DNA from: a virus
Virus record (IMG/VR): IMGVR_UViG_3300035170_000083
Span: 1-64,000 of that record
Reading direction: 5' to 3' (one strand)
Length of the DNA: 64,000 bases
Shown: positions 1 to 64,000 of the stretch, one piece after another
Layout of the letters: each line of letters starts with the position of its first letter
Numbering within the stretch: the stretch's first letter is position 1
Notes under the pieces: generated by a model
Databases searched by the model: none
Seen by the model: the letters and a program-made list of their open reading frames with translations, nothing else
What the model was told of the DNA's origin: nothing
Made by a program: the position numbers and the translations under genes

Positions 1-191
1 TTTATGATATTGATGGAATCACGCTGCTGCCGGCGTTCTCGACGGACATCCTCGGCGTCAACAGCGCCGCCACGCTGGCCAACGGCGAGTTCTACATCCA
101 GATCGACGGCCACCACCCCGGCGTGCGCGAGAAGATCTTCCTCCTGCTCAACGTCGGCGAGACCGTCTCGGTTCGCGCCGCCGCGGCCTGA
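1..191 (+). CDS. Tail sheath protein, C-terminal end (partial)
   Basis: An open frame enters from the left edge (codons in phase with position 3) and stops with TGA at 189-191, giving the last 62 residues of a protein. It lies directly upstream of the tail tube gene, where contractile phages keep the sheath gene. A protein starting at 63939 at the other end of the window has the Arg-Ser-Pro-Gly-Val-Tyr-Gly start typical of sheath proteins. I infer these are the two ends of one gene. The identification rests on synteny more than on this short fragment. Confidence 0.6.
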   Translation, partial: YDIDGITLLPAFSTDILGVNSAATLANGEFYIQIDGHHPGVREKIFLLLNVGETVSVRAAAA

Positions 192-229
192 TTTCGTCTT
201 CCCCCACCAACTCCACGTAGAGGTCGAAC

Positions 230-691
230 ATGGCCGAGCCCGATATCGCCAACGCGCTCGTTTCCGGCGACGGTGTGATGTGCCGCATCTTCGTCGGAAA
301 CGACCGCTTCGGACAGGACCTGATGGTGTCCGGCAGCATCAAGCCGCGCACGACCCAGTACCAAGATGACCACATGGGCAACGACGTGTCGAAGCTCGAC
401 ATGCGCATCTGGGGCTGGGACCTGTCGCTGAAGTTCAAGTACAAGACCGACCGTATGATTCGCGCGCTGCTCGCCTTCTACGCCTCGAAGGCGCTGCCGG
501 GCGCGAAGATCCTCCCAATGTCGATCTTGCTGGCCATCCAGGAGATGGACTCGTCGGCGAAGCGGCCCGGCTACCTTTTCGCGCCATGCATCGCCGACTA
601 CAACCTCGAGCTGCCTGGCATGAAGGAGCGCCTGATGCAGGGGCTCGATGCCAAGGCCGAGCGGTGGAAGCCCACCCAGGTGAGCACGTAA
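230..691 (+). CDS. Tail tube protein
   Basis: This 153-residue soluble protein follows the sheath and precedes the tail chaperone, the conserved tube position in contractile phages. Length fits tube proteins (roughly 120-170 residues), which stack as hexameric rings and form the DNA conduit inside the sheath. A VSGSIKPRTTQ stretch near residue 33 and alternating beta-like segments (MRIWGWDLSLKFKYK) fit a tube beta-barrel. Assigned by position and size; no diagnostic motif was recognised. Confidence 0.6.
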   Translation: MAEPDIANALVSGDGVMCRIFVGNDRFGQDLMVSGSIKPRTTQYQDDHMGNDVSKLDMRIWGWDLSLKFKYKTDRMIRALLAFYASKALPGAKILPMSILLAIQEMDSSAKRPGYLFAPCIADYNLELPGMKERLMQGLDAKAERWKPTQVST

Positions 692-695
692 GCCG

Positions 696-1262
696 ATGGC
701 GAAGAAGACGATCTATGGCCTGGCGCTCCTCCCCGACAACCGCGCCGTGCGCGTCCAAAAGCTCGACGCGCGCAAGATGCTTCAGCTAACCGCGATGGTG
801 GCGGACATGTTGCCGGCGGTGAAGGCGGGGGAGCTGCCGGAGGTCTCCATCACCGGAAAGTCGATGGTGGCGCAGCAAGAGAAGACCATCGCGATGTGCG
901 TCAAGGGCATCACCCCGGGCCCGGTCGCGCTGGTCATGAAGAAGCGCGCCCTGACCGCTGAAGAGGCCGCAGCCGCGACGAAGGCGGGTCAGCCTATGCC
1001 CACCGAGGTGACCGACGGAGTCGACGTCGAGGCGACGCTGGCTCCGTACGGCGACCGGGAATCCGAGGAGTTCAAGCGCTGGATCCCGCTCGGGGAGCTG
1101 CAGCTCGAGTCGGACGACGAGAACAACGACCTGTCGATGTGGAACCTCTTCGAGGACCCCGTCGCCTGGAAGGCCGTTCTCAATCGCATCGCGGCGGCGG
1201 GGGGAGGCGGCCGCGGGCTCGACCCTTTCGCGGGAAAGATGCTGAAGACTTCTGCTGGGTAA
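696..1262 (+). CDS. Tail assembly chaperone (G-like), zero-frame product
   Basis: A 188-residue protein between the tube and tape measure genes, the place of gpG in lambda and E in P2. These chaperones coat the tape measure protein during tail assembly and are made in two forms by a -1 frameshift. The heptamer G GGA AAG lies in phase at 1232-1238, eight codons before the TAA stop at 1260-1262. The overlapping -1 frame continues to 1441. The C-terminus is Gly-rich just before the slip site. Role is well supported by position plus the slip site. Confidence 0.8.
   Translation: MAKKTIYGLALLPDNRAVRVQKLDARKMLQLTAMVADMLPAVKAGELPEVSITGKSMVAQQEKTIAMCVKGITPGPVALVMKKRALTAEEAAAATKAGQPMPTEVTDGVDVEATLAPYGDRESEEFKRWIPLGELQLESDDENNDLSMWNLFEDPVAWKAVLNRIAAAGGGGRGLDPFAGKMLKTSAG
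1232..1238 (+). promoter_or_regulatory. Programmed -1 ribosomal frameshift site GGGAAAG
   Basis: G GGA AAG is the X XXY YYZ heptamer used by lambda at its G/T junction, and here it is in exactly the right phase (zero-frame codons GGA 1233-1235 and AAG 1236-1238). After a -1 slip, reading resumes at 1238 with GAT GCT GAA GAC and stays open to the TGA at 1439-1441. No stimulatory structure was modelled. Confidence 0.8.
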
Positions 1263-1441
1263 TCGGCTGCCTGATGGTCTACGGCAACCAGCAGTGGGCC
1301 GACCTGCGCCGCTGTGACTGGGGCGAGCTCTCGTTCCTGTACCACTCGGTGGCGCTGGTGAAGCGCCGCGAAAACGAGGCCGCCGAAGAGGCTCGCGCGA
1401 GAGCCGAAGGCGACGGCCGCAGCGGCGTCACGCAGGGGTGA
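1238..1441 (+). CDS. T-like extension of the tail assembly chaperone (reached by frameshift)
   Basis: In the -1 frame relative to the chaperone, 67 codons run from the slip site to TGA 1439-1441 and would give a fusion of about 248 residues. The segment has no good start codon near its beginning; the ATG at 1139 in this frame precedes a long Arg-rich stretch that looks like a shadow. It encodes a hydrophobic/aromatic patch (WVIGCLMVYG) then a charged Ala/Glu/Arg helix. In lambda the T part binds tail tube protein; the same role is inferred. Confidence 0.75.
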   Translation, partial: DAEDFCWVIGCLMVYGNQQWADLRRCDWGELSFLYHSVALVKRRENEAAEEARARAEGDGRSGVTQG

Positions 1442-1444
1442 TCG

Positions 1445-3058
1445 ATGGAAGCTGGCGGCGCCGATACGGTCTACCGCGTCCTCACCGTCTACGACGCGGA
1501 CGCCAGCAAAGCCACGTCGGAGACCAGCAACTTCGCGTCGGTGCTCGATCACGTCGTGCACCTGGCGGAGATGGCCATCGACTCCCTGTCGGGCGTGATG
1601 GAGACCATCATCCACGTGGGGTCGGAGGCCGAGAAGTCGCGCATCAGCATCGCGGGCCTGTTCCAGGCCACCGGGATGAACACCGGCAACTTCAACACGG
1701 CGCTGGCCATGTCGTCGGAGATGCTGGCGCAGATGCGGAAGGACGCCGCGGCGCTCCCCGGCACGTTCGAGGACCTGACGGCGATCTTCCAGCGCGCCAT
1801 CCCCGGCGGCGCCCAGGCCGGCAAGTCGGCGAACCAGATCGAAGCGATGGCGTCGAAGATGATGGCCGTCGGTATCTCCTTCGGCATGCCGGCGGACTTC
1901 ATCGGCCGCGAGATGGCCGAGATGATGGAGGGGCGCGCCAGCTCGCGCGTGGCGCTCTTCTCGAAGCTGCGGCAGTTCATGGGCCCCGACATGGACGCTT
2001 CGAAGTTCAACGCCCTGGGGGCGCCCGAGAAGTGGGAGAAGATTTCGGCCGCGCTCGAGAAGTTCAACCCGATGATTCAGGAGTACGCGTCGACGTGGGA
2101 CGCGATCGAATCGACGGCGGAGAGCTATCTCACCAACATCATCCGCGTGGGGTCCTCGAGCCTCTTCGGCACGCTCAAGGACGACTTGGCGGCCGTCAAC
2201 GCCTGGTACGAGCGCAACGAGGAGACGATCTTGGCAGTGTCGCGCCGGCTCTTCGACGACCTGGGCGGGGCCATCAAGTTCGTCGTCGAGATGGTCCAGG
2301 GCAGCGTCGAGACGGTGCTCGACTGGATGAAGGCCTTCGGTCTCGCCAACGACGACGCCGACGCGGTCCAGACGCTGGTGCGAGCGATGGAGGTCGCCGG
2401 CACGGTCATGGGGGTCATCATCGGCCTGACCGTCGCGTGGCGGACCGCGCAGATGGCGCTGAACTTCGCGTTCCTCGCGAACCCCATCGGCCTGGTGGTG
2501 GTCGCGGTGACGGCGCTCGCCGCCGGCGTGCTGATGCTCATTTCGTACTGGGACGACCTGATGGACTCGATGACGCAGGCGATCGACTCGCCGATTATGC
2601 GCAGCCTGATGCGCAAGGCGGGATTCATCCCCGAGGGCGCCACCGACGAGGACATCAACGATGCGATGGGCGGCGCGCGGCGCGACAAGGAGCGGCGCCA
2701 GGCGGAGCTCAAAAAGGAGTTCGGCGACGACGGCGTGATGGCGCACATCAAGGGGATGCTGGAGCAGCACGGCCTCTACGCTGGGACGCCGGCGGTGTCG
2801 GGCGCGCACGAGTTCATGCCGGGAGCGCAGGGGTTCCTGACGCCCGACCAGAAGGCGCAGCAGGACGCCAAGAGCCTGCTCGACAAGGCCGGGAAGCCGG
2901 TCACCCAGCACGTGACCAACATCGGCGCCATCAACATGTACAACAACATCTACGACGCCGAGGACCCTGCGCGCGTCATCACGCGCCTGGCCGCGAAGGC
3001 GGTGCGCGACCAGATCTCGCACCCCAACCAGAGCCCGTCGGCGGGCGTCTTCGAGTAG
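1445..3058 (+). CDS. Tail tape measure protein
   Basis: 537 residues, immediately after the chaperone pair, the universal tape measure position. Largely helical and Ala/Met/Glu-rich, with a hydrophobic stretch near residues 318-372 (GVIIGLTVAWRTAQMALNF and IGLVVVAVTALAAGVLMLI) that could insert in the host membrane during DNA ejection. Small residues dominate the C-terminus. Tape measure length sets tail length; using about 1.5 angstrom per residue, a short contractile tail of roughly 80 nm is inferred. ATG follows the previous stop by 3 nt. Confidence 0.85.
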   Translation: MEAGGADTVYRVLTVYDADASKATSETSNFASVLDHVVHLAEMAIDSLSGVMETIIHVGSEAEKSRISIAGLFQATGMNTGNFNTALAMSSEMLAQMRKDAAALPGTFEDLTAIFQRAIPGGAQAGKSANQIEAMASKMMAVGISFGMPADFIGREMAEMMEGRASSRVALFSKLRQFMGPDMDASKFNALGAPEKWEKISAALEKFNPMIQEYASTWDAIESTAESYLTNIIRVGSSSLFGTLKDDLAAVNAWYERNEETILAVSRRLFDDLGGAIKFVVEMVQGSVETVLDWMKAFGLANDDADAVQTLVRAMEVAGTVMGVIIGLTVAWRTAQMALNFAFLANPIGLVVVAVTALAAGVLMLISYWDDLMDSMTQAIDSPIMRSLMRKAGFIPEGATDEDINDAMGGARRDKERRQAELKKEFGDDGVMAHIKGMLEQHGLYAGTPAVSGAHEFMPGAQGFLTPDQKAQQDAKSLLDKAGKPVTQHVTNIGAINMYNNIYDAEDPARVITRLAAKAVRDQISHPNQSPSAGVFE

Positions 3059-3062
3059 CCCG

Positions 3063-4460
3063 ATGCTGACCTCCGCCTTCACCGCGAGCGGCCTGGAGCC
3101 GGTCGGGCATGTGCTGAATCCGCGGTCGTGGGTCGAGATTCTGACCAGCGTTGACGGGGACGACGTTTCTACCGGCATCCAGCCGTCGAAGATGAGCCTG
3201 CACCGCGGCTCGCACAACAAGGCCGACGAGGCCAAAATCACGGTCGATTCCACGGCGTTCGACTTCCCGGTGCGGCTCATCGGCGGAGCCGTCGTGTCGC
3301 TGTACTTTGGCCTGGTCGAGGAGGCGCACGACCTGGCCAAGAAGCGTGAGTACGAGCGCTTCTTCGGAGCCGTTGTCGACTACGGCCTCGACACCCAGGG
3401 GCGCATTTCTTCGCTCGAGGCGCAGGACCTTTCGTATCTTCTGCGGAAGAAGACCTACCCCATCCGCAAAACCATCGTCACGGACGGCAACGGCCGGTCC
3501 TCCACCATCGACCCGACACCGCGCTACTCGGATACGCTCGAGCAGGCCATCCTGCGGCTGCTCTCCATCATCCCTGAGTTCGCTGACCCGACGCTGCCGC
3601 CGCCGCTCACGCTGCGCAAGACGGACGCGCTCCAGGGCGCCGTGCTCGGCAGCGTGGTCAGCGGCCGAGCCAAATCCGGGACGGTTCCGCTGAAGCCTGA
3701 CAGCACGGTCTGGGAGGGGATTGAGCACCTCTGCGGCCTCTTCGGCCACCACGTCAAGGTGGACCTGCGCGAGATTGTCGTCCGCACCGCCGAGGAGGTC
3801 TTCGCCGGCCGCACCTCGCGCTGCACCTTTATCTTCGGCGGCCCGAACGCGAACGCCAACGGACCGAAATTCAACAAGAAGCCCCAGGCCAACCGGAACG
3901 GCGTGCGCGTCATCGTGCACGACCCGGAACAGCGCAAGACGCTGACCGCCATCTACCCCGATGAGGCGACGCAGGCGGCCATCTCCAGGAAGCAGCCGCG
4001 GCACCAGCGGGCGAAGCCGACGCGCCAGCAGCACAGCAAGCCGAAGGCCTCTCCGCCGCCGCCGCCGCGCGACGTCTACGAGCTCGACCCCGGCCACTAC
4101 ACCCAGGCGGCGCTCGATGCCAAGGCGAAGGCCATCTACCTCGAGCGGTCGCGCCAGGAGGCCGATGGGTCGGTTTCGACGCCCATCTGGACTGAGGAAA
4201 TCTGCAACCTGATGAACGGGGACCTCATCACGGTGAAGGTCAACCGCGACATCCAGCAGCAGCTGGCGCTCATCGGAGACGATGGCGCCGCGGCGCAGTT
4301 TCTGCGCGAACGGATGGGCTACTCGCAGGCCGCGGCCGACGCCTTGGTTCGCGCGTCGCGCAAGCCCTCGCGCGACGACTGGTACGCGAAAGAAATCACG
4401 TTCGATCATCCCTCGGAATCGTTGGCCACGGTGCGGTTCATCAACCTGGTGGAGATCTAA
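3063..4460 (+). CDS. Baseplate hub protein (gpD / gp27-like)
   Basis: 465 residues between the tape measure and the spike gene, the place of P2 gpD or Mu gp44. The N-terminus contains beta-rich hub-like sequence (RSWVEILTSVDGDD, then KADEAKITVDSTAFDFPV). A proline tract (SPPPPPRDVYELDPGHY) lies near residue 330. The C-terminal segment is a second charged domain ending in FINLVEI. Hub proteins connect the tube to the spike and control tail opening. TAA overlaps the next ATG (TAATG), implying translational coupling. Assigned by order and size. Confidence 0.6.
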   Translation: MLTSAFTASGLEPVGHVLNPRSWVEILTSVDGDDVSTGIQPSKMSLHRGSHNKADEAKITVDSTAFDFPVRLIGGAVVSLYFGLVEEAHDLAKKREYERFFGAVVDYGLDTQGRISSLEAQDLSYLLRKKTYPIRKTIVTDGNGRSSTIDPTPRYSDTLEQAILRLLSIIPEFADPTLPPPLTLRKTDALQGAVLGSVVSGRAKSGTVPLKPDSTVWEGIEHLCGLFGHHVKVDLREIVVRTAEEVFAGRTSRCTFIFGGPNANANGPKFNKKPQANRNGVRVIVHDPEQRKTLTAIYPDEATQAAISRKQPRHQRAKPTRQQHSKPKASPPPPPRDVYELDPGHYTQAALDAKAKAIYLERSRQEADGSVSTPIWTEEICNLMNGDLITVKVNRDIQQQLALIGDDGAAAQFLRERMGYSQAAADALVRASRKPSRDDWYAKEITFDHPSESLATVRFINLVEI

Positions 4461-5251
4461 TGCGCGTCAACGAATCCCTCGAAGCCGCCTTCCAGCAGCT
4501 CAAGGAAATGTTCTCGGGGGCTACCTCGCGCGCCGTCGCCGGCATCAGGGACCTGGGCGAAGTCCTGGTCGCCACCGTCGGCGATGACACCAGCGACACG
4601 CACGCCGTCCACGACCAGAAGCACGACATCTGGACGCGGTTCACCGACGTGCTCACCGGCCTCAGCGACTTTGGTCGCCTGTACATCCCCGCCGGCATTC
4701 TCTTCCGGCTCACGCCCAAGGGCATGGGCGCACATGTCATCCGCGGCCGCAAGATGCGCGGTCCGGGCGCTTCGCTCGTCATCCCCGATGGCGGCGACGG
4801 CGACGCGGCGGTGGTTCCGGGCTTCGACGACTCCGACCTCGACGAGAACAACACTGGCATCCTGCTGCCCGAGGGATTCCACGTCGAGTCCCAGAATGAT
4901 CGGGTGCGCATCGTCGCCAATTCGTCAGGAGCGAACGGTGGCTCGAAGTCGGTGTTCGAGATGGCGCAGGATGGGTCGGCCACGATGCAGGCGAGCGGGG
5001 CGACGATTGCGATTGGGTCCGACGGAGCGGTCTCTGTGACATCGGCACCGGGGAAGGCGGTCAATGTCACGCCCGGTGCTGGCGGCGCGGTCATCCTCGA
5101 CAACGGCACGCAGCCGGTGTCGCGCGTGAATGACCAGACCCAGGGTCACATGCACAGCTTTTCCCTCGTTGCGGGGCCCTACGGAGTCTCGGGAGCCATC
5201 ATCAGCGCCCAGGACAAGATGCAGGACGGCAACCCCAACGTGCTGGCATAG
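4460..5251 (+). CDS. Baseplate spike protein (gpV / Mu gp45-like)
   Basis: 263 residues. The N-terminal half looks like an OB-type domain. The C-terminal half is Gly/Ser/Ala/Val-rich with short repeats (SATMQASGATIAIGSDG) as in the triple-stranded beta-helix of contractile-tail spikes. A His-Met-His motif at about residues 230-232 (GHMHSF) matches the metal-binding H-x-H of P2 gpV and Mu gp45 tips, but about 30 residues follow it. The spike pierces the outer membrane when the tail contracts. Confidence 0.75.
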   Translation: MRVNESLEAAFQQLKEMFSGATSRAVAGIRDLGEVLVATVGDDTSDTHAVHDQKHDIWTRFTDVLTGLSDFGRLYIPAGILFRLTPKGMGAHVIRGRKMRGPGASLVIPDGGDGDAAVVPGFDDSDLDENNTGILLPEGFHVESQNDRVRIVANSSGANGGSKSVFEMAQDGSATMQASGATIAIGSDGAVSVTSAPGKAVNVTPGAGGAVILDNGTQPVSRVNDQTQGHMHSFSLVAGPYGVSGAIISAQDKMQDGNPNVLA

Positions 5252-5254
5252 GCA

Positions 5255-5902
5255 ATGGCGAGCTACGGGTACAACGCGAAGTACCCGACGGCCGCCGACG
5301 TGCTCGCGCTCGCGCAGCTGCTGGCGCAGCGGCAGAACGACTCCGGCCTGACCGTCTTCGGCGCCGCAGGCGGAATCGTCGCCAACGGTAACCCGACCGT
5401 GGCCCCGAATGCGACGCCCTCGGACGACCCGCTCACGCTGAAGCTGGCCTATATGCAGGGGATTGCTGACGCCATTTTGTGCGCGCTTGCCTTCCAGGCG
5501 TTCAACGAGGCCCAGGCGCTCGGCGCGACATCGACCAGTTCGACAACGTTCGTCGACATCGGCAACGGCACCTCGACCGGGTTTTCGACGTTCACCTTCA
5601 ACGCCCCGCTCGCGAAGACGTACGAGGTTCGCGTCGACGTCGGGCTCTTCAATAGCGTTCTCGTCGCGACCGACGGTGTCGGCATCCAGCTGGTCAACAC
5701 CACGACGGGTGTTACCGCCCCCAATGCCACGTCGTTCTACTGGCCCAGCGCCGCAAACCAGCGATACGTGTTCAACCGCGTCTACCCGATGGCCATGCAG
5801 GCTGGGAACAATGTGCTGAAGCTGCAGTGGCGCGTTGGCAATCCCGGCTCGACGGTCAATGTCGACGCCGCCGCGCTCCGCGTCTACAGCGTCAGGGGAT
5901 GA
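5255..5902 (+). CDS. Virion-associated protein of unknown function (baseplate region)
   Basis: 215 residues inserted between the spike and the LysM baseplate gene. An N-terminal helical part (ADVLALAQLLAQRQ) is followed by a Thr/Val/Asn-rich segment (about residues 95-215) with alternating beta-strand character and many aromatic residues, resembling a jelly-roll carbohydrate-binding domain. I do not recognise a family. Location in the baseplate block suggests a structural or host-recognition role, which is inference. Confidence 0.6.
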   Translation: MASYGYNAKYPTAADVLALAQLLAQRQNDSGLTVFGAAGGIVANGNPTVAPNATPSDDPLTLKLAYMQGIADAILCALAFQAFNEAQALGATSTSSTTFVDIGNGTSTGFSTFTFNAPLAKTYEVRVDVGLFNSVLVATDGVGIQLVNTTTGVTAPNATSFYWPSAANQRYVFNRVYPMAMQAGNNVLKLQWRVGNPGSTVNVDAAALRVYSVRG

Positions 5903-5904
5903 TC

Positions 5905-6930
5905 ATGGCTGACGACACGTACCTGCCGTTCGTCATCGAAGAGGCGACTGGCCAGAATCGCATCAAGGTCGTGCTCGACCAGCATGAGACCCCGTTCGGC
6001 GCGGCGCGGAAGATGGAAGCCTTCAGGCTCGGCGGCAAGAACGAGCGCCATCTGATTCGGCTCGATGGTCGGCAGACGCCGATCGTGCACACGCGCTTCA
6101 CCGCGTGGAAACCCAACGTCATCAAGGGACACATCCGGGACGCCTTCTATGGCGAGGATGGCCGCGCGCAGCGCATCGTCGATAGCCTGCAGGCGGTGCT
6201 CGACAACCAGCGCATGGTGACGCTGACCTGCGGCCCGTACACCTGGACGGCCTTCCCCGAGGATTTCGACATCCCCGTCGAGGGCTTGCGCGACTTCCGG
6301 TACGAGCTGAAGTTCGACATCCTTTCGCGGCCCGGCTACACGCCGCCGCCGAAGGACGACGACGGCGTCCTGCCGTTTCCCTTCGACACGACCGCCGAGG
6401 TCCGCGAGATCTTGGCGGAGGACCGCGCCAACCTGCTCGCGCAGGAGATTCAGTTCGCGGTCTTTCTCGCCTGGTCGCAGAGCCTAGACGCCATTGATCA
6501 GGCGCTCGACGATACGCTCCAGGCGGCGCAGGCCTTCGAGGCAGCCCCGGCCAAGGCCGACGCGGAAGCGCGTTCGATGCAGACCAAGGCGCTGCAGACG
6601 CAGCAGCTGTGCTCCGACTTCGCCGATGATCTCGCCGCCGCCGACCCCGCTTCGTCGATGACGGACACCAGCGAAGATGCCATCGTTTCGTTCCAGCTGG
6701 CGCAGTTCAATCTCCTCTTGTCGCTCGAGGAATGCCGGACGCGCATGCGCTCGGTCAGCTACACGGCCAACCAGCGCATCAGGCAGACCACGCGGCTCTA
6801 TGTGGTCGTCGCCGGGGACACACTGGAGTCGATCGCCGAGCGCCAGCTGGGCACGGCCGCGCGCGTCGGAGATCTGGGTCTGCGCCCGCAGGACCTGAAG
6901 GCTGGCAAGACGATTCGCATCCCCGCCTAG
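5905..6930 (+). CDS. LysM-containing baseplate / DNA circularisation-like protein
   Basis: 341 residues from ATG 5905, preferred over upstream in-frame starts because GGGG lies 6 nt ahead and the upstream extension overlaps the previous gene with Arg-rich shadow sequence; ATG 5899 is an alternative. About residues 1-150 form a beta-rich domain, then a coiled helical region, then a C-terminal LysM from about residue 290 (YVVVAGDTLESIAERQLG). LysM binds peptidoglycan or N-acetylglucosamine chains. Similar tube-initiator or circularisation proteins occur at this position in Mu-like phages. Confidence 0.7.
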   Translation: MADDTYLPFVIEEATGQNRIKVVLDQHETPFGAARKMEAFRLGGKNERHLIRLDGRQTPIVHTRFTAWKPNVIKGHIRDAFYGEDGRAQRIVDSLQAVLDNQRMVTLTCGPYTWTAFPEDFDIPVEGLRDFRYELKFDILSRPGYTPPPKDDDGVLPFPFDTTAEVREILAEDRANLLAQEIQFAVFLAWSQSLDAIDQALDDTLQAAQAFEAAPAKADAEARSMQTKALQTQQLCSDFADDLAAADPASSMTDTSEDAIVSFQLAQFNLLLSLEECRTRMRSVSYTANQRIRQTTRLYVVVAGDTLESIAERQLGTAARVGDLGLRPQDLKAGKTIRIPA

Positions 6931-6942
6931 TCGAGGTCACCC

Positions 6943-7608
6943 ATGCCGCTCTCGGTTGTGCAGGTCTACGCGCGCTCCGCGTGGCGTGCCCGCGCGGTAT
7001 TCAGCGGAGGCAGCCCATCGGGCGTGCTCCCCGGCGATTTCACCATCACGCGGCAGGACGGGGGGCCCACGACCGCCGCGGTGGCATCGGTGATGGTCAT
7101 CGACGGCACTGCGCTCGAGCTTCGGCTCTCGGAGCAGCTGCTCGCCAAGATCGTGTACCTGCTGACCTGGAGCGCCACCTCGTTCCCGTTCAGCTTCATC
7201 AGACCGATCGACCTCGACCGGGACATCAAGCCTCTGGGCGACGACCCCGACGCCGAGGCGAACGGCGTGGACCTGGCCTGGGTCTCGGGAGACCCGACCC
7301 CTGACGGGGACCTTCCGCGGCGGAGCGGGCTGGCCTGCGTCGAGCACGACCTGCCAAACGTAGCCGTTCTCGTCCCGGGGGAACTCGTGCAGGCGCCGGC
7401 CAGGGGCGGCAACTTCAATGCCCTCGTCAACAGCTCCTCGAGCGATGCCGACATCCGGCGGGCAGGTGCCCTCCTTGAGGCCGAATTCCGCCGCGACGAT
7501 CGCGTCGAGGACTCCGAAGTCGACGTGACGACGACCTCGAACAGCGGGACCTTCGTCGGCCAGGTGCGGACGAGGGCAGGGCAGAGCGCACCGGTGAGGA
7601 GCACCTAG
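6943..7608 (+). CDS. Baseplate wedge protein (Mu gp46 / gp25-like)
   Basis: 221 residues. The middle and C-terminal part (GVDLAWVSGDPTPDGDL, then NFNALVNSSSSDADIRRAG and LEAEFRRDDRVEDSEVDV) has the layout of gpW/gp25 or Mu gp46 baseplate proteins: a short locally prescribed region followed by a helix and strands that describe the wedge. It directly precedes the gpJ-like gene, as in P2 (W-J) and Mu (46-47). Confidence 0.65.
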   Translation: MPLSVVQVYARSAWRARAVFSGGSPSGVLPGDFTITRQDGGPTTAAVASVMVIDGTALELRLSEQLLAKIVYLLTWSATSFPFSFIRPIDLDRDIKPLGDDPDAEANGVDLAWVSGDPTPDGDLPRRSGLACVEHDLPNVAVLVPGELVQAPARGGNFNALVNSSSSDADIRRAGALLEAEFRRDDRVEDSEVDVTTTSNSGTFVGQVRTRAGQSAPVRST

Positions 7609-7609
7609 C

Positions 7610-8800
7610 ATGGCTGACTTCCCGACGCCCCAGGAGACCGCCCAGTTCGTCGATGGTCTGCTGCGCAATGAGATCGACCCGACCGGAACCGGCGCCTACA
7701 ACAACCAGGCGGGGTCGGACAATGCGAAGCTGATTTCGGTCCTGACGAAGGTCTCGACGAAGCAGTACGCGTATTCGGCCGACCGGAAGAAGGCATCGAT
7801 TACCGCGTCTGCCGAGGGCGTGGACCTCGAAGACCACATCCGCGACGTCTACTTCGACCAGAAGAAGGAAGAAAACGAGGCCGTGGGCACGGTCTACCTG
7901 CAGCGCTCGGGGGCCATGCCGGCTACCTCCATCCAGGTCGGCTCGCGCTTCGGCACCAAGAAGACCGACTCGCAGAACGCGGTCCCATTCGAGGCGACGG
8001 CCACCATCCCCGCCGGCTCCGGCGTCTCCAAGGTGGCGGTGCCGGTGAAGTGCCAAGTCGACGGCGTCGTGGGCAACGTCGACCTGGACGCCATCACGGA
8101 GAAGATGGACCCGCTGGACGACCCTGCCTGGACGCTCTACGTGCCCATCGCCGGGGACCCGGTTCTCGGCGGCGCTCCCGCGCCGGATTCGATTGGCGGC
8201 GGCGCGGAGCAGGAAACGGACGACGAGGTCAAGACGCGCGTCCTCCGTCGTCCTGCGAGGGTGAGTCCCGGCACCGCAGCCGGAGTCTACAAGGGCGCGA
8301 CGGACGTGGGTGGCATAGCCTCGGCCGTCCCGGTGGAAGTGGGCGACGGCACCGGGGTCGTGTTCTGTGGCGACATCAACGACCAGCTGCCGAGCGCGAT
8401 CCAGTCGCAGGTCAGCGTCAACCTCGACGACTGGCGGCCGTTCGGCGTGCCCGTCAACGTGCGGGGCTACAGCCGCGTTCGGGTGTCGGTGGCGCTGCGC
8501 ATCTTCATGCAGAAGCCTCTTAAAGACTTCAACAAAAACACACTGCTGGCGAACGCCGTGGCGGCGGTGAAGCGGTACTTCCTCGTCGAGAGACTGCACC
8601 TCGACGAGTACTTCGTCGACGCCATCAAGACCTCGGCGGCCAAGTCGAACGCGCAGACGCAGTCGGTGATTGCCGACTCCCCAATGCAGGACGTGCGCCG
8701 CTCGACCGACGCGGCCTACGGCGCGGCGACGCAGATGACTCGCTACTACGTCGACGACACCAGCATTTCCATCCAGTTCTTCGACCCACTAACGAGCTGA
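7610..8800 (+). CDS. Baseplate assembly protein J-like
   Basis: 396 residues with the recognisable gpJ signature GGAEQETDDEVKTRVL near residue 198, followed by a Pro-Gly-Thr-Ala-Ala-Gly-Val-Tyr segment and the conserved strand pattern GYSRVRVSVALRIF. In P2 and Mu this protein forms the wedge ring around the hub and controls baseplate opening. It sits between the gp46-like and gpI-like genes, and the order W-J-I supports the call. Confidence 0.85.
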   Translation: MADFPTPQETAQFVDGLLRNEIDPTGTGAYNNQAGSDNAKLISVLTKVSTKQYAYSADRKKASITASAEGVDLEDHIRDVYFDQKKEENEAVGTVYLQRSGAMPATSIQVGSRFGTKKTDSQNAVPFEATATIPAGSGVSKVAVPVKCQVDGVVGNVDLDAITEKMDPLDDPAWTLYVPIAGDPVLGGAPAPDSIGGGAEQETDDEVKTRVLRRPARVSPGTAAGVYKGATDVGGIASAVPVEVGDGTGVVFCGDINDQLPSAIQSQVSVNLDDWRPFGVPVNVRGYSRVRVSVALRIFMQKPLKDFNKNTLLANAVAAVKRYFLVERLHLDEYFVDAIKTSAAKSNAQTQSVIADSPMQDVRRSTDAAYGAATQMTRYYVDDTSISIQFFDPLTS

Positions 8801-8807
8801 GGGGACG

Positions 8808-9353
8808 ATGGCCTACCCTGACAACGTCTTCGAAAGCGATCAGCTCGAAGAGGACCAGTACGGCGGGGCTGACCCCGACATCTTCGACAACCAGGCGTGG
8901 ACGTGGATTACGGGCCTCATCCGCTCGGTCTCGAAGCGGTTCCTCAGCCACGTCCGCGTGTCGTGGGACCAGATCGTCGTCACCGTGCAGGAGGGCGTCG
9001 CCATCGGCGACGTGCTCGCGGTGGACCTCTCGCAGGACGCGCTCGACCCCACAACGCAGGCGGTCCTCCACTACGTCAAGAAATACTCGACCATCGTGGG
9101 GGCGGGCGGGACGCCGAAGATCATCGGGGTCTGCGTAGCCGCGGCCAGCGCCCTTGGGCGCACGGCGGTGGCGACCGGCGGTCTACTTCCGCAGTCGATC
9201 TCCGGCATCACCTCGATCGGCGCGGCTTCACTGGTGGCTGCTGACGCCACCACGAGCAGGCTGCGCCTCGCGACGAACAGCGACGACACCATGGGCTACT
9301 CGAGCCCGCAGGGGAGCGTGCTCCTCGAGTTCATCGGCCGCGTGTCGGTGTAG
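8808..9353 (+). CDS. Baseplate-region structural protein, unknown
   Basis: 181 residues. An acidic N-terminus (FESDQLEEDQYGGADPD) precedes a helix and then a beta-rich C-terminal half with DUF2190-like features (VQEGVAIGDVLAVDLSQDAL), as seen in small decoration domains. It is inserted between the J-like and I-like genes and shares their tight spacing (7 and 3 nt). I do not recognise the family. Confidence 0.55.
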   Translation: MAYPDNVFESDQLEEDQYGGADPDIFDNQAWTWITGLIRSVSKRFLSHVRVSWDQIVVTVQEGVAIGDVLAVDLSQDALDPTTQAVLHYVKKYSTIVGAGGTPKIIGVCVAAASALGRTAVATGGLLPQSISGITSIGAASLVAADATTSRLRLATNSDDTMGYSSPQGSVLLEFIGRVSV

Positions 9354-9356
9354 GCC

Positions 9357-10175
9357 ATGCGCCTGTCCCTGGGAGCGCTGGACCTGTCCGACGGGCAGCG
9401 GTACTGCCTCGACGGCAGCGAGATTCCGTTCCCCGACCTCGACTCAATGTTGGCGCTCCTGCCGGGATACGCGCAGGGAGAGGACGCCGGCGCCTATCGC
9501 GACATCGTCCTGCGGGTGCTGCGGCGCCTCGCCAACAAGGTCTGGGCGGACACCGGCTCCGAGCAAAATGCCTTCGTCTCGCCGCGCTACGCGTCGGGCG
9601 GGCTCCTCGACGTCTGGGGCATCGCCCTCCAGGTGCCGCGCCTCCTCAACGAGCGGGACGGCTCCTATCGGACCCGGCTGCTGACGGCCTTCGTCGGCAT
9701 CACCCCGAACGCCATCAAGTCGGTGGTCCTCGGAATCGCCGCCGACTTCAACAACACGAAGGTCGCCTTCCAGGAGCCGGCCAACGACTGCATCTTCGCC
9801 GCCGGCGACGACCCGAACGCCCAAGCCTGGTGGGGCTACGCCCAGCCGGACAACCAGCTGCTCTGGAGCTCCGACCCTGGCAACCGCAACGGCACGCCGG
9901 GCGTCTTCGCAGCACCGGAAACCGTCGCCGCCTTCTACATCATCATCCAGCTCGGGGCCGGCGGCGACGGCGTGACGCCGTTCGCCCTGGACGACAACGA
10001 CGTGACGACGACCGACGCAAACTGCTTCCTGTCGGATGGCACCGTCGATTGGGGCTTCGCCGGGTTCGACGGCGACCCCTTCGAGTCGCGGCTTGTGGCC
10101 GAGGTCAACGCTCGCAAGGCCTTTGGCGTGGCCTGGGCGCTCATCGAATCCCCCTACTTGAACGGAGCACTCTGA
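9357..10175 (+). CDS. Baseplate / tail protein I-like (Mu gp48-like)
   Basis: 272 residues. The N-terminal part (DLDSMLALLPGYAQGEDAGA, LLDVWGIALQVPR then RDGSYRTRLLTAFVGITPNA) has the layout of phage tail protein I and Mu gp48, which link baseplate wedges to the fibre base. The remainder is acidic with a PFALDDNDVTTTDANC segment. It follows the J-like gene as gpI follows gpJ in P2. The next gene, a candidate fibre, starts 2 nt after its stop. Confidence 0.65.
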   Translation: MRLSLGALDLSDGQRYCLDGSEIPFPDLDSMLALLPGYAQGEDAGAYRDIVLRVLRRLANKVWADTGSEQNAFVSPRYASGGLLDVWGIALQVPRLLNERDGSYRTRLLTAFVGITPNAIKSVVLGIAADFNNTKVAFQEPANDCIFAAGDDPNAQAWWGYAQPDNQLLWSSDPGNRNGTPGVFAAPETVAAFYIIIQLGAGGDGVTPFALDDNDVTTTDANCFLSDGTVDWGFAGFDGDPFESRLVAEVNARKAFGVAWALIESPYLNGAL

Positions 10176-10177
10176 GC

Positions 10178-11320
10178 ATGAGCGCGAAAAAGGAAGTTTG
10201 GTCCGTCGGCGAGGCCGTTCGAAAGTCGTCCCTGGACCGCATGTCCGTTGGGGCTGCGACCGCCGACGACCGGGGGCTCGAGGTCGTGTTCTCGCCGGGC
10301 GCGGCCCTGAAGGCCGTGCATCCGTTGTCCGAAGAGACCCTCTCGCTGAACCCTCGGCTGCTCATCGCCGGCAAGGACACCGACGGCACGCTGGCCAACG
10401 CCAAGGTGCGCGTCCGGCCGGCCTGGTTCAAGGCTGGCTCGGACGCGTTCACCATCGCGCTCTCCGCGCGTCTCAAGGCGAATGCCGACTCTCCGACCAT
10501 CGGCAACAACTCGTCGGGGTCCACGCGCACCGACCTGGTCTACGCGCAGATCAACTACGCCACGAGCCTATCCGAGACCGTGCGCCAGAAGCAGCTCTCC
10601 GGTGGTGACCCCGTCTCGAGTCTCCTCGTCACCCAGGTCGACATGGCGGTCACCATCGGCGTGGTCGCGGGTGTCGCAGCCGGCAACCCGCTGGCGTCGC
10701 TCCCCGCCGACGACACCGTCAACGGCGTCTACTACTTCGGCCTGGCGGCGCTCTCCATCGCCAACGGCTACGCCGGCGGCGCCATCAACCAGTCGAGCAT
10801 CACCCAGCTCTGGACGGGCGGCTGGCTCCAGCAGCAGCGCGTGCAAGGCCAGTTCCCCGGCAGCATCTCCGCTGGCGCCGCCGGAGAGCGCTCCGGTGAT
10901 TCGTTCTCGTCGCGGTGGGGCGCGAGCCGTCGATTCCTGATTCCCTTCAAGATGCTGGCGGCGACGACCAACAACATGTCACCGGGCGTCATCCTCGATA
11001 GCACCATCGACTGGCGCAATCGCTGGCTCGACATCGTCCTCTACTACATGGGTTCCGCCGGGGCTGGCGGCAACGTCTTCCCCCTTTCTGGTTCGACAGG
11101 GCAGTTCTCGCAGAACTCCGTCTCGTGGTCTTCGATTACGGGCGGTGGTGGCGCGAACACGAGCAAGATCTACTCGGGCGCCGCGAACCTACTTCTCGGC
11201 GTCGATACATCGGGGAATCTGCAGTACTGCCGAGGCTCGAGCGGACCGATCGATGCCGCGAACGGCGATGCGCTGGTGTTGTCGATCCATGCCAGCGACA
11301 AGATCGTGACGACCTTCTAA
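10178..11320 (+). CDS. Candidate tail fibre or adhesin
   Basis: 380 residues from ATG 10178, 2 nt after the upstream stop. The sequence is rich in Gly, Ser, Asn and Ala with many predicted beta strands (NGYAGGAINQSSITQLWTGG and FPLSGSTGQFSQNSVSWSS), as in fibre shafts and tips. It is the last gene before a hairpin and a module of exported proteins. Fibre role is inferred from composition and position after the I-like gene. No chaperone gene was recognised beside it. Confidence 0.5.
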   Translation: MSAKKEVWSVGEAVRKSSLDRMSVGAATADDRGLEVVFSPGAALKAVHPLSEETLSLNPRLLIAGKDTDGTLANAKVRVRPAWFKAGSDAFTIALSARLKANADSPTIGNNSSGSTRTDLVYAQINYATSLSETVRQKQLSGGDPVSSLLVTQVDMAVTIGVVAGVAAGNPLASLPADDTVNGVYYFGLAALSIANGYAGGAINQSSITQLWTGGWLQQQRVQGQFPGSISAGAAGERSGDSFSSRWGASRRFLIPFKMLAATTNNMSPGVILDSTIDWRNRWLDIVLYYMGSAGAGGNVFPLSGSTGQFSQNSVSWSSITGGGGANTSKIYSGAANLLLGVDTSGNLQYCRGSSGPIDAANGDALVLSIHASDKIVTTF

Positions 11321-11362
11321 GGCCGCCCCCTCCCAGGTAGCGCCCGCGCCACGCGTCACTGC

Positions 11363-11382
11363 TTCCCGATCCTCATCGGGAA
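11363..11382 (+). terminator. Strong hairpin after the tail genes
   Basis: A perfect 8-bp stem TTCCCGAT / ATCGGGAA with a CCTC loop lies in the 92-nt gap between the fibre-like gene and the next start. No T-run follows, so it may act as a processing or partial termination signal. Confidence 0.45.
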
Positions 11383-11412
11383 TCGCGTCGCCTTCAACTC
11401 GCAGGAGCAAGC

Positions 11413-12918
11413 ATGCATAAACTGTTGGCATTCGCCATCGCGATGGCGATGGCCGCCGTCGGCGCGCCCGCCCGCGCCGACCAGCCGGTCCCGGGCCGCT
11501 GGTTCCAGCTCAATACGTCGTTCGGCTCGAATCCGTGCGCGGCCGGCGTCGCCTGCGTCTATCGCAACGTCAACACGCTGCACTTCGTCGACACGACGGG
11601 GAGCGACACGGCCCTCGGAGCCGGCGGCGGCTCCCTGGGCAACTATACCGCGACCGGCAACAATCTCGACGTCAGCGTCTCGGGCGCGGCGGCGATTTAC
11701 AACGGCAACACCAACGCGACGTCGCTCACGGTCGGCAGCGCCAGCGCGATGGGGCCGGTGCTGTTCAACGGCGGGCGCCTCCGTATGCAACAGCGCGCGC
11801 AGTCCGGCGCGGGCCTGCAAGCGTTATCGGTCATCGGCGGCGGCGCCACCAGCCTGACGGCGGCCACCGAGTACGTCAACGTCAACCTGCAGGGCAACCA
11901 GACATACCAGTTTGCAGCCGGCACCGTCGCGACTGAGCGGTTCAATCTGATCCAGGCGCCGACCATCACCGGCGTGAGCGCCACCGCAAACTTCACCAAC
12001 ATCGCCACGCTGGCGATCGACGCGCCGCCGACGGCGGGGACCAACGCGGCATTCACGAGCGCGTGGGCGCTGTGGCTGCAGACGGGCAACCTCGGCTTTG
12101 GTCCGAACGCGGCGATCGGGTTGAGCTCGCAGGCCGCGACCAATACCACCGCGTTCAGTATCAACCCCAACGTCGCCGACGGTGCCTCATCGGTGGCGCT
12201 GAATATCAACAACCTCACGACGCTTTCGAACGCAAGCGCGGTCCTGCTTCAGATTCAGAACAACGGCACCACGCGGTTCAAGACTTTGCTCAATTCCACC
12301 GACGGCTTCATCCTCACTGACGGCGGCGGCTCGGCCAAGCTCGCGCTCTCGACGAACGCGGGCGCGGTGTTCGGCTACGGCGGGGCGACGTTCAGCGCCG
12401 GCTCTGGCTCCGTCACCATGGGCGACGGCACCGGCTCTCTCGGTATGTCGGCCGGCAACCTGACGCTGACCATCATCCAGGGCGTGCCCGATGCCGACGG
12501 AACGCGCGACTGGGGGCTGACAGGGACGCGCTGGCGCACGGTGGCTGGCAAGGTCGTCTCCGCGCAGCACCCCGCAGGAAACGGCACCGCGCCCACGAAG
12601 GCGGCTGGCGCCTGCATCGGCGGCACCCAGACGGTCACGCTCGACGCGAACGCGACCGACGCCGCCGGCGCCATCACGCTGACCGGAACGGCCACGGGGA
12701 CCGCGACCAGCACGTGTGCGACCGTGACTTTCAACGCCACCTGGGCGACGGCGCCCCATTGTCAGCTCGCGCCGGCGAACCTGGCTGCATCCGCGTTGAG
12801 CGGAGCGGCGCAACTCTGGATCGACTCCGCCAGCACCACGACGTCGGTCTTCCTGATCAAGAGCAACACGGCGCTCGTCGCCGGGACGTACATCTACAAC
12901 TACGACTGCTACCAGTGA
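11413..12918 (+). CDS. Fibre-like protein with an N-terminal signal peptide
   Basis: 501 residues. The first 23 residues form a clear Sec signal (Met-His-Lys, hydrophobic LLAFAIAMAMAAVG, then a cleavage-like APARA). The mature part is extremely rich in Ala, Gly, Asn and Thr, with repetitive beta-strand segments (NNLDVSVSGAAAIYNGN) like a phage tail fibre or adhesin shaft. A C-terminal domain with several Cys residues ends in YNYDCYQ. Phage fibres normally assemble in the cytoplasm, so export is odd. It may be a host-surface cargo adhesin or a captured host gene. Confidence 0.7.
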   Translation: MHKLLAFAIAMAMAAVGAPARADQPVPGRWFQLNTSFGSNPCAAGVACVYRNVNTLHFVDTTGSDTALGAGGGSLGNYTATGNNLDVSVSGAAAIYNGNTNATSLTVGSASAMGPVLFNGGRLRMQQRAQSGAGLQALSVIGGGATSLTAATEYVNVNLQGNQTYQFAAGTVATERFNLIQAPTITGVSATANFTNIATLAIDAPPTAGTNAAFTSAWALWLQTGNLGFGPNAAIGLSSQAATNTTAFSINPNVADGASSVALNINNLTTLSNASAVLLQIQNNGTTRFKTLLNSTDGFILTDGGGSAKLALSTNAGAVFGYGGATFSAGSGSVTMGDGTGSLGMSAGNLTLTIIQGVPDADGTRDWGLTGTRWRTVAGKVVSAQHPAGNGTAPTKAAGACIGGTQTVTLDANATDAAGAITLTGTATGTATSTCATVTFNATWATAPHCQLAPANLAASALSGAAQLWIDSASTTTSVFLIKSNTALVAGTYIYNYDCYQ

Positions 12919-12929
12919 GGAGACGAGCC

Positions 12930-13370
12930 ATGATTCGTCGCGTTCTTCCCGCCTTTCTGTTCGTCCTCGGCCTCGTCGTCGGTGTCGGAGTTGCGCATTC
13001 GGGCGGCGCGCCCAGCCTCATCGCGCCGAAAAAGTTCGCGGTCGGGGTCGGCGCGCCGCGCGCGGCAGGCGCGCCGATCCTGCGCGGTACGACTGCGCCC
13101 GGCGGCACGCTCACCGTCAACCGCACCGTCGTCTGCTTCCAGGCCGACGGCAGCCGCACAGTGGGGCTCCTCTACGCCAACGCCACGAGCCAATCTGTTT
13201 CGCAGCGGACGCTGTTCGTGGACGCGGCGTGCACCAAGGTCACCGACAACCTCGGGAATGTCGTCTCGTCGACCGGTCCGACGACTGAATGCAGCGCCGC
13301 GTCGACCTACGCGAGCCAGCTCGACAGCACCATCGCCTCCGCCGCAGCGGGCGGGAAGCTCAATCTCTGA
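12930..13370 (+). CDS. Small exported or membrane-anchored protein, unknown
   Basis: 146 residues from ATG 12930 with GGAGACGAG upstream. N-terminal Arg-Arg then a hydrophobic core (VLPAFLFVLGLVVGVGVAHS) forms a signal peptide or anchor. The mature part has three Cys residues and a Gly/Ala/Thr-rich composition resembling the C-terminus of the preceding exported protein. It lies 11 nt after that gene, suggesting the two act together at the cell surface. No family recognised. Confidence 0.6.
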   Translation: MIRRVLPAFLFVLGLVVGVGVAHSGGAPSLIAPKKFAVGVGAPRAAGAPILRGTTAPGGTLTVNRTVVCFQADGSRTVGLLYANATSQSVSQRTLFVDAACTKVTDNLGNVVSSTGPTTECSAASTYASQLDSTIASAAAGGKLNL

Positions 13371-13407
13371 AGCCAGTTCTCGACCTGACCACCAACACGG
13401 AGGGGCC

Positions 13408-13788
13408 ATGAGCCGAGACGACGAGAGCGCCGCTGGACAGCGGAACGCCAAGGACCTCATTACCGAGGCGGCGAAGACGGGGCACTTTTGGTTCGCGCTG
13501 CTCATTGCGGGGTCGGTGGCGCTGCTGCTGATGGGCATGGGCGTGGCCAGCTACTTCGGAAAGAAGGCGAGCGCCGCCACCGTCGAAGACCACGGGCAAC
13601 GCCTCACGAAGATCGAGGAGTGGAAGAAGTACAAGGAAAAGCGGGACGACTACATGCTTCAGCGAATCGACGGCGTGGCCGAGCAGCTGAATCAGTGGGC
13701 GCTCATCAACCACCTTCCGACGGCTCCAACGCCGTCCCCTCCGCCGACGGGTCCATCGCCGGCGCCGCAGGACCATGGCCAGCGATGA
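13408..13788 (+). CDS. Single-span membrane protein, lysis-region candidate
   Basis: 126 residues from ATG 13408 with AGGGG just upstream. One transmembrane segment (about residues 29-50, FALLIAGSVALLLMGMGV) is followed by a charged helix likely to coil (RLTKIEEWKKYKEKRDDYML) and a Pro-rich tail. It resembles phage membrane proteins placed next to endolysins (holin-associated or inner-membrane spanin type). No sequence signature decides which. The last 14 nt overlap the next gene. Confidence 0.55.
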   Translation: MSRDDESAAGQRNAKDLITEAAKTGHFWFALLIAGSVALLLMGMGVASYFGKKASAATVEDHGQRLTKIEEWKKYKEKRDDYMLQRIDGVAEQLNQWALINHLPTAPTPSPPPTGPSPAPQDHGQR

Positions 13789-14032
13789 GCGCGCTCCCGA
13801 TGCGCGGTTCGTCGAAGAGCTGACGCCACTCCCCGTTCTCGGCCCCACGCCGTCGCCGCTCGAGGCAGAGCTGGCCGTGGCCCGAGCGACCTGCGAGCAG
13901 CAGCGCCTGGTGCTCGCCTCGCTGCAGGCGAAGAACGACGAGAAGGACGCCCTCATCAAGCAGCTACGCGAAGACCGCCGCGCGCTCGCGGCGCGCGTGA
14001 AGTCGCTCGAACAGAAGCTCGCCTCGAAGTAG
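13775..14032 (+). CDS. Short coiled-coil protein
   Basis: 85 residues, mainly one long charged helix (about residues 28-83) with heptad-like spacing ending KSLEQKLASK. It overlaps the previous gene by 14 nt in another frame. There is no signal peptide or lipobox, so it is not an outer-membrane spanin. Its placement in the membrane/lysis cluster suggests it works with a membrane partner. Confidence 0.55.
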   Translation: MASDERAPDARFVEELTPLPVLGPTPSPLEAELAVARATCEQQRLVLASLQAKNDEKDALIKQLREDRRALAARVKSLEQKLASK

Positions 14033-14059
14033 CCCCACCAAAAATCGAAGGAGTTCCAA

Positions 14060-15133
14060 ATGCAGACCCTGCAGAAGTGGGCGAAGGTCTTCGCCTCGCT
14101 CGCGCTCGTCGCCATCCCCGTCGTCGCACACTCGGTCTATGGCGCCGGCACCCACGTGCAGATGGCCCTGAGCCTCATCACGATGGCGCTCGGAGTCTTC
14201 GGGTTCACCGTCGCCAAGCCGCTCATCATGGGCGACCCGGCCGAGTGGCAGCGCACGCACAAGTGGCTGGGCACCCTGGGCATGCTGGCCATGATCGTGC
14301 TCCCCGCCGTCTCGCAGACCACGCTGGGCGCTTCTCCCGCGGTGAAGCTGGGTCTCGACCTGGCCGCGTCCTTCCTGGGCCTCTGCGGCTTCGTGGCGGT
14401 CCGCCCGCTGGCCGGTAAGGTCGACGAGACGACCCTGCGCGCCGTGCTTCCGCTCCTGCTAATCCCGGCGCTCCTCATCGGGGGTTGCGCCGTGCTGGGC
14501 CGGTGCGAGCTGGGCACGCTGCCTTCCGCCGCCGGGTCGGTCATCGCCGAGGTCGTGTCCATCGCGCTCTCCGGCGGCAACTATGAGCAGCAGCTCGAGC
14601 AGGCCGGCATCCAGGCCGCCGAGACCAATGCGGCCCCGCAGTTCTCCTGCGTCGTGCAGGCGGTGGCCGCCTGGATGGCCGGCAAGAAGGGGCAGATTTC
14701 CCCGGACCGCGTCGCCGCCATCAAGGCGTTCAACGCGTTCCTGGCCAAGCACCCCGCGACCGCGTGCGGGCCGGCGCCGGCGGTGGCGAACATCATGCTG
14801 GCGCCTCGAACCAGCGCCGCGCCGCTCGACTGCCGCCGAATCCCGCGGGACGACCTGGCGGAGCTGGAATGCGTGGCGGGCGCGAACGGGCACGGCCTGA
14901 GCGCGTACGCGACCACCTACGATTCTGTCAGCCGTCCGAATGGGCGCATCCGAATCTCGCCCAACGGGGCGACGCACATCCAGGTCTGCGACTCCGGCAC
15001 AGAGGGTGGCGCGGATGCCTGTCGGCCGGTCGTGTTCAACGACGACATGCCCATGACCATCAGCGTCCCGTCGGAAGACTTCTGGCGCACCGCCACGCCT
15101 GCCGTCACGTTGGCGGCACCGCAGGCCCCGTGA
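14060..15133 (+). CDS. Multi-span membrane protein with lipobox-like fifth segment
   Basis: 357 residues with AAGGAG upstream. Four hydrophobic segments (about 8-24, 33-52, 69-88, 94-118) are followed by a fifth (about 127-147) that ends in LLIGGC, which looks like a lipoprotein signal and follows an in-frame GTG codon. The remaining 200 residues are soluble and contain several Cys. The first part could be a holin-like membrane domain and the second a lipoprotein fused to it or started separately. GTGA overlap with the next gene. Confidence 0.55.
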   Translation: MQTLQKWAKVFASLALVAIPVVAHSVYGAGTHVQMALSLITMALGVFGFTVAKPLIMGDPAEWQRTHKWLGTLGMLAMIVLPAVSQTTLGASPAVKLGLDLAASFLGLCGFVAVRPLAGKVDETTLRAVLPLLLIPALLIGGCAVLGRCELGTLPSAAGSVIAEVVSIALSGGNYEQQLEQAGIQAAETNAAPQFSCVVQAVAAWMAGKKGQISPDRVAAIKAFNAFLAKHPATACGPAPAVANIMLAPRTSAAPLDCRRIPRDDLAELECVAGANGHGLSAYATTYDSVSRPNGRIRISPNGATHIQVCDSGTEGGADACRPVVFNDDMPMTISVPSEDFWRTATPAVTLAAPQAP

Positions 15134-15897
15134 AGTTTCAGCTGGTTAACCAGTCGGCGCTTCCGGTCGTCGCCGCGGCGCTGCCCAAGATCGCCGAGGC
15201 GGCGCGGCTGGGGCTGGCGCGCGTCGCCGCCGACTGGGACCTGGCGCCCCCGGCCGTGGCGTTCGACCCCGCCGTGTCGGGGCCGCCGGCAGGCTGGGCG
15301 GCCCTCTACGTGCGCGACCGTCCGTCCAAGCCCGAAGAGGAGGGCGTCGAGGGCTACCACGACCGCACGGCGGACGGGCAGCCGGTGGGCTATGCCTTCG
15401 AGGGCTTCGTCCCCGGCGGCGAGCTCCTGCGCGACCCTGGAGGCCGTGGCGCGTCCCTGGCCGGCCTGGTGACGCACGAGCTGGTGGAGATGGTGGGCGA
15501 CCGGCTCGCCGACCAGTATCGGCGGCGCAACTTCCGCGACCTCGTCAGCGGCAAGACCTATCCCTGGGTGGCGGAGGAGTGGTGCGACCCCGTGCAGGAG
15601 AGCGCCCTCGGCATCAGCATCGCCAGCGGCGAGGTCGTCGACTTCTCCAACTGGGTCAAGCCCAACTGGTTCAGCCCCGAGGCCACCAGCGGCTTCGATG
15701 CGCTCGGGCTGCTGACGGCGCCGCTCTCCATCGCCAGCGGCGGCTACGTCATCGTCGGAGATGGCGAGGGCAACGACGGCGACGTCTTCGGCCGGCTGCA
15801 GGTCGTTCACCACCCGAGCCCCATGGCCGCCTGGCGGGCGCACATGAAGGCCAGCAACCCCGGCTCGCGCACGGCGCGCCGGCGGCGCAGCGCGTAG
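15130..15897 (+). CDS. Putative zinc-peptidase-like phage protein (HELxE...CDPV family)
   Basis: 255 residues from GTG 15130 (GTGA overlap). Motif VTHELVEMVGDRLADQY (about residue 117) gives His-Glu-x-x-Glu, followed by EEWCDPVQ, VVDFSNWVKPNWF and GGYVIV. I recognise this arrangement from uncharacterised tailed-phage proteins that have a zinc-protease-like helix. Catalysis is not shown. Location just before the endolysin hints at a virion or lysis role. The Arg-rich C-terminus (TARRRRSA) is unusual. Start is chosen by overlap; the longer upstream frame is shadow. Confidence 0.6.
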   Translation: MKFQLVNQSALPVVAAALPKIAEAARLGLARVAADWDLAPPAVAFDPAVSGPPAGWAALYVRDRPSKPEEEGVEGYHDRTADGQPVGYAFEGFVPGGELLRDPGGRGASLAGLVTHELVEMVGDRLADQYRRRNFRDLVSGKTYPWVAEEWCDPVQESALGISIASGEVVDFSNWVKPNWFSPEATSGFDALGLLTAPLSIASGGYVIVGDGEGNDGDVFGRLQVVHHPSPMAAWRAHMKASNPGSRTARRRRSA

Positions 15898-15909
15898 AGG
15901 AGTGTGACC

Positions 15910-16197
15910 ATGGCGAGGCTCAGACGAGCAGAGGAAGGGCTGGCGACGTTTATGTGCCCCGGCTGCGACTCTGCGCACGCGGTCAGGATCGAAGGTCCTC
16001 ACGCCTGGGGCTTCAATGGGGACTTCGATAAGCCGACGCTGACGCCGTCGGTCCTCGTCCGCGGCGGAGGCGTCGGCGGCAAGCCATGGGGAGAGCCTGG
16101 CGTCTGCCACTCGTTCGTGCGTGACGGTCGAATCGAGTTCCTCGGCGACTGCACGCACGCGCTCGCGGGCCGGACCGTCGACCTGTCCGACTTCTGA
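15910..16197 (+). CDS. DUF6527-like small protein
   Basis: 95 residues from ATG 15910, with GAGGAG 7 nt upstream deciding this start over GTG 15904. A Cys-x-x-Cys pair (MCPGCDSAH) and the pattern WGFNGDFDKPTLTPSVLVR ... VCHSFVRDGRIEFLGDCTHA match a widespread phage family of unknown function, sometimes mislabelled ammonia monooxygenase. The Cys/His layout suggests metal binding. It is often encoded near endolysin genes. Confidence 0.75.
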   Translation: MARLRRAEEGLATFMCPGCDSAHAVRIEGPHAWGFNGDFDKPTLTPSVLVRGGGVGGKPWGEPGVCHSFVRDGRIEFLGDCTHALAGRTVDLSDF

Positions 16198-16219
16198 CGA
16201 AACACCCCCGAGGTAGCCC

Positions 16220-16351
16220 ATGCACCACATCAGGAGCGCCATCGGCGAGCTGTTGTTCTGGCTCGGCTTCGGCCTGTTCTGGTTCGCCGCCGGCCTCATC
16301 GGCGTCTGCCTGGTGTGGCTGGTCGAGGACCGAAAGCGAGGTCGGCCATGA
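16220..16351 (+). CDS. 43-residue membrane protein, holin candidate
   Basis: A very short frame. Starting Met-His-His-Ile-Arg-Ser, it has one continuous hydrophobic stretch (LLFWLGFGLFWFAAGLIGV then CLVWLV) of about 25 residues and a basic end (EDRKRGRP). Its TGA overlaps the endolysin ATG (ATGA at 16348-16351), the typical holin-endolysin coupling. GAGG lies 7 nt before the ATG. One span plus a basic tail would fit a small class III-like holin or a pinholin; this is inference. Confidence 0.6.
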   Translation: MHHIRSAIGELLFWLGFGLFWFAAGLIGVCLVWLVEDRKRGRP

Positions 16352-16995
16352 GCCTGCAGATCGTCGGCTCCCTCACGACGCGCGAGCTTCCCGAGCGCCA
16401 GCACAGCATCGACGCGCTGCTGTTCCACACGACCGGGGACACGGACCTCGCCAGAATCATGAGCTTCTACCACGCGCCCGACGGGCTCCAGCCGCACTTC
16501 ATGATCGACTACGACGGGACCGTGCGCCGCATCGTCTGGGAGCACCAGGTCGCCTACCACTGCAAGATCGACCCCGCCGAGGCCCGGCTCTACCAGCGCG
16601 GTTACGCCGAGTGGTCGTGCTGGAAGTGGCTCAACGAGCGCCCCGTGCACAACGGCGACGAGTTCTCGGGCTACCGCTTCTGGCGCGACGAGTGGCGCGC
16701 CGCGGGGATGGAAAGCCCGCTCGAGCTCGTCACCGGCGCCCATCCCAACAGCTCGAGCATCGGCATCGAGTTGCGCCAGCCCGAGAAGCCGGGCCCCGAC
16801 ATCTTTACACCGGAGCAGTACCAAGCGGCGGCGGAGCTCGCCGCGGACCTGCACGGTCGGCTGGGAGTCCAGCTCGACCGGAAGCACGTGCTGGGGCACC
16901 AGGACTGCTCGCCGATGCGCAGATGCTCCGCCGCCGGCGGATGGGACCCGGGCTACGCGTTCAAGTGGAATCGTCTCTGGGATTTGCTGCACTGA
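16348..16995 (+). CDS. Endolysin, N-acetylmuramoyl-L-alanine amidase (Amidase_2)
   Basis: 215 residues. Amidase_2/PGRP fold: zinc ligands are likely His27 (ALLFHTTG), His184 and Cys187 or Asp186 in KHVLGHQDCSP; SIGIELRQ is the conserved central strand. It cleaves the bond between MurNAc and L-Ala of peptidoglycan at host lysis. No cell-wall-binding domain or signal peptide is present, so release depends on a holin. The ATG is chosen by the ATGA overlap with the small membrane gene. Confidence 0.9.
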   Translation: MSLQIVGSLTTRELPERQHSIDALLFHTTGDTDLARIMSFYHAPDGLQPHFMIDYDGTVRRIVWEHQVAYHCKIDPAEARLYQRGYAEWSCWKWLNERPVHNGDEFSGYRFWRDEWRAAGMESPLELVTGAHPNSSSIGIELRQPEKPGPDIFTPEQYQAAAELAADLHGRLGVQLDRKHVLGHQDCSPMRRCSAAGGWDPGYAFKWNRLWDLLH

Positions 16996-17001
16996 CACCG
17001 C

Positions 17002-17022
17002 GGCGCGCCGCTCGAGCGCGCC
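17002..17022. terminator. Hairpin between convergent operons
   Basis: Stem GGCGCGC / GCGCGCC with a 7-nt loop, followed by a second small GC hairpin at 17036-17049 (GCGCC / GGCGC). They lie in the 64-nt gap between the endolysin (+) and a leftward gene, where terminators for both strands are expected. No T-tract is visible. Confidence 0.4.
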
Positions 17023-17059
17023 CGTCTCTCGCCTAGCGCCGTCCGGCGCGACCTACTCC

Positions 17060-17299
17060 CTATCCCTCCTCAGCCGTCGAATCCTCTTGCGCCGCCTGCC
17101 AGGCGCTGACCGCATCGCCGTCGCTCCGCCGCATGCATCCGCCGCGGTGGCGGCAGCGGCCGTCGTGCGCCAGGTGCTCGCAAAGCGGCGCGCGGCAGTC
17201 GCGGCACGTCACCAGCGGCAGGACATCCGTCTGTCCGTCGTCGTCGCAGAAGTCGCAAAGCACCGCGTTCGGGTGCGCCTCCAACGTGGCATGCGGCAT
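17060..17299 (-). CDS. Small Cys/His-rich putative zinc-binding protein
   Basis: 79 residues. Start ATG 17299 is chosen because GGAGG lies 8 nt upstream within a recurring intercistronic element. Cys pairs CDFC and CRDC followed by CEHLAHDGRCRH look like a zinc finger related to FYVE/treble-clef layouts. It is the second gene of a leftward pair. Function unknown. Confidence 0.6.
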   Translation of the reverse strand: MPHATLEAHPNAVLCDFCDDDGQTDVLPLVTCRDCRAPLCEHLAHDGRCRHRGGCMRRSDGDAVSAWQAAQEDSTAEEG

Positions 17300-17307
17300 G
17301 GTCATCG

Positions 17308-17355
17308 CCTCCATCGACGGGCGCAGCCGTCGCCAGCTGCGCCCGCCTGTGCAGG
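17308..17355 (-). repeat. Intercistronic hairpin-SD element, copy R1
   Basis: Read on the minus strand: CCTGCACA, then a 12-bp GC stem (one G-U) with an 8-nt loop, then GATGGAGG containing the SD of the gene starting at 17299. It sits directly after the upstream gene's TGA. It is the same layout as four copies on the plus strand at 18638, 19904, 19962 and 20806, but with different stem sequence. Confidence 0.75.
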
Positions 17356-18135
17356 TCAGACGGCCCAGGCCTTGCCCGATTCGGCCGTCTTGGTGATGCC
17401 GCTCACTTCCGCGCGGCACTTCACGCACCAGATCGTGGCGCCGTTCACGTAGCACTTGTCCGTCGGCTTGCGGCAACGGGTGCATTTGAGCGCGGACCGC
17501 TTCGCCGGAGCGGATGCGGCCTGGGCGGCGCGTGTCGCGCGCGACAACTCGGCGGCCCATTCCTTCGCCTCGCGAGCGGCATAGGCCTCGCGGATGGCCA
17601 GGAACGCGGACACGACGCCGGTAACCACCTCCATGTTCATGGCTGCCAGGAACGCAGGTGCGTCAACTTGGCGCGCCATCTTGGCGATGCGAGGCGACGG
17701 CCGAACGATGACCGGAGCAGGCTGCGCGGCGCGCTCAGCGCGGTCGGTCTCTGCCATGGCCGCCATCGGCAACACGGCGGCGGCATCGGTACGGGTCGGA
17801 GGCTCCGCCGCCCACTCGCGCGCAGCCTCTTCCGCATCCGCCAGCGGAGCGGCCTCCGCGGTCGCCTCAGCCGGCGCTCCCTTCCAGGCGCCGCGCCAAG
17901 CCACGCGCACGTCCTTTGGGTCCATGAGGTCGACAACTTCGGCGGCATCGTCCGGAGCGGGCACAACCGCAGCCGAGTGGCCCATGTGACCGTAGCGGTC
18001 CGCCTCGCGGCGCGCGGCCATGGCGGTCATGCGAATGGAGTCCGTGTAGCGCTCCTTGCCGCCCTGGCTCGTGTAGTAGACGCGGCAAACGAAGTTCCTC
18101 TTGCTCGTCGGCTTGGCCGTTGTCGTGGTTTCCAT
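17356..18135 (-). CDS. Ala-rich protein with C-terminal zinc ribbon
   Basis: 259 residues from ATG 18135; upstream TTG 18165 is possible. A short N-terminal domain (RNFVCRVYYTSQGGKERYTD) is followed by a long Ala/Glu-rich low-complexity middle and a C-terminal CTRC ... WCVKC four-Cys ribbon. It faces the plus-strand genes across a repeat-filled 302-nt regulatory region. An 8-bp dyad overlaps its start codon. Possibly a regulator or nucleic-acid-binding protein; no family recognised. Confidence 0.6.
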   Translation of the reverse strand: METTTTAKPTSKRNFVCRVYYTSQGGKERYTDSIRMTAMAARREADRYGHMGHSAAVVPAPDDAAEVVDLMDPKDVRVAWRGAWKGAPAEATAEAAPLADAEEAAREWAAEPPTRTDAAAVLPMAAMAETDRAERAAQPAPVIVRPSPRIAKMARQVDAPAFLAAMNMEVVTGVVSAFLAIREAYAAREAKEWAAELSRATRAAQAASAPAKRSALKCTRCRKPTDKCYVNGATIWCVKCRAEVSGITKTAESGKAWAV

Positions 18136-18158
18136 GCTTGACGGACATTGCAAGCATG
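18133..18158. promoter_or_regulatory. Dyad overlapping the start codon of the leftward gene
   Basis: CATGCTTG (18133-18140) and CAAGCATG (18151-18158) form a perfect 8-bp inverted repeat with a 10-nt spacer; the first arm contains the ATG of the leftward gene. It could be an operator or an mRNA hairpin covering the start. Confidence 0.5.
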
Positions 18159-18404
18159 TGGCCAAGTAACACCGTGCTGCGCCGCGTGGACTTCATGAGT
18201 CGCCTACATCGGCGGCTGTGGCAAAGTGACACTTAGGCCACGCAAAACCGCCACACAGCCAAGGCGTTACATAGCCACACGAATTCGACCGACGCAATCG
18301 GTCATTTTGCAAGTGGCTGATTCGCCGTGTGGCAAAGTGCCACTTTTGACCGCGAGCGCTTCCGTCGAAGTCCGCGCAAATCGCAGAAGTGTTACTTGGC
18401 AACA
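18157..18404. promoter_or_regulatory. Cluster of five 16-bp operator-like repeats between divergent genes
   Basis: The motif TGTGGCAAAGTNNCAC occurs at 18157-18172, 18217-18232 and 18328-18343 (this orientation) and in reverse complement at 18264-18279 (weaker) and 18389-18404. Spacing is roughly 47-64 bp. The gap 18136-18437 has no gene and is visibly less GC-rich than its surroundings, as expected for a divergent promoter region. A sixth copy lies before the HTH gene at 21084, the candidate regulator. Confidence 0.6.
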
Positions 18405-18437
18405 TCTTTGCTAGGACCCTAATGCATGGAGGCAGCC

Positions 18438-18635
18438 ATGAAACGGACTTCGGCGGTTCTTCCGGCGGGCGGCGACGCGTTCGATGCGCATTGCATGGAG
18501 GACGGCCACACGGTGGCGTATCTCGGCTGCGAGACGCGTGAGCAGGCCGAGCGCGTGGCGTGCGCCTACGTGGAGCGCGGCATCGCAGCGGCGCAGGAAG
18601 AGAAGTGGTCGCGCGCTGGCAAGCGCGCCGGCTGA
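18438..18635 (+). CDS. Small protein of unknown function
   Basis: 65 residues from ATG 18438, with GGAGG 6 nt upstream (GCATGGAGG, like the 3' end of the hairpin-SD elements). It has an Ala/Glu-rich helix (REQAERVACAYVERGIAAAQ) and ends in basic residues. It is the first gene of the rightward set after the repeat cluster. No family recognised. Confidence 0.5.
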   Translation: MKRTSAVLPAGGDAFDAHCMEDGHTVAYLGCETREQAERVACAYVERGIAAAQEEKWSRAGKRAG

Positions 18636-18637
18636 CA

Positions 18638-18679
18638 CCTGCACAGCGCGCCCGAGGCGACTCGGGCGCGCGATGGAGG
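18638..18679 (+). repeat. Intercistronic hairpin-SD element, copy R2
   Basis: CCTGCACA, then a perfect 11-bp stem GCGCGCCCGAG / CTCGGGCGCGC closed by a GCGA (GNRA) tetraloop, then GATGGAGG, the SD for the gene at 18688. It begins 2 nt after the upstream TGA. Confidence 0.8.
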
Positions 18680-18687
18680 CAAAGCCG

Positions 18688-18987
18688 ATGGAAATCGAAA
18701 TGGATCGCGCGAACGTGCTCACCTACGAGCGAGATTTCGCCGCATGCGTCGCGGCCATGGCTGCGGGCGAGCGCGTCGAGATCGATCACGAAATGTATTT
18801 CTACTGGCTCGAAGTGTCGCCGCCCGTCTACATGCGGCGCGTCATCGCGCTGCCGGGAGACGGGAAACGTGTCACCGCGTTCGGATTCGCAGAGGGCAGC
18901 GAGCGCATCACCGCGTTCTGGTGCCAAGGTAACGGAGACTCCGCCCGCTACTTCTGCCAGCGCACCGAAGAGGTGAACCGTGGCTGA
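18688..18987 (+). CDS. Small protein of unknown function
   Basis: 99 residues from ATG 18688 behind hairpin copy R2. It resembles small phage proteins that carry a beta-rich domain (ERVEIDHEMYFYWLEVSPPV, then ERITAFWCQGNG). No family is recognised with confidence. It overlaps the next gene by 8 nt. Confidence 0.6.
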   Translation: MEIEMDRANVLTYERDFAACVAAMAAGERVEIDHEMYFYWLEVSPPVYMRRVIALPGDGKRVTAFGFAEGSERITAFWCQGNGDSARYFCQRTEEVNRG

Positions 18988-19897
18988 TTTCTCCTCTGAT
19001 ATTCCGGTGGAGCTGGCACGTGCGGCTCACTCGGGAACGTCGTTTACGCCGGACGTGCGCGCAGAGCAGGAGCGCAGCGGTTATGCGGCGACGCTGGCAA
19101 AGGACTTCGCAAACCTGTCGCGCTACGCGACGACGGATGAGAAACGCGCCCAGCTCGCGGAGGAATTCGAGCGCTATCGGACCGGCTATCGTCGGCGCTA
19201 CCTGGTCTATCTCGGCGCGCGCTCGCGGTGCATGTCGTCCATGATTGCCGGACCTTCGAATTTCCCGACGGCGCGGAATCAGAAGCGCAACGCTAGCGCC
19301 GACCGCCGCTCCGACGATTTGCAGTCGTTTCGCGAGCGTGCGCTCAAGGCCATCACGAAGGCGCTGACGCCGGAGCTGCAGCCGATCGCCTCCGGCGCGT
19401 CTGACGCGGTCGAGCGGCTGCGCGCCGAGATTGCCAAAGCGACGTCGGTGCAGGAGCGCATGCGGGCGGCGAACGCGGCGATTCGCAAGCACGCGAAGGG
19501 CGGCGCGGATGCGCAGGTCGCCGCGCTGGTGGCTTTCGGCTTCAGCGAGGCGATGGCGCGCGAGGTCATCACGCCGGACTGCATGGGCCGCATCGGATTC
19601 GCCGACTACCAACTCAAGAACAACGGCGCGAACGTCCGCCGCATGCAACAGCGCCTTGCCGAAGTCGAGCGGGCGAAGTCGACGGCAGACACCGTGACGG
19701 AAGGAGGCGACGGTATCCGCGTCGAGGATTCGCCGGCAGACAACCGGGTGCGCCTCTTCTTTCCCGGCAAGCCCGCCGACGACGTGCGGGCGGATTTGAA
19801 GGCGCACGGCTTTCGCTGGGCGCCCAGCCTCGGATGTTGGCAGGCCTACCGCAACCATCGCGCCCTGACCCGGGCGCAGCGGTTCGCCGCGACGTAG
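18980..19897 (+). CDS. Phage/plasmid conserved protein, polyvalent-type C-terminus
   Basis: 305 residues. The N-terminal two thirds is helical and carries a conserved-looking segment CMSSMIAGPSNFPTARNQKR that I have seen in uncharacterised phage and plasmid proteins. The C-terminus (NRVRLFFPGKPADDVR, then HGFRWAPSLGCWQAYRN) matches the small domain found at the ends of DUF3560-like and other polyvalent proteins that accompany injected mobile-element DNA. An anti-restriction or early-entry role is possible but unproven. Confidence 0.6.
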   Translation: MADFSSDIPVELARAAHSGTSFTPDVRAEQERSGYAATLAKDFANLSRYATTDEKRAQLAEEFERYRTGYRRRYLVYLGARSRCMSSMIAGPSNFPTARNQKRNASADRRSDDLQSFRERALKAITKALTPELQPIASGASDAVERLRAEIAKATSVQERMRAANAAIRKHAKGGADAQVAALVAFGFSEAMAREVITPDCMGRIGFADYQLKNNGANVRRMQQRLAEVERAKSTADTVTEGGDGIRVEDSPADNRVRLFFPGKPADDVRADLKAHGFRWAPSLGCWQAYRNHRALTRAQRFAAT

Positions 19898-19903
19898 GCC
19901 GCG

Positions 19904-19939
19904 CCTGCACAGCGCGGCGCGTGCGCCGCGCGATGGAGG
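19904..19939 (+). repeat. Intercistronic hairpin-SD element, copy R3
   Basis: CCTGCACA, stem GCGCGGCG / CGCCGCGC with a short CGTG loop, then GATGGAGG. It precedes only a five-codon frame (19947-19961), after which copy R4 begins, as if a gene had been lost between the two copies. Confidence 0.75.
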
Positions 19940-19946
19940 TGTCGCC

Positions 19947-19961
19947 ATGGTCCGCAAGTAG
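19947..19961 (+). other. Four-residue mini-ORF between two hairpin elements
   Basis: ATG GTC CGC AAG TAG follows the SD of copy R3 at normal spacing and ends directly before copy R4. It may be a deletion scar of a cassette, a spacer, or a translated minimal ORF with a regulatory effect. Confidence 0.5.
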
Positions 19962-20004
19962 CCTTGCACAGCGCGTCGGAGACCGCTCCGGCGCGCGATG
20001 GAGG
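19962..20004 (+). repeat. Intercistronic hairpin-SD element, copy R4
   Basis: CCTTGCACA, an 11-bp stem GCGCGTCGGAG / CTCCGGCGCGC with one G-U pair and an ACCG loop, then GATGGAGG, the SD for the ASCH gene. Compared with R2 both arms change together at several pairs. Confidence 0.8.
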
Positions 20005-20010
20005 GCGAAT

Positions 20011-20427
20011 ATGAAAGCGTTGTGTGTGCGGCAGCCGTTCGCGGAGCTCATCGCGCGCGGCATCAAGAGGCTCGATATCCACTCGTGGGACACGAGCTAT
20101 CGCGGTCCGCTGGCGATCGTCGCGCCCGACAGCTGGCATCGCTACGCGGACGAAGTGATGGAGGAGTATGGCCTGGTCGAGGCCGATTGCCCGCGCTCCA
20201 TCACGGTGTGCATCGTCGAATTGCACGATACGGAGCGACGGCCGCAGCGGATCAGCCGCGCCGCCGCGCGTCGGATCGATGAGGCCGCGTGCGTGAACGT
20301 CGCACCCGGAGAATTCATGTTCATGATGCAGGGCCCGCGTCGCGTCGCGCCGGTCAAGGTCCGGCGACTGTTGCGGATCTACAGCATTCCAGACGAGAGC
20401 ATTCGCGTTCTCCCGGTGCGGCCGTGA
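20011..20427 (+). CDS. ASCH-domain protein
   Basis: 138 residues. The opening MKALCVRQPFAELIARGIKR followed by HSWDTSYRGPLAIVA is the ASCH signature (usually Leu-Arg-Gln-Pro-Trp then a YRGPL strand). ASCH domains have an RNA-binding beta-barrel fold related to PUA and are common in phages. A substrate is not evident; binding to the structured leaders around it is an attractive idea but speculative. The GTGA overlap at its end couples the next gene. Confidence 0.85.
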   Translation: MKALCVRQPFAELIARGIKRLDIHSWDTSYRGPLAIVAPDSWHRYADEVMEEYGLVEADCPRSITVCIVELHDTERRPQRISRAAARRIDEAACVNVAPGEFMFMMQGPRRVAPVKVRRLLRIYSIPDESIRVLPVRP

Positions 20428-20627
20428 CACGCGAGGTCAACGCGCCGACCGAGCTAATCGCCGAGTGCAACACGAAGCGTTGGACCGTGGCCGACCTGGA
20501 CGTCCGGCGCATGTTCGACGCAGCCGAGGTGGCCGAGGTGGTGCAGGAGGCGACGGCGGCGCTTGCCGAGGCGCAAACGGAAATGCTGCGCGACGTGGCG
20601 CGGCGGCTGGCCATCAGCTTTTGCTAG
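20424..20627 (+). CDS. Small helical protein of unknown function
   Basis: 67 residues from GTG 20424 (GTGA overlap with the ASCH gene). It contains a long Ala/Glu/Val helix (AAEVAEVVQEATAALAEAQ). No family recognised. Confidence 0.5.
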   Translation: MTREVNAPTELIAECNTKRWTVADLDVRRMFDAAEVAEVVQEATAALAEAQTEMLRDVARRLAISFC

Positions 20628-20640
20628 GCGAGGTGACTCG

Positions 20641-20805
20641 ATGGGACCGACGACAAGCTACAGCAATTGGTGCGTAGCGCTGGGCACCGCGGCTGCGAAA
20701 TTCAACCGGGTGATCCGATTCGGCCCTGACACGTTCGACGCCTGGCGGCGAGGCCAGTCGCCCGAGGGTTACGCACAGACGCAACCGAAGCCGCGCGGCT
20801 TCTGA
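20641..20805 (+). CDS. Small protein of unknown function
   Basis: 54 residues from ATG 20641, with GAGG about 7 nt upstream. Aromatic-rich start (SYSNWCVALGTAAAKFNRV). It lies immediately before hairpin copy R5, whose first bases follow its TGA. Coding status is plausible from tight spacing only. Confidence 0.45.
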   Translation: MGPTTSYSNWCVALGTAAAKFNRVIRFGPDTFDAWRRGQSPEGYAQTQPKPRGF

Positions 20806-20845
20806 CCTGCACAGCGCATCCGGTGCGACGGGTGCGCGATGGAGG
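20806..20845 (+). repeat. Intercistronic hairpin-SD element, copy R5
   Basis: CCTGCACA, a 9-bp stem GCGCATCCG / CGGGTGCGC (one G-U) with a 6-nt loop, then GATGGAGG, the SD for the gene at 20854. It abuts the upstream TGA. Confidence 0.8.
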
Positions 20846-20853
20846 ACCAGACC

Positions 20854-21042
20854 ATGGAAGATCGTCCGTTGACCGATGCCGAGCTGATCGCTGTCGCTGC
20901 GCTGGCGCAGTGCGACGTCGTGAGCATGAAATCCGAAAACGACTACCGCGTCTCGTGCGGCGCGGCGCCCGCCTGGGCGACGCTGGCGTCTGACGCGACC
21001 GCGCGGCTCGAGCGCGAGCTGCGCCGGCGGGGTGCGCTCTGA
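20854..21042 (+). CDS. Small protein of unknown function
   Basis: 62 residues from ATG 20854, 8 nt after the GGAGG of hairpin copy R5, which decides this start over ATG 20839. A helical N-terminus (LTDAELIAVAALAQCDV) and an Arg/Glu-rich C-terminus. No family recognised. Confidence 0.55.
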   Translation: MEDRPLTDAELIAVAALAQCDVVSMKSENDYRVSCGAAPAWATLASDATARLERELRRRGAL

Positions 21043-21065
21043 AGCTCGACGGCGCCGACTGCGAG

Positions 21066-21081
21066 TGTGTTAAAGTACCAC
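21066..21081. promoter_or_regulatory. Sixth copy of the 16-bp operator-like repeat, before the HTH gene
   Basis: TGTGTTAAAGTACCAC matches TGTGGCAAAGTGCCAC at 13 of 16 positions and ends 3 nt before the ATG of the HTH gene at 21084. Its position suggests autoregulation. Confidence 0.5.
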
Positions 21082-21083
21082 TA

Positions 21084-21473
21084 ATGGCGGGTGCGCGACT
21101 TCAGAAGATCGGCGAAAAGGCGCTGTGGGAAGCACTCAAGAAGCACAACGGCCGCGTCCAGCCCGCCGCGCTCGAGCTGGGCGTGCGCCAGTCGAGCCTG
21201 CAGAAGGCGCTGGAGACCTGGGCGAAGCACGTAGGGGACGAGGCCAAGAAGCTGCGTGAGGCCGACGGCTACACGTTCGGGAGGCCGGGGGAAGTAGACC
21301 GCCAGGTCTCGGCGGAACAGTTTTTGAAGCTCTGGGAGGAGCACGACCGCAAGGTCTTCACGGTGGCGAAGGTGCTCGGGGTCGATCGGTACGCGGTGCG
21401 CCGCCTGGCGCGCCTGTACAGCGCCCCAGGGGCGCCGCCGCCGCGCGCACGAAGGAGGAAGGACGATGGTTGA
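21084..21473 (+). CDS. Double helix-turn-helix DNA-binding protein
   Basis: 129 residues. Two Fis/HTH_8-like helix-turn-helix segments are visible: about 22-45 (GRVQPAALELGVRQSSLQKA) and about 90-115 (VFTVAKVLGVDRYAVRRLAR), each with the spacing of a recognition helix. The C-terminus is basic (RARRRKDD). A copy of the 16-bp repeat abuts its start, and five more lie in the divergent promoter region upstream of the island. It is the best local candidate regulator. There is no visible SD. Confidence 0.65.
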   Translation: MAGARLQKIGEKALWEALKKHNGRVQPAALELGVRQSSLQKALETWAKHVGDEAKKLREADGYTFGRPGEVDRQVSAEQFLKLWEEHDRKVFTVAKVLGVDRYAVRRLARLYSAPGAPPPRARRRKDDG

Positions 21474-21717
21474 AGAGATGGTAGGGGAGCCCGCGATGGT
21501 CAGCATGGACAGGTTCGGGGAGCGGGCAGCGGAGGCCGTGCAGGTCGGCGACCAGCTGCTCAACTTCTCGACGGTGGCGCGGTACATGGACCCAGCGCTG
21601 CTGCTCGAGGCGATGGAGTGGGCCGGGCACGGCGCGACGGCGCAGGCCATCGTCGACGAGTACGTGCGGCTGCATCGGCGGCGATACGGAGACGAGTTCG
21701 TCCAGCCGACGGTCTGA
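21466..21717 (+). CDS. Small protein, partner of the HTH gene
   Basis: 83 residues, overlapping the HTH gene by 8 nt, so probably co-translated. A helical protein with a conserved-looking aromatic segment (TVARYMDPALLLEAMEWAGH). The motif HGATAQAIVDEYVRLHRRRY could be a helical DNA-binding or dimerisation region. No family recognised. Confidence 0.55.
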   Translation: MVEEMVGEPAMVSMDRFGERAAEAVQVGDQLLNFSTVARYMDPALLLEAMEWAGHGATAQAIVDEYVRLHRRRYGDEFVQPTV

Positions 21718-21735
21718 CCAGCTGGCGCGGCGACT

Positions 21736-22335
21736 CTAAGGGGCCGGGTCGGCGGGAAGCTTTTCCGCCACGCGGCCCGTCCTCGCCGGCCACCGCGCGT
21801 AGAACTCCGCCTTGTCGCGGTCCATCAGCTTGGCAGCATCGACGCTCGACGTCATGAGGTTGCCGGAGGGCAGGTGGTCGAGCCCGAGCGCGTGACCGAT
21901 CTCGTGGGCGGCGACGGCCGCGCAACCATCCTGGCCCTGGCAAGCCATGTCAGCGACGTGAATTTCGCCGTCGACCTCGTTCCACCACTGCTGGTTGTCC
22001 GAGTACTCGCCCTTGGTCCCGAGGACCACGCCGATAGAACTCGCGGCGACCTGGCCGGGAACCTCGCGCGCGCAGCGCACCTGAGCGCCAACCGCGTCCC
22101 AGAGGTGCGCGCCGCGGCAGTACGCGTCCACCATGTCGCCGGGAGGCGTCTCGCTTGCCTCGAGCCACGCCTGCTGCTGGTCGTTCCAGTAGTTCGTGAC
22201 GGCCTTGGGGTAGGTCAGGTCGTGGAGCTTGTCGCTGATCACGATGACCGCGAGCGAGCCGTCTCCTCGCAGTCCCGAGGAGCAGCCCGCCAGCGCGGCC
22301 GCCACAGCGACCCAACACCATCCCGTCGCCCGCAT
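21736..22335 (-). CDS. Metzincin-type metalloprotease lipoprotein
   Basis: About 199 residues from the Met at 22335 (22344 also possible). A lipoprotein signal ends in ALAGC. The zinc motif HEIGHALGLDH is a complete HExxHxxGxxH, followed by a Met-turn-like NLMTSS, both diagnostic of metzincins (matrixin/astacin-like). It would act as an outer-membrane-anchored protease outside the cytoplasm. It is a host-type cargo gene with its own direction, not a phage structural gene. Confidence 0.85.
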   Translation of the reverse strand: MRATGWCWVAVAAALAGCSSGLRGDGSLAVIVISDKLHDLTYPKAVTNYWNDQQQAWLEASETPPGDMVDAYCRGAHLWDAVGAQVRCAREVPGQVAASSIGVVLGTKGEYSDNQQWWNEVDGEIHVADMACQGQDGCAAVAAHEIGHALGLDHLPSGNLMTSSVDAAKLMDRDKAEFYARWPARTGRVAEKLPADPAP

Positions 22336-22505
22336 TGACTCCATGTAACCCTATACAAAGGGTACGACCGATTTATTTCCGGAAGCACCCGCGTGATCGC
22401 GTGCGGTGAATTGTCGCATGGGTAAGATGGCGACCGGCCAAGAAATTTTGGGATGTGCGGTCCCCAATTGACAACCAGTCGACCGCCGATCAGAAGCTCG
22501 TCAGC

Positions 22506-23201
22506 GTGCGAACCCTGGTAGTGTTTCTCGCGCTCTTTGTTGCAGCGCCCGCGTTCTCCGACGAGGCTGATATCAGCGAGGAGGCGCGCCGCCATTTCGA
22601 CGTCGGATCAAAGGCCTACGACCTACTGCGCTGGACCGAGGCCCTGGAGCACTTCCAAGCGGCCTACGAGCTCCGGCAGGACCCGGCGCTGCTCTTCAAT
22701 ATCGGGCAGTGCCAACGGCAACTTGGCCAACGCGCGGCCGCCGTCCACAGCTATCGCGCCTATCTCGAGCACGTACCCAACGCGCCGAATCGGCAGACGG
22801 TCTTGGACAAGATAGCCGAACTCGAGGCTGGTGCACCTCCGCCGCCGGCGCCGCTGGCCTCGGCGAAGCCGCAACCCGCCGAGTCGCGCGTCGCCACGGT
22901 GGCGCCGCCGCCGGTGCGCCCGCGCCGATGGCGCCCAGGCGCGGCCGGCCCCGTTCTCATAGCGCTGGGCACGGCAGCCGCTGCTACGGGGATAGGCCTC
23001 GCCGCATACGGCAACCAGGTCGACGGCCGCGTGGCCGGTGCCCCTTCGCTGGCGCAGGCCGAGCGGTACGAGAGCGACCGCGACAAATTCGAAAATGCGG
23101 GATGGGCTATGATCGCCGTCGGAGGTGCTGCCGCAGTGGCGGGCATCGTCGTCCTGACGGTCGATTCGGTTCGGGCTCGTCGCCGGGAGCGCGCCCGATG
23201 A
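22506..23201 (+). CDS. TPR-containing envelope protein (myxobacterial type)
   Basis: 231 residues from GTG 22506, chosen so that the protein begins with a signal peptide (VRTLVVFLALFVAAPAFS); ATG 22455 is an alternative. A tetratricopeptide pair (about 28-100; SKAYDLLRWTEALEHFQAAY, then QCQRQLGQRAAAVHSYRAYL) is followed by a Pro-rich linker and two C-terminal hydrophobic segments. This architecture is common in myxobacterial genomes. ATGA overlap links it to the next lipoprotein. Confidence 0.75.
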   Translation: MRTLVVFLALFVAAPAFSDEADISEEARRHFDVGSKAYDLLRWTEALEHFQAAYELRQDPALLFNIGQCQRQLGQRAAAVHSYRAYLEHVPNAPNRQTVLDKIAELEAGAPPPPAPLASAKPQPAESRVATVAPPPVRPRRWRPGAAGPVLIALGTAAAATGIGLAAYGNQVDGRVAGAPSLAQAERYESDRDKFENAGWAMIAVGGAAAVAGIVVLTVDSVRARRRERAR

Positions 23202-24394
23202 GCCGACGCCGCTGGTCACTCGCGCTGTTGCTCCTGGCCGCGAGCTGCCCCAAGAGCACGCCGCACGTTCGGTGCACGAACGACGACCAGTGCTCACTCC
23301 CCGGGCGCCCGGCCGTCTGCATCGACCATGTCTGCGCGGTGGCGTCGTCGAGCTGTCCGTCGGGGTATCGCATCGACTACCGCTCCGAAGGAAGCGCCGA
23401 CTGTGTCCCGGCGGCACCGGACATGGCCGTGGGCTCCGGCGATGACCTGGCTACGTCCACGCCGAGCGACATGGCGGTCCCGCCCGGCACGCCGCTGACG
23501 TGGAGCCCCGTGTCGAATCCCGCGGCTGACCACGGGACAACGCTGCGCAGCATCTCCGGCCTCGGGCCCAACGAGGCGTGGGCTGTGGGGGATTCGTCGA
23601 CGGTGCTCTACTGGCTGGCGGGGCAATGGTTGGCTCGAACCGCGATCCAGGGCCCGTTTCCTCCGGCCCTCGACTCGTTCACAACGGTCGTGGCCGGCCC
23701 GACGTCGGCGGAATGCTTCATCTTCGACGGCCACCCTCGGTTCCAGCACGTGCAGAGCCTGATGGGTGCCTCGTGGACGACGCTGCAACCCCGCTCTCAG
23801 CAGACGACAATCGACGGCGCAACCATCAACAGCTCCGAGGTCTGGGCCGTGGGAACCAGCGACGGCATCATTCACACGGTCGCCGGGATGTCGCCGACCC
23901 TGGTGACGGGGGTCGACGCCGTGACGCCGCCGGCCTTCAAGGCCGTCTGGTCGGTCGGCAACGACACGTGGGTCGTCGGGCTCGGCGGCGTGATTGTGCA
24001 CGTCACAGCCGCGGCACCTGGCGGTCCATGGGCGGGGACGCAGATCGCCACCACGTCCACCGCGGACCTCTTCGCGGTCTGGGCCGGCGCGGGCGACGTC
24101 TGGGCGGCCGGCGCCGGCGGCGCGGTCGTGCACCTGGTGGCGGGCGGTGGCGGCTGGGCCAGCGCACCCAGCTCGAGCGGCGCCGCGGTTGACCTCCACG
24201 GCATCTGGGGCAGCGCAGGGGACGACGTCTGGGCGGTCGGGGATGGCGGCGCGCTGCTGCACTGGACCGGAGCCGCCGCGGGCTGGCAATCGGCCGCCAG
24301 CGGCACGAGCGCGCGCCTCAACGCGGTCTGGGGCAGCGGCCCGCGGGACGTCTGGGCGGTGGGCGACGGCGGCATCATCCTCCACGGTCAATAG
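23198..24394 (+). CDS. Beta-propeller lipoprotein (myxobacterial type)
   Basis: 398 residues. N-terminal lipoprotein-like signal (LALLLLAASC), a short Cys-rich segment (CTNDDQCSLPG), an acidic Asp-Met-Ala linker, then at least six blade-like repeats with DVWAVGDGG or EVWAVG cores, the last two as VWGSGPRDVWAVGDGGIILH. Such repeats fold as beta-propellers and are abundant in myxobacterial lipoproteins. Probably surface-exposed. Its 3' end overlaps a convergent gene by 20 nt. Confidence 0.8.
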   Translation: MSRRRWSLALLLLAASCPKSTPHVRCTNDDQCSLPGRPAVCIDHVCAVASSSCPSGYRIDYRSEGSADCVPAAPDMAVGSGDDLATSTPSDMAVPPGTPLTWSPVSNPAADHGTTLRSISGLGPNEAWAVGDSSTVLYWLAGQWLARTAIQGPFPPALDSFTTVVAGPTSAECFIFDGHPRFQHVQSLMGASWTTLQPRSQQTTIDGATINSSEVWAVGTSDGIIHTVAGMSPTLVTGVDAVTPPAFKAVWSVGNDTWVVGLGGVIVHVTAAAPGGPWAGTQIATTSTADLFAVWAGAGDVWAAGAGGAVVHLVAGGGGWASAPSSSGAAVDLHGIWGSAGDDVWAVGDGGALLHWTGAAAGWQSAASGTSARLNAVWGSGPRDVWAVGDGGIILHGQ

Positions 24395-24581
24395 CCGCCA
24401 CCAGGCGGTCACTCTCCCTCCGCTCATCGCGCAGCAGGCGCCGCAGCACGTCGCTCTCCATCTTCTCCCGGTCGAGCGTCGCCAGCAGGCGCACCAGCGG
24501 GTCGTGCGGCGGCAGCTTCGCGCAGCGCTGGCGCAGCTCGAGCAGCTCCTCGGGCAGCAGCGGGGCGGTCTCCTGGGCCAT
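24375..24581 (-). CDS. Small charged helical protein
   Basis: 68 residues from ATG 24581. It is rich in Leu, Arg and Glu with leucine-zipper-like spacing (EELLELRQRCAKLPPHDPLV). It is convergent with the propeller lipoprotein and overlaps its end by 20 nt. No family recognised; the coding call depends on composition. Confidence 0.4.
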   Translation of the reverse strand: MAQETAPLLPEELLELRQRCAKLPPHDPLVRLLATLDREKMESDVLRRLLRDERRESDRLVAAIDRGG

Positions 24582-24672
24582 GCGGTAGCGTACGAGAGCA
24601 GCCGGCCGACCTTCCCGACGGCGCTCGTAGATCCCGCTTGACCTGAAACTTTGTTCAGTCCAGGGTCCGGAC

Positions 24673-25053
24673 ATGAAGACCGGGGTGCCGACCTGCGAGC
24701 GGTGCGGCGGCGTCAAGGACGTCTGCAAGGCGTGCGGTGGCCGCCAGGGCGGCGTTCTGTACGGCACCGCCGCCCTGCGGGGCGCGTTGTGGGCGGAGCA
24801 CGTCGTGAAGCAGCTGGTGGAACGCTGGCCGCTCCGCTGGCCCCGCTCGCCGAAGGCGGTCTACAAGGCCGGGGAGCGCATCAAGGACATCGCCGGCAGC
24901 GACCCAGAGCTCTACGGCTACCTGCTCGACGTGTGCATGAAGGCGGCGGCCAAGCGCTACGGCGAGATGCTCGACTACCTGCGCGGCGCGCGACAGCGGC
25001 TGCCGCCGAGGCCGCAGCCGATCGAGGCGAAGGACGAGGATACGCCGCTGTGA
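24673..25053 (+). CDS. Zinc-finger protein, unknown
   Basis: 126 residues. An N-terminal CERCGGVKDVCKACGG is a four-Cys knuckle like that of DnaJ-type or rubredoxin-type fingers. The rest is helical and basic (KAVYKAGERIKDIAG). It stands between the cargo genes and the HEPN gene. No closer assignment. Confidence 0.55.
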   Translation: MKTGVPTCERCGGVKDVCKACGGRQGGVLYGTAALRGALWAEHVVKQLVERWPLRWPRSPKAVYKAGERIKDIAGSDPELYGYLLDVCMKAAAKRYGEMLDYLRGARQRLPPRPQPIEAKDEDTPL

Positions 25054-25103
25054 AGAGAGGGCCCGGCTGACGCTACGGACGAGGTCTAGGGTACCCTGGA
25101 AAA

Positions 25104-25658
25104 ATGAAAACGATCGACGACGACGACATCGCTTTCTTCGAAAAACAGTTCAAGGCCGCAGAGGGCAGACGCTCGATCGCGGTCGACGCGGCCGACATGA
25201 CCGCGCTTGCCGTGGGGGACTACATCCTGACGTTCGCCGCGATGGAAGCGGCAATCGACTATGCAATTGCACTACTGCTTCACGCTCAGGACAAGAACCT
25301 GGGTTCGATGGTAGTGGCGCATGCGGGGTTTTCCGCGAAGCTGGACCTGCTTGGAGCGCTCCACAAGTATCGGTGCTCCACCAAGGGAGAGCGGGATGCA
25401 GTGGACGAGTTGATAAACGGCTGCCGTCAGGTGGCTGAGACGCGCAATCGCATTGTGCACGCAGACTGGGCCCAAGGTCACAGGGACGACAAGCCGTTCC
25501 TGCGGGTCGTCCGCGCCAGAGCAAAGGACGGCCTGCGAGTCGAACTTGTCGACATGCCAGCCGCGAAGCTGGTGGAAGCGACGACGGCCGCCGGCCGGAT
25601 GATGAATGAGGTCTACGACGTCTTTGGAACGCCTGCCGGCGAGATCGACCAGTACTAG
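25104..25658 (+). CDS. HEPN-like domain protein
   Basis: 184 residues. The helical core carries RNRIVH (Arg114-x4-His119) in the setting AETRNRIVHADW, the R-x4-6-H motif of HEPN RNases and of related structural HEPN domains. Similar proteins act in toxin-antitoxin and abortive-infection systems, but some are inactive. No partner MNT gene is adjacent. It is the gene nearest attP on this side, a usual place for superinfection-exclusion cargo. A 10-bp palindrome AGGGTACCCT lies 7 nt upstream of its ATG. Confidence 0.65.
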   Translation: MKTIDDDDIAFFEKQFKAAEGRRSIAVDAADMTALAVGDYILTFAAMEAAIDYAIALLLHAQDKNLGSMVVAHAGFSAKLDLLGALHKYRCSTKGERDAVDELINGCRQVAETRNRIVHADWAQGHRDDKPFLRVVRARAKDGLRVELVDMPAAKLVEATTAAGRMMNEVYDVFGTPAGEIDQY

Positions 25659-25665
25659 CTCTGTT

Positions 25666-25839
25666 TCGAGTAACGCCGAAAACCGAAGCATGACCAGCGG
25701 ATGCGGCGTCAGTTACTCGATTCGCGCTAAAACACCGTCGACGGAAGGTTAATACGCGTAAGGTTCTCAGTTCGATTCTGAGAGGAGCCACCAGTACTTA
25801 CGCGACATTCCCCGCCGAAGTTACTCGATAGTTACTCGA
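25666..25839. other. Phage attachment site attP with arm-type repeats
   Basis: The 9-mer GTTACTCGA occurs at 25712-25720, 25820-25828 and 25831-25839, and inverted at 25666-25674. These flank a tRNA 3'-end core (25766-25793) and lie just downstream of the integrase gene. This is the organisation of a tyrosine-recombinase attP: arm sites on both sides of a crossover core. The gap 25659-25890 holds no gene. Presence of arms on both sides indicates an unintegrated (circular) form. Confidence 0.75.
25766..25793 (+). other. tRNA 3'-end fragment (att core)
   Basis: CTCAG-TTCGATT-CTGAG is a perfect T-arm (5-bp stem, 7-nt loop), followed by a 7-nt acceptor strand AGGAGCC, discriminator A and CCA. 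The matching 5' acceptor strand GGCTCCT is not found upstream, so the gene is incomplete. Phages that integrate in tRNA genes carry such a 3' copy to restore the gene. I cannot tell which tRNA. Confidence 0.75.
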
Positions 25840-25890
25840 ATCAAGGTCGCCTTGGACGGTGTCTCCAGCACCATCCGGGGCGGCCTCGTT

Positions 25891-26070
25891 TCATTCCTGG
25901 CGCGCCTGCAGGACGTCGTCCCACGTCACCGTGACCGGCCAGGCGCCGGCGTCGAAGATCTCGCGCAACCGCTCGATGGTCATCGCCTTGATCTCGGTGC
26001 GCGTCGGTCCTGCGCTGGGCGGTCGGCGGTCCGCCAATCTCGCTTTGATATCCTCGTCGTGGTCGCTCAT
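25891..26070 (-). CDS. Small protein downstream of integrase, possible directionality factor
   Basis: 59 residues. Its ATG overlaps the integrase stop (ATGA). Charged, with a predicted helix (MTIERLREIFDAGAWPVTV). Its place between integrase and attP is where excisionases can occur, but no winged-helix signature is evident. Confidence 0.5.
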   Translation of the reverse strand: MSDHDEDIKARLADRRPPSAGPTRTEIKAMTIERLREIFDAGAWPVTVTWDDVLQARQE

Positions 26071-27212
26071 CTCTTCCCTCCTGCGATCAGCTTGAATGCC
26101 TGCTCGGCCTGCGCGCCCTCGACCAGGCGCCGGTCGACGTAGTGCCGGAACGTCGTCGCTTCGTCCTCGTGTGACAGGTGGTTCATGATGTCGTTCGCCG
26201 CCGCCCCTCGCTTGGCAAGCACGGTGCCCGACGCGCTCTTGAGACCGTGAGGAGGGAAGCGGGGCACGCCGGCGCCATCGCAGAAGCGAGCCATCCCCTC
26301 CCAAAGCCACTTGTGCGTGTGATAGCCGTCCTCGGTGTACGGCGTCTTGAACAACGGCTCCTCCGGGTCTCGCCCCTCGATCAGCTCTCGAAAGAACGGC
26401 TGCAGCTTGTCGGGGATGACGCGCGGCTCGTTCGACTTCTCGGTCTTCCCGTCGTGGACGTTCAGCTGGGTGCATCCCATGTCGACGTCTCGAACCTGGC
26501 GAATCACCAAGTCTTTCGACCGCAGCGACATGGAGAACGCAGACAGGAGGCCCAGCGCCGTCCAGTCCCGCAGTAGAAGCCGAGACCAGACGTAGTCGTA
26601 CCATCGCTGCAGCTCGTTGCCGGTGGGCTTGCGCTTGCCGCTCTTGCGCTTGCCCAGCCCCTCGACGTCGTCGAATGGGTTGACGGTCACCCACCCCTGC
26701 TTCTTGCAGAACTTGTACAGGGACCGCGCGTTGATGAGCGCCGCCCGGTGGTAGGCCACCGAGATCGGCTCTCCATCGGCGCGCTTCCGCTCGCGGAAGG
26801 CGTCGTAGAGCTCGCCGGCGCGCTCGACCCTGATGCTGCCGATCGCGGCCCCGAGGTCGGGGAAGAAGAGGCGGAGGCGACGGACCGTCTCCGTGTAGCT
26901 CTGCTCGACGGTGCCCTTGTCCTTGAGGTGCTGTTGGTAGGCGACGATGCCCGCCTCGAGCGAGAGCGTACGGGTGCGCTCTATTCCGTCCCTGAGTTTC
27001 TGCGCGTCCTGTTCGGCTTCGACTCGGACACGCTCGCACTCGGCCTCGTCGAGGTCGGCCGCGTCGCCGACTCGGTAATGCGTAGCCTCCTTTCGATCTT
27101 TCGGATCCTTCGCTCTCGGCTCGATGTGGATGATGCGCCAGTAGACCGTGCCTCGGATGGTGACCTTGGTCGGTCCGACGACGCGCGGTTCTTCGTCTGC
27201 TCGTCGAGACAT
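26067..27212 (-). CDS. int: Tyrosine recombinase integrase
   Basis: 381 residues with AAGGGG before the ATG. About 75-175 is a SAM-like core-binding domain; the catalytic domain follows, with box I Arg231 (SMSLRSKDL), a Lys in DGKTEKSN, box II His322-Gly-Leu-Lys325 and nucleophile Tyr358 (TFRHYVD). The box II Arg of the usual HxxR is Lys here, which is uncommon. It recombines attP with a host tRNA gene. Confidence 0.9.
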   Translation of the reverse strand: MSRRADEEPRVVGPTKVTIRGTVYWRIIHIEPRAKDPKDRKEATHYRVGDAADLDEAECERVRVEAEQDAQKLRDGIERTRTLSLEAGIVAYQQHLKDKGTVEQSYTETVRRLRLFFPDLGAAIGSIRVERAGELYDAFRERKRADGEPISVAYHRAALINARSLYKFCKKQGWVTVNPFDDVEGLGKRKSGKRKPTGNELQRWYDYVWSRLLLRDWTALGLLSAFSMSLRSKDLVIRQVRDVDMGCTQLNVHDGKTEKSNEPRVIPDKLQPFFRELIEGRDPEEPLFKTPYTEDGYHTHKWLWEGMARFCDGAGVPRFPPHGLKSASGTVLAKRGAAANDIMNHLSHEDEATTFRHYVDRRLVEGAQAEQAFKLIAGGKR

Positions 27213-27346
27213 TCCGTCCCCTTTCTTGTCGACGACGCAGCCGCTTGGTCATGCGGCGCCGAGATTCCCACGGCCTCTAGTTCGGCGCGTACTGCGCGCC
27301 TGAACAGTGACACCAGCTCGTCACGGTCTTCGTCGGTGAGCGCCAT
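26981..27346 (-). CDS. Small protein overlapping the integrase start
   Basis: 121 residues from ATG 27346, which overlaps the previous gene's stop (ATGA). The first 30 residues (MALTDEDRDELVSLFRRAV) look like a real helical protein; the remaining Ser/Arg-rich part lies over the integrase 5' end in another frame and looks like shadow. Either a long overlap or a frameshifted gene. Low certainty. Confidence 0.4.
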   Translation of the reverse strand: MALTDEDRDELVSLFRRAVRAELEAVGISAPHDQAAASSTRKGTECLDEQTKNRASSDRPRSPSEARSTGASSTSSRERRIRKIERRLRITESATRPTSTRPSASVSESKPNRTRRNSGTE

Positions 27347-27621
27347 CAGACCAGCCCGTCCTCGGTCGCCTTCTTGTGGTGCCAGGCGCAGAGCGGCGTC
27401 TTCCGTTTCCCCGCCAGGTTCGCGTGCTTGGGGCAGAGCTTCAGACCGCACTTCTCGCCGGTGTAGATGCGCTCCCCGGTCTCGGGGTGCTTCTCATGCA
27501 TCAACCAGCCACACGTCGCCGTCGCCTCCTCGGTGCAGCTCGGCACGCAGCAGCTGGTCGCGTTCTTCTCGCGCGGGCGCGGCGGGTCGTCAAGACGCGG
27601 CTGGGCGGCGCGGCGGGCCAT
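27346..27621 (-). CDS. Cys/His-rich small protein
   Basis: 91 residues from ATG 27621. Pattern CCVPSCTEEATATCGW ... EKCGLKLCPKHA ... LCAWHHKK has six or more Cys and four His residues that could hold two zinc ions. It resembles the zinc-binding mini-proteins further up the same operon. No family recognised. Confidence 0.6.
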   Translation of the reverse strand: MARRAAQPRLDDPPRPREKNATSCCVPSCTEEATATCGWLMHEKHPETGERIYTGEKCGLKLCPKHANLAGKRKTPLCAWHHKKATEDGLV

Positions 27622-28001
27622 CAGCCGTCGACCTGCACGATGGGACGGTTCTGCCGAGCGAATACGGTCGGGAATGCCTCTCGTGCGGCCGCCAGCATCT
27701 CGTCGAATGACCACAGGCCGCGCGCCAGGAAGGTCGAATGCGAACCGGTGCGATGGTCGACGGAGCGGTCCCACCAGGCTACGACCGTCCAATCCTGGGA
27801 GCCGAGCAGGCGGCGGGACAGCAACGCACGTCCTTCCTCCTGCGGCCCCCTGGGGCACCACTCGCCATCGAGAGGAAAGGGAGCGAGCGAATAGGAGACG
27901 TACAGCCCCCCTTCCCGGTCCCAGAGATGATGACCGGAATGTGCGCCCACCCGAGGCTCGCAACCGAAGTACCAGACGCGAGCGGCGGCGTTCGGTGTCA
28001 T
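27621..28001 (-). CDS. Phage protein of unknown function
   Basis: 126 residues from ATG 28001. Aromatic-rich with several Trp and Gly (VWYFGCEPRVGAHSGHHLWD; WTVVAWWDRSVDHRTGSHST). Its style, with a C-terminal segment ending EAFPTVFARQ, matches conserved phage proteins of unknown role. It overlaps the neighbouring gene by one base. Confidence 0.6.
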   Translation of the reverse strand: MTPNAAARVWYFGCEPRVGAHSGHHLWDREGGLYVSYSLAPFPLDGEWCPRGPQEEGRALLSRRLLGSQDWTVVAWWDRSVDHRTGSHSTFLARGLWSFDEMLAAAREAFPTVFARQNRPIVQVDG

Positions 28002-28237
28002 AGGTCCAAGCACTTTCCGCCGCAGTGCTGACGACAATGGGCCGTGCACTGACCACCCTGGCAGCGGTCATCGGCGATGCCCTGGCAGCGAGGCACACCG
28101 CCTGCCCAGTTGCCACCGGCCACCGCGGCGCAGCGCCGTTCGGCCGGTGGCGCCGGCGGTCGCTTGCGCGGGAACGCGCGGCCGATGAGCAGCCCGACCG
28201 CGCCCGCGGCGCCGCCGAAAATGAAGTCGAGGATCAT
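27998..28237 (-). CDS. Small membrane protein with Cys-rich tail
   Basis: 79 residues from ATG 28237. An N-terminal hydrophobic segment (LDFIFGGAAGAVGLLIG) is followed by a basic Pro-rich linker and a tail with seven Cys (RCQGIADDRCQGGQCTAHC). Likely membrane-anchored with a metal-binding or disulphide-bonded domain. No family recognised. Confidence 0.55.
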   Translation of the reverse strand: MILDFIFGGAAGAVGLLIGRAFPRKRPPAPPAERRCAAVAGGNWAGGVPRCQGIADDRCQGGQCTAHCRQHCGGKCLDL

Positions 28238-28452
28238 CGGCTGCCTCCTCGGTCCTCGATCGGGCTGTACTTCTTCGGGTCGCGCCCGTCTTTGAGAGCG
28301 AACTTCGTGCAGCTGGCGCACACGTTGTCGTGCATGCCTTTGTGGTCGACCGTCCACGGGTCGACGAGTTTGCGCCCGCAGAGCGCCGTCTTCGTCGACG
28401 CGCCCCACAGGCTGAACAGGTGGTATCGCTTCTTCGCCGCGTCCGCGCTCAT
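28234..28452 (-). CDS. Small zinc-finger-like protein
   Basis: 72 residues from ATG 28452. The pair CASC with an upstream Cys and His residues (LCGRK, DHKGMH) suggests a small zinc-binding fold. Ends overlap the neighbours by 4 nt (ATGA type). Confidence 0.55.
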   Translation of the reverse strand: MSADAAKKRYHLFSLWGASTKTALCGRKLVDPWTVDHKGMHDNVCASCTKFALKDGRDPKKYSPIEDRGGSR

Positions 28453-28958
28453 AGCGCCCACCTGGTCGGCTGGAGCGTCTCCTTGAGGTAGAGCGGATGG
28501 TGCGGCTCGGTCTTGGTCAGCTTCAGGAAGTGGAGCGGGCGGTCGTCCAGCATCCCTCGGACGTACCTGCTGCGCTCGTGCAGTTCGCCGTGGGTCCCCC
28601 AGGCGCAGACGACCATCGCCGCGGCGGCGGACTGCGTTTGCCGGCGCAGCACATCATCGTTCTCGCGCCCAACCGGATCGGCGAGGTCATAGAGCTCCAG
28701 CGGGTCCGTCGCGCGCCAAGCGAAGATGTTGAGGATGCCGACCGAGCCATAGCCCCAGCGCTGCGCGAAGCGGCAGCACTTCGCCACCGTGGGGTCATTC
28801 TTCAGGTGCGTGGCCGTGCTGGGGTTGAGCATGACGAAGACGCAGCGCTGGCCGACGCCCGACAGCTGGATGTCGAGCCAGTAGCGGTAGCGCTCGCACT
28901 CGCTGAACCACGCCTCCCGGCGCAGCCCATCGAGGCCGACCTGGTTGCGGACGATCAC
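28449..28958 (-). CDS. DUF1643 protein
   Basis: 169 residues. Recognisable DUF1643 motifs: VFVMLNPSTATHLKNDPTV, CCRFAQRWGYGSVGILNIFA, RATDPLELYDLADPVG, AWGTHG and the terminal LTKTEPHHPLYLKE. The family is common in phages and bacteria, of unknown biochemical role, sometimes near restriction or DNA-modification genes. It is full length. Confidence 0.9.
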   Translation of the reverse strand: MIVRNQVGLDGLRREAWFSECERYRYWLDIQLSGVGQRCVFVMLNPSTATHLKNDPTVAKCCRFAQRWGYGSVGILNIFAWRATDPLELYDLADPVGRENDDVLRRQTQSAAAAMVVCAWGTHGELHERSRYVRGMLDDRPLHFLKLTKTEPHHPLYLKETLQPTRWAL

Positions 28959-29035
28959 GGCTCACCCGTGGCGGCCAATGCCACCAGCACGGCGAAGGCG
29001 ACGGCGCCGCCGGCGAGGCAGAGCAGGACGGCCAT
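28955..29035 (-). CDS. 26-residue membrane peptide
   Basis: Starts with ATG 29035 overlapping the upstream stop (ATGA) and is essentially one hydrophobic helix (LLCLAGGAVAFAVLVALAA). Its end overlaps the DUF1643 start. Coupling on both sides supports translation despite the length. Confidence 0.45.
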   Translation of the reverse strand: MAVLLCLAGGAVAFAVLVALAATGEP

Positions 29036-29631
29036 CACGCGGCCTCGGGCGGTGCCGGGGCCGGCTGCTCGGCGGCCAGTTCGGCGCGGATGGCCTCCTT
29101 GAGGCGCGGCAGGATACGCTCGACGAACTGCCTCGATTGAGGCTCTGGCATCTCGCGGAACATCTCTTCGTAGAGATCTCGGTAGCCGCCGATCAGATGA
29201 GCGCCGCGAGAGTGATTCGCCCAGTCGTTCCATTCGAACTCGGTATGCAACTGGCCGTAGTCGTCATCGATCTCGTCCCACGCCGCGCGCGCGTCCTCCT
29301 TTTCGAGCCACCCCTCGCGGCGCAGCTCGCAGATTGCGCGTCGGGCGGCCTGCAGAGACGAACGGTCGTCGTAGATGTCCGACTTCCGATTCGAGCACGC
29401 CATGATCTTGCTGCGCACGTAGTGCTCGTCGACGCCGAGCAGCCACGCGCGGAAGTCTCGGTCGCCGAAGTGCGTCCAGCGGAACGAGTAGTTGCCGTAG
29501 TCAGAGACCGCCGAGAAGAAGCCGTTGGAGCCGAGCACCACCTCGGCCCACTCGAAGGACCGGCCATCCGTCGGCGGCAGGCGGTAGAACCAGAGGCGCG
29601 GGCTGTGCCCGTCCGTTCCCGGGTTGGCCAT
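29035..29631 (-). CDS. Phage protein of unknown function
   Basis: 198 residues from ATG 29631. Rich in Trp, Tyr and Asp (LWFYRLPPTDGRSFEWAEV) with a helical C-terminal half ending in a Pro/Ala tail. No signature motif. It is coupled on both sides by TAATG and ATGA overlaps. Confidence 0.55.
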   Translation of the reverse strand: MANPGTDGHSPRLWFYRLPPTDGRSFEWAEVVLGSNGFFSAVSDYGNYSFRWTHFGDRDFRAWLLGVDEHYVRSKIMACSNRKSDIYDDRSSLQAARRAICELRREGWLEKEDARAAWDEIDDDYGQLHTEFEWNDWANHSRGAHLIGGYRDLYEEMFREMPEPQSRQFVERILPRLKEAIRAELAAEQPAPAPPEAA

Positions 29632-30350
29632 TACGCCGCCTCCGGCGCTTCGGGGACGACGACGATGAGGCTGTCGTCGGCCCAGTAGGTCGTCGACAGC
29701 GCGACGTGCTCCTCGAACCACTTGTCGAGTGCCACCTGCAGCGCCTGCTTGCCCTCGTCGGAAACGTCGACCATGTCCGCGCCATCTTCGACGGCATCGC
29801 TGGCGCGGTCGGCCATCCGGTCGAGCACGTCGTCGGCATCAGGCGCGACCCAGTCTTTGGACTCGCGGCAGGCGAAGTAGACGCGTCCCGGCTCCATCGA
29901 ATCGACGCTGACGTAGTCGTCGAGGTCGGCGTCGTAGACCATCTCGACGGTGTATTCCGCCAGGGTGATGCGCGGCAGCCCCTCCCGCCGCTGTGCCTCC
30001 GCTTCGTCGCGGCGCCGATCCTGCTCGGCCTGCTGGCCGGGGCACGCGTTGTTCAGGTGCTGCAGCTCGAACCGGTTCAACAGCTTCTGGCAATGGGGGC
30101 ATCGCCGGCGGATGCCGTTGCAGCATTGCTCGCAGCCGACGAGCGTCTGATGGCGGTACGGGAAATGCTCTCGGGCGTCGTCGCCCTGGAGTCCGTACTG
30201 ATTCTGCTCGAGCCGCAGCCCCGTCCCTTTGCAGGTCTCGCAGAGCACGTCGCCCTCCTGCAGGTCGTGCAGGAGCTTGGTGGTCGCCGGGAACACCTCG
30301 CCTAGCGCGGCGAACAGGGGGACCTCGACGCGATTGGGCTTGGTGATCAT
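29631..30350 (-). CDS. DnaJ-like zinc-finger protein
   Basis: 239 residues from ATG 30350 with GGAGG upstream. CETCKGTG followed by CEQCCNG and CPHC is the CxxCxGxG pattern of DnaJ cysteine-rich domains, here with two and a half repeats. There is no J domain. The C-terminal half is acidic. Perhaps an accessory zinc-binding protein rather than a co-chaperone. Confidence 0.6.
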   Translation of the reverse strand: MITKPNRVEVPLFAALGEVFPATTKLLHDLQEGDVLCETCKGTGLRLEQNQYGLQGDDAREHFPYRHQTLVGCEQCCNGIRRRCPHCQKLLNRFELQHLNNACPGQQAEQDRRRDEAEAQRREGLPRITLAEYTVEMVYDADLDDYVSVDSMEPGRVYFACRESKDWVAPDADDVLDRMADRASDAVEDGADMVDVSDEGKQALQVALDKWFEEHVALSTTYWADDSLIVVVPEAPEAA

Positions 30351-30568
30351 CAGCGCTTCCTCCAATCGCCGGCGTCGGCGCAGGTTGAGAAGTGGCTCGT
30401 GTACGTCTCGCGGTGCAGCCGGCGGTCCTCGTCCGTGACGGTCCGCGCGACGCCGCCGACGAACACCAGGTTCCCCTTCGAGGTCGGCTTCGCGTCGAGC
30501 GGCATCTTCTTGCCGTGCTTCGTGTCGGCCCAGATGACCTCGGCTTCGCAGCTACGGCAGCGGGCCAT
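30350..30568 (-). CDS. Zinc-ribbon phage protein
   Basis: 72 residues from ATG 30568. MARCRSCEAEVIWADT ... GKKMPLDAKPTSKGNL ... YTSHFSTCADA belongs to a small zinc-ribbon family common in phages: N-terminal CxxC and a distal His/Cys pair. Role unknown, usually near recombination and replication genes. Confidence 0.75.
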   Translation of the reverse strand: MARCRSCEAEVIWADTKHGKKMPLDAKPTSKGNLVFVGGVARTVTDEDRRLHRETYTSHFSTCADAGDWRKR

Positions 30569-30806
30569 CGTCGCCCTCCTCGTCGGTGACTTTGAGACAG
30601 CGGCGGCACTGCATGGCCTCGTCGCCGCAGAACAGGTGCGTGGGGCAGAAGTAGCCGCCGCATCCGTCATCGCCGCCGCCCGGCGTGCGGCCGCACAGGT
30701 AGGCCAGCCCGCGGTTGATCTTGTTCGTGCAGCCCGGCTCCTCGCAGGTCGCTTCGACCGAGTAGCCGCAGGGCTTGCCGTTGACCTCGTAGTAGGCCCA
30801 GCCCAT
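30552..30806 (-). CDS. Small Cys-rich zinc-binding protein
   Basis: 84 residues with about ten Cys: CEEPGCTN, LCGRT, FCPTHLFCGDEAMQC and RRC. The spacing suggests two zinc sites. It overlaps the next gene by 17 nt. No family recognised. Confidence 0.6.
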   Translation of the reverse strand: MGWAYYEVNGKPCGYSVEATCEEPGCTNKINRGLAYLCGRTPGGGDDGCGGYFCPTHLFCGDEAMQCRRCLKVTDEEGDDGPLP

Positions 30807-31063
30807 CAGCGTTGACCCCGAAGAAGAGCTCGCGCGGACCGCTTGCGGCGCCCGGGAACGACCTCGATCGTGATGCGGCAGACTTCGAGGCGTTCGTCTC
30901 CGACGGCGTAGTCCTTGAGCACCTCGGCCGGCGGCTTAGCCGGCGGAAGACCGGCGTAGTCGTTGAGAAACGTCGGGACCATCCAGCCGAGCGCGCCGTC
31001 GGCATAGCGACCGACGTAGCCGAAGGTGACGATGCGGTCCGATGGCTGTCGTCGCTTACCCAT
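30806..31063 (-). CDS. Small phage protein of unknown function
   Basis: 85 residues. Contains a Gly/aromatic start (VTFGYVGRYADGALGWMVP) and a basic C-terminus (PGRRKRSARALLR). Co-directional with tight overlaps on both sides. Confidence 0.55.
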   Translation of the reverse strand: MGKRRQPSDRIVTFGYVGRYADGALGWMVPTFLNDYAGLPPAKPPAEVLKDYAVGDERLEVCRITIEVVPGRRKRSARALLRGQR

Positions 31064-31637
31064 GGTCGCCGCCTTCCTCGTCGAGCGCGGCGAGCTTCAT
31101 GATGACGTCCTTGACGCGCTCGTCGGTGTACACGTCGAGCGCGTTCTCCGATGCCTCCTGCAGCTCGCGCCATAGCGGCAGTCGCGCGGCGAGGTCACGG
31201 CTTCCCTCGTCGAGGGCCTTCTTCGTGGCCTCGCGAGCTTTGTTGGCCATGGTCCGCACCTCGTCGCTCCCGCTGGCCCCGTGAATCGCCGCCATCACCA
31301 GTGCGCTGCGTACCTCTTCGTGCTCAGCCCACGACGACTGCAGGATGAGCGCCTCGCGCATCGCCGCCGCCTGGGCCTGCGTGCGGGCGTGGGCTTGAAT
31401 CTCCTCGCCGGCTCGCCGTTGCCAATCAGCGCTCTCCGCTCGGCTGCGGTCCAGCCCCGCCTCCAGCTGCGCGATACGCTCATCGGGAAGCGGCGGCGCA
31501 GCGCCGGGTCCATCGAGGTTCGGCTCGTGCGGCCCCGGACCCGGATCGATTTGCGGAAGCCCATTCGAGTCGAGGCCGCCGCGGTCCGGGTAGCACCGCA
31601 GGCAAGTGGTGTTGGCTAGGTCGTGGCGGCAGCTCAT
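31056..31637 (-). CDS. Coiled-coil protein with N-terminal Cys cluster
   Basis: 193 residues from ATG 31637. The first 20 residues have CRHD and CLRC as a small Cys/His cluster, followed by a Pro-rich linker and a long Ala/Glu/Arg helix. Organisation parallels the next gene upstream (31639-32139): an N-terminal finger plus coiled coil. Possible paralogues. Function unknown. Confidence 0.55.
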   Translation of the reverse strand: MSCRHDLANTTCLRCYPDRGGLDSNGLPQIDPGPGPHEPNLDGPGAAPPLPDERIAQLEAGLDRSRAESADWQRRAGEEIQAHARTQAQAAAMREALILQSSWAEHEEVRSALVMAAIHGASGSDEVRTMANKAREATKKALDEGSRDLAARLPLWRELQEASENALDVYTDERVKDVIMKLAALDEEGGDHG

Positions 31638-31638
31638 G

Positions 31639-32139
31639 TCACCCCTCCGGCATCTCGCGCCAGGGCTTGAGCGCGGTCTTGAGTTCGTCCAGTGCCCGCG
31701 CGGCGTCGAGGAAGTTCTTCCCGGGCTCCATGTTCTCGACCAGGCGGTCGGCGGCCCGGGCGATCTCATCCATCAGCCCGACGAACTTGCGCAGCGTCTC
31801 CGGCGTCACCCCGCCCGGATCGCCGCCGGCGAGCAGTCCGGTCGCCTCCTGCCACTCGACGGTGTGAGCGTCGAGTGCGTCCGCCGCTCTGTCACGTTCG
31901 TATCGGAGCGACACGCGGATGGAATCGGCCAGCGACGCCGTCTCGGGGTCGTCGGCTGCATCTTCGGCGGTGGTGCCGAGCGCCTTCCACGCGTCCGCAA
32001 GTTGCGCCTCGAGCTGCGCGATGCGAGCCGCGGGCCCCGCGGAGCCTCCGAAGAAGCAGCGCATGCACGGGAGCGCGTTGCCCATCGAATCGCGCTCTGG
32101 CACTGCGCCGCATTTACAGACGACGTCGCTGACGCTCAT
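31639..32139 (-). CDS. Coiled-coil protein with N-terminal Cys cluster
   Basis: 166 residues from ATG 32139. N-terminal CKCG ... CMRC, then a long Ala-rich helix with heptads (RIAQLEAQLADAWKALG). Similar layout to the neighbouring 31056-31637 product. Function unknown. Confidence 0.55.
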   Translation of the reverse strand: MSVSDVVCKCGAVPERDSMGNALPCMRCFFGGSAGPAARIAQLEAQLADAWKALGTTAEDAADDPETASLADSIRVSLRYERDRAADALDAHTVEWQEATGLLAGGDPGGVTPETLRKFVGLMDEIARAADRLVENMEPGKNFLDAARALDELKTALKPWREMPEG

Positions 32140-32696
32140 CGCCCGCCCCCGCGCCGCGCGTCGACGGCGGAGAGCTTGACGTCTAGTTCGGCGAGGGCGG
32201 GGCAGTTTGGCAGCGCGCAATAGCAAGCCTTTGCCTTCCGTGTCGCCTCGACTGCTTCCTCGAGGGCGGTAACGTATGCGCCCGCCTGCGCGCTCGTCGG
32301 GTCGGCGAGGACGGTGTCGATCTCTACCTCCAAGAGAAGCCACTCTCGCGGGCTCAATTCGTGGTCGCGCTTCACGCGCTGCAGCGCCGCGACCGCGCGG
32401 CCGAGGGCGGCTTGCGCCGCGTTGCGCTCATGAATGACGCTGAATCGGTCTTCCTCAGTCGACTTCAAATCGATTCGCAGCCGCGCGATCTCCTCCCGCG
32501 CCTGGTTGCGCTCGGCCAGCGCCTGGCTGAGGTCGCCGCGCACCGCCTCGTTCTCCTTGACCAGGTTCATCACCTGCTCCCCGGCGTCGCGCATGGCGGT
32601 CTCTAGCGCCTTGACGCGCTCGTCGACCTTCTGCTCGTGCTCGGCCATGCGCGCGTTGAACCGTTCCTCGAGCCAGTGCACCGGCTGGTCGCTCAT
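32136..32696 (-). CDS. Coiled-coil protein
   Basis: 186 residues from ATG 32696, almost entirely coiled coil (EERFNARMAEHEQKVDERVK, later LSQALAERNQAREEIARLR) with a C-terminal ACYCALPNCP Cys motif. Third in a row of helical proteins bearing small Cys clusters. Function unknown. Confidence 0.55.
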   Translation of the reverse strand: MSDQPVHWLEERFNARMAEHEQKVDERVKALETAMRDAGEQVMNLVKENEAVRGDLSQALAERNQAREEIARLRIDLKSTEEDRFSVIHERNAAQAALGRAVAALQRVKRDHELSPREWLLLEVEIDTVLADPTSAQAGAYVTALEEAVEATRKAKACYCALPNCPALAELDVKLSAVDARRGGGR

Positions 32697-33376
32697 GCTG
32701 CCCTCTGTCGTTCGGCGACGACGCGGTCGATGACTTCCGACGGCACGCGGCGCACCACGCGCGGCGCCCCCTTCGGACGTACCTCCAGCACGCCAGCCTG
32801 CGTGAGCCACCGAGCCAGCGTCATGTCGGTCAGTCCGCGGGCGCGCGCCGCGCCATTCACTGTTTCCGTCGCGTGCCAGCGCTCGACGGCGTCGTCGATC
32901 TCCAGCGGGCAAACGAAGTGGCGATGCCACGCCGCGGGACGCTCTTTTCCGCGACGCGACGGGTCGGAGATCGCCATGCGCCGCCTGACCCCCGCCCAGC
33001 GCATGATGTTGCGCAGCGTCTCGACCTCGTAGCCGGTCCGGTCGGCGGCGTCTGTGATGTACTCGAACCCTTCCGGGCATCCGGCCGTAAGGCCAAGCTG
33101 GACGCCGCGGTCATACAGGCTTTGCGGGGTTCGCCCTCCCATCTCCTCGGCGATGGCGGAGAGGCGCAAGCCGGAGTCCCAGAGCAACGCCAGCTTCTTG
33201 TCCTCGGTGGCCGTGTAGTGCTTTTTGACGCCGACGCCGAGTCGGTGCGCGCGCATTCGGATGGCGTTCCACGTCCGCCCCGGCAGCGCCGCCATGATCG
33301 CCTGCTTGTCCTGCAACGGGTAGAGCTGTCGCAACACTTCGTGCTCCGCGTCGGTCCAGTCGGGGTTCTTCGCCAT
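32693..33376 (-). CDS. Myb/SANT-like DNA-binding protein
   Basis: 227 residues. Two consecutive Myb/GcrA-like helix-turn-helix repeats: WTDAEHEVLRQLYPLQDKQ with GRTWNAIRMRAHRLG, and YTATEDKKLALLWDSG with GRTPQSLYDRGVQLG. A third HTH-like region follows near residue 180 (GLTDMTLARWLTQAGVL). Probably a regulator or a recombination accessory, adjacent to the SMC-like ATPase. Confidence 0.65.
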   Translation of the reverse strand: MAKNPDWTDAEHEVLRQLYPLQDKQAIMAALPGRTWNAIRMRAHRLGVGVKKHYTATEDKKLALLWDSGLRLSAIAEEMGGRTPQSLYDRGVQLGLTAGCPEGFEYITDAADRTGYEVETLRNIMRWAGVRRRMAISDPSRRGKERPAAWHRHFVCPLEIDDAVERWHATETVNGAARARGLTDMTLARWLTQAGVLEVRPKGAPRVVRRVPSEVIDRVVAERQRAA

Positions 33377-33378
33377 GG

Positions 33379-34692
33379 CTAGGCCAGCGGGTCCGGAAAG
33401 TCTTCGAACAGCGACGGCGCCTCCACTGCAGCCGGCGGCGAGTCCTCGGCCGCGTCGGCCTCGACCACCTCCCCGTCCTCGATGACGACGCCGACACCGA
33501 CGTCACCGTCCGTGACGCGCTCCATTACCACCTGCATGTCGTTCGCCTCGGCCCACTCGGCGACCAGGCGCATCCCATCGCTGTCCAGGAGGGAGCCGTC
33601 GCGCACGATGATGAGGCGCAGCTTCGGGTTGAGCGCCGCGCCGATGGCCAGGCAGCACCGCAGCTGCTCGGCGCTCGAGGCCTGGGAGAACGGGACGCCG
33701 TTCATGGTCACGACGTCGTCGTCGACCGAGAGCCCCGGCACGGGAAACTTGGCGCCGTCGAGCGCTTTGGCCTTTGCGGCATCGATGTCCGCGATGGCCT
33801 TTGTCAGCTTGGCAGCGGCGCTCTCCCGCGCCTCGAGCTCTGCCGCCTTGGCCGCGCGTGCCTTCTTCGCCCGCACGGCGCCGTTGGTTTGCTCGGCCGT
33901 CTGCATCTTGGCAGCGATGGCATCGAAGTCGAGCGGCGCGATGGCCCGGATGGCCATGGTCGCGATATCAACATCGGCCTCGGCTCTGCTCAGACGCTCC
34001 TGGGCATCGGCAAGTCGACGCTGAGCTTCTTCGACCGCGACCTTGCACGCCGTCGCATGGTGGACGGCATCACGGTGGTCTCGGCGGACTCGCTCGTTCG
34101 CCGCGTGCTGGTCGGATGCGGCCTTGTGCTCCTTGGCCAGGTCGGACAGCGACACTTCTTCGTCCGGGGCGTCGACCTCGGGCATGCCAGCGAGCTGCCC
34201 CTTGAGCTTGGTCACGTCGCGGTTGACGTCGGTGCGGCTTTCGAAGTGCTTCTTCCGCTCGGCGTCCAGCTTCGACGTGTCGAGCCCCACCAGCGTGCGC
34301 AGCATCTGCGCCTGCTTCTTCGGGTCCATCCGCGAGAACTCGAGCGGGTCGAAATTCAGCTGACCGACCGCCGCGTCCAGCACTGACTGCGGCGAGGGAT
34401 AGCGCGCCCCGTCCTTCGACTCTACGACGAGGGTGGACTTGCCGTCGGCGGAAAACTTCCGCGTGACGAGGATGTCGCCCAGGTCGAGGACGACGGTCGC
34501 CTTATCGGCGCCGTCGAGCACCGGCTTCTGCGGCGCCGCGTCCTTGCCGCCCAGCGCCGCCTGGATCGCGTCGAGCACCGACGACTTCCCCGCGCCGTTC
34601 CGGCCGGAGATGACCGCCAGCGTCGGGTCCGGCTGGATGCGCACCGCCTTCAAACGCTTGAACTTCTCGGCGCGTAGCTCGATGACTCGCAT
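33379..34692 (-). CDS. SMC/Rad50-like ATPase (AAA_23)
   Basis: 437 residues. Walker A GRNGAGKSS (about 30-38), a central coiled coil (about 160-300), and a C-terminal ABC-type half with FSQASSAEQLR and LRLIIVRDGSLLDSDG. The Walker B acidic pair is atypical (VRDG). The layout is that of a small Rad50/RecF-type ATPase, usually paired in phages with the exonuclease next door. Likely role in end processing for recombination. Confidence 0.8.
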   Translation of the reverse strand: MRVIELRAEKFKRLKAVRIQPDPTLAVISGRNGAGKSSVLDAIQAALGGKDAAPQKPVLDGADKATVVLDLGDILVTRKFSADGKSTLVVESKDGARYPSPQSVLDAAVGQLNFDPLEFSRMDPKKQAQMLRTLVGLDTSKLDAERKKHFESRTDVNRDVTKLKGQLAGMPEVDAPDEEVSLSDLAKEHKAASDQHAANERVRRDHRDAVHHATACKVAVEEAQRRLADAQERLSRAEADVDIATMAIRAIAPLDFDAIAAKMQTAEQTNGAVRAKKARAAKAAELEARESAAAKLTKAIADIDAAKAKALDGAKFPVPGLSVDDDVVTMNGVPFSQASSAEQLRCCLAIGAALNPKLRLIIVRDGSLLDSDGMRLVAEWAEANDMQVVMERVTDGDVGVGVVIEDGEVVEADAAEDSPPAAVEAPSLFEDFPDPLA

Positions 34693-34786
34693 CGTTCGTT
34701 CTCCTAAAGCGCGCAGCGACGCGGCCGCAGGCCAGGGGGAGAGAGGAGGGGGCTCTCCGCCCGCGGCCGCGTCGAGCGCACAGCTG

Positions 34787-35944
34787 TTACCCGGCGGACT
34801 TGACCGCCGTGACCTGAGCCTTGTGGGACTTCCGCAAGCCGCCGGCCTTCGCGATGCCGGCCAGCAGCTTTTCCTCGAGCGATTTCATGGTCTGCCCGGT
34901 CGCCTTCGCCGGGCCCCGCACCGCTTCGTGCAGCGCATTCTTCGAGACCTTGCGCGTGACGCTGCGGTCGGCGATCTCCGCGCCCAGCTGCTCGCGCAGA
35001 ACGTCGTACGCCACTTTCTCATCCAGGCTTTCCCGAGAGACCATCACCTGCTTGACGACGCGGCCGTCGGGCAGGCGGATGGGGTCCTCGACCGCCCAGT
35101 CGCGCAGCTGCGCGTCCATCATGTCGAGCACGGGGCGCACGCGCTCGAGCAGCATCCAGGCCGTGGCGCGGTCCTCGCGGGCCAGCGGCGCGCCCGTCTG
35201 CAGCTGCACCAGCTCGCCCACCAGGTTGCGGTAGCCGGGGCAGTGGTCCTTGCTCTCGCAGAACCGGCACCAGGGCCCGCGCGACACGTCCGGCACCGGG
35301 GCCGCGTTCGCCGCCGCCGCCTGGAGGCGCGCCAGCAGCGCCACCAGCTCATCGGCGATGTCGTCCAGGTCGAAGGCGTCGAGCTCTGCCGTCTCCTCGA
35401 AGATGTCCCCGGACTCCTTGAGGTACCAGAAGGAGATGCGGGCCTTCGACAGGCCGAGGACCCGGCACGCGCACAACGCCAGAAACCGTAGCTGCCAGGC
35501 GCGCTTCGCGGGGCCGAGGTTATAGAAGCCCGTCTTCCAGTCGATGACGATGACGGTGTCGCCGGCGACGCCCACCAGGTCGGCCGTGCCTGGGACCTCA
35601 TGCGCCTGGAGCCCGTGCTCCTTGTAGCGCCGGCCGATGTTGTAGCCGAGGATGCGCGCCGTCCCCGTCCGCGGGTCGTAGGCGTAGGCCACCTCGAGGT
35701 GGCCGCCCTCGGGCAGGCGATCGAGCCGCAGGTTCTCGCAGAACACGCGATGCTCCGCGTCCTCTGGAATCGCGGCAAGCGCCGCCCCTTCCCCCTCCGC
35801 TCGGGCGCAGACGATGAAGTCGTGCACCGCGATTCCGAGCAGCGCCGCCGCCGACGAGACGTCCATCACCCGCGGCAGGAAGTGCGACGGGGGGCAATTA
35901 TCCGCGCGGTCGAGCGACGATGCCGATGGCATGTGAAAGGTCAT
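34787..35944 (-). CDS. PD-(D/E)XK exonuclease (DUF2800/Cas4-like)
   Basis: 385 residues. Nuclease motif GTADLVGVAGDTVIVIDWKTG gives the Asp ... Asp-x-Lys catalytic set; a later CRFCESKDHC with upstream Cys residues fits an iron-sulphur or zinc cluster as in Cas4/AddB-like nucleases. Together with the SMC-like ATPase and the next protein it forms a recombination module. Start at ATG 35944. Confidence 0.8.
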   Translation of the reverse strand: MTFHMPSASSLDRADNCPPSHFLPRVMDVSSAAALLGIAVHDFIVCARAEGEGAALAAIPEDAEHRVFCENLRLDRLPEGGHLEVAYAYDPRTGTARILGYNIGRRYKEHGLQAHEVPGTADLVGVAGDTVIVIDWKTGFYNLGPAKRAWQLRFLALCACRVLGLSKARISFWYLKESGDIFEETAELDAFDLDDIADELVALLARLQAAAANAAPVPDVSRGPWCRFCESKDHCPGYRNLVGELVQLQTGAPLAREDRATAWMLLERVRPVLDMMDAQLRDWAVEDPIRLPDGRVVKQVMVSRESLDEKVAYDVLREQLGAEIADRSVTRKVSKNALHEAVRGPAKATGQTMKSLEEKLLAGIAKAGGLRKSHKAQVTAVKSAG

Positions 35945-35947
35945 GCG

Positions 35948-37021
35948 TCAGCTCGCCTTCGGCGCGTGCTTCTTGCAGCGGTAGCCGAAGCCCGAGTACC
36001 TGACGCCCTCGTTGGTGCAGCACTCGCCGCTCACGCCGTCGGACCAAAGGCACTGCCCGCTGTCCTCTTCCTTCTGGTTGCCAGCCGGCGCGTCCGCCTT
36101 CGGGGCCGACGCCAGGGCGGCCTTCACGCGATCGCAGGCCACCCTGTAGGCCTCGGCGACGCTCGCGCGTTGCGGTCCGGGTGGCAACGTCAGGCTCTCC
36201 CCGCGGATACCGGTCAGCTGCTCGAGCGTGGTCGCGTTCTCGGACTCCTTGAGAAGACGCTTGACGACGGCGTCGACGTCGGGCTGCGGCTCCTTCGCCG
36301 GCGTCGTGGGCGCGGCATCCGTCGCCGGCTTCATGTCGAGCACCACCTTGGCGGGGGAGGCTTTCTCCCATGACCGCTCCTGGTCGGCGGCCCCGATCAT
36401 GTCGTCGGGGAAGTCCTCCAGATCCTGATGGAAGAGGTTGCTCGTGCGGGTCACGCCGAGGACGGCGTGCACCAGCGACCGCTTGCACGCCATCTTCTCG
36501 ATGGTGTTGACCAGCGTGTAGATGTCCTCGTTGGGCAGCCGAAACTTGACGTAAGTCGAGTTGTTGCGGCCGTTGAATTCCTTCGACTTCAGCGTTCGCT
36601 TGTCGATGCCGTTGGGGACCTGATTGTCGTAGACCCAGCGCCACGCATAGCGGTCTTCCTTGCTGTTGCAGGAACCGAGGCCGATGCCAGCGAATGCTCC
36701 GCCCCGCCGTGTCAGTCGGCAGCGCTTCCGGTAGAAGAAGAACGGCCTGTCCCAGTCCTGGACGGTCTCCGCGTCCTCGTACTCGAAGGCGAGAGAGTAG
36801 ATTTCGCAGAGCTTCTGCGCCCCCGGCTGGTAGAGCGTCCGCTTTTCCGTGCCCGGAATGACGCCGTAGTCGATGCCGTCCTTCATCGTCTCGGAGACGA
36901 AGGCCTGCAGCTCCTGTAGCCGCTTCAGCGACTCCGCCGGACTGCAGTGCATGGCGAGCCCCAACGGCTCGGGCTGCGCAATCAACTGCTGCTGCGGAAT
37001 CACTGCCAACTCACCGCCCAT
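35948..37021 (-). CDS. Probable single-strand annealing protein
   Basis: 357 residues from ATG 37021 with AGAGGGG upstream. MKDGIDYGVIPGTEKRTLYQ and PGAQKLCEIY, then KMACKRSLVHAVLGVTRTSN match a phage family (commonly uncharacterised) that sits beside exonucleases and behaves like annealing proteins. A Pro/Ala linker leads to a C-terminal Cys cluster (GECCTNEG ... GYRCKKHA) that may bind zinc. The recombinase function is inferred from context. Confidence 0.6.
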   Translation of the reverse strand: MGGELAVIPQQQLIAQPEPLGLAMHCSPAESLKRLQELQAFVSETMKDGIDYGVIPGTEKRTLYQPGAQKLCEIYSLAFEYEDAETVQDWDRPFFFYRKRCRLTRRGGAFAGIGLGSCNSKEDRYAWRWVYDNQVPNGIDKRTLKSKEFNGRNNSTYVKFRLPNEDIYTLVNTIEKMACKRSLVHAVLGVTRTSNLFHQDLEDFPDDMIGAADQERSWEKASPAKVVLDMKPATDAAPTTPAKEPQPDVDAVVKRLLKESENATTLEQLTGIRGESLTLPPGPQRASVAEAYRVACDRVKAALASAPKADAPAGNQKEEDSGQCLWSDGVSGECCTNEGVRYSGFGYRCKKHAPKAS

Positions 37022-37050
37022 GGTCGTTTCCCCTCTTCTCTCGTCGGTCT

Positions 37051-37233
37051 CTATCGAACCCAGGCGCTCGCGCATGTCATCGCGTCGGCCGACTGCGTGG
37101 CGAGCACGTACAGCACCCCGGCGACGGCCATGACCGCGAAGCAGATGCCGGCAATCACCGCGCTCGCCTCGCGCGACCGCTCCCGGTGCGTGTCGTAGTG
37201 CTCGCTACCCGTCGTGATCTTCGGCGGCTCCAT
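37051..37233 (-). CDS. Small membrane protein
   Basis: 60 residues from ATG 37233, which follows AAGGAGGGGG, the strongest SD in the window; ATG 37251 is the in-frame alternative. One transmembrane segment (AVIAGICFAVMAVAGVLYVL) near the middle. Unknown role in the early operon. Confidence 0.55.
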   Translation of the reverse strand: MEPPKITTGSEHYDTHRERSREASAVIAGICFAVMAVAGVLYVLATQSADAMTCASAWVR

Positions 37234-37250
37234 GTCCCCCTCCTTCGCCA

Positions 37251-37775
37251 TCACGCTTCGCCCTTGATGACCGTCAGGTGGTTCCCTTGCTGCGCGCGTT
37301 GCGTATGCTGGACGTCTTCGTCGAGGAGCATCCGCAGCTGTTCGATGTGCGCCTTGCCGACGACAACCTGCATCACCCGCACGGAGTTCGCGGCGACCAT
37401 CGACCCCCACAGCCCGCGCTTCCGGGTCCAGTTCTGCAGATGGACCAGCAGGCCGTTGGCCCGCTCGAGCAGGTCCACCACGTCCCGCACGAGGCGGGCT
37501 CCCTCCCGGTACTCAGGAGCGGAGCCACACATAGGGCAGGGCAGGGCGTCGTCTTTCACGACCGCCTGGCAATGCCAGCAGGGCCGTCCGTCTGCCACCG
37601 CGGCGCTGGCACGGGCCTCGACGGCGGCCCGCACTTCCTCGAGAGCGGCCACCGCCGCGGGCTCGCTGTTGTTCCGCGCGAGGGCGCTGTCGATGAGCAG
37701 CGTCACGGCGTGCCGCTCGAACGCCATCGCGACACGGGTGTCGGCATGCTTGTCGGCGGTCTTGACGGTTCCACT
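37251..37775 (-). CDS. Helical protein with a zinc ribbon
   Basis: 174 residues from GTG 37775, chosen because AGGAGG lies 7 nt upstream. The middle carries CWHCQAVVKDDALPCPMCG, a four-Cys ribbon, inside helical arms. Near the start of the leftward operon. No family recognised. Confidence 0.55.
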   Translation of the reverse strand, partial: SGTVKTADKHADTRVAMAFERHAVTLLIDSALARNNSEPAAVAALEEVRAAVEARASAAVADGRPCWHCQAVVKDDALPCPMCGSAPEYREGARLVRDVVDLLERANGLLVHLQNWTRKRGLWGSMVAANSVRVMQVVVGKAHIEQLRMLLDEDVQHTQRAQQGNHLTVIKGEA

Positions 37776-37789
37776 CACGATGAGGCCTC

Positions 37790-37966
37790 CTACTTCCCGA
37801 ACGCCCACAGGGCGTCCAACTCGACGTCGGCGGCGCAGTCGCAGCCGTCGCTCTCGCCCTCCAGAACGGGCGTCCGCAGAGGGCCCTCAATCACCTCCGC
37901 GCAAACGTCCGAGCAGTAGTCCTCGTCGGTGAGCTTGCGGCAGTCGGGATTCGAGCACTCGAACAT
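37790..37966 (-). CDS. Small acidic Cys-rich protein, first gene of the leftward operon
   Basis: 58 residues, ATG 37966 with AGGGAGGGACGG before it. Six Cys in the set CSNPDC, YCSDVC and CDC suggest a small zinc-binding protein. It is acidic (Asp/Glu-rich). It is the promoter-proximal gene downstream of the operator pair at 38027-38073. Confidence 0.55.
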   Translation of the reverse strand: MFECSNPDCRKLTDEDYCSDVCAEVIEGPLRTPVLEGESDGCDCAADVELDALWAFGK

Positions 37967-38023
37967 CCGTCCCTCCCTCGCGCCCGACGCGTCCTGAGAA
38001 GGAAGTGCGTCGGGACGAATGCG

Positions 38024-38051
38024 AGAGTAGCAGTTTGCTACTTTCGGTCAA
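38024..38051 (-). promoter_or_regulatory. Candidate leftward early promoter
   Basis: On the minus strand TTGACC (38051-38046), a 16-nt spacer and TACTCT (38029-38024) precede the first gene of the leftward operon by about 60 nt. Operator O_L1 covers the spacer and -10. Confidence 0.45.
38027..38041. promoter_or_regulatory. Repressor operator O_L1
   Basis: GTAGCAGTTTGCTAC is a perfect 6-bp palindrome with a 3-nt centre. It lies between the -35 and -10 of the likely leftward promoter and matches the operators near the repressor. Confidence 0.75.
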
Positions 38052-38058
38052 GCAGAAA

Positions 38059-38073
38059 GTAGCGAAATGCTAC
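38059..38073. promoter_or_regulatory. Repressor operator O_L2
   Basis: GTAGCGAAATGCTAC, a 5-bp palindrome with a 5-nt centre, 32 bp from O_L1 (start to start), three helical turns. Confidence 0.75.
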
Positions 38074-38181
38074 TCACGTTATGAGCGCAGAAGCGTGAGG
38101 CCGCGCACTCGCGTGCGGCGTTATGTCGCATGGACGTAAGGGCCCGATTTGCGCTAGAGATTCAGCGACAGGGAGGAGGAC

Positions 38182-38595
38182 ATGCAGTTATTGCTCATCA
38201 TCCCGGACGGTGATGTTCGCGAGGCCCTACGCGTCCGACTTGGCGAAGGCAACATCCTCCGGGCAGGCGACTACAACTATGGCGTCGTACTCGCGGAGCA
38301 AAGCTGCCCGACGGAGATCGTGCTCTGGTCACCGAGGGGTCCGAACGCCCATGCAGTCGACGCACTGAGGCGGCTTCAGCGACTGCACCGCGGCGCGCGC
38401 TACATCGTGATGACGCCCGAGGTTACGAAGGCAGGAGTGGCGGTCTTCTGCGACCACTTCGATGTCGAGGCCTACGTCGTCGACACCAACATCGAGCTGG
38501 TGGCCAACAAGATCTTGGGTGTTCCCGAAATCGTCGAAGGGGGCCGCCCTCCGCCTAGGTTTCGCTCGAACGGCTCTTCGTTCCCGCGGAACTAG
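38182..38595 (+). CDS. Receiver-like fold protein lacking the phosphoacceptor
   Basis: 137 residues with GGGAGGAGGAC ahead of the ATG. The succession of strands and helices (LLLIIPDGDVREALRVRLGE; EIVLWSPRG; YIVMTPEV; VEAYVVDTNIELVANKI) resembles a CheY-like receiver. The acceptor-Asp position at the end of strand 3 appears to be Trp/Ser, so phosphorylation is unlikely. It is convergent with the repressor and overlaps its 3' end by 41 nt. The fold is inferred. Confidence 0.45.
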   Translation: MQLLLIIPDGDVREALRVRLGEGNILRAGDYNYGVVLAEQSCPTEIVLWSPRGPNAHAVDALRRLQRLHRGARYIVMTPEVTKAGVAVFCDHFDVEAYVVDTNIELVANKILGVPEIVEGGRPPPRFRSNGSSFPRN

Positions 38596-39046
38596 ATGGC
38601 CGCCGCTGCGCCGGCGACTTCTTCACTAAGCTACCGTCGGGGTCCACGGCTTCGTATCCCGTCGACTTCGGCTTGGCGCCCAGCGGCGGAAGAGGCAGCT
38701 CGCCGCGTTCATCGAGCCCATCGTAGAGGGCCTTCACTTCGTTAAGTAGCATCCGCAAGCTGAGCTTATTGAAGGTCTTTGCGAGCGCCATCAGGTTCTC
38801 GGTGCTCATGGACTGGCGTCCGTTCTCCATGTGCACGATGGAGATACGGTTGATGCCGCTCTCGGTCGCCAGCTCGGTCTGATTCCAGCCCTCGCCTTTT
38901 CTCCGACGAATCATCCACTCGATCAGTAGACGACTGAAGTCGTCCAGCGGCCCCTGCCGGCGCTGGGTCTTCCCCTTCTTCCGTGGCTCCGAGGCGGACA
39001 ACGGGTCTCCTGTCGTCCACGGTACCAGCGAAGTAGCAAATTGCAT
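38555..39046 (-). CDS. XRE-family prophage repressor
   Basis: 163 residues. A helix-turn-helix of XRE type (WNQTELATESGINRISIVHM, ENGRQSMSTENLMALAKTFN) in the middle, after a basic N-terminal arm. No S24 peptidase domain, so it is not a LexA/CI-type self-cleaving repressor. Its start codon lies inside an operator-like repeat, implying autoregulation. It keeps the lysogenic state by binding GTAGC-N5-GCTAC sites; binding is inferred. Confidence 0.8.
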   Translation of the reverse strand: MQFATSLVPWTTGDPLSASEPRKKGKTQRRQGPLDDFSRLLIEWMIRRRKGEGWNQTELATESGINRISIVHMENGRQSMSTENLMALAKTFNKLSLRMLLNEVKALYDGLDERGELPLPPLGAKPKSTGYEAVDPDGSLVKKSPAQRRPSSSAGTKSRSSET

Positions 39047-39047
39047 C
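39033..39047. promoter_or_regulatory. Repressor operator, overlapping the repressor start
   Basis: GTAGCAAATTGCATC: left half exact, right half degenerate. It covers the repressor ATG (39046-39044 on the minus strand). Confidence 0.55.
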
Positions 39048-39062
39048 TAATTCCCCGTGGTT

Positions 39063-39077
39063 GTAGCGACACGTAAC
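39063..39077. promoter_or_regulatory. Repressor operator, weak central copy
   Basis: GTAGCGACACGTAAC: exact left half, right half two mismatches. It begins 30 bp after the copy at 39033 and 32 bp before the copy at 39095. Confidence 0.45.
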
Positions 39078-39085
39078 AACGATGC

Positions 39086-39112
39086 TTGACACAAGTAGCG
39101 GAATGCTACAAA
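39086..39112 (+). promoter_or_regulatory. Candidate rightward early promoter
   Basis: TTGACA at 39086-39091 and TACAAA at 39107-39112 (15-nt spacer) lie ahead of the Cro-like gene. The operator GTAGCGGAATGCTAC occupies the spacer. Confidence 0.5.
39095..39109. promoter_or_regulatory. Repressor operator inside the rightward promoter
   Basis: GTAGCGGAATGCTAC, 5-bp palindromic arms with a 5-nt centre, one base different from O_L2. Confidence 0.75.
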
Positions 39113-39124
39113 GCTGACTTCAGA

Positions 39125-39427
39125 ATGCACCCTCTCGACCGTTACTTCGAAGCGACGGGTGTGGGCCCCGAGGACCTCATTGGGAGGATGAAAAAGCGCG
39201 GGCATCGACCGACTACGGTCGAGTACCTGCGCATGTTGCGTGGCGGATGGAGGCATCCGTCGCGCAAGCTGGCTCGCTCGATCTCGGCGACCACCGATGG
39301 TCAGGTCTCGGTGGCCGAATTGCTGGAATACGAGCGCCCGCCCAGCGAGGCCTCGCCGCGCAAAGCTTCGCGGCGCAAAGCTTCGCGCAAACGTCGTTCT
39401 GCGCAGGTCCGGAAAAAGGCCTCGTGA
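39125..39427 (+). CDS. Cro-like small DNA-binding protein
   Basis: 100 residues from ATG 39125. A short HTH-like core (TVEYLRMLRGGWRHPSRKLA) typical of small phage Cro-type proteins, then a very basic tail (RRKASRKRRSAQVRKKAS) encoded by a local repeat of GCGCAAAGCTTCGC. First gene of the rightward early operon, divergent from the repressor, with the promoter covered by an operator. A lytic-switch regulator is the likely role. Confidence 0.65.
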   Translation: MHPLDRYFEATGVGPEDLIGRMKKRGHRPTTVEYLRMLRGGWRHPSRKLARSISATTDGQVSVAELLEYERPPSEASPRKASRRKASRKRRSAQVRKKAS

Positions 39428-39521
39428 TGTACCCGCGCGCTCCATTCAGCGTCCCCGCGTCCCGCGGCGGCGCGTCTGCCATCCCCTCCACGCCAACCAC
39501 CTACGAAGGAATCTGACGTCC

Positions 39522-40076
39522 ATGTCGAATCGCATGAACGCAAAGCTGCGCCCGGAGGGGTTGTTAAGAGCAGGGCAAGACGGTAGCCCCGCTGTTAACC
39601 CGCAGGTCGATCTTCCAATCGGCGAGGTCGCGGCAGAGCGCGCAAAGCGGCGTGAGGCCGTGACTTATGAGCGGAACGCCGTCGTTGCTAAGTGGCTCGA
39701 TGCGGCGCTCGACAGCCACCCCAAGGCTGGGTCGGTGGCGGCCGAGTGCGGCATCTCGGAGGCGTATCTCTCGCAGATGCGCGGCGGGGAGCGAACGATC
39801 CCGGCGCATCTTTTGTTGTCGCTTCTGGACTGGACGCCTTCGGCGCAGGTGCTGCTGGCGAGCATGGCCACTCACAATGGCAAACTCACCGTGCAGCCGC
39901 TCCGCAAGGTCGATCCCGAGTTCGCGCGCAGGCGATACATCGAGCGCGCCCGCAAGGTGGCCATCATCCATGCGGCGCTACGGGCCGAAGTCGCCGCCGA
40001 CTGCGGCACGACCGAGGAAGAAATCGACTGGGCTATCGAGGATACAGCGGTGCGCCAGGCGGGAGGCGGTCGGTGA
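39522..40076 (+). CDS. HTH regulator, CII-like position
   Basis: 184 residues from ATG 39522. The central segment GSVAAECGISEAYLSQMRGG with IPAHLLLSLLD is an XRE-like helix-turn-helix. Flanking parts are helical. It is the second gene of the rightward operon, as CII is in lambdoids, but no homology to CII is claimed. GTGA overlap with the next gene. Confidence 0.6.
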   Translation: MSNRMNAKLRPEGLLRAGQDGSPAVNPQVDLPIGEVAAERAKRREAVTYERNAVVAKWLDAALDSHPKAGSVAAECGISEAYLSQMRGGERTIPAHLLLSLLDWTPSAQVLLASMATHNGKLTVQPLRKVDPEFARRRYIERARKVAIIHAALRAEVAADCGTTEEEIDWAIEDTAVRQAGGGR

Positions 40077-40726
40077 ATCCCGTCGTCTACTTCATCCAGT
40101 CGGGAGATGGGCACATCAAGATCGGCTTCTCCCGCAACGTGGCTTCGCGGATGCAGGCGCTGCAGGTCAGTCACCCGACGCCGCTGACGCTCATCGGGGC
40201 CTGCCCTGGGTCGTTCGAGCTCGAGGGGCTGCTGCACTCGCATTTTGCTCCTCTTCGGGAAGAGGGCGAGTGGTTCAAGTCTCATCCAGCGCTGCTTGAG
40301 ATGATGACTCGGCTTCGGCGCGACCCTGGTTATCTGTTTCGACTCGCGAACGCGCTGAAGAAGGCGAGCGAGGCAGCCGACATCATCTTCGGCGAGCATT
40401 ACGACGAATGCCTTTGGAACGTCGCCAAGCGTTCAATCGAAATGTTCGGGGGCGCCGACCGAATCGAGGCCGAACTCGGAATACCTCGTCACCGCGCGCT
40501 CGACATTGAGCATCTTCCGCTACGCATCCTTGTCGGCATCTGCCGACGCGATCCGCAGGCGGCGAGGTTCTTCGCAACGGCGCTCGCGCTGCTCGAGAAC
40601 GCCCGCGAGCAGCTGCGGTCGATAGCACTCGCCGAGACCGCGCGCTTTCGCCGCCAGCTCGAGCTCGATTACCAGCTCGGGCCTGGCCAGTTGGACTCCG
40701 AGTTCGAAATCCGAAAGGTGCTGTAG
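40073..40726 (+). CDS. GIY-YIG-like (T5orf172/MUG113) protein
   Basis: 217 residues from GTG 40073 with GGGAGG upstream. VYFIQSGDGHIKIGFSRNVA, RMQALQVSHPTPLTLIG and LLHSHFAPLREEGEWFK are the T5orf172/MUG113 version of the GIY-YIG nuclease fold. The C-terminal helical part has no known motif. A related remnant lies at 48430-48534. Role as endonuclease or DNA-binding protein is inferred. Confidence 0.8.
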   Translation: MNPVVYFIQSGDGHIKIGFSRNVASRMQALQVSHPTPLTLIGACPGSFELEGLLHSHFAPLREEGEWFKSHPALLEMMTRLRRDPGYLFRLANALKKASEAADIIFGEHYDECLWNVAKRSIEMFGGADRIEAELGIPRHRALDIEHLPLRILVGICRRDPQAARFFATALALLENAREQLRSIALAETARFRRQLELDYQLGPGQLDSEFEIRKVL

Positions 40727-40776
40727 CAGGTCCGCGCCGGGCTGGCCGGCGCTTGCACGGAAGCACGGAGGTCGAC

Positions 40777-41178
40777 GTGAGCGTTCACAGGGGAACGTCG
40801 AATAGCAACGTGCGCGGGAACGTCTTCGACCGCCGGCGGTTGCGGGCCTGGATGATCGAAGAGTTCGGCATCCCGCGGAAGAAGGACGGAAAGAAGACGC
40901 GGATTCGGTGCAGCCACTGCCCGCGGGTCATGCGCGCGGCGGCCGAGTGGCGCTGGATTGCAGGCCGCGACGGCATGAAAGTCCGCGCTCGCGTCCACTC
41001 GTGGGAGATCGACCGCATCCCGGTCTGCGGCCACGACGGCGGCCGCTACTTGCGCACGAATGTCGCCCCCGCGTGCCGGGACTGCAACCAGGCCCGTTGC
41101 ACGGTGACGAAGAAGTGCCGCGCTGGCGCCCCGACGAACAAGTGGAAGGCGCGCAAGACAGCGCGCCACGCCGCGTAG
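40777..41178 (+). CDS. HNH endonuclease
   Basis: 133 residues from GTG 40777 with GGAGG 7 nt before. CSHCPRVM, then HSWEIDRIPVCGHDGG, RYLRTNVAPACRDCNQAR matches an HNH domain (Asp-Arg-Ile-Pro, an Asn, and a CxxCN end) with two zinc-binding CxxC pairs. It stands before the ParB-like gene; possibly a free-standing homing-type nuclease. Confidence 0.75.
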   Translation: MSVHRGTSNSNVRGNVFDRRRLRAWMIEEFGIPRKKDGKKTRIRCSHCPRVMRAAAEWRWIAGRDGMKVRARVHSWEIDRIPVCGHDGGRYLRTNVAPACRDCNQARCTVTKKCRAGAPTNKWKARKTARHAA

Positions 41179-41195
41179 GCGGCGAGAGGAGATTC

Positions 41196-42080
41196 ATGGG
41201 TAAGCACTTTCGACCGGAGGGGTTCCTTGCGCGCGGCGGTGACGTGCCGCTCGTGCGCCCGCACGACGTCCTCATCGTGGGCTTCGACGTCGCCGAGAGC
41301 GATGAACTCTGGTACGCGCGCTGCCCGCGCGCCGCCGAGATGCCCGACACCGACTTCGTGCAGTCGATCCGCGGTCCCAACAAGGTCGAGCAGCCGGTCG
41401 CGGTCTTCCGCGATGGCGAGCGCATCCTGGCCCTCGCCGGGCGGCGCCGCATCAAGGCTGCGCGCCTGGTGTGGGACGAGCAGGACGCGGCTCGCGTGCC
41501 AGAGGAAGAGCGCGTCGAGCTGCGCTACATCCTCCACGCCGGTACCCCCGAAGAGCTGTACGCCATCAACGTCCGGGAGAACAACGCCCGGAAGGACCTG
41601 ACGCCGATGCAGCGCGCGGATGGCTGGCGCGCGGTGTCCGACCGGCTCGGCGTGGCCCGGGTCGCGGCGCTCAACGGGGTGAGCGAGAAGACGGTGCGCG
41701 ACGCGCTGGCCATCTTCGAGTGCGCACCGAAGGTCCAACGCGCCTTCGAGGACGGCAAGCTCGCCGCCGCCCTGGCGCCGAAGTTCGCCGGCCTCCCTCG
41801 GACCGAGCAGGCCGCGTTGTTTGACGAGATGGTGGCGAAGGGAGCCACAAAGGGGAGGGCGGCGAAGAAGGCCATCGAGGAGAAGAAGAAGGGCAACGAG
41901 GTCCAGGCGCCGCGCCGCATGCGTCCGCGCGCCGTGGTCGAGCGCCTGCGTGAAGCGCTGATGTCGAACCGGGACGCCACCTGCATCCTCGACTTCGTCC
42001 TGGGCGAGGACATGGTGGAGCACATCCCGTCGCTCCACGCGGCCGCCCAGAAGGCGCTCGGCCAGGAGACTCAGTCGTGA
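41196..42080 (+). CDS. ParB-like protein (Spo0J/RepB family)
   Basis: 294 residues with GAGGAG upstream. A ParB N-terminal domain (QPVAVFRDGERILALAGRRR, then INVRENNARKDLTPMQRA) is followed by a helix-turn-helix (RVAALNGVSEKTVRDALAIF). The C-terminus is basic. There is no ParA gene nearby, so it probably does not run plasmid-type partition; phage ParB-like proteins often act in transcription or as nucleases. Confidence 0.8.
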   Translation: MGKHFRPEGFLARGGDVPLVRPHDVLIVGFDVAESDELWYARCPRAAEMPDTDFVQSIRGPNKVEQPVAVFRDGERILALAGRRRIKAARLVWDEQDAARVPEEERVELRYILHAGTPEELYAINVRENNARKDLTPMQRADGWRAVSDRLGVARVAALNGVSEKTVRDALAIFECAPKVQRAFEDGKLAAALAPKFAGLPRTEQAALFDEMVAKGATKGRAAKKAIEEKKKGNEVQAPRRMRPRAVVERLREALMSNRDATCILDFVLGEDMVEHIPSLHAAAQKALGQETQS

Positions 42081-42346
42081 AGGCCGCCGCCGCACGAAGG
42101 AAGCGCCGCGGCCGTGCGGCGGCAGCCAAGCACCAAGGGAAGTCCCGCTTCAGGTCTGAAGACTTCCTGAAGCGGTGGCTCGTTGAATTGAAGCGGTTCG
42201 GCGAGCCACATGCTGTTGCCATCGTGGCTTTCGTGTTGGGGGACGACGCCGCGATCAAGCCCTACCCGTTCCTCTGCTGGGCCGCGAAAGACGCCGCGGG
42301 CATGAGCGTGGGCAACACGGACCTGCTCGAGGACGACTCGCGATGA
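42077..42346 (+). CDS. Small basic protein
   Basis: 89 residues from GTG 42077 (GTGA overlap). The first 25 residues are Lys/Arg/Ala-rich (AAAARRKRRGRAAAA), then a compact region with a hydrophobic helix (HAVAIVAFVLGDD). No family recognised. Confidence 0.55.
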   Translation: MKAAAARRKRRGRAAAAKHQGKSRFRSEDFLKRWLVELKRFGEPHAVAIVAFVLGDDAAIKPYPFLCWAAKDAAGMSVGNTDLLEDDSR

Positions 42347-42570
42347 GCGATGCCGAGCAGAAGGTCCTCGACGAGGCCGTGGCCGCGATGAAGGCGGCGG
42401 CGGACCATGCGATGGCCTGCGCGCTCCATCTGCAGTCGGTCGCCATGAACCCGTGGGGTGGCGACGTGGTGCACCAGGCCGAGCGACTGCAGGGCTCGGT
42501 CAGGTGGTTCCGCAGCACCGAAGAGAAGCGGCTCGCCGACTTGGCGGAGCTCGCGAAGGAGGGACGCTGA
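42343..42570 (+). CDS. Small helical protein
   Basis: 75 residues, ATGA overlap with the upstream gene. An Ala-rich helix (AVAAMKAAADHAMACALHL) and an Arg/Glu tail. Unknown function. Confidence 0.55.
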   Translation: MSDAEQKVLDEAVAAMKAAADHAMACALHLQSVAMNPWGGDVVHQAERLQGSVRWFRSTEEKRLADLAELAKEGR

Positions 42571-42776
42571 TGCCTGGTACGATTCACGACGTCGAGACCT
42601 TCACGGGGACCTGCCTCGATTGCGGGAAGCCCATCGCCGCCGGCAGGCGCTGCGCTCCGTGCGGCGTCAAGCGGCTTGAGACCCCGCCGGATTTCAAGTG
42701 GCGCGACGACCATGGCCCGGCGTGCTGCTGCATGTCGTGCGTCCTCGAGCGCGCGAAGGTCCGCAATGGCGGGTAG
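42570..42776 (+). CDS. Small Cys-rich zinc-binding protein
   Basis: 68 residues from ATG 42570 (TGATG overlap). CLDCGKPIAAGRRCAPCG is a clear four-Cys knuckle (TraR/DksA-type); CCCMSC follows near the C-terminus. No helical hairpin as in DksA. Function unknown. Confidence 0.6.
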   Translation: MPGTIHDVETFTGTCLDCGKPIAAGRRCAPCGVKRLETPPDFKWRDDHGPACCCMSCVLERAKVRNGG

Positions 42777-43146
42777 CCCCATCATGAAGGACGGCGAGCT
42801 GCTGTCGTCCGTTTACACCGAGTGGGTCCGCTCGCAGCCTTGCTCGAGCTGCAGCAGGGCGGGGCGGAGCGAGCAGAACCATGCGCCGACGCGCGGCGCG
42901 AACGGCTGCATCAACGACCTACGCTCGCACCCGGCGTGCCGGCGCTGCCACATCCGTTGCACCGGCGGGACCCTGTTCGAGGGCGGGAAGAGGCTGGGGC
43001 CGATCTCGCTCGACCAGCAAGAGCACTGGGTGCGCGAGACGTTCTTCGGCTTCCTGGGCCGCGCGCCGTGGAGAGATGTCGAGCGCGTGCTCGCCGACGT
43101 CCGCGTGTGGCGCGAAAACCGCGTCTACGTGGAAATTCCGTCGTGA
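42766..43146 (+). CDS. HNH-like (Ref/DUF968-type) nuclease
   Basis: 126 residues from ATG 42766; 42784 is an alternative. CSSCSRAGRSEQNHAPTRG, then SHPACRRCHIRCTGGTLFEG shows the His and CxxCH arrangement of the Ref/DUF968 HNH family of phage recombination nucleases. It overlaps the previous gene by 11 nt. Likely acts on recombination or replication intermediates. Confidence 0.6.
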   Translation: MAGSPIMKDGELLSSVYTEWVRSQPCSSCSRAGRSEQNHAPTRGANGCINDLRSHPACRRCHIRCTGGTLFEGGKRLGPISLDQQEHWVRETFFGFLGRAPWRDVERVLADVRVWRENRVYVEIPS

Positions 43147-43159
43147 AAGCGGCGCGCCG

Positions 43160-43567
43160 ATGAAGACGGGCCTCAGCATCACGGCGTGGTCTCCCATTGA
43201 GGGGAACGACTTCGACCGCGCCGGCCGCTTCATGCCGAAGGTCACGCGCGTGCGCATCGAGGCCATCCTGGTGGACGAAAAGAGCGCCGACGCGACCCTG
43301 TCATGGCAGCCGCCGCACCCGTTCATCCCGGCCGGGGTCGGCCAACGCGAGAACCGCCACGACCCGCACGCCGCACGTCTCGTCAGCGCGCGCGACGCGC
43401 AGATGAAGGCCGAGCGCGAGCGCGACCTGGCCGTGGCCGAGCGCGACGAACAGCGCCGGCTCAACGACCAACTCCGTGCGCTCCTGGTCGTCACCAAAGG
43501 GCTCCCCGAGCGGTCGAAGGCCTTCCCCGCGGCAACCACCCGTTTCAGCTGGCTCGAGGTCGATTGA
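43160..43567 (+). CDS. Phage protein of unknown function
   Basis: 135 residues from ATG 43160. A beta-rich N-terminal domain (FMPKVTRVRIEAILVDEKSA) leads to a coiled-coil C-terminal half (ERERDLAVAERDEQRRLNDQ). TGATG overlap with the replication gene. Confidence 0.55.
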   Translation: MKTGLSITAWSPIEGNDFDRAGRFMPKVTRVRIEAILVDEKSADATLSWQPPHPFIPAGVGQRENRHDPHAARLVSARDAQMKAERERDLAVAERDEQRRLNDQLRALLVVTKGLPERSKAFPAATTRFSWLEVD

Positions 43568-44508
43568 TGGCCCGCCACCGCAAGATCGACGTGCGCATGC
43601 GCTCGGACGAGAAGTTCCGCGCGCTCTCCGCACCGCCGCCGAACGGCCAGGACTGCTGGATCTACCTCCTGACCAACCGCTACACGACCAGCGTCCCCGG
43701 CGTGTACGCCGCCTTCGAAGAGACTTTGGCGAGGGACCTCGGATGGCCCCTCGAAGGGTTCCGCAAAGCCTTCGCCGAAGTCTCGTCGAAGGGTATGGCG
43801 AAAGCAGACTGGGGGGTCGGCCTGGTCTTCATTCCGAAGGCTTTCCAGTACAACCCGCCGGAGAACCCGAACGTCGTCAAAAGCTGGCGCTCGCACTGGG
43901 ACGAGTTGCCCGAGTGCCCGCTGAAAACAGAAGCAAATTCGCATCTAAAAGCCTCTGTCGAAGGCATGGGGAAAGGCTTTCGCGAAGCTTTCGCGAAGGT
44001 TATGCCAAAACAGGAGCAGGAACAGGAGCAGGAGCAGGAACCTTTCGAGAGAGAGGACGCGCGCGGGGGCGAAGCCCTGGATGGGCAAGAGGAACGCGAG
44101 GTCCTGCCCCTGCAGCTGCTGCCGCGTGTGACCGGGAATCAGCTGCTCAAGGCCTGGCACGACGCCGGCTTCGTCGGCCTCCCGAAGTTCGCCGAGCTGG
44201 AGCTGGCGTTGAACGCCCTGCCCGAGGCGCATCGGCCGCCGGGGGCTCTGGCCGGGGCCTTCTGTGCGGCGGCGGCGAAGTACGCGGCGGCTTACCTCGA
44301 GCACAAGCACGCCAAGATTCCGGCGACGCCTGAGACCTTCGCGTCGGGCAAGCACTTCGGGAACATCGTCGAGGTCATGCTGGGGCGCTTCGACGTGGCG
44401 AAGCTCGCGGGCGATCGCGCTCCTCCTCGCCCGGCTGACGGCCGGCGCGGCGGTCAAATCCCCGTCGTCACCGACGTGGGACGCAACTGGAAGGGGGGCG
44501 CCAAGTGA
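43567..44508 (+). CDS. Replication initiator (O-like, phage replisome organiser)
   Basis: 313 residues. An N-terminal winged-helix-type domain (about 1-110; MRSDEKFRALSAPPPNGQDC, TSVPGVYAAFEETLARDLGW) as in phage replisome organisers, a Gln-Glu repeat linker (QEQEQEQEQE) near 150, and a C-terminal helical domain. The following gene is a DnaC-like loader, the O-P order of lambda. A likely origin lies within the gene. Confidence 0.75.
   Translation: MARHRKIDVRMRSDEKFRALSAPPPNGQDCWIYLLTNRYTTSVPGVYAAFEETLARDLGWPLEGFRKAFAEVSSKGMAKADWGVGLVFIPKAFQYNPPENPNVVKSWRSHWDELPECPLKTEANSHLKASVEGMGKGFREAFAKVMPKQEQEQEQEQEPFEREDARGGEALDGQEEREVLPLQLLPRVTGNQLLKAWHDAGFVGLPKFAELELALNALPEAHRPPGALAGAFCAAAAKYAAAYLEHKHAKIPATPETFASGKHFGNIVEVMLGRFDVAKLAGDRAPPRPADGRRGGQIPVVTDVGRNWKGGAK
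43921..43998. other. Candidate replication origin inside the initiator gene
   Basis: An AT-rich run (43921-43952, unusual in this GC-rich genome) is followed by two tandem CTTTCGCGAAG palindromes at 43977-43987 and 43988-43998 and then by CAGGAGCAGGAA-type repeats to about 44040. Lambda has its origin inside O with iterons and an AT-rich stretch. By analogy only. Confidence 0.4.
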
Positions 44509-45527
44509 CCGACGGCGACTTCCCGCTCCCGCCGCGGACGCCCGAGCAGATCGCCGCCGACCGCGCGCGACTCGAGCGCGAGACCGCCGCCGAGCGCCAG
44601 CGCTGGGAGGCGCGGGGCGGGTTGCCAATCGTGCTCAGCCGCAAGCGCGAGCAGGGCGACCTCGACCAGGCGCTGCAGGGCATCATGGCCAAGGCCGAGG
44701 ACCAGGAGAACCGGCGCCGCGCGCTGCCGTGCTACGAGCCGAGCGAGCAGGGCGACGACGACCGCGCCGTGGACGCCTGCGAGGCGGCCCGCGCCTTCGA
44801 GGGATGCGAGTGGGCGAAAACCTTCACGGCCTGCCCACGGCTGCGCGCCCCGGACGTCTACGCGGAGACGGTGAAGCGCCTGAGCGACGGCAAGGTGCTC
44901 GACGACTTCAGCGACCGCATCCTGGAAGCCGCGCGCCGGGTCGACCGCCGGCCGCTGCTCGAGCTCGACTCGCTGCGCCTGGTGCGCGGGGTCCTACCGG
45001 ACGCGAACGGCCGCCGCCGGCGCTGCCGCGTCGACTTCAAGGACGCCGGCGAGGCGATGCCCGACGGGACCTACCACGCCAACCACGCCTTCCTGACGGG
45101 GTCGGAGCGCATCGTGGCGCTCATCGGCAACCAGGGGCGCGGCAAGAGCCTGGCGACCGCCTACGCGATCGCGCGCATCGGCGGGTATTACACGACGGCG
45201 CCGCAGTGGACGCGCCGCAACGGCGTCGATTACGAGCTGGCGCAGGCGGCGGCCGTGCTGGTGGTGGACCAGTTCGGCCGCGAGGACTGGGGCAACGGCG
45301 ACTGGATGCGGTCGCAGTTCGAGGACGTCATCGACCACCGCTACCAGCGACGCCGGCTGACCTTCCTGGTGGCGAACCTCGACCGCGCCACGCTCGACCG
45401 GCACGTGGTCGCCGACTTCAACGCGTCGAGCATGGGCGACCGCCTGAAGGGCGAAGCGGTCGTCGTCGAGTTCGCCGGGGAGAGCATTCGCCAACAGCTG
45501 CGCCTCAAGGCGCTGGAGGGAGCATGA
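44505..45527 (+). CDS. Helicase loader, DnaC-like AAA+ ATPase
   Basis: 340 residues from GTG 44505 (GTGA overlap). Walker A GNQGRGKS (208-215), Walker B AAVLVVDQFG (250-258), then RRRLTFLVANLDR as a sensor segment and an Arg-rich region. The Walker B acidic residue pair is Asp-Gln instead of Asp-Asp or Asp-Glu. N-terminal 190 residues (with three Cys) bind the helicase or initiator in related proteins. It loads host DnaB at the origin. Confidence 0.8.
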   Translation: MTDGDFPLPPRTPEQIAADRARLERETAAERQRWEARGGLPIVLSRKREQGDLDQALQGIMAKAEDQENRRRALPCYEPSEQGDDDRAVDACEAARAFEGCEWAKTFTACPRLRAPDVYAETVKRLSDGKVLDDFSDRILEAARRVDRRPLLELDSLRLVRGVLPDANGRRRRCRVDFKDAGEAMPDGTYHANHAFLTGSERIVALIGNQGRGKSLATAYAIARIGGYYTTAPQWTRRNGVDYELAQAAAVLVVDQFGREDWGNGDWMRSQFEDVIDHRYQRRRLTFLVANLDRATLDRHVVADFNASSMGDRLKGEAVVVEFAGESIRQQLRLKALEGA

Positions 45528-45799
45528 GCCAGAGGAATCCGATTCTGTTCGCTGAACTGAAAGCCCGCCTCGACCAGATGACGCCAGAGCAGCTGGCCAT
45601 GCCGGTCTACTGGGTCGGCGAGGACCGGGGCGCGCCCATCGTCGGGCTCGAGATGCTCAACGAGGATCATATCAATCCGAGCGGCGACGGGATGGAGCCT
45701 TTGAGCGCCTACGCCGACGACGAGGACTTCGAAGCGATAAAGGCAGAGCAACCGGTCGTCGCGCGCAAGGGCCAGTTGTTGTTGCTGGTCGACGGTTGA
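45524..45799 (+). CDS. Small acidic phage protein
   Basis: 91 residues from ATG 45524 (ATGA overlap). A helix (LFAELKARLDQMTPEQLAMP) then an acidic beta segment (VYWVGEDRGAPIVGLEMLN). The layout resembles small phage proteins of unknown role that follow replication genes. Confidence 0.6.
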   Translation: MSQRNPILFAELKARLDQMTPEQLAMPVYWVGEDRGAPIVGLEMLNEDHINPSGDGMEPLSAYADDEDFEAIKAEQPVVARKGQLLLLVDG

Positions 45800-45804
45800 A
45801 ACGG

Positions 45805-46044
45805 ATGAGGCCCATCAAGAAAATCGGCGAGCGCAAGATCGACCAGCGCCACCTGGATGCCGCGCGGGAGCTGGAGTGGTTCGCCAAGCAGAATCGTTCG
45901 TGGGCGCAGTCGTGGCGCAAGGCTTCGAAGAAGGCGAACGACTACGAGCATGGTCGCAGCGTCGCCTATGCGTTGGTCGCGGGGACCTTGGCGCGACGCG
46001 CGCGCGTCATCCGCAACGCGGCCCGCGCCCGAGGGAGCCGGTGA
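45805..46044 (+). CDS. Small basic protein
   Basis: 79 residues from ATG 45805 (TTG 45796 in the overlap is an alternative). Lys/Arg-rich with helices (WAQSWRKASKKANDYEHGRS). Possibly nucleic-acid binding. Confidence 0.5.
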   Translation: MRPIKKIGERKIDQRHLDAARELEWFAKQNRSWAQSWRKASKKANDYEHGRSVAYALVAGTLARRARVIRNAARARGSR

Positions 46045-46211
46045 CGGTCCTCGGGATCGCGCGACGCATCGCCTATCCGATGCAGGACGGCCGGCGCGTC
46101 GCCAGAGCGGTGGTGTCCGGCCTGGTCGCCTGCGCCATCTTCGGGCCGGCCGTGCTCGCGCTCGATGCCGCCCAGAGCATCGCCGAGTGGCTGGAGGCGC
46201 GCCGTGGGTAA
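46041..46211 (+). CDS. Small membrane protein
   Basis: 56 residues from GTG 46041 (GTGA overlap). A hydrophobic stretch (AVVSGLVACAIFGPAVLAL) forms one membrane span. Overlaps the next gene by 8 nt. Confidence 0.5.
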   Translation: MTVLGIARRIAYPMQDGRRVARAVVSGLVACAIFGPAVLALDAAQSIAEWLEARRG

Positions 46212-46380
46212 GTTCGTCATCGGCGCACTCGCGGCGCTCTGCGTGCCAGGGGGGCTCATCGGTGGAGCCGCGGTCGTCGCTGCCCAGTGGTGGCTGGGGC
46301 GTGGCGACAACCGCGTGGTCATCGTCCCGCGCACGCGCACGATGGCGACCCCTCGCGTGATGCTGACGGTGATGCGGTGA
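46204..46380 (+). CDS. Small membrane protein
   Basis: 58 residues from GTG 46204. A Gly/Ala-rich span (FVIGALAALCVPGGLIGGAA) followed by a basic tail (VVIVPRTRTMATPRV). With the preceding gene it makes a pair of tiny membrane proteins. Confidence 0.5.
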   Translation: MGKFVIGALAALCVPGGLIGGAAVVAAQWWLGRGDNRVVIVPRTRTMATPRVMLTVMR

Positions 46381-46523
46381 CGAAGAAGCGCCGCATCGTC
46401 CCTTGCTTCAACAAGGAGGGCCGCGTCGACGGCTACGTGGTCCATCCCGACGACCGCGATGTGCGCGAGGTGTCGCAGCCTCGGGCCAAGTTCACCGCCA
46501 AGAAGAGGAGCAATAAGCGATGA
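46377..46523 (+). CDS. Small basic protein
   Basis: 48 residues from GTG 46377 (GTGA overlap). Charged start and Lys-rich end (KFTAKKRSNKR), with a beta hairpin (EGRVDGYVVHPDDRDV). Unknown. Confidence 0.45.
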   Translation: MTKKRRIVPCFNKEGRVDGYVVHPDDRDVREVSQPRAKFTAKKRSNKR

Positions 46524-47338
46524 GCGACGACGAGACCGAGAGCGACGAGGCCGAGCAGACGTCGGACGAGATCTGGGGCGACCGCGCGCAGTCGGTCGTC
46601 CTCGCCGTCAAGAACAACGGCCGCCCGATGAGAATGGCGTCGTTGAACGTCTTCGCGCAGCGCAAGGGATGGGAGCCCCAGACGCTGCGCGGTGCCCTGC
46701 TGCACTGCGAGAATCGCAAGCTGCTCGTGAAGTTCAAGAGCATTACCGGGGAGCCGGCCTACAAGCTGCCGACGATGTCGGAGAGCGAGGGCGTCACGGA
46801 AGCGCTCGACCAGGTCGGCCGTGCGGTGGGAGGCGTGCGCCACCATGTCCGTGTCCTGCTCAACGTCGGTGAGCCAGCCGCGGCGCTGGCCGCCGCAGCC
46901 AAGGAGAAGACCGTGGAGAAGAAGGACTGGGTGTCGTTCACCCTCGCTGCTCAGATGCTGGGCTTGTCGAAGCCGATGATTTCGTTGCTGGTGAAGTCGG
47001 GCAAGCTCGAGCGGCGTGGGGAGGGCGCCGATTCCGAGGTCTCGCGCGCCTCGGTCATCAAGGTCCGCGCCGAGCGTTCCGCGAAGGCGAAGGCGAAGGC
47101 CGAGGCGAAGCCCAAGGCGGCAAAGCAGAAGGCCAAGGCGAAGCCGCGCGCCGCACGCGCCGCGCAGGCCGTGCCGCCGGCGCAATCTGCCGCCGAGGTC
47201 GCCGCTCCGAGCCCCGACATGGCCACGGCCGTCTCTCACGTGCGCGAAGTCGTGGGCGCGTTCGCAACGTGCGTCCAGATCGGGGCCATGACGCTGCAAC
47301 AGGCCTGGGACCAGCTCGTGGCCTGGTCGGCGCGATGA
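46520..47338 (+). CDS. DNA-binding protein with winged-helix segments and Lys/Ala tail
   Basis: 272 residues. An acidic N-terminus, a winged-helix-like region (about 25-80; GRPMRMASLNVFAQRKGWEP), an excisionase-type HTH (about 140-165; WVSFTLAAQMLGLSKPMISL), then a histone-H1-like Ala/Lys tract (KAKAKAEAKPKAAKQKAKAK). Likely a nucleoid-type or regulatory protein. No homologue recognised. Confidence 0.6.
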   Translation: MSDDETESDEAEQTSDEIWGDRAQSVVLAVKNNGRPMRMASLNVFAQRKGWEPQTLRGALLHCENRKLLVKFKSITGEPAYKLPTMSESEGVTEALDQVGRAVGGVRHHVRVLLNVGEPAAALAAAAKEKTVEKKDWVSFTLAAQMLGLSKPMISLLVKSGKLERRGEGADSEVSRASVIKVRAERSAKAKAKAEAKPKAAKQKAKAKPRAARAAQAVPPAQSAAEVAAPSPDMATAVSHVREVVGAFATCVQIGAMTLQQAWDQLVAWSAR

Positions 47339-48003
47339 ACACCTGCGGCATCTGCGGCACCGAGTGGGACCCGTCCTTCGTCAAGGAGTGCCCGGTGTGC
47401 TTCAAGTGGGCGACGGCGGCGCCCGGCGGTCCAGTCGAGCAGCTGGACCCGAACGACCCCGTCAATCGCGCCCTGGCGATGGCGGTGCTCTGCTTCAACG
47501 CGCTCTACGAGGCCGCGCAGACCTTCGTCGACGACAAGATGCACGCCGCCCACAAGGCCGGGTTCACCGGATGGCTCGATGTGCGCGGTACCGTGGACGG
47601 CGACAAATGGATCGTGCGCCGCCGCCTCCGAGCCCACGGCGAGAAGCTGCCCCCCGGTCGCGGCTGGTGGCACATCCCCGTCTCGCCGACCATCCTCGAC
47701 GAGTTCTTCGAGCGCGTGAAGCCGGCGCCGCCGGAGGAGCCCGAGAAGGCGATTGACGTCGACGCAGCCACGGAAGAGCAGGGTGCACCGGCCCCGCTCG
47801 ACGTGAACGCGCTCCTGCGCGCTCGCGCTCGCGAAGTCGATGCCCTGGCGGGGAACATGTGGCGCACGAAGGATGAGCTGCTGACCGCGCTCGGGGACGC
47901 CGCGGGCCCGGTCGTCGAAGTGCTGAAGGAGGCGCGGCTGGCGCTGCTCCGAATCTCCGACGCCATCGCGCGCGAGGTCGAGGCGCGCGGGACGCTCCAA
48001 TAG
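47335..48003 (+). CDS. Zinc-finger plus coiled-coil protein
   Basis: 222 residues from ATG 47335 (ATGA overlap). N-terminal CGICGTEWDPSFVKECPVC four-Cys finger, a central domain (IVRRRLRAHGEKLPPGRGWW), and a C-terminal helical part. Unknown function. Confidence 0.55.
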   Translation: MNTCGICGTEWDPSFVKECPVCFKWATAAPGGPVEQLDPNDPVNRALAMAVLCFNALYEAAQTFVDDKMHAAHKAGFTGWLDVRGTVDGDKWIVRRRLRAHGEKLPPGRGWWHIPVSPTILDEFFERVKPAPPEEPEKAIDVDAATEEQGAPAPLDVNALLRARAREVDALAGNMWRTKDELLTALGDAAGPVVEVLKEARLALLRISDAIAREVEARGTLQ

Positions 48004-48005
48004 CC

Positions 48006-48407
48006 TTGGCCCGCCGGCCCGCAGAGCTGTGCGCCGTCTGCGACAACACCAACGAGACCACGCGACTGTGCCCGACCTGTCGCGCCGACCCCTCTAACCG
48101 GGATTGGATGGAGCAGAGCGAGCTCGAGCAGGGCACCCAGGATGTGGATGTGGCGGCCGCCGGCGGCGTGCGTCTTGAGTCTGTGTTCGGCGGCAGGCGG
48201 AAGGGCGATACCGAGATGGCACGGCGAATCGTCGCCATCGCGCTCCGAGAAAAGGTCATGCGCCGCAGGCGCCGTCGGAATGCCAACGGCGATCTCCTGC
48301 GGGGATGGGTGACCGTCGAGGAGGACCTCACCCTTCGCGAGATTGCCGAGCGGGCCGGATGCTCTCGGGAGTACGCACGAAAGGTCATCAATCGGATCAT
48401 CGGATGA
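48006..48407 (+). CDS. Zinc-finger / sigma-like HTH protein
   Basis: 133 residues, TTG start at 48006 assumed because no other good start precedes the N-terminal CAVCDNTNETTRLCPTC finger. The C-terminus LTLREIAERAGCSREYARKV is a sigma region-4-like helix-turn-helix. Candidate late-gene activator, since it lies last before the late region. The TTG start lowers confidence. Confidence 0.5.
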   Translation: MARRPAELCAVCDNTNETTRLCPTCRADPSNRDWMEQSELEQGTQDVDVAAAGGVRLESVFGGRRKGDTEMARRIVAIALREKVMRRRRRRNANGDLLRGWVTVEEDLTLREIAERAGCSREYARKVINRIIG

Positions 48408-48429
48408 GAATCAACAAGCACGAACAACG

Positions 48430-48534
48430 AAGCTCCATGCGCATTTCCGCGCAGCCTGGATGAGGGGAGAGTGGTTCCGGTCGACGGGAGACCTCATGCG
48501 TTTCATACGAGAGCTGAGAACCACTAAGCCGTGA
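48430..48534 (+). pseudogene. C-terminal remnant of a T5orf172/MUG113 protein
   Basis: One frame encodes KLHAHFRAAWMRGEWFRSTG and DLMRFIRELR, which aligns by eye with the segment LLHSHFAPLREEGEWFKSHP of the intact protein at 40073. The N-terminal GIY-YIG part is missing. It seems to be a decayed copy of the same family. Confidence 0.6.
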
Positions 48535-48568
48535 CCTCGGTTTGTCAACTCCCTCCCCGGCTACTTGT

Positions 48569-48922
48569 ATGAGCACGGGAAAGCGGCTCGCGGACGTCGC
48601 CTTCGAGGAGTACAAGGTCACCCGCCAGATCAGCACCGGCAACGGCGATCTCTACTGCGCTCAGTGGCGTACCCCGGGCTGGTTCATCCGCGAGGAGCTG
48701 GGCTATGACGGCCCCGTCGGCCTCCGGCTCTACACGATGATTCCGCAGGAGCGCCTGGAAGAGCGGCACAGGGCGGCGATGGTCGTGCCGCCCCCGAAGC
48801 GCCTCAGCAAGAAGGCGAAGAAGGCGCAGGCGCGCGAGACCCGCTACAGCCGCCGCCTCAAGCTCGAGCAGCTCGAGATGCGGGCGCGGATGCAGGCGCT
48901 GGCGATGCGCCACGCCGCCTGA
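48569..48922 (+). CDS. Small protein of unknown function
   Basis: 117 residues from ATG 48569; a TTG at 48542 would add nine residues. Beta-rich N-terminal half (ISTGNGDLYCAQWRTPGWFI) and a very basic helical tail (KRLSKKAKKAQARETRYSRR). Unknown. Confidence 0.5.
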   Translation: MSTGKRLADVAFEEYKVTRQISTGNGDLYCAQWRTPGWFIREELGYDGPVGLRLYTMIPQERLEERHRAAMVVPPPKRLSKKAKKAQARETRYSRRLKLEQLEMRARMQALAMRHAA

Positions 48923-48986
48923 CCTCGTCGTCGTCCTCCCCACACACCCAACCTGCCGCCTGTAGCACCGCGGCGAGGAGTCCATC

Positions 48987-49223
48987 ATGGCCAAGGCATT
49001 CGGCGCCACCCGGCGCGACAGCGGCGTTCGTTCGAACCTCGGCGCGGCGGCGCGCACCGGCGGCGGCGGCGCGGCGACCGTCGCCAAGGTCGCCAACTTC
49101 CTGGCGCGCGGCGGCGGCCCCAAGGCCAACTTCGTCAACAAGGCCGGGCGGCTGAATTCCGCCCGCCCGCGCGGCGCGGCTCCCCGGGGCAAGGGCGGCG
49201 GCGCCGGCGGCAAGGAGAGCTGA
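48987..49223 (+). CDS. Gly/Ala-rich basic protein with repeated tail
   Basis: 78 residues, GAGGAG upstream. Low complexity, Arg/Gly/Ala-rich. Its C-terminus RGAAPRGKGGGAGGKES is nearly identical to the end of the next small protein, RGAAPRGKAGGAGGKES. Probably a duplicated tail. Unknown function. Confidence 0.55.
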   Translation: MAKAFGATRRDSGVRSNLGAAARTGGGGAATVAKVANFLARGGGPKANFVNKAGRLNSARPRGAAPRGKGGGAGGKES

Positions 49224-49225
49224 CG

Positions 49226-49411
49226 GTGGCGCGGCAGGGATTCGGCGCTCGCGTCGCCGCGGGCGCGGCCCGGGCAGGTGACGCTGCGCTGCGCTTCCTG
49301 GGCTTGCGGCGCAACCTGTTCTTCCCGGGCGGCAAGAAGGGCGCCGGCGGTGGCCGACGCGGCGCCGCGCCTCGTGGCAAGGCCGGTGGCGCCGGTGGCA
49401 AAGAAAGCTGA
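49226..49411 (+). CDS. Gly/Ala-rich basic protein with repeated tail (second copy)
   Basis: 61 residues from GTG 49226. A short N-terminal helix (ARVAAGAARAGDAALRFLG) then the same tail as its neighbour. It overlaps the PP-loop gene by 17 nt. Together they may be small substrates or nucleic-acid-binding partners of that enzyme; this is speculative. Confidence 0.5.
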   Translation: MARQGFGARVAAGAARAGDAALRFLGLRRNLFFPGGKKGAGGGRRGAAPRGKAGGAGGKES

Positions 49412-50117
49412 TCCCGGCCCCGTCCTTCCACTTCCCGAGGCCAGAGCTCTCCTGCAGCGTGCGCGCGCGGAGACCGGCCTCATCCTTGTCGCCCTGAGCG
49501 GCGGCAAGGATTCGCTCTGCACGCTGGACCTGGCGGTCGAGGTCTTCGGCCCGCGCAACGTGGTCGCGTTCTCGATGTACCTGGTCAAGGGGTTGCGCTG
49601 CTTCGAAGGGCCGATCGAAGCCGCCGCCCGCCGCTACGGCGTTCGCGTCGAGTACGTGCCGCACTGGATGCTCGGGCGCATGTACAAGTTCGCGTACCTG
49701 ATGCCGCATCGGGGCAACGCGCACGAGTGGCGCGAGACCAAGCTGACGGACATCGAGCAGCTGGTGCGGAAACGCACGGGCATCGACTGGATCGCCTACG
49801 GGCACCGCGCCGCCGAGTCGCCGCACCGGCGGGGCATGCTCAACAGCTTCCAGGGCTTCAACGACAGGCAGAAGCGCGTGTACCCCGTGTGGCGCTGGCG
49901 GGTGGGCGACGTCTACGCGTACGTGCGGGCGCGGCGCATCCCGTTGCCGCCGACGTTCGGCACGTACCGGGCGGGCGGCGTGAGCCTCAACCCGGAAGCG
50001 CTGACCTTCATCAAGAAGCACTTCCCCGACGACTACGGAAAGATCTTGGAGGTCTTCCCGTTCGCCGAGGTCCAGCTCAAGCGGCGGGAGCTCTACCCGC
50101 CCGAGGAAGACACATGA
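49395..50117 (+). CDS. PP-loop ATP pyrophosphatase (PAPS reductase/DndC-like superfamily)
   Basis: 240 residues from GTG 49395. LVALSGGKDSL gives the SGGxDS pyrophosphatase loop (residues 35-40). IDWIAYGHRAAES, VYPVWRWRVGDVYAYV and PPTFGTYRAGGVS follow the pattern of PAPS reductase-like phage enzymes. It likely adenylates a substrate for sulphur transfer or nucleotide modification. The substrate is unknown. Confidence 0.75.
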   Translation: MAKKADPGPVLPLPEARALLQRARAETGLILVALSGGKDSLCTLDLAVEVFGPRNVVAFSMYLVKGLRCFEGPIEAAARRYGVRVEYVPHWMLGRMYKFAYLMPHRGNAHEWRETKLTDIEQLVRKRTGIDWIAYGHRAAESPHRRGMLNSFQGFNDRQKRVYPVWRWRVGDVYAYVRARRIPLPPTFGTYRAGGVSLNPEALTFIKKHFPDDYGKILEVFPFAEVQLKRRELYPPEEDT

Positions 50118-50809
50118 AACTCGCCATCTGCCTCGCGGTCACGCTGCTCATCCCCGCCTGCTCATCGTCGCGTGTCGGCGTGGCCACCGGCCACCTCGAC
50201 CAGGCGGCGGACATGAGCGCTGCCGCCGACATGTCCCAGGTGCCCGATTTGGCAACCGTGCCCGACATGGCGCAGCCGCTGCCGCTGGCGCTCGGAGACC
50301 GCTGCAACATCGGCGACTGCGCCTTCGTCACCGACCTAACCGGCGATCCCTGCCCAAGCGACGGCTCGATGGACTGTCACCTGTCGTGCCCGCTCTGCGG
50401 CGCCGGCAACACCTGTACGGTGGTCGGCAATGATCCCGACGACCCGACGAAGGCGCTGACCGAGTGCGCCGGCCCGGTCTGTGGCAACGGCGATGTGGTC
50501 TGCGACCCCGGCACGCTCTGCGCCGTGCGCGGCGGCGGCGCCCACGATTGCCTGCCCCAGTGCACGAAGAACGGCGCCACGGTCTACCGGACCGGAAGTA
50601 ACTGCGAGGCGCGCGGCCTGTTCCTCGACGAGCTGACGGGCAAGTGTTTCGTGCCCTGCTTCTACGACCAGTGTCTCGACGTGGGCGACAACTACTGCGG
50701 CCTGCCGGTGGACCTCGCGCGGCGGCTGCAGGCGTCGAAGCGTAAGCACGACGCGCAACTGAGGGCGTTCCGCGCGGCCCAGCGCCATGCGGCCCCCGTG
50801 GCCCGGTGA
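50114..50809 (+). CDS. Cys-rich lipoprotein (myxobacterial type)
   Basis: 231 residues. Signal and lipobox LAVTLLIPACSSS, then an Asp-Met-Ser / Asp-Leu-Ala linker (ADMSQVPDLATVPDMAQP) followed by a domain with about 16 Cys in repeated pairs (CPSDGSMDC, CPLCG, CGNGDVVC). This linker and domain style resembles Myxococcota lipoproteins. Expected at the outer membrane surface. Location inside the phage late region is odd; the ATGA overlap couples it to the PP-loop gene. Confidence 0.7.
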   Translation: MKLAICLAVTLLIPACSSSRVGVATGHLDQAADMSAAADMSQVPDLATVPDMAQPLPLALGDRCNIGDCAFVTDLTGDPCPSDGSMDCHLSCPLCGAGNTCTVVGNDPDDPTKALTECAGPVCGNGDVVCDPGTLCAVRGGGAHDCLPQCTKNGATVYRTGSNCEARGLFLDELTGKCFVPCFYDQCLDVGDNYCGLPVDLARRLQASKRKHDAQLRAFRAAQRHAAPVAR

Positions 50810-51072
50810 GCGCCTTCTGGGTCTGGGTGATGCTGGCGCTGCAGCCGGCGCAGGCCACCAACAGCACCTTCGCTATCTCAGGGCCACCCATCCCGCTGAG
50901 GACGACCGGGGCGACGTTCAGCTCGTTCTCGCTCTTCCTGGTACAGGACTCCGCCCGCGTGCTGTTCAGGGTGTCGCCCGACAAGAAGGTCCACGTCACC
51001 CCGGGCGTCACCGCCGAGCACATCGCGGAGACCTGGTACCGCTACGCGTCGGAAGGGCATTGCCGGTGGTGA
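50806..51072 (+). CDS. Small exported protein, unknown
   Basis: 88 residues from GTG 50806 (GTGA overlap with the lipoprotein). A weak signal-like start (AFWVWVMLALQPAQATNS) and a beta-rich body. Unknown function. Confidence 0.5.
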   Translation: MSAFWVWVMLALQPAQATNSTFAISGPPIPLRTTGATFSSFSLFLVQDSARVLFRVSPDKKVHVTPGVTAEHIAETWYRYASEGHCRW

Positions 51073-51170
51073 CCGCGCTGCGGTGGGAGGTCTATCGCCT
51101 CATGCGCCTGGGGTTTCGCCTGGTGGATGCGCTGGCCATCGCCCAGCTGACGATGGCCGAGGGACGCTGA
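51069..51170 (+). CDS. 33-residue helical peptide
   Basis: From GTG 51069 (GTGA overlap) to TGA 51168-51170, which overlaps the next ATG. Sequence VTALRWEVYRLMRLGFRLVD is amphipathic helical. The coupling on both sides supports translation. Confidence 0.4.
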   Translation: MTALRWEVYRLMRLGFRLVDALAIAQLTMAEGR

Positions 51171-51433
51171 TGGCCGAGGACGACGTCATCGACCTACACG
51201 AGCGGCGCAGCCAGCGCGAACAGCAGGTCGGGGCCGAGGCCCACGCGCGCGGCCAGGCCTTCGCCTTCGCGCCGTACGACTTCGACGAGACCTTCGTGGG
51301 GCACATCGAGACCAACGACAACCGGACGGTCGTGCTCATCACCGACCCCACGCAGCTGGTCGGCATCTGCATGACGCCCGAGGACGCGGTGAAGCTCGGC
51401 GCAGCCCTGGTCGCCGCAGGCAAGGTCGAGTGA
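51170..51433 (+). CDS. Small phage protein
   Basis: 87 residues from ATG 51170 (TGATG). A small acidic protein with a beta-alpha segment (DNRTVVLITDPTQLVGICMT). It precedes the packaging genes. Unknown. Confidence 0.55.
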   Translation: MAEDDVIDLHERRSQREQQVGAEAHARGQAFAFAPYDFDETFVGHIETNDNRTVVLITDPTQLVGICMTPEDAVKLGAALVAAGKVE

Positions 51434-52314
51434 TGGCGAAGGCAGCCGCGAAGAAGCGCACGACCGACGCGCCGCCGAAGCGCACCGCCGTCCCAGCGCG
51501 CAAGCCGTCGGCCGCCACGGACCTGCTCGAGCCGCAGGGCACGCCCCCGCTGTCCAAGTACCAGGGCTACCGGCAGGGCCGGGTCGCGCGCCGCGACCTG
51601 AAGAACGCCGAGTACAACCCGCGGCAGATCGACCCCCACGCCCGCAAGGAGCTGCTGCGCATCATCCGCTCCAAGAAGCTGGTCAGCTCGCTCACCTGGA
51701 ACGAGCGCACCGGCAACCTGGTCGGGGGCCACCAGCGCCTCAACATCCTGGACGCGCTGGAGAAGTCGGAGAACTACTCGCTCGACGTCGACATCGTGGA
51801 CGTCTCGCTCGAGGAGGAGAAGGAGCTCAACCTCATCCTCAACAACTTCGAGATCCAGGGGCAGTACGACCCGGTGAAGCTCGAGGCGTTGTTCGAGAGC
51901 GGGGTCAACTTCCAGAGCGCCGGCTTCCTGCCGATGACCATCCAGACGCTCTTCCCGGAGTCGCCGCGCTTGGAGTCGATGTTCTCGGTCGCCAGCGCCC
52001 CGCCCGCCGTGCAGCGGGACATGGCGGACCTGCAGGAGCTGTCCGAGCAGGAGCGCCCGGCGGCGAAGAAGAAGCGCCAGGCGGACGAGACGCCCGAGGA
52101 GCGCATCACGCGCATGAAGGCGGAGAAGAAGCGCCACCGCGAGGACATGTCCAAGCGGGACGACACCGAGTTCTACGCCCCGGTCATCTGCCAAAACCGG
52201 GAGGAGCGCGAGCACCTGATGGAGCGACTGGGGCTGCACCCGAACGAGCGCTACATCGACCTGCGCGTGCTCCTGGCGCACCTCGAAGTGGCGCGGATAG
52301 GCAAGGCGTCGTGA
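51433..52314 (+). CDS. ParB-like nuclease-domain protein (packaging-region type)
   Basis: 293 residues from ATG 51433. A ParB/sulfiredoxin-like domain (RRDLKNAEYNPRQIDPHARK, LTWNERTGNLVGGHQRLNIL) in the first 170 residues, then a Lys/Glu-rich helical part. Proteins of this type commonly lie directly before terminase genes in phages. The protein differs from the earlier ParB-like one (41196). Role in packaging or DNA modification is unknown. Confidence 0.8.
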   Translation: MAKAAAKKRTTDAPPKRTAVPARKPSAATDLLEPQGTPPLSKYQGYRQGRVARRDLKNAEYNPRQIDPHARKELLRIIRSKKLVSSLTWNERTGNLVGGHQRLNILDALEKSENYSLDVDIVDVSLEEEKELNLILNNFEIQGQYDPVKLEALFESGVNFQSAGFLPMTIQTLFPESPRLESMFSVASAPPAVQRDMADLQELSEQERPAAKKKRQADETPEERITRMKAEKKRHREDMSKRDDTEFYAPVICQNREEREHLMERLGLHPNERYIDLRVLLAHLEVARIGKAS

Positions 52315-52604
52315 TTCCGGTCTACGTCGTCACGCCGATCAGATTCTCCTGGCGCTGGGACGACCTCGAGCTGCGGTCGTGCAACCAGTCGCTGCTGCAG
52401 GACGGGGAGCACACGACGGCCGAGGTCGTTCGGTGGCTGGCGAGCGGAGGCTGTATCGCCATCGCCGCCTGGGTGCACACCAGTGACGGGAACCACGAGC
52501 TGAGGTTCGTTGGCGACCGCCCCTTTCAAGTCGACGCGGCGAGGTTCATGGAGATGGCGAAGCACGGCCACGAGATGTTGCGCCGCACCGAGTTAGGCCG
52601 ATGA
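52311..52604 (+). CDS. Small protein of unknown function
   Basis: 97 residues from GTG 52311 (GTGA overlap). Beta-rich (IPVYVVTPIRFSWRWDDLEL). It may be a packaging accessory. No family recognised. Confidence 0.55.
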   Translation: MIPVYVVTPIRFSWRWDDLELRSCNQSLLQDGEHTTAEVVRWLASGGCIAIAAWVHTSDGNHELRFVGDRPFQVDAARFMEMAKHGHEMLRRTELGR

Positions 52605-52798
52605 AGGTCCCCAAGCACCACCAGGCGCCCAAGGACCTGCTCTGGTCGCTCGCCGACCGCGTGCAGGCGCACTCCGATGAGCGGCGCGAGCGCACGGGAG
52701 CGGCGGCGCAGGTGGACACCGACCTGCTGGCGCGGGCGCGGCTGTCCGGGTGGAAGCCGGTGGCGGAGCGGCGGATGCCTCCGCGGAGAGCCCCATGA
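52601..52798 (+). CDS. Small basic protein before terminase
   Basis: 65 residues, ATGA overlaps at both ends. Basic and helical (DRVQAHSDERRERTGAAAQV). Function unknown. Confidence 0.5.
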   Translation: MKVPKHHQAPKDLLWSLADRVQAHSDERRERTGAAAQVDTDLLARARLSGWKPVAERRMPPRRAP

Positions 52799-53319
52799 GC
52801 AGCGACAAGTCGAAGGGCGGCCGCCCCCGCAAGCTGGACGAGGTCATCACCGTCCGCACGATGGAGGACGGCAAGGCGGTCGAGCGCAAGATGACCGTGG
52901 GCGATCGCATCCTCATGGTGGTGCGCGCCGGCAACTTCCCGACCCCGGCCGCGGTCGCGTGCGGCGTCTCGGAGCGCGCGTTCATGGCCTGGATGAGAGC
53001 CGGGCGCGAGGGCAAGGACGAGCAGTTCGCGCAGTTTTATCAGGCCGTAAAAGAGGCCGAGAGCGAGGCCGAGGCGGTCGCGGTCGGGACCATCATGGCC
53101 AACCCCATGTGGCAGGCCAAAGCATGGTTCCTCGAGCGGAAGTTCCCCGACCGCTGGGGTCAGACCCTGAAGGTCGAGCAGAAGGTCGAGCAGGAGCTCG
53201 AGGACGCGATGGAGCGCCTGCGGGCGAGGTTGCCGCATGAGGTCTTCCAGCAAGTCGTCTCCATCCTCGCTGATGACGAGGGTGGCGAAGCGGAAGCTGG
53301 CGAGCCTTCGATCCAATAA
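52795..53319 (+). CDS. Terminase small subunit
   Basis: 174 residues from ATG 52795. An N-terminal HTH region (about 45-75; PTPAAVACGVSERAFMAWMR) that would bind the packaging site, a central segment and an acidic coiled C-terminus (VEQKVEQELEDAMERLRARL). It overlaps the large subunit by 83 nt. Recognition of the pac/cos site is its expected role. Confidence 0.8.
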   Translation: MSSDKSKGGRPRKLDEVITVRTMEDGKAVERKMTVGDRILMVVRAGNFPTPAAVACGVSERAFMAWMRAGREGKDEQFAQFYQAVKEAESEAEAVAVGTIMANPMWQAKAWFLERKFPDRWGQTLKVEQKVEQELEDAMERLRARLPHEVFQQVVSILADDEGGEAEAGEPSIQ

Positions 53320-54748
53320 CGCCACCGCCGAGTTCGCCAAGTACCGGGACGACCCCGAGGGCTTCGCCCGTGACGTCCTGGGCATCGACCCTTGGGCCCG
53401 CCAGGCTGAGATTCTTCGCGCTGTAGCCGCCAACGACAAGACGGCCGTTCGGTCGGGTCACAAGATCGGCAAGTCGACCAGCTGCGCCATCCTGGCCCTC
53501 TGGTGGTACTGCACCCGGCCCCGCGCGCTGGTCGTCATGACCTCGGCGACGGATGAGCAGATCGGCAAGATCTTGTGGCCGGAGCTGCAGCGGCTCCATC
53601 GCAACGGTCGCCGGCGCATCGCCGGGCAGATGAACGCCTCGCACCGGTCGGGCTTCAAGAGCCCCGACGGCCGGTGGATCTTCGGCATCTCGACGAACAA
53701 GACCGAGAACATGGGCGGCTACTCGGGCGCCGAGTTGCTGTTCATCGTCGACGAGGCCTCTGGTGTTGACGATGCCATCTTCAACGCCATCGAAGGCAAC
53801 CGCGCCGGCGGCGCGCGGCTCATCATGTTCGGCAACCCGACGCAGATGTCGGGGCGCTTCTACGAAGCGTTTCATGACAGCGCCGAGTTCTGGCACCCCA
53901 TCCACGTTTCGAGCACCGAGTCGCCGAACGTCGTCGAGGGCCGCGTCGTCATCCCGGGCCTGGCCACGCGCGAGTACATCGACGAGAAGACGAAGGAGCT
54001 GGGCGGCCCCGGCAACAGCGAGTGGGACATCCGCATCGGCGGAAACTTCCCGTCGCAGGGAAAGAACAGCGTCATCGGCCTGGTGCTGGTCGAGAACGCG
54101 AACAAGGACTGGCGCCAGCCAACTGTCGAGGACGGCCCCTTGGAGATTGGCGTCGACGTCGCGCGCTACGGCGACGACGAGACGGTCATCTGGGCGCGCC
54201 GGGGGAAGTTCCTGTACGAGCCGACGGTCATCCGCAGCATGGACGGACCGGAGGTCGCAGGCGCAGTTCTGGAGCTAGTGCGCGAGCTGCGCCATCGCAC
54301 GGTGAAGCGCGTGGGCACACTGACGACCACGGGGCAGGAGATTGAGTCCATCGAGCTCGAACGCCCGCTGGTCAAGATCGACTCCATCGGCGTGGGCTCC
54401 AGCCCCTACGACGTCCTCAAGCGCAGCAAAGAGGTCAAGACCGTCGCCGTCGACGCCGGGTGCACGGCCGACAACGAAGAGGACTTCTTCAACCTGCGCT
54501 CTCAGCTGTGGTTCGCGCTGCAGAGCTGGCTGGCCGAGGGCGGCAAGTTCAAGCACGACCGGATGGCGCGCGGCGAGCTGCTGGCCCCCGTCTACGGCTT
54601 CGACGCACGCGGGCGCAAGCAGGTCGAGTCGAAGGACCAGATCAAGAAGCGCATCCATCGGTCCCCGGACCGCGCTGACGCGATGGCGCTGGCCATCTAC
54701 AAGGCTCCCGTGCGGAAGGGTCGCACCGGCGAGACCTACTACGAGTAG
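53237..54748 (+). CDS. Terminase large subunit
   Basis: 503 residues. Walker A SGHKIGKST (73-81), Walker B LLFIVDEAS (167-175), coupling motif GNPTQ near 202, and an RNase H-type nuclease with GVDVARYGDDE, VKIDSIGVGS and SPDRADAMALA aspartates. It is the packaging motor. ATG 53237 has GAGG upstream; ATG 53273 is an alternative start inside the overlap. Confidence 0.9.
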   Translation: MRSSSKSSPSSLMTRVAKRKLASLRSNNATAEFAKYRDDPEGFARDVLGIDPWARQAEILRAVAANDKTAVRSGHKIGKSTSCAILALWWYCTRPRALVVMTSATDEQIGKILWPELQRLHRNGRRRIAGQMNASHRSGFKSPDGRWIFGISTNKTENMGGYSGAELLFIVDEASGVDDAIFNAIEGNRAGGARLIMFGNPTQMSGRFYEAFHDSAEFWHPIHVSSTESPNVVEGRVVIPGLATREYIDEKTKELGGPGNSEWDIRIGGNFPSQGKNSVIGLVLVENANKDWRQPTVEDGPLEIGVDVARYGDDETVIWARRGKFLYEPTVIRSMDGPEVAGAVLELVRELRHRTVKRVGTLTTTGQEIESIELERPLVKIDSIGVGSSPYDVLKRSKEVKTVAVDAGCTADNEEDFFNLRSQLWFALQSWLAEGGKFKHDRMARGELLAPVYGFDARGRKQVESKDQIKKRIHRSPDRADAMALAIYKAPVRKGRTGETYYE

Positions 54749-54760
54749 GCGAGGTCACCC

Positions 54761-56377
54761 ATGGGGCAGCGGCAAGACCTCGAATGGTTCTACGCCCAGC
54801 TGCAGACGATGGGCGTCAGCCAGCGCTACCAGGACGCCTCCCTCGCCGAGATGTACTGCGCCGGCACGCAGTACGACGGCCTGCCCGGCCCCGACGACAC
54901 GTCCGTCCCGATCCGCCAGCGCCGCCCGCGCGTCATCGTCCCGCTCCTGAAAGAGGCCGTCGACGAGATCATCCGCTTCACCTGGGGCGGGCACAACTTC
55001 CCGTCGCTGTCGATCGAGGCCACGCGCAGCGACGACGACGTCGAGCGCGCCGATGAGATCGGGCCCCGGCTCGACAAGGAGCAGGCCGAGAAGCTGACGC
55101 GCTTCGTCCGCGCCATGATGCGATCCTCGCAGCTGGCGCAGGCGGTGAAAGAGGCCTCCCGCAAGGCGGCCGTGGGCCGCTCGGCGCTGCTGCTCCTGCA
55201 GTGCCGTAACGGCTACCTGACGACGCACACCGAGCTGGGCAAGCACTGCACGCCGACCTGGGACCCCGACCGGCCGCGCCGTCTCAAGTCGGTCGACATC
55301 ACCTACCAGCACCCGAAGGACGTCGAGGTCACCCCGGGAACCTGGAAGGTCTTGCAGTACTGGTACAAGCGCGTCATCGACGAGCAGCGCGACATCGTCT
55401 ACGAAGAGGTCCTGGTGGTTCCCGGCGTCAAGCCCACCTGGGTCGAGGACAAGGAGAAGACGGTCGACCACGGCCTGGGCTTCTGCCCGGCGGTGTGGTT
55501 CAAGCCGCTCTCTGACGACGTGAACCAGATCGACGGCCAGCCCATCGTCGACCCCCAGCTCTACCCGCTGATCGACGACGTCAACTACACGATTTCCCAG
55601 CGGTCGCGGTCCATCAAGTTCATCACCGACCCGCAGCCCGTCGTCACCGGCGTCGACGAGGACGAGGGCGACTTCGCCAAGAACCCCGGCAAGCCCTGGT
55701 ACCTGCCGACGGGCGCCGACGCGAAGTACATCGAGATGACCGGCGTGGGCGCGGTGCGCGCCTCCGAGCACGCGACCGACCTGGTCGAACGCTTCCGCGA
55801 CGCCGTCCACTACGTCAAGGCCAACCCCGAGACGACGAGCGGCAACATCAGCGGCGTCGTCCTCGAGTTCCTGCACGCGCCGATGATCGCGCTCGCCGCC
55901 GACCTGCGCTCCGACTTCGGCAACAACGGCCTGGTCATCGCCGTGGCGGTGATGCTGCAGATGGTGGTGGCGATCTGGGACCGCGGACAGGCGGTGTGGA
56001 TTCAGGGAGTAGGGGAGGCCGTCGAGATCTTGAAGGCCGCGCAGCTGTCGGGCGTGTGGCTGGACCCGCCGGTGTGCATCCACTGGGCGCCGTACTTCCC
56101 CGAGACCGCCGGCGACAAGCAGACCAAGGTCACGTATACGACGTCGGCGCAGCAGGCCGGGTTCATCAGCCGCTCGACAGCGACGAAGCACCTGGCGTCC
56201 GTCTTCGGGGTCGAGGACCACGAGGCCGAGCAGGACGAGGTCGACGAGGACGAGGCCGAGGCGCAGAAGAACGAAATGGCGTCGCTCGAGGAGCGCACCA
56301 GCATCGCGACCGCGGCGAAGCAGCCGAAGCCCGCCGGGTCGAAAGAGACGGTCCCCGAGGAGGGCGACGAGTCATGA
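54761..56377 (+). CDS. Portal protein
   Basis: 538 residues, 12 nt after the terminase. Layout and motifs (SKAAVGRSALLLLQ-like region, PLIDDVNYTISQRSRSIKF, LAADLRSDFGNNGLVIAVAV) fit the SPP1 gp6-type portal family. An acidic, Lys/Glu-rich C-terminal tail follows. It forms the dodecameric DNA entry ring at the unique vertex. Confidence 0.8.
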   Translation: MGQRQDLEWFYAQLQTMGVSQRYQDASLAEMYCAGTQYDGLPGPDDTSVPIRQRRPRVIVPLLKEAVDEIIRFTWGGHNFPSLSIEATRSDDDVERADEIGPRLDKEQAEKLTRFVRAMMRSSQLAQAVKEASRKAAVGRSALLLLQCRNGYLTTHTELGKHCTPTWDPDRPRRLKSVDITYQHPKDVEVTPGTWKVLQYWYKRVIDEQRDIVYEEVLVVPGVKPTWVEDKEKTVDHGLGFCPAVWFKPLSDDVNQIDGQPIVDPQLYPLIDDVNYTISQRSRSIKFITDPQPVVTGVDEDEGDFAKNPGKPWYLPTGADAKYIEMTGVGAVRASEHATDLVERFRDAVHYVKANPETTSGNISGVVLEFLHAPMIALAADLRSDFGNNGLVIAVAVMLQMVVAIWDRGQAVWIQGVGEAVEILKAAQLSGVWLDPPVCIHWAPYFPETAGDKQTKVTYTTSAQQAGFISRSTATKHLASVFGVEDHEAEQDEVDEDEAEAQKNEMASLEERTSIATAAKQPKPAGSKETVPEEGDES

Positions 56378-56742
56378 TGAACAAGACGCGAATCCTGCCG
56401 AACGCCACCGGCGGCCCGACGTTCACGGCGAATGCCACCGGCCAGGCCGTCGATATCAGCGACCTCGGGGAGAAGGACATCATCGTGTGGCCCACGTCGG
56501 GGGCGATGAGCGCCAGCGTCCAGATCCAGGTGTCGGCGCTGGGCGGGCCCTCCGCTCCGGGCACGGCCGACCCCAGCTGGGTGGCTCTCGGCTCCGCGAT
56601 TACCACCGCCGGCGCCACGCACACCCTGACGCGAGCGCTGTGGATGCGCGCGGTGGTCTCCAGCTACGTCAGCGGCGCCGTCGAGGTCGCGGTCGTCGGC
56701 GACTTCGCGCACGAGCCCGGCGGACGAAGGGTCTCCGGCTGA
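56374..56742 (+). CDS. Small beta-rich structural protein
   Basis: 122 residues from ATG 56374 (ATGA overlap). Contains immunoglobulin-like strand patterns (ASVQIQVSALGGPSAPG; AVEVAVVGDFAHEPG). Between portal and F-like gene; may be a minor head or decoration protein. Confidence 0.5.
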   Translation: MMNKTRILPNATGGPTFTANATGQAVDISDLGEKDIIVWPTSGAMSASVQIQVSALGGPSAPGTADPSWVALGSAITTAGATHTLTRALWMRAVVSSYVSGAVEVAVVGDFAHEPGGRRVSG

Positions 56743-56984
56743 TGCGGTACGAGATGAAGGTCTTCGCGCTCCGGGGCAACCCGCACGAGCTCGAGAAGAA
56801 GCTGTGCGAGCTGGGCGCCGAGGGCTGGGCCATCGCCGGCGCCGTCGAGACGCTGGTCGTGCTGCAGCGCCCGATCGGCGCGCCGCCGGCGACCACGGTC
56901 TACAACATGAACTACGATCCCGGGGACATGGCGCAGGCGCTGGCGAAGGCCGTCAGGGACGCCATCCAGAACCCGAAGCGGTAG
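56742..56984 (+). CDS. DUF4177-like small protein
   Basis: 80 residues from ATG 56742 (TGATG overlap). The pattern YEMKVFALRGNPHELEKKLC then GAEGWAIAGAVETLVVLQRP is that of DUF4177-type small proteins. It lies inside the head operon. Function unknown. Confidence 0.55.
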   Translation: MRYEMKVFALRGNPHELEKKLCELGAEGWAIAGAVETLVVLQRPIGAPPATTVYNMNYDPGDMAQALAKAVRDAIQNPKR

Positions 56985-56987
56985 CCG

Positions 56988-57983
56988 ATGCAGACGACCG
57001 ACGTCGCACCGCCAGGCAGGAAGGCCCCGAGGCGGCCGACGGCGGCGCAGGTGGCGGCGGTCCAGTCGACGCTTCGCCAGCACCAGGCCGAGGTCATCCA
57101 GGTCGAGACGGAACATGTGCGGGCGCTGGCGCCGATGCTCCGCCAGGCGCAGGACGAACTGGCGCGGGCGCTGCGCGGCTGGGTGCAGCGGGCCCCGAGC
57201 GGGTCACTTCGCTGGACGGCTCACCGGTACCGCTCGGCGCTGCTGCAGATGCAGGGGGTCGTCACCACGCTCGAGCAGGGCATGGGCATCCAGCTCGAGC
57301 GAGCCGGCCGCGATGCGCAAAAGCTGTCGGCGCGGCACCTGACCACGGAGGTCGCTCGGTTCTCGACGGTATTCGGAGACTCGGTCCCCGACCTCCGCTT
57401 CCGCCTGGCTGCCATCCTCGCCAAGGCCGATTCGGCTCGTGTGCCGCGCTTTCGCAGCTCGGCGGAGCGCTACGCCTGGGGCCGGTCGAAGGGCGTCTAT
57501 GCGGACCTCAAGCGGCGGCTGGCGATTGACGTCCTGAACGGCGTGGCGGTCGAGCGCACCATCGACAACCTGCAGGAGCACGGCGGGCCGCGCGGCCTGG
57601 TGGCGCTCCAGGGCATCGCAGGCGAAGAGGGCGCCGTCGTCGAGCTCATCCCCGAAGGCCTGTTCAAGCGCTACCGCTGGCGCGCCGAATTGTACGTCCG
57701 CACGGAGATGGCATCGGCCTACGGCGAGCAGACACGCCAGGGGTTCGAGACCGCGCGCGCCATCCTGCCGGACCTCCAGCGCCGCTGGTGCACCGACGGC
57801 AGCGGGTGCCCGAAGATTTGCCAGCCCATGGACGGACAGACGGTTGGCCCCGACGAGTCGTTCATCGACGGCGAGGGCATGGTGGTCGACCACGACGGCG
57901 GCGCGCATCCGAATTGCCGATGCAGGTGGTGCGCGTGGCGGCCGCACTGGGGCCAGCTGCTCGACTCTCTGGGCGTGAACTAA
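56988..57983 (+). CDS. Head morphogenesis / minor capsid protein (Mu gpF-like)
   Basis: 331 residues. The C-terminal segment ELYVRTEMASAYGEQTRQGF, then HPNCRCRWCAWRP is the Mu F-like/SPP1 gp7 signature, with Cys pairs (CTDGSGCPKIC). It is required for head assembly and is present in few copies in the virion. The position directly after the portal block supports it. Confidence 0.85.
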   Translation: MQTTDVAPPGRKAPRRPTAAQVAAVQSTLRQHQAEVIQVETEHVRALAPMLRQAQDELARALRGWVQRAPSGSLRWTAHRYRSALLQMQGVVTTLEQGMGIQLERAGRDAQKLSARHLTTEVARFSTVFGDSVPDLRFRLAAILAKADSARVPRFRSSAERYAWGRSKGVYADLKRRLAIDVLNGVAVERTIDNLQEHGGPRGLVALQGIAGEEGAVVELIPEGLFKRYRWRAELYVRTEMASAYGEQTRQGFETARAILPDLQRRWCTDGSGCPKICQPMDGQTVGPDESFIDGEGMVVDHDGGAHPNCRCRWCAWRPHWGQLLDSLGVN

Positions 57984-57994
57984 CCCTGAAAAAG

Positions 57995-58021
57995 CAACGG
58001 GCCGCCGTCGGCGACCCGTTG
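57995..58021. terminator. Strong hairpin between head genes
   Basis: CAACGGGCCGCC / GGCGACCCGTTG (12 pairs, one mismatch) with a GTC loop, after the F-like gene. An A-run (GAAAAAG) precedes it, so it may terminate leftward transcription. It sits in the 151-nt gap before the next gene. Confidence 0.5.
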
Positions 58022-58134
58022 GGTTCGAGCGTCGGCAGCTTCAGCTACTCCCGTCGAACCATCGAAGCCAACGATAGCACGTCTCATTGGGCGCGCGCAG
58101 CGTCCGTGACCAACCCCAACAGAGGAACGCAACC

Positions 58135-58551
58135 ATGTCGACGACCACCACGATCCTCGGCGTCAACGAGCTGCGCGGCCCGTCCGGTCCGAAGGGCGAG
58201 CAGCGCATCTTCGAGATCCCGGTCCGCGTCGCGGGCACCTATGCCACCGCGGCCAAGCCCAACTTCGACGTGTTCACGGCGATCGCCAACGCGCACTTCG
58301 GCGCGGTCCCCGGCAGCTTCACCGTCAAGAACGTGCTGATCCTCCGCGATCGGTACGACGGCACCAACCGCTACACCGCCCCGGACGCCAACGTCGCCCT
58401 GAGCTCCGGCCTCGCCGGCAACTCGCTGGCGACCTTCCGCATCGACTCGGGCGCCGTGAACGGCACCGCGGGGACCGAGGTCACCGACGGCACCGACGTC
58501 ACCGGCATCTACGTGTTCATCGCGCGCTGCACGGCGTTCTCGGCCGAATAG
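58135..58551 (+). CDS. Head structural protein, unknown
   Basis: 138 residues from ATG 58135 with GAGGAA upstream. Beta-rich, Thr/Val/Gly-rich (EIPVRVAGTYATAAKPNFDV), with low helix content. Between the F-like and scaffold genes; may be a head decoration or stabilisation protein. Confidence 0.55.
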   Translation: MSTTTTILGVNELRGPSGPKGEQRIFEIPVRVAGTYATAAKPNFDVFTAIANAHFGAVPGSFTVKNVLILRDRYDGTNRYTAPDANVALSSGLAGNSLATFRIDSGAVNGTAGTEVTDGTDVTGIYVFIARCTAFSAE

Positions 58552-58707
58552 CTCCTCTTTCGGTTCGACCCTTGGCGCCACCTGGCCGGGCGCCTCGATT
58601 ACGAGGGGGACGAACCGTTTTCTTGGCACGCGTCGCCGCCGGGCAGGCGATGGCACGCGCGCCGCTCCCTCGGCTCGTCGGTCCGTCATCCGACGTAGGA
58701 GGCCACG

Positions 58708-59412
58708 ATGCTCCACCGTTACCGCTCTGCCTTCATGCAGGGGGCCGACGCGGCTCCCGCCGGTTCCGCTGCGCCTGCGCCCGCCGCGCCGGCTCCCGCC
58801 GCCCCCGCGGCGCCGGCTGCCGGCGAGGAGTGGCGCCAGATGTCGAACGAGGCCTTCAACCAGCGCCTCGCCGACGCCGGAAAGTCCCGTGAAGCCGCGC
58901 TCCTCAAGGAGTTCGGCGTCAAGACCCCGGCCGATCTGAAGTCGCTTCTCGACGAGGGCAAGAAGCTCCGCGAGGCGCAGATGACCGAGCAGCAGCGCCT
59001 GGAGGCAGCCGTCAAGAGCCTCGAGCCCGTCGCCGCCAAGTCCAAGGCGCTCGAGGAGGACGTCGCGTTCTTCCTCCAGACGGAAGAGGCGGCTATCCCC
59101 GACGACAAGAAGAGCCTGCTCGAGCTGGCGCCGCCGGCCGACAACCCGGGCGCGCGCCTGCGCTGGATCGCCCAGGCGAAGGCCAAGGGCATCTTCGGCG
59201 CGTCCGCGGCGACCGCCGCAGCTACCACGACCACGACCACCGCGGCGCCGCGCATCGGCGCCACCACGAGCGCGCCCAACGGTCCCGCCGCGCCCGCCCC
59301 GGCGGGCAGTCAGACGCCGCAGCAGCAGTACGACGCTCTCAAGGCCGCGGGCAAGACGTTCGCCGCGGCTGCCTTCTACGCCGCGCACCGCCCGCAGATC
59401 GCCAAGAAGTAG
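58708..59412 (+). CDS. Scaffold protein
   Basis: 234 residues. A Pro/Ala/Gly-rich N-terminal part (APAPAAPAPAAPAAPAAG), a long coiled helix (EQQRLEAAVKSLEPVAAKSK), a Thr/Ala linker (AAATTTTTTAAP) and a short helical C-terminus that could contact the capsid. The composition and the position just before the major capsid gene are those of scaffolds. The 156-nt gap ahead holds no other gene. Confidence 0.7.
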   Translation: MLHRYRSAFMQGADAAPAGSAAPAPAAPAPAAPAAPAAGEEWRQMSNEAFNQRLADAGKSREAALLKEFGVKTPADLKSLLDEGKKLREAQMTEQQRLEAAVKSLEPVAAKSKALEEDVAFFLQTEEAAIPDDKKSLLELAPPADNPGARLRWIAQAKAKGIFGASAATAAATTTTTTAAPRIGATTSAPNGPAAPAPAGSQTPQQQYDALKAAGKTFAAAAFYAAHRPQIAKK

Positions 59413-59446
59413 CCCCTCCCGACCATCGCCGCGCAGCGGAAGCGCG

Positions 59447-59512
59447 CCCGTCTTCTGACGGGAAGCGTTGGCCGGTCTTCGCCAATTCTTCCCCGGCCTA
59501 TTGGCCGGCCAA
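59447..59512 (+). repeat. Hairpins between scaffold and capsid genes
   Basis: CCCGTC-TTCT-GACGGG (59447-59462) and a longer stem TTGGCCGG (59468-59475) / CCGGCCAA (59505-59512) with an inner GGCC-TATT-GGCC. Likely mRNA structures that tune the high capsid expression. Confidence 0.45.
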
Positions 59513-59527
59513 CCACGAGGTAGACCA

Positions 59528-60697
59528 ATGGCCGATTCAGTCAACGTGCTCACGCCGGGAGCCATTCCGGCCGAATTCAACGACTGGCTGGCGCAGGAGC
59601 TGCTGCTCGCCCCCGACGCCCAGTTCGTCCTGGCGCGCAGCGCGTTCTCCGCGGCGCTGGCGGCGCAGTTCGAGGGCGACGGCGCCTTCGACCTGGCGAT
59701 GATGCAGTTCAAGGAAGGCCGCATGGGCCCGCAGGGGTTCCTGGCCAACATGCCCGAGGCGATGAGCCAGGGCATGGGCGGCCCGCTCACGCCGCTCGGC
59801 CAGATGACCTACCCCGGCTTCGTCAAGGTCGTGACGGACCCGGCCAAGGCGATGCCCGGCGAGGTCATCAAGATCAACCGGCCGAAGTTCCTCGCCAACC
59901 CGACCACCGAGGCGTCGCGCCTGCTGGCCCCGCAGGACCAGGTGTTCGGCGGCGCGTCGCAGGTTCCCGGCATGGACCAGGTGCCGGTGACCATCAAGGA
60001 ATACTTCGGCCCCACCGACGCCGCCGGCAACAAGGCGCCGCTCAACCTCGCCGAGTTCACCCGCAACCGCTCGATGCACGACCTGCTGGCGTACGTGGGG
60101 ATGCTGCTGCGGCGCGACCGCTACGCGCTGGTCGACTTCCTCATGCACCTGCGCCTGCTCGACGCGGCCGTCGCGGCCGGCAACGTGACCTTCGCCAGCA
60201 ACATGACGGCGCTGTCGCAGTACACCGCGCCCGGCAACGAGTCGTGCTCGTTCGACATGCTGGTGCGCGCCAACGAGGCGATGCGCAGCACGCCGCGCTT
60301 CGCCCCGGGCGTCGAGAACAAGAACCGGTACGTCACCTTCCTCGACACGCACCAGATCAGCGACCTCAAGCTCGACCCCCAGTACCAGAAGCTGTCGCAG
60401 TACCACAAGGAGCTCGACCCGCTCTTCCCGGGCTACATCGCGACCGTCGAGAACCTGATCATCTGCGAGGACAACAACATGCCCCGGCTCACCGGCCAGG
60501 GCGTGAACTCGAACCTCACGGTCTACCAGGGCATCATGGTGGCCCCCGGCGTTCTCGGCTGGGCGAACACCAAGGGCGCCACGCCGCTGCGCGACCGGAA
60601 CGACGACGGCGGCCGCTTCGACCGCTACGCCTGGAACGTCTTCGAGGGCTGGCAGGTCCTCGACGATCGCTTCGTCCAGGCGATCCAGACCGGCTGA
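59528..60697 (+). CDS. Major capsid protein
   Basis: 389 residues from ATG 59528 with GAGGTAG upstream. It follows the scaffold gene and is preceded and followed by hairpins, which would favour strong expression. No lysine-based cross-link or protease site is evident. Motifs such as MTYPGFVKVVTDPAKAMPGE and NKNRYVTFLDTHQISDL fit a HK97-like fold of N4gp56/P22-type; the family is not certain. Confidence 0.8.
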   Translation: MADSVNVLTPGAIPAEFNDWLAQELLLAPDAQFVLARSAFSAALAAQFEGDGAFDLAMMQFKEGRMGPQGFLANMPEAMSQGMGGPLTPLGQMTYPGFVKVVTDPAKAMPGEVIKINRPKFLANPTTEASRLLAPQDQVFGGASQVPGMDQVPVTIKEYFGPTDAAGNKAPLNLAEFTRNRSMHDLLAYVGMLLRRDRYALVDFLMHLRLLDAAVAAGNVTFASNMTALSQYTAPGNESCSFDMLVRANEAMRSTPRFAPGVENKNRYVTFLDTHQISDLKLDPQYQKLSQYHKELDPLFPGYIATVENLIICEDNNMPRLTGQGVNSNLTVYQGIMVAPGVLGWANTKGATPLRDRNDDGGRFDRYAWNVFEGWQVLDDRFVQAIQTG

Positions 60698-60758
60698 TAG
60701 CGCGCCGCGTCCAAGTCCCCTGCCGGGTTCTCAGCCTCGGCGGACACCAGTGAAACGC

Positions 60759-60791
60759 GACCTCCGGCCTGGCGCTGCTGGGCCGGAGGTC
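60759..60791 (+). terminator. Perfect 11-bp hairpin after the capsid gene
   Basis: GACCTCCGGCC / GGCCGGAGGTC with an 11-nt loop, then TTCG and an A-run. A terminator or attenuator that could raise capsid output relative to the downstream genes. It lies in the 113-nt gap. Confidence 0.55.
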
Positions 60792-60810
60792 TTCGAAAAA
60801 GGACACCACC

Positions 60811-61200
60811 ATGGGCAAGCGCTCAGTGCATGGCGGCAGTGGCGGGGCGCTCGTCGCCCGCACCGTGGCCGCCGGCGTCGTCGCCAACGCGTCGACCGGC
60901 GCCACGATGATCGCCATCAACCAGACGCTCGACGGCATCATCAACGTCGACGTCAACTTCACCCTGGGGTCGCTCACCAACGCGACCTTCACGCCGCAGG
61001 TCTCCGACGACGGCGTCAACTGGAGCACGCTGACCGACCCCGGCGCGCTCGGGCCGCTCACCGCGACCGGTCGCTTCTCGTTCCCGTGCATCGTCAAGGG
61101 GCGCCAGTTCTTCCGCGTCGCCGCGGCCTCGACCGGGACCCCGACCAGCTCCTCGGCCGCCATCGCGTATACCTGGCAGACGCAGGGCGGGGCGAACTAG
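60811..61200 (+). CDS. Small structural protein (capsid decoration candidate)
   Basis: 129 residues. A Gly/Ser-rich N-terminus then Thr-rich beta strands (VDVNFTLGSLTNATFTPQVS, then GRQFFRVAAASTGTP). Position after the capsid gene is typical for decoration proteins. Assigned by context. Confidence 0.5.
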   Translation: MGKRSVHGGSGGALVARTVAAGVVANASTGATMIAINQTLDGIINVDVNFTLGSLTNATFTPQVSDDGVNWSTLTDPGALGPLTATGRFSFPCIVKGRQFFRVAAASTGTPTSSSAAIAYTWQTQGGAN

Positions 61201-61202
61201 CC

Positions 61203-61640
61203 ATGGCGCGCCGCAAGCGACGCATGGCGCCGCCGGCGCGCGCTGTCGGCACCACGGCCGCCGCCGACCCGCAGCCGGAGCAGCAGCCGGAGCAGCAGCC
61301 GGAGGCGGAGACGGTCGAGGGTGCCGACGGCGCCGAGGACGACGAGGTCGGCGCCGTGCAGGATGACGCCGCCACCCCGGATGCCGCCGCCACCCCGGAT
61401 GCCGGTGACGACGACGGAGGCGACGACGACCAGGAGGATGGCGACACTGCGGCTGAAACCGCGGCCGAAGCCTCCACCCAGGAGACCAGCGCTGCCGAGC
61501 CTCCGCCGGAGCAGCAGCCGGAGCAGCAGCCGGGCGAAGGCGAGGAGCACCACTCCAAGGGGAGGGTGCTGCGTGGAATGCAGGGCTTCAAGCACGTGGC
61601 GCTGCACACCAACGCTCACGTGAAGCTGCACCAGTCATGA
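61203..61640 (+). CDS. Low-complexity disordered protein
   Basis: 145 residues. A basic start (ARRKRRMAPPARA) then a long acidic region with tandem PEQQPEQQP units and Asp/Ala/Thr tracts, and a compact C-terminus (RGMQGFKHVALHTNAHVKLH). Repeats such as CAGCCGGAG are visible at DNA level. Function unknown; perhaps a head-neck linker or internal protein. Confidence 0.5.
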   Translation: MARRKRRMAPPARAVGTTAAADPQPEQQPEQQPEAETVEGADGAEDDEVGAVQDDAATPDAAATPDAGDDDGGDDDQEDGDTAAETAAEASTQETSAAEPPPEQQPEQQPGEGEEHHSKGRVLRGMQGFKHVALHTNAHVKLHQS

Positions 61641-61660
61641 CCTCGAGCGCGAGGTAGCCG

Positions 61661-62038
61661 ATGCCGAATGCAGCTCTGAGCGACGCGGAAATCCAGCAGT
61701 GCAAGAACCTGCTGGGGTACCCGAACGTCCTGCTTCAGGCGAATCCGATCATCGGCACCTCGCGCGTCTTCGAGGACATCCTGCAGAAGTACGCCGACGA
61801 CTACGGCATCGGCTACATCCGCAACACCATCCTCGTCAACATCACGCAGCTCGAAACGGAGCTGCAGGCGACGCGGTCCCGCTTCAAGGTCTCCCAGGCC
61901 GAGGAGTTCACGCAGAACCCCGACGAGATGCGGAAGTACAAGCAGCTGCGGGAGTTCTGGATCAAGAGGCTCGAGCAGACCACCGGCATCAAGCGCTATC
62001 GGGGCCCCGGCGGTCGTTCCGGCGGCGACGTGTTCTGA
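61661..62038 (+). CDS. Head-tail connector, candidate
   Basis: 125 residues. Mainly helical (SDAEIQQCKNLLGYPNVLLQ; EEFTQNPDEMRKYKQLREFW) with a Gly/Arg tail. The size and position are those of head completion (gp15/gp6-like) adaptors. TGATG overlap with the next gene. Confidence 0.5.
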   Translation: MPNAALSDAEIQQCKNLLGYPNVLLQANPIIGTSRVFEDILQKYADDYGIGYIRNTILVNITQLETELQATRSRFKVSQAEEFTQNPDEMRKYKQLREFWIKRLEQTTGIKRYRGPGGRSGGDVF

Positions 62039-62778
62039 TGAGCCTCCGGGACGACCTGCTTCCGGTCTTCAACGACACGAGGCAGGTCATCGACGACCTG
62101 GGCCTGCGCCGCTTCCAGGTGACGCTGCGCCGCCGCGTGTGGAGCGGGGGAAAAGACGTTGGCGACGGGACGCCGACGAACCAGGACATCGTCATCACCC
62201 CTTCTCCGAAGGTGCGGTTCCAGTCGCCGGACGCGCGCCAGATGCAGTACCTGCTCACCTCGGGCGGTTCCATTCGCGACCGGTACTACCTCATCAACAA
62301 AATCACGCCAGCGTACGTCGACCCGCTCACGGGGCTCTCCGGCGGGTACTCGCCCGACCAGCTGCGCCTGCGCGTGGGACCCGACCTGGTGAACGTCGAG
62401 GCGATCGTCGTGCTCGTCGGGGACGACGGCATGAAGCGCGAGTGCACCCAAATCTTGCTCGAGGACGACCGCTCTTTCGGCTATTCGATGCTGTGCCAGG
62501 AAGTCGACCGTCCGGCGGTCTCGCTGGTGTCCATCGCGGTCACCCCAAGCCCGGCCGGCGTCGCCGTCGGCGCCTCGCTGCGGATGGTCGCCACCGGGAC
62601 CTTCGAGGACGGGGATTCGTACGACATTACGTCGACGGCGAAGTGGACTTCGTCCAGCGGAGCTGTCGCGTCCGTGAACGTCCTCGGAGTGGCCAAAGGA
62701 TTGTCGGCAGGGACGTCGACCATCACCGCCAGCGTGGGCGGCATCGTGGCGCCGGGCGTCACCCTGACGGTGACCTAG
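62038..62778 (+). CDS. Head-completion protein with a C-terminal Ig-like (Big_2) domain
   Basis: 246 residues. The first 155 form a beta-rich neck-like domain (RFQVTLRRRVWSGGKDVGDG, RYYLINKITPAYVDPLT). From about 160 (VSIAVTPSPAGVAVGASLRM, then AKWTSSSGAVASVNVLGVAK, GTSTITASVGG) is a BIG2/invasin-type Ig-like domain. Such Ig domains decorate phage virions and help surface attachment. It is TGATG coupled to the connector gene. Confidence 0.6.
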   Translation: MSLRDDLLPVFNDTRQVIDDLGLRRFQVTLRRRVWSGGKDVGDGTPTNQDIVITPSPKVRFQSPDARQMQYLLTSGGSIRDRYYLINKITPAYVDPLTGLSGGYSPDQLRLRVGPDLVNVEAIVVLVGDDGMKRECTQILLEDDRSFGYSMLCQEVDRPAVSLVSIAVTPSPAGVAVGASLRMVATGTFEDGDSYDITSTAKWTSSSGAVASVNVLGVAKGLSAGTSTITASVGGIVAPGVTLTVT

Positions 62779-62779
62779 C

Positions 62780-63238
62780 GTGTCGAAGGTCTGGGAGGTC
62801 AACAGCAAGGACCTTCCGTCGCTGTTCCGCGAGGTCGAGTCCAAGCGCCCCGCCGCGGTCGTCCGCGGCATCGCCTCGGCCATCCTGCTCAGCGCCGAGG
62901 TCGTGCGGCGCGCCGCTCCGAAGGACACCAAGGAGCTGACCAAATCGGTCCGAGGCGTCCTGCAGCCCGGCGGTGGCTACATCATCGTCGATGCGCCGCA
63001 CGCGGGCGTCGTCGAGATGGGCGCCCGGCCGCACTGGACGTCGGTCAAAAACCTCATCCCCTGGTGCATGCGGCACTTCCCGCGAAGCGAGGCGGTGCGG
63101 GTCGCCTACGCCCTGCAGGCCAAGATCGCCCGCGAGGGGCAGAAGCCCACCTACTTCATGCGCAAGACCCTGCCTATCCAGCGGCGGATCTTGAAGGCCG
63201 AGGTAGAGCGCGAGCTGCGCGCGGAGGACACACGCTGA
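62780..63238 (+). CDS. Tail completion protein (gp10/HK97-type)
   Basis: 152 residues from GTG 62780. VEMGARPHWTSVKNLIPW and YALQAKIAREGQKPTYFM, then MRKTLPIQRRIL match the head-tail joining protein family in which a strand precedes His-Trp and a C-terminal Arg-rich helix closes. It joins the tail terminator side. TGATG overlap at its end. Confidence 0.65.
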   Translation: MSKVWEVNSKDLPSLFREVESKRPAAVVRGIASAILLSAEVVRRAAPKDTKELTKSVRGVLQPGGGYIIVDAPHAGVVEMGARPHWTSVKNLIPWCMRHFPRSEAVRVAYALQAKIAREGQKPTYFMRKTLPIQRRILKAEVERELRAEDTR

Positions 63239-63891
63239 TGGCCGAGCCCGAAATCGAGGCCGTGCGCGGGGCGCTGGCGACCTACCTGCAGGGGCAGCTG
63301 CGGACGCAGTTCCCGACCGTCGAGGTCCTGGCTCGGTGGCCCAACTCCCCGCAGCTGCCGGAGCTGGCCGTCTCGCTGCTGGCCACCGGCGAATCCGACC
63401 TGGTGGCGCACGACGCGATGGAGGTTGCGACCGTCGTGGGCTCAGGGGTCTCCGGGACCGTCACCTACGTCTACGGCTACGCCGAGGGCATCCAGCTCGA
63501 GCTCGACTGCTGGGCGTCCACCAAGCCCAAGCGGGACGCTTTGCAGCTGGCGGTGCGGCGCGCGCTCAACCGGCCGGTGCAGACGACGATCCCAGGTGCG
63601 GATGACGGCTGGCCGCGGATGGCGCACTCGCCGAACCTGACCATCCCGGTCCCCGGCCTGTACGGCGCGCTCTTCACCTTCCGCTTCGCGCAGGTCCCCA
63701 CCATCGACGAGTCGTCCGGGAACGCGCAGCGCAACGAGTGGCGCTCGCACTTCCGCGGCACCGCCGACGGTCCGCTGTGGGAGCAGGACGTGGTCGTGCT
63801 CCGCCAGCGCATCCACATGATCGGCAACATCGGCCCCGGCGCACTCGGCTCCACCGTCGGCAACCAGGCTCTCAACAAAACCATTCCCTGA
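63238..63891 (+). CDS. Tail terminator-like protein
   Basis: 217 residues. Beta-alpha arrangement (ELAVSLLATGESDLV; TYVYGYAEGIQLELDCWAST; RDALQLAVRRALNRPVQTTI) fits tail terminator / minor tail proteins of the gpU type, which cap the tail before head joining. The length is somewhat longer than usual. It precedes the sheath. Confidence 0.55.
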   Translation: MAEPEIEAVRGALATYLQGQLRTQFPTVEVLARWPNSPQLPELAVSLLATGESDLVAHDAMEVATVVGSGVSGTVTYVYGYAEGIQLELDCWASTKPKRDALQLAVRRALNRPVQTTIPGADDGWPRMAHSPNLTIPVPGLYGALFTFRFAQVPTIDESSGNAQRNEWRSHFRGTADGPLWEQDVVVLRQRIHMIGNIGPGALGSTVGNQALNKTIP

Positions 63892-63938
63892 CCTCGCGCG
63901 CCGCGTAGCGCCGCGCCTGCACCTCCAGGAGGGGCATC

Positions 63939-64000
63939 ATGAACGTCGTTTCTTCGGCGTCCGCTGCGCGTTCGCCCGGTGTCTACGGCATCCTCGTCCG
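63939..64000 (+). CDS. Tail sheath protein, N-terminal end (partial)
   Basis: Twenty codons from ATG 63939 with CCAGGAGGGG just upstream. The sequence MNVVSSASAARSPGVYGILV is the typical start of a contractile tail sheath (Ser-Pro-Gly-Val-Tyr-Gly). The rest lies beyond the right edge; the missing middle plus the fragment at 1-191 would complete it. Confidence 0.75.
   Translation, partial: MNVVSSASAARSPGVYGILV

What the first reader, a model, noticed from the sequence alone, without database searches (positions are those of the whole stretch)
1232..1441. Lambda-type GGGAAAG frameshift in the tail chaperone of a contractile phage
Seen: GGGAAAG is in the exact slippery phase (G GGA AAG) eight codons before the zero-frame stop, and the -1 frame stays open for 67 codons with a plausible T-like domain. 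Known: lambda uses the same heptamer for G/T. Inference: a 248-residue fusion is made as a minor product.
Basis: partly seen in the sequence, partly recalled or inferred. Interest (0 to 1): 0.65.

Follow-up and report, generated by a model that had tools for sequence, protein, structure and literature searches.

The report
Frameshift-made tail chaperone of contractile phage

Summary
GGGAAAG lies at 1232-1238 in phase G GGA AAG, the 188-aa chaperone ORF (696-1262) stops after seven more codons, and the -1 frame runs to 1441, just before the tape measure gene. A -1 frameshift giving a 248-aa fusion is strongly supported. All 16 relatives found have a T-like ORF in the -1 frame over the chaperone stop; in eight of them that frame has no start codon upstream of the conserved T motif. 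Against the closest relative (L003), the post-stop -1 frame is 72% identical, the other frames 41-43%. The exact site is less certain. GGGAAAG is GGGCAAG in L003 and L028. A second in-phase heptamer, C CCT TTC (1223-1229), is the only canonical one in L003; CCCTTTN also occurs in L028 and L021. A Shine-Dalgarno-like GGAGG lies 15 nt upstream of CCCTTTC in both window and L003, and 24 nt upstream of GGGAAAG. I favour CCCTTTC as the main site, with GGGAAAG as a second or alternative site. The two fusions differ only at residue 179 (Arg or Ala). New member of a known kind, in a very divergent phage: chaperone and T frame match no Pfam or PHROG family.

The parts
1..191 (+). C-terminal end of the tail sheath gene; the rest lies at the far end of the 65,735-bp record, which looks circular
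   Evidence: L002 ORF 940 to end matches a PHROG tail sheath family at E 9.6e-6; 65% identical to the L003 sheath
230..691 (+). tail tube protein, 153 aa (by position and by homology to the L003 ORF of the same length)
   Evidence: no PHROG or Pfam hit
696..1262 (+). tail assembly chaperone, zero frame (lambda G-like), 188 aa
   Evidence: position between tube and tape measure genes; overlapping -1 ORF in all relatives; AlphaFold model pLDDT 80.6, several of the weak top BFVD fold matches are named tail assembly chaperones
1203..1207 (+). Shine-Dalgarno-like GGAGG, 15 nt upstream of CCCTTTC; possible stimulator of the frameshift
   Evidence: anti-SD pairing -10.1 kcal/mol, strongest 1.2% of codon positions in the structural genes; same 15-nt spacing in L003 with -10.9, strongest 0.16%; Fisher p about 2e-7 over 13 relatives
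1223..1229 (+). in-phase slippery heptamer C CCT TTC, proposed main -1 slip site
   Evidence: only canonical heptamer in L003; CCCTTTG in L028, CCCTTTA in L021; CCT is about 5% of Pro codons yet kept; C_CC.U_UU.C shifts at a high level in E. coli (PMC4066793)
   Evidence: GGGCAAG in L003 and L028; GGGAAAA at the same Gly-Lys place in eight other relatives
1229..1441 (+). -1 frame, T-like domain (last 67-70 residues of the 248-aa fusion), stop TGA 1439-1441
   Evidence: 72% amino-acid identity to L003 after the stop, 41-43% in the other frames; YG.Q motif across relatives; all-helical model pLDDT 88.5
1445..3058 (+). tail length tape measure protein, 537 aa
   Evidence: PHROG tape measure family, E 2.1e-11

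Best explanation
The gene at 696-1262 encodes the tail assembly chaperone. Most ribosomes end at TAA 1260-1262 and make the 188-aa G-like protein. A minority, probably a few per cent (inferred from lambda), slip back one base near the end of the gene and read on to TGA 1439-1441, making a 248-aa G-T-like fusion. I think the slip occurs mainly at C CCT TTC (1223-1229), helped by the Shine-Dalgarno-like GGAGG 15 nt upstream; G GGA AAG (1232-1238) is a second, lineage-specific or relic site that may add to it. The short form would coat the tape measure protein and the T domain would bring in tube subunits. Shown here by sequence comparison: both frames, both heptamers, their conservation, the SD-like element. 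Inferred: that slippage happens, its rate, which site dominates, and the binding roles.
For: T-like ORF in the -1 frame across the chaperone stop in the window and all 16 relatives. In eight relatives (L005, L006, L012, L013, L022, L024, L025, L026) the -1 open frame holds no ATG/GTG/TTG before the YG motif, so the T domain can only be reached by a shift. Rare codons CCT, ACT, TCT, GCT are kept between window and L003 before the stop; elsewhere conserved residues with these codons kept them 0 times in 8; ACT, TCT and GCT are explained by -1 frame coding (DFCW) upstream of the stop. Predicted helix 1 of the T domain is encoded largely before the stop. For CCCTTTC: only canonical heptamer in L003, CCCTTTN in 4 of the 6 members of the window's group; SD-like element at the right distance; high-level shifting in E. 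coli.
Against: No experiment. GGGAAAG is one of the three most efficient bacterial heptamers (PMC4066793), and GGGAAAA at the homologous place is the apparent site in eight relatives, so the window may use GGGAAAG. No downstream stimulatory structure is supported: z about 0 in the window, -3.75 in L003 but starting 26 nt after CCCTTTC, and no useful covariation. The window's SD-like element ranks only p = 0.06 within its own gene. The chaperone matches no known family by sequence.
Confidence: 0.66

Rival explanations
1. The same -1 frameshift fusion, but with GGGAAAG (1232-1238) as the sole or main slip site.
For: Canonical, in phase, among the most efficient heptamers in E. coli; GGGAAAA at the homologous Gly-Lys position in L006, L012, L013, L016, L017, L024, L025, L026.
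Against: Replaced by non-slippery GGGCAAG in L003 and L028; SD-like element 24 nt away and nothing better nearer (-2.6 kcal/mol); GGA is 9.5% of Gly codons, so chance formation is possible.
Confidence: 0.27
2. The T-like domain is translated separately by re-initiation or coupling (ATG 1274; in L003 GTG 8905 overlapping the stop, or ATG 8920).
For: In-frame ATG 12 nt after the stop in both phages and a GTGA overlap in L003.
Against: Eight relatives have no start codon in the open -1 frame before the YG motif; -1 frame codons upstream of the stop are constrained; starting at ATG 1274 would lose predicted helix 1.
Confidence: 0.04
3. The -1 frame is only open by chance in GC-rich DNA and no fusion is made.
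For: Long open -1 frames are common in this genome (65% of positions).
Against: Conserved protein sequence in that frame (72% against 41-43%), substitutions mostly at its third codon positions, and the same arrangement in all 16 relatives.
Confidence: 0.02

Closest known systems
Phage lambda G / G-T tail chaperone frameshift (G_GGA_AAG), described in PMC5009743
   Same: Gene between tube and tape measure genes, -1 shift near the end of the chaperone gene, C-terminal T domain from the -1 frame; the window also holds the same heptamer in phase.
   Different: No detectable sequence relation to known families; contractile tail; a second, better conserved heptamer CCCTTTC upstream with an SD-like element; frameshift rate unknown.
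Tail chaperone frameshifts surveyed by Xu, Hendrix and Duda 2004 and in SEA-PHAGES genomes (PRFect, PMC10885494)
   Same: Varied slippery motifs at one conserved place; GGGGGAA ('fivetwo') of relatives L005, L007, L020 is the motif PRFect reports as common in SEA-PHAGES.
   Different: Uncultivated phages, with CCCTTTN in the window's group; no CCCTTT motif is named in the PRFect text.
IMG/VR phage contig IMGVR_UViG_3300020123_000145 (L003)
   Same: Same gene order; sheath 65%, chaperone 57%, T domain 67%, tape measure 62% identical; same CCCTTTC and GGAGG spacing.
   Different: GGGCAAG instead of GGGAAAG; GTGA stop/start overlap; longer T tail.

Membership tests
Tail assembly chaperone with programmed -1 frameshift (lambda G/T kind) | gene lies between tail tube and tape measure genes | tested here: met
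   tube 230-691, chaperone 696-1262, tape measure 1445-3058 (PHROG E 2.1e-11); same order in L003. The tube itself is assigned by position, not by a family hit.
Tail assembly chaperone with programmed -1 frameshift (lambda G/T kind) | in-phase X_XXY_YYZ heptamer just before the zero-frame stop, with -1 frame open beyond it | tested here: met
   CCCTTTC 1223 and GGGAAAG 1232, -1 frame open to 1441
Tail assembly chaperone with programmed -1 frameshift (lambda G/T kind) | second frame conserved as protein and always in the -1 frame among relatives | tested here: met
   16 of 16 relatives
Tail assembly chaperone with programmed -1 frameshift (lambda G/T kind) | fusion product made as a minor species | not testable with these tools
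   needs mass spectrometry or a reporter
Tail assembly chaperone with programmed -1 frameshift (lambda G/T kind) | sequence or fold relation to known tail chaperones | tested here: inconclusive
   no significant Pfam, PHROG or PDB hit; weak BFVD fold hits, several named tail assembly chaperones, E 0.12 and above
Lambda-type GGGAAAG slip site specifically | heptamer conserved in closest relatives | tested here: not met
   GGGCAAG in L003 and L028; CCCTTTN conserved instead

The most novel reading that the evidence does not exclude
The window's chaperone gene uses two tandem slip sites starting nine bases apart (CCCTTTC and GGGAAAG), served by one SD-like element, giving two fusion isoforms that differ by one residue (Arg or Ala at 179). 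It would be a living intermediate in the replacement of one slippery site by another while the fused protein stays conserved.
Probability: 0.35. Interest if true: 0.45.

Novelty: new member of a known kind. Interest (0 to 1): 0.3.

Why it matters
It extends the tail chaperone frameshift to a group of uncultivated contractile phages with no recognisable chaperone family. It also shows that the nearest lambda-like heptamer need not be the conserved one. The group as a whole (CCCTTTN, GGGAAAR, GGGGGAA at nearly the same place) is a small natural experiment in how a slip site changes while the fused product is kept.

Tried and rejected
Family searches (Pfam, PHROGs, PDB sequence) for the chaperone gave nothing significant, and for the T frame only isolated PHROG hits of unknown function in relatives. 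Foldseek of the T domain gave nothing usable, and PDB fold search of the chaperone nothing. GTDB genome scans with the tape measure gave no relatives; plasmids none; named phages only MW202816.1. Single-protein scans found no relatives for chaperone, tape measure or tube; the sheath gave L003. Downstream stem-loop or pseudoknot as stimulator: no support. GGGGGGA at 1199 as slip site rejected: in L003 the -1 frame is closed there and no SD-like site lies near. Overall synonymous conservation of the last 13 codons is not unusual as a simple count (p = 0.18); only the kept rare codons are.

Full report
What was checked. The window is the first 64,000 bases of a 65,735-bp IMG/VR record. Its two ends overlap inside the tail sheath gene apart from the first bases, so the genome looks circular. 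The gene order is sheath, tube (230-691), chaperone ORF (696-1262), tape measure (1445-3058), then baseplate genes including a Baseplate_J protein. GGGAAAG is at 1232-1238 in phase G GGA AAG, and the -1 frame runs to TGA 1439-1441.

What chance would give. GGGAAAG by itself is as frequent as expected, and a long open -1 frame is common in this GC-rich genome, 65% of positions. In-phase canonical heptamers, however, are rare: 7 in 3518 codon positions, and 1 of the efficient class. The gene tail holds two efficient ones, CCCTTTC (1223) and GGGAAAG (1232).

Relatives. Named collections gave one weak relative, MW202816.1. A sheath scan of IMG/VR gave L003, and tape measure alignments gave 14 more distinct contigs after removing duplicates. 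In the window and all 16 relatives a T-like ORF lies in the -1 frame across the chaperone stop, with 43-81 codons beyond it. Most share a [RV]YG.Q-like motif. In eight of them the -1 frame has no start codon before that motif, so a shift is the only way in. Against L003 the -1 frame after the stop is 72% identical, the others 41-43%, and 23 of 44 substitutions fall at its third codon positions. The -1 frame is constrained before the stop too: rare codons ACT, TCT, GCT are kept in both phages, and they spell the conserved DFCW/NFCW in the -1 frame. Together these make the -1 frameshift very likely (I put it at about 0.94), and separate initiation unlikely.

Which heptamer. By tape measure tree the window groups with L003, L028, L021, L022 and L026, support 88/96, so the group is not firmly closed. 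Canonical in-phase sites are: window CCCTTTC and GGGAAAG (plus GGGGGGA further upstream); L003 CCCTTTC only; L028 CCCTTTG only; L021 CCCTTTA only; L022 CCCCCCG; L026 GGGAAAA. At the window's GGGAAAG place L003 and L028 have GGGCAAG, which does not allow re-pairing. The other group uses GGGAAAA (seven contigs) or GGGGGAA (three), the latter the 'fivetwo' motif reported for SEA-PHAGES chaperones in PMC10885494. An SD-like GGAGG lies 15 nt before CCCTTTC in both window and L003 (strongest 1.2% and 0.16% of background positions) and 24 nt before GGGAAAG. Over 13 less redundant genomes SD-like pairing 6-16 nt before the chosen site is enriched, Fisher p about 2e-7; this assumes independence, and the window alone ranks p = 0.06 within its own gene. 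In E. coli both motifs shift well: C_CC.U_UU.C is listed as high level and G_GG.A_AA.G among the top three (PMC4066793). I therefore favour CCCTTTC as the main site, leave GGGAAAG as a real possibility, and consider joint use plausible.

Products. Either site gives a 248-aa fusion. They differ only at residue 179: Arg for CCCTTTC, Ala for GGGAAAG.

Structure. The chaperone model (pLDDT 80.6) has no significant match, but several of the weak top viral matches are named tail assembly chaperones. The T domain is predicted as helices (pLDDT 88.5), with helix 1 encoded largely before the zero-frame stop, which again argues against a start at ATG 1274. No downstream RNA structure was supported.

Verdict. 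Observation confirmed, interpretation partly supported, ordinary kind. The binding roles of the two products and the frameshift rate are taken from lambda (PMC5009743) and were not tested.

Noticed in passing
window 1-130 and the last 130 bases of the 65,735-bp record (L002 2607-2736): The record's ends overlap nearly identically inside the sheath gene, apart from the first 12 or so bases, so the genome is probably circularly permuted or closed, with an assembly error at its first bases.
   Followed up: partly
window 54058-54064: A GGGAAAG in the same in-phase arrangement inside the terminase gene (53237-54748), with the -1 frame open for 95 codons; probably chance, but not tested in relatives.
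   Followed up: no
L006, L012, L013, L016, L017, L020, L024, L025, L005, L007: In the sister group a baseplate J-like gene of about 400 aa appears to sit between the frameshifted chaperone and the tape measure gene (named by eye, not searched); the window lacks it there.
   Followed up: no
L003 8905-8908: GTGA stop/start overlap at the chaperone stop of the closest relative, a possible extra route to the T domain in that phage only.
   Followed up: partly
L005 3348, L007 3297, L020 2243: Non-canonical GGGGGAA at the homologous Gly-Glu position in three relatives, with an SD-like element 11-12 nt upstream.
   Followed up: partly
window 22455-24427: A repeat (TPR-like) protein and a beta-propeller-like protein resembling myxobacterial genes (from memory, untested); the host may be a myxobacterium. 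An integrase lies at 26067-27212 (PHROG E 4.2e-26).
   Followed up: no
window 49278-50117: A phosphoadenosine phosphosulfate reductase-like gene, a common phage auxiliary gene (PHROG E 7.8e-18).
   Followed up: no
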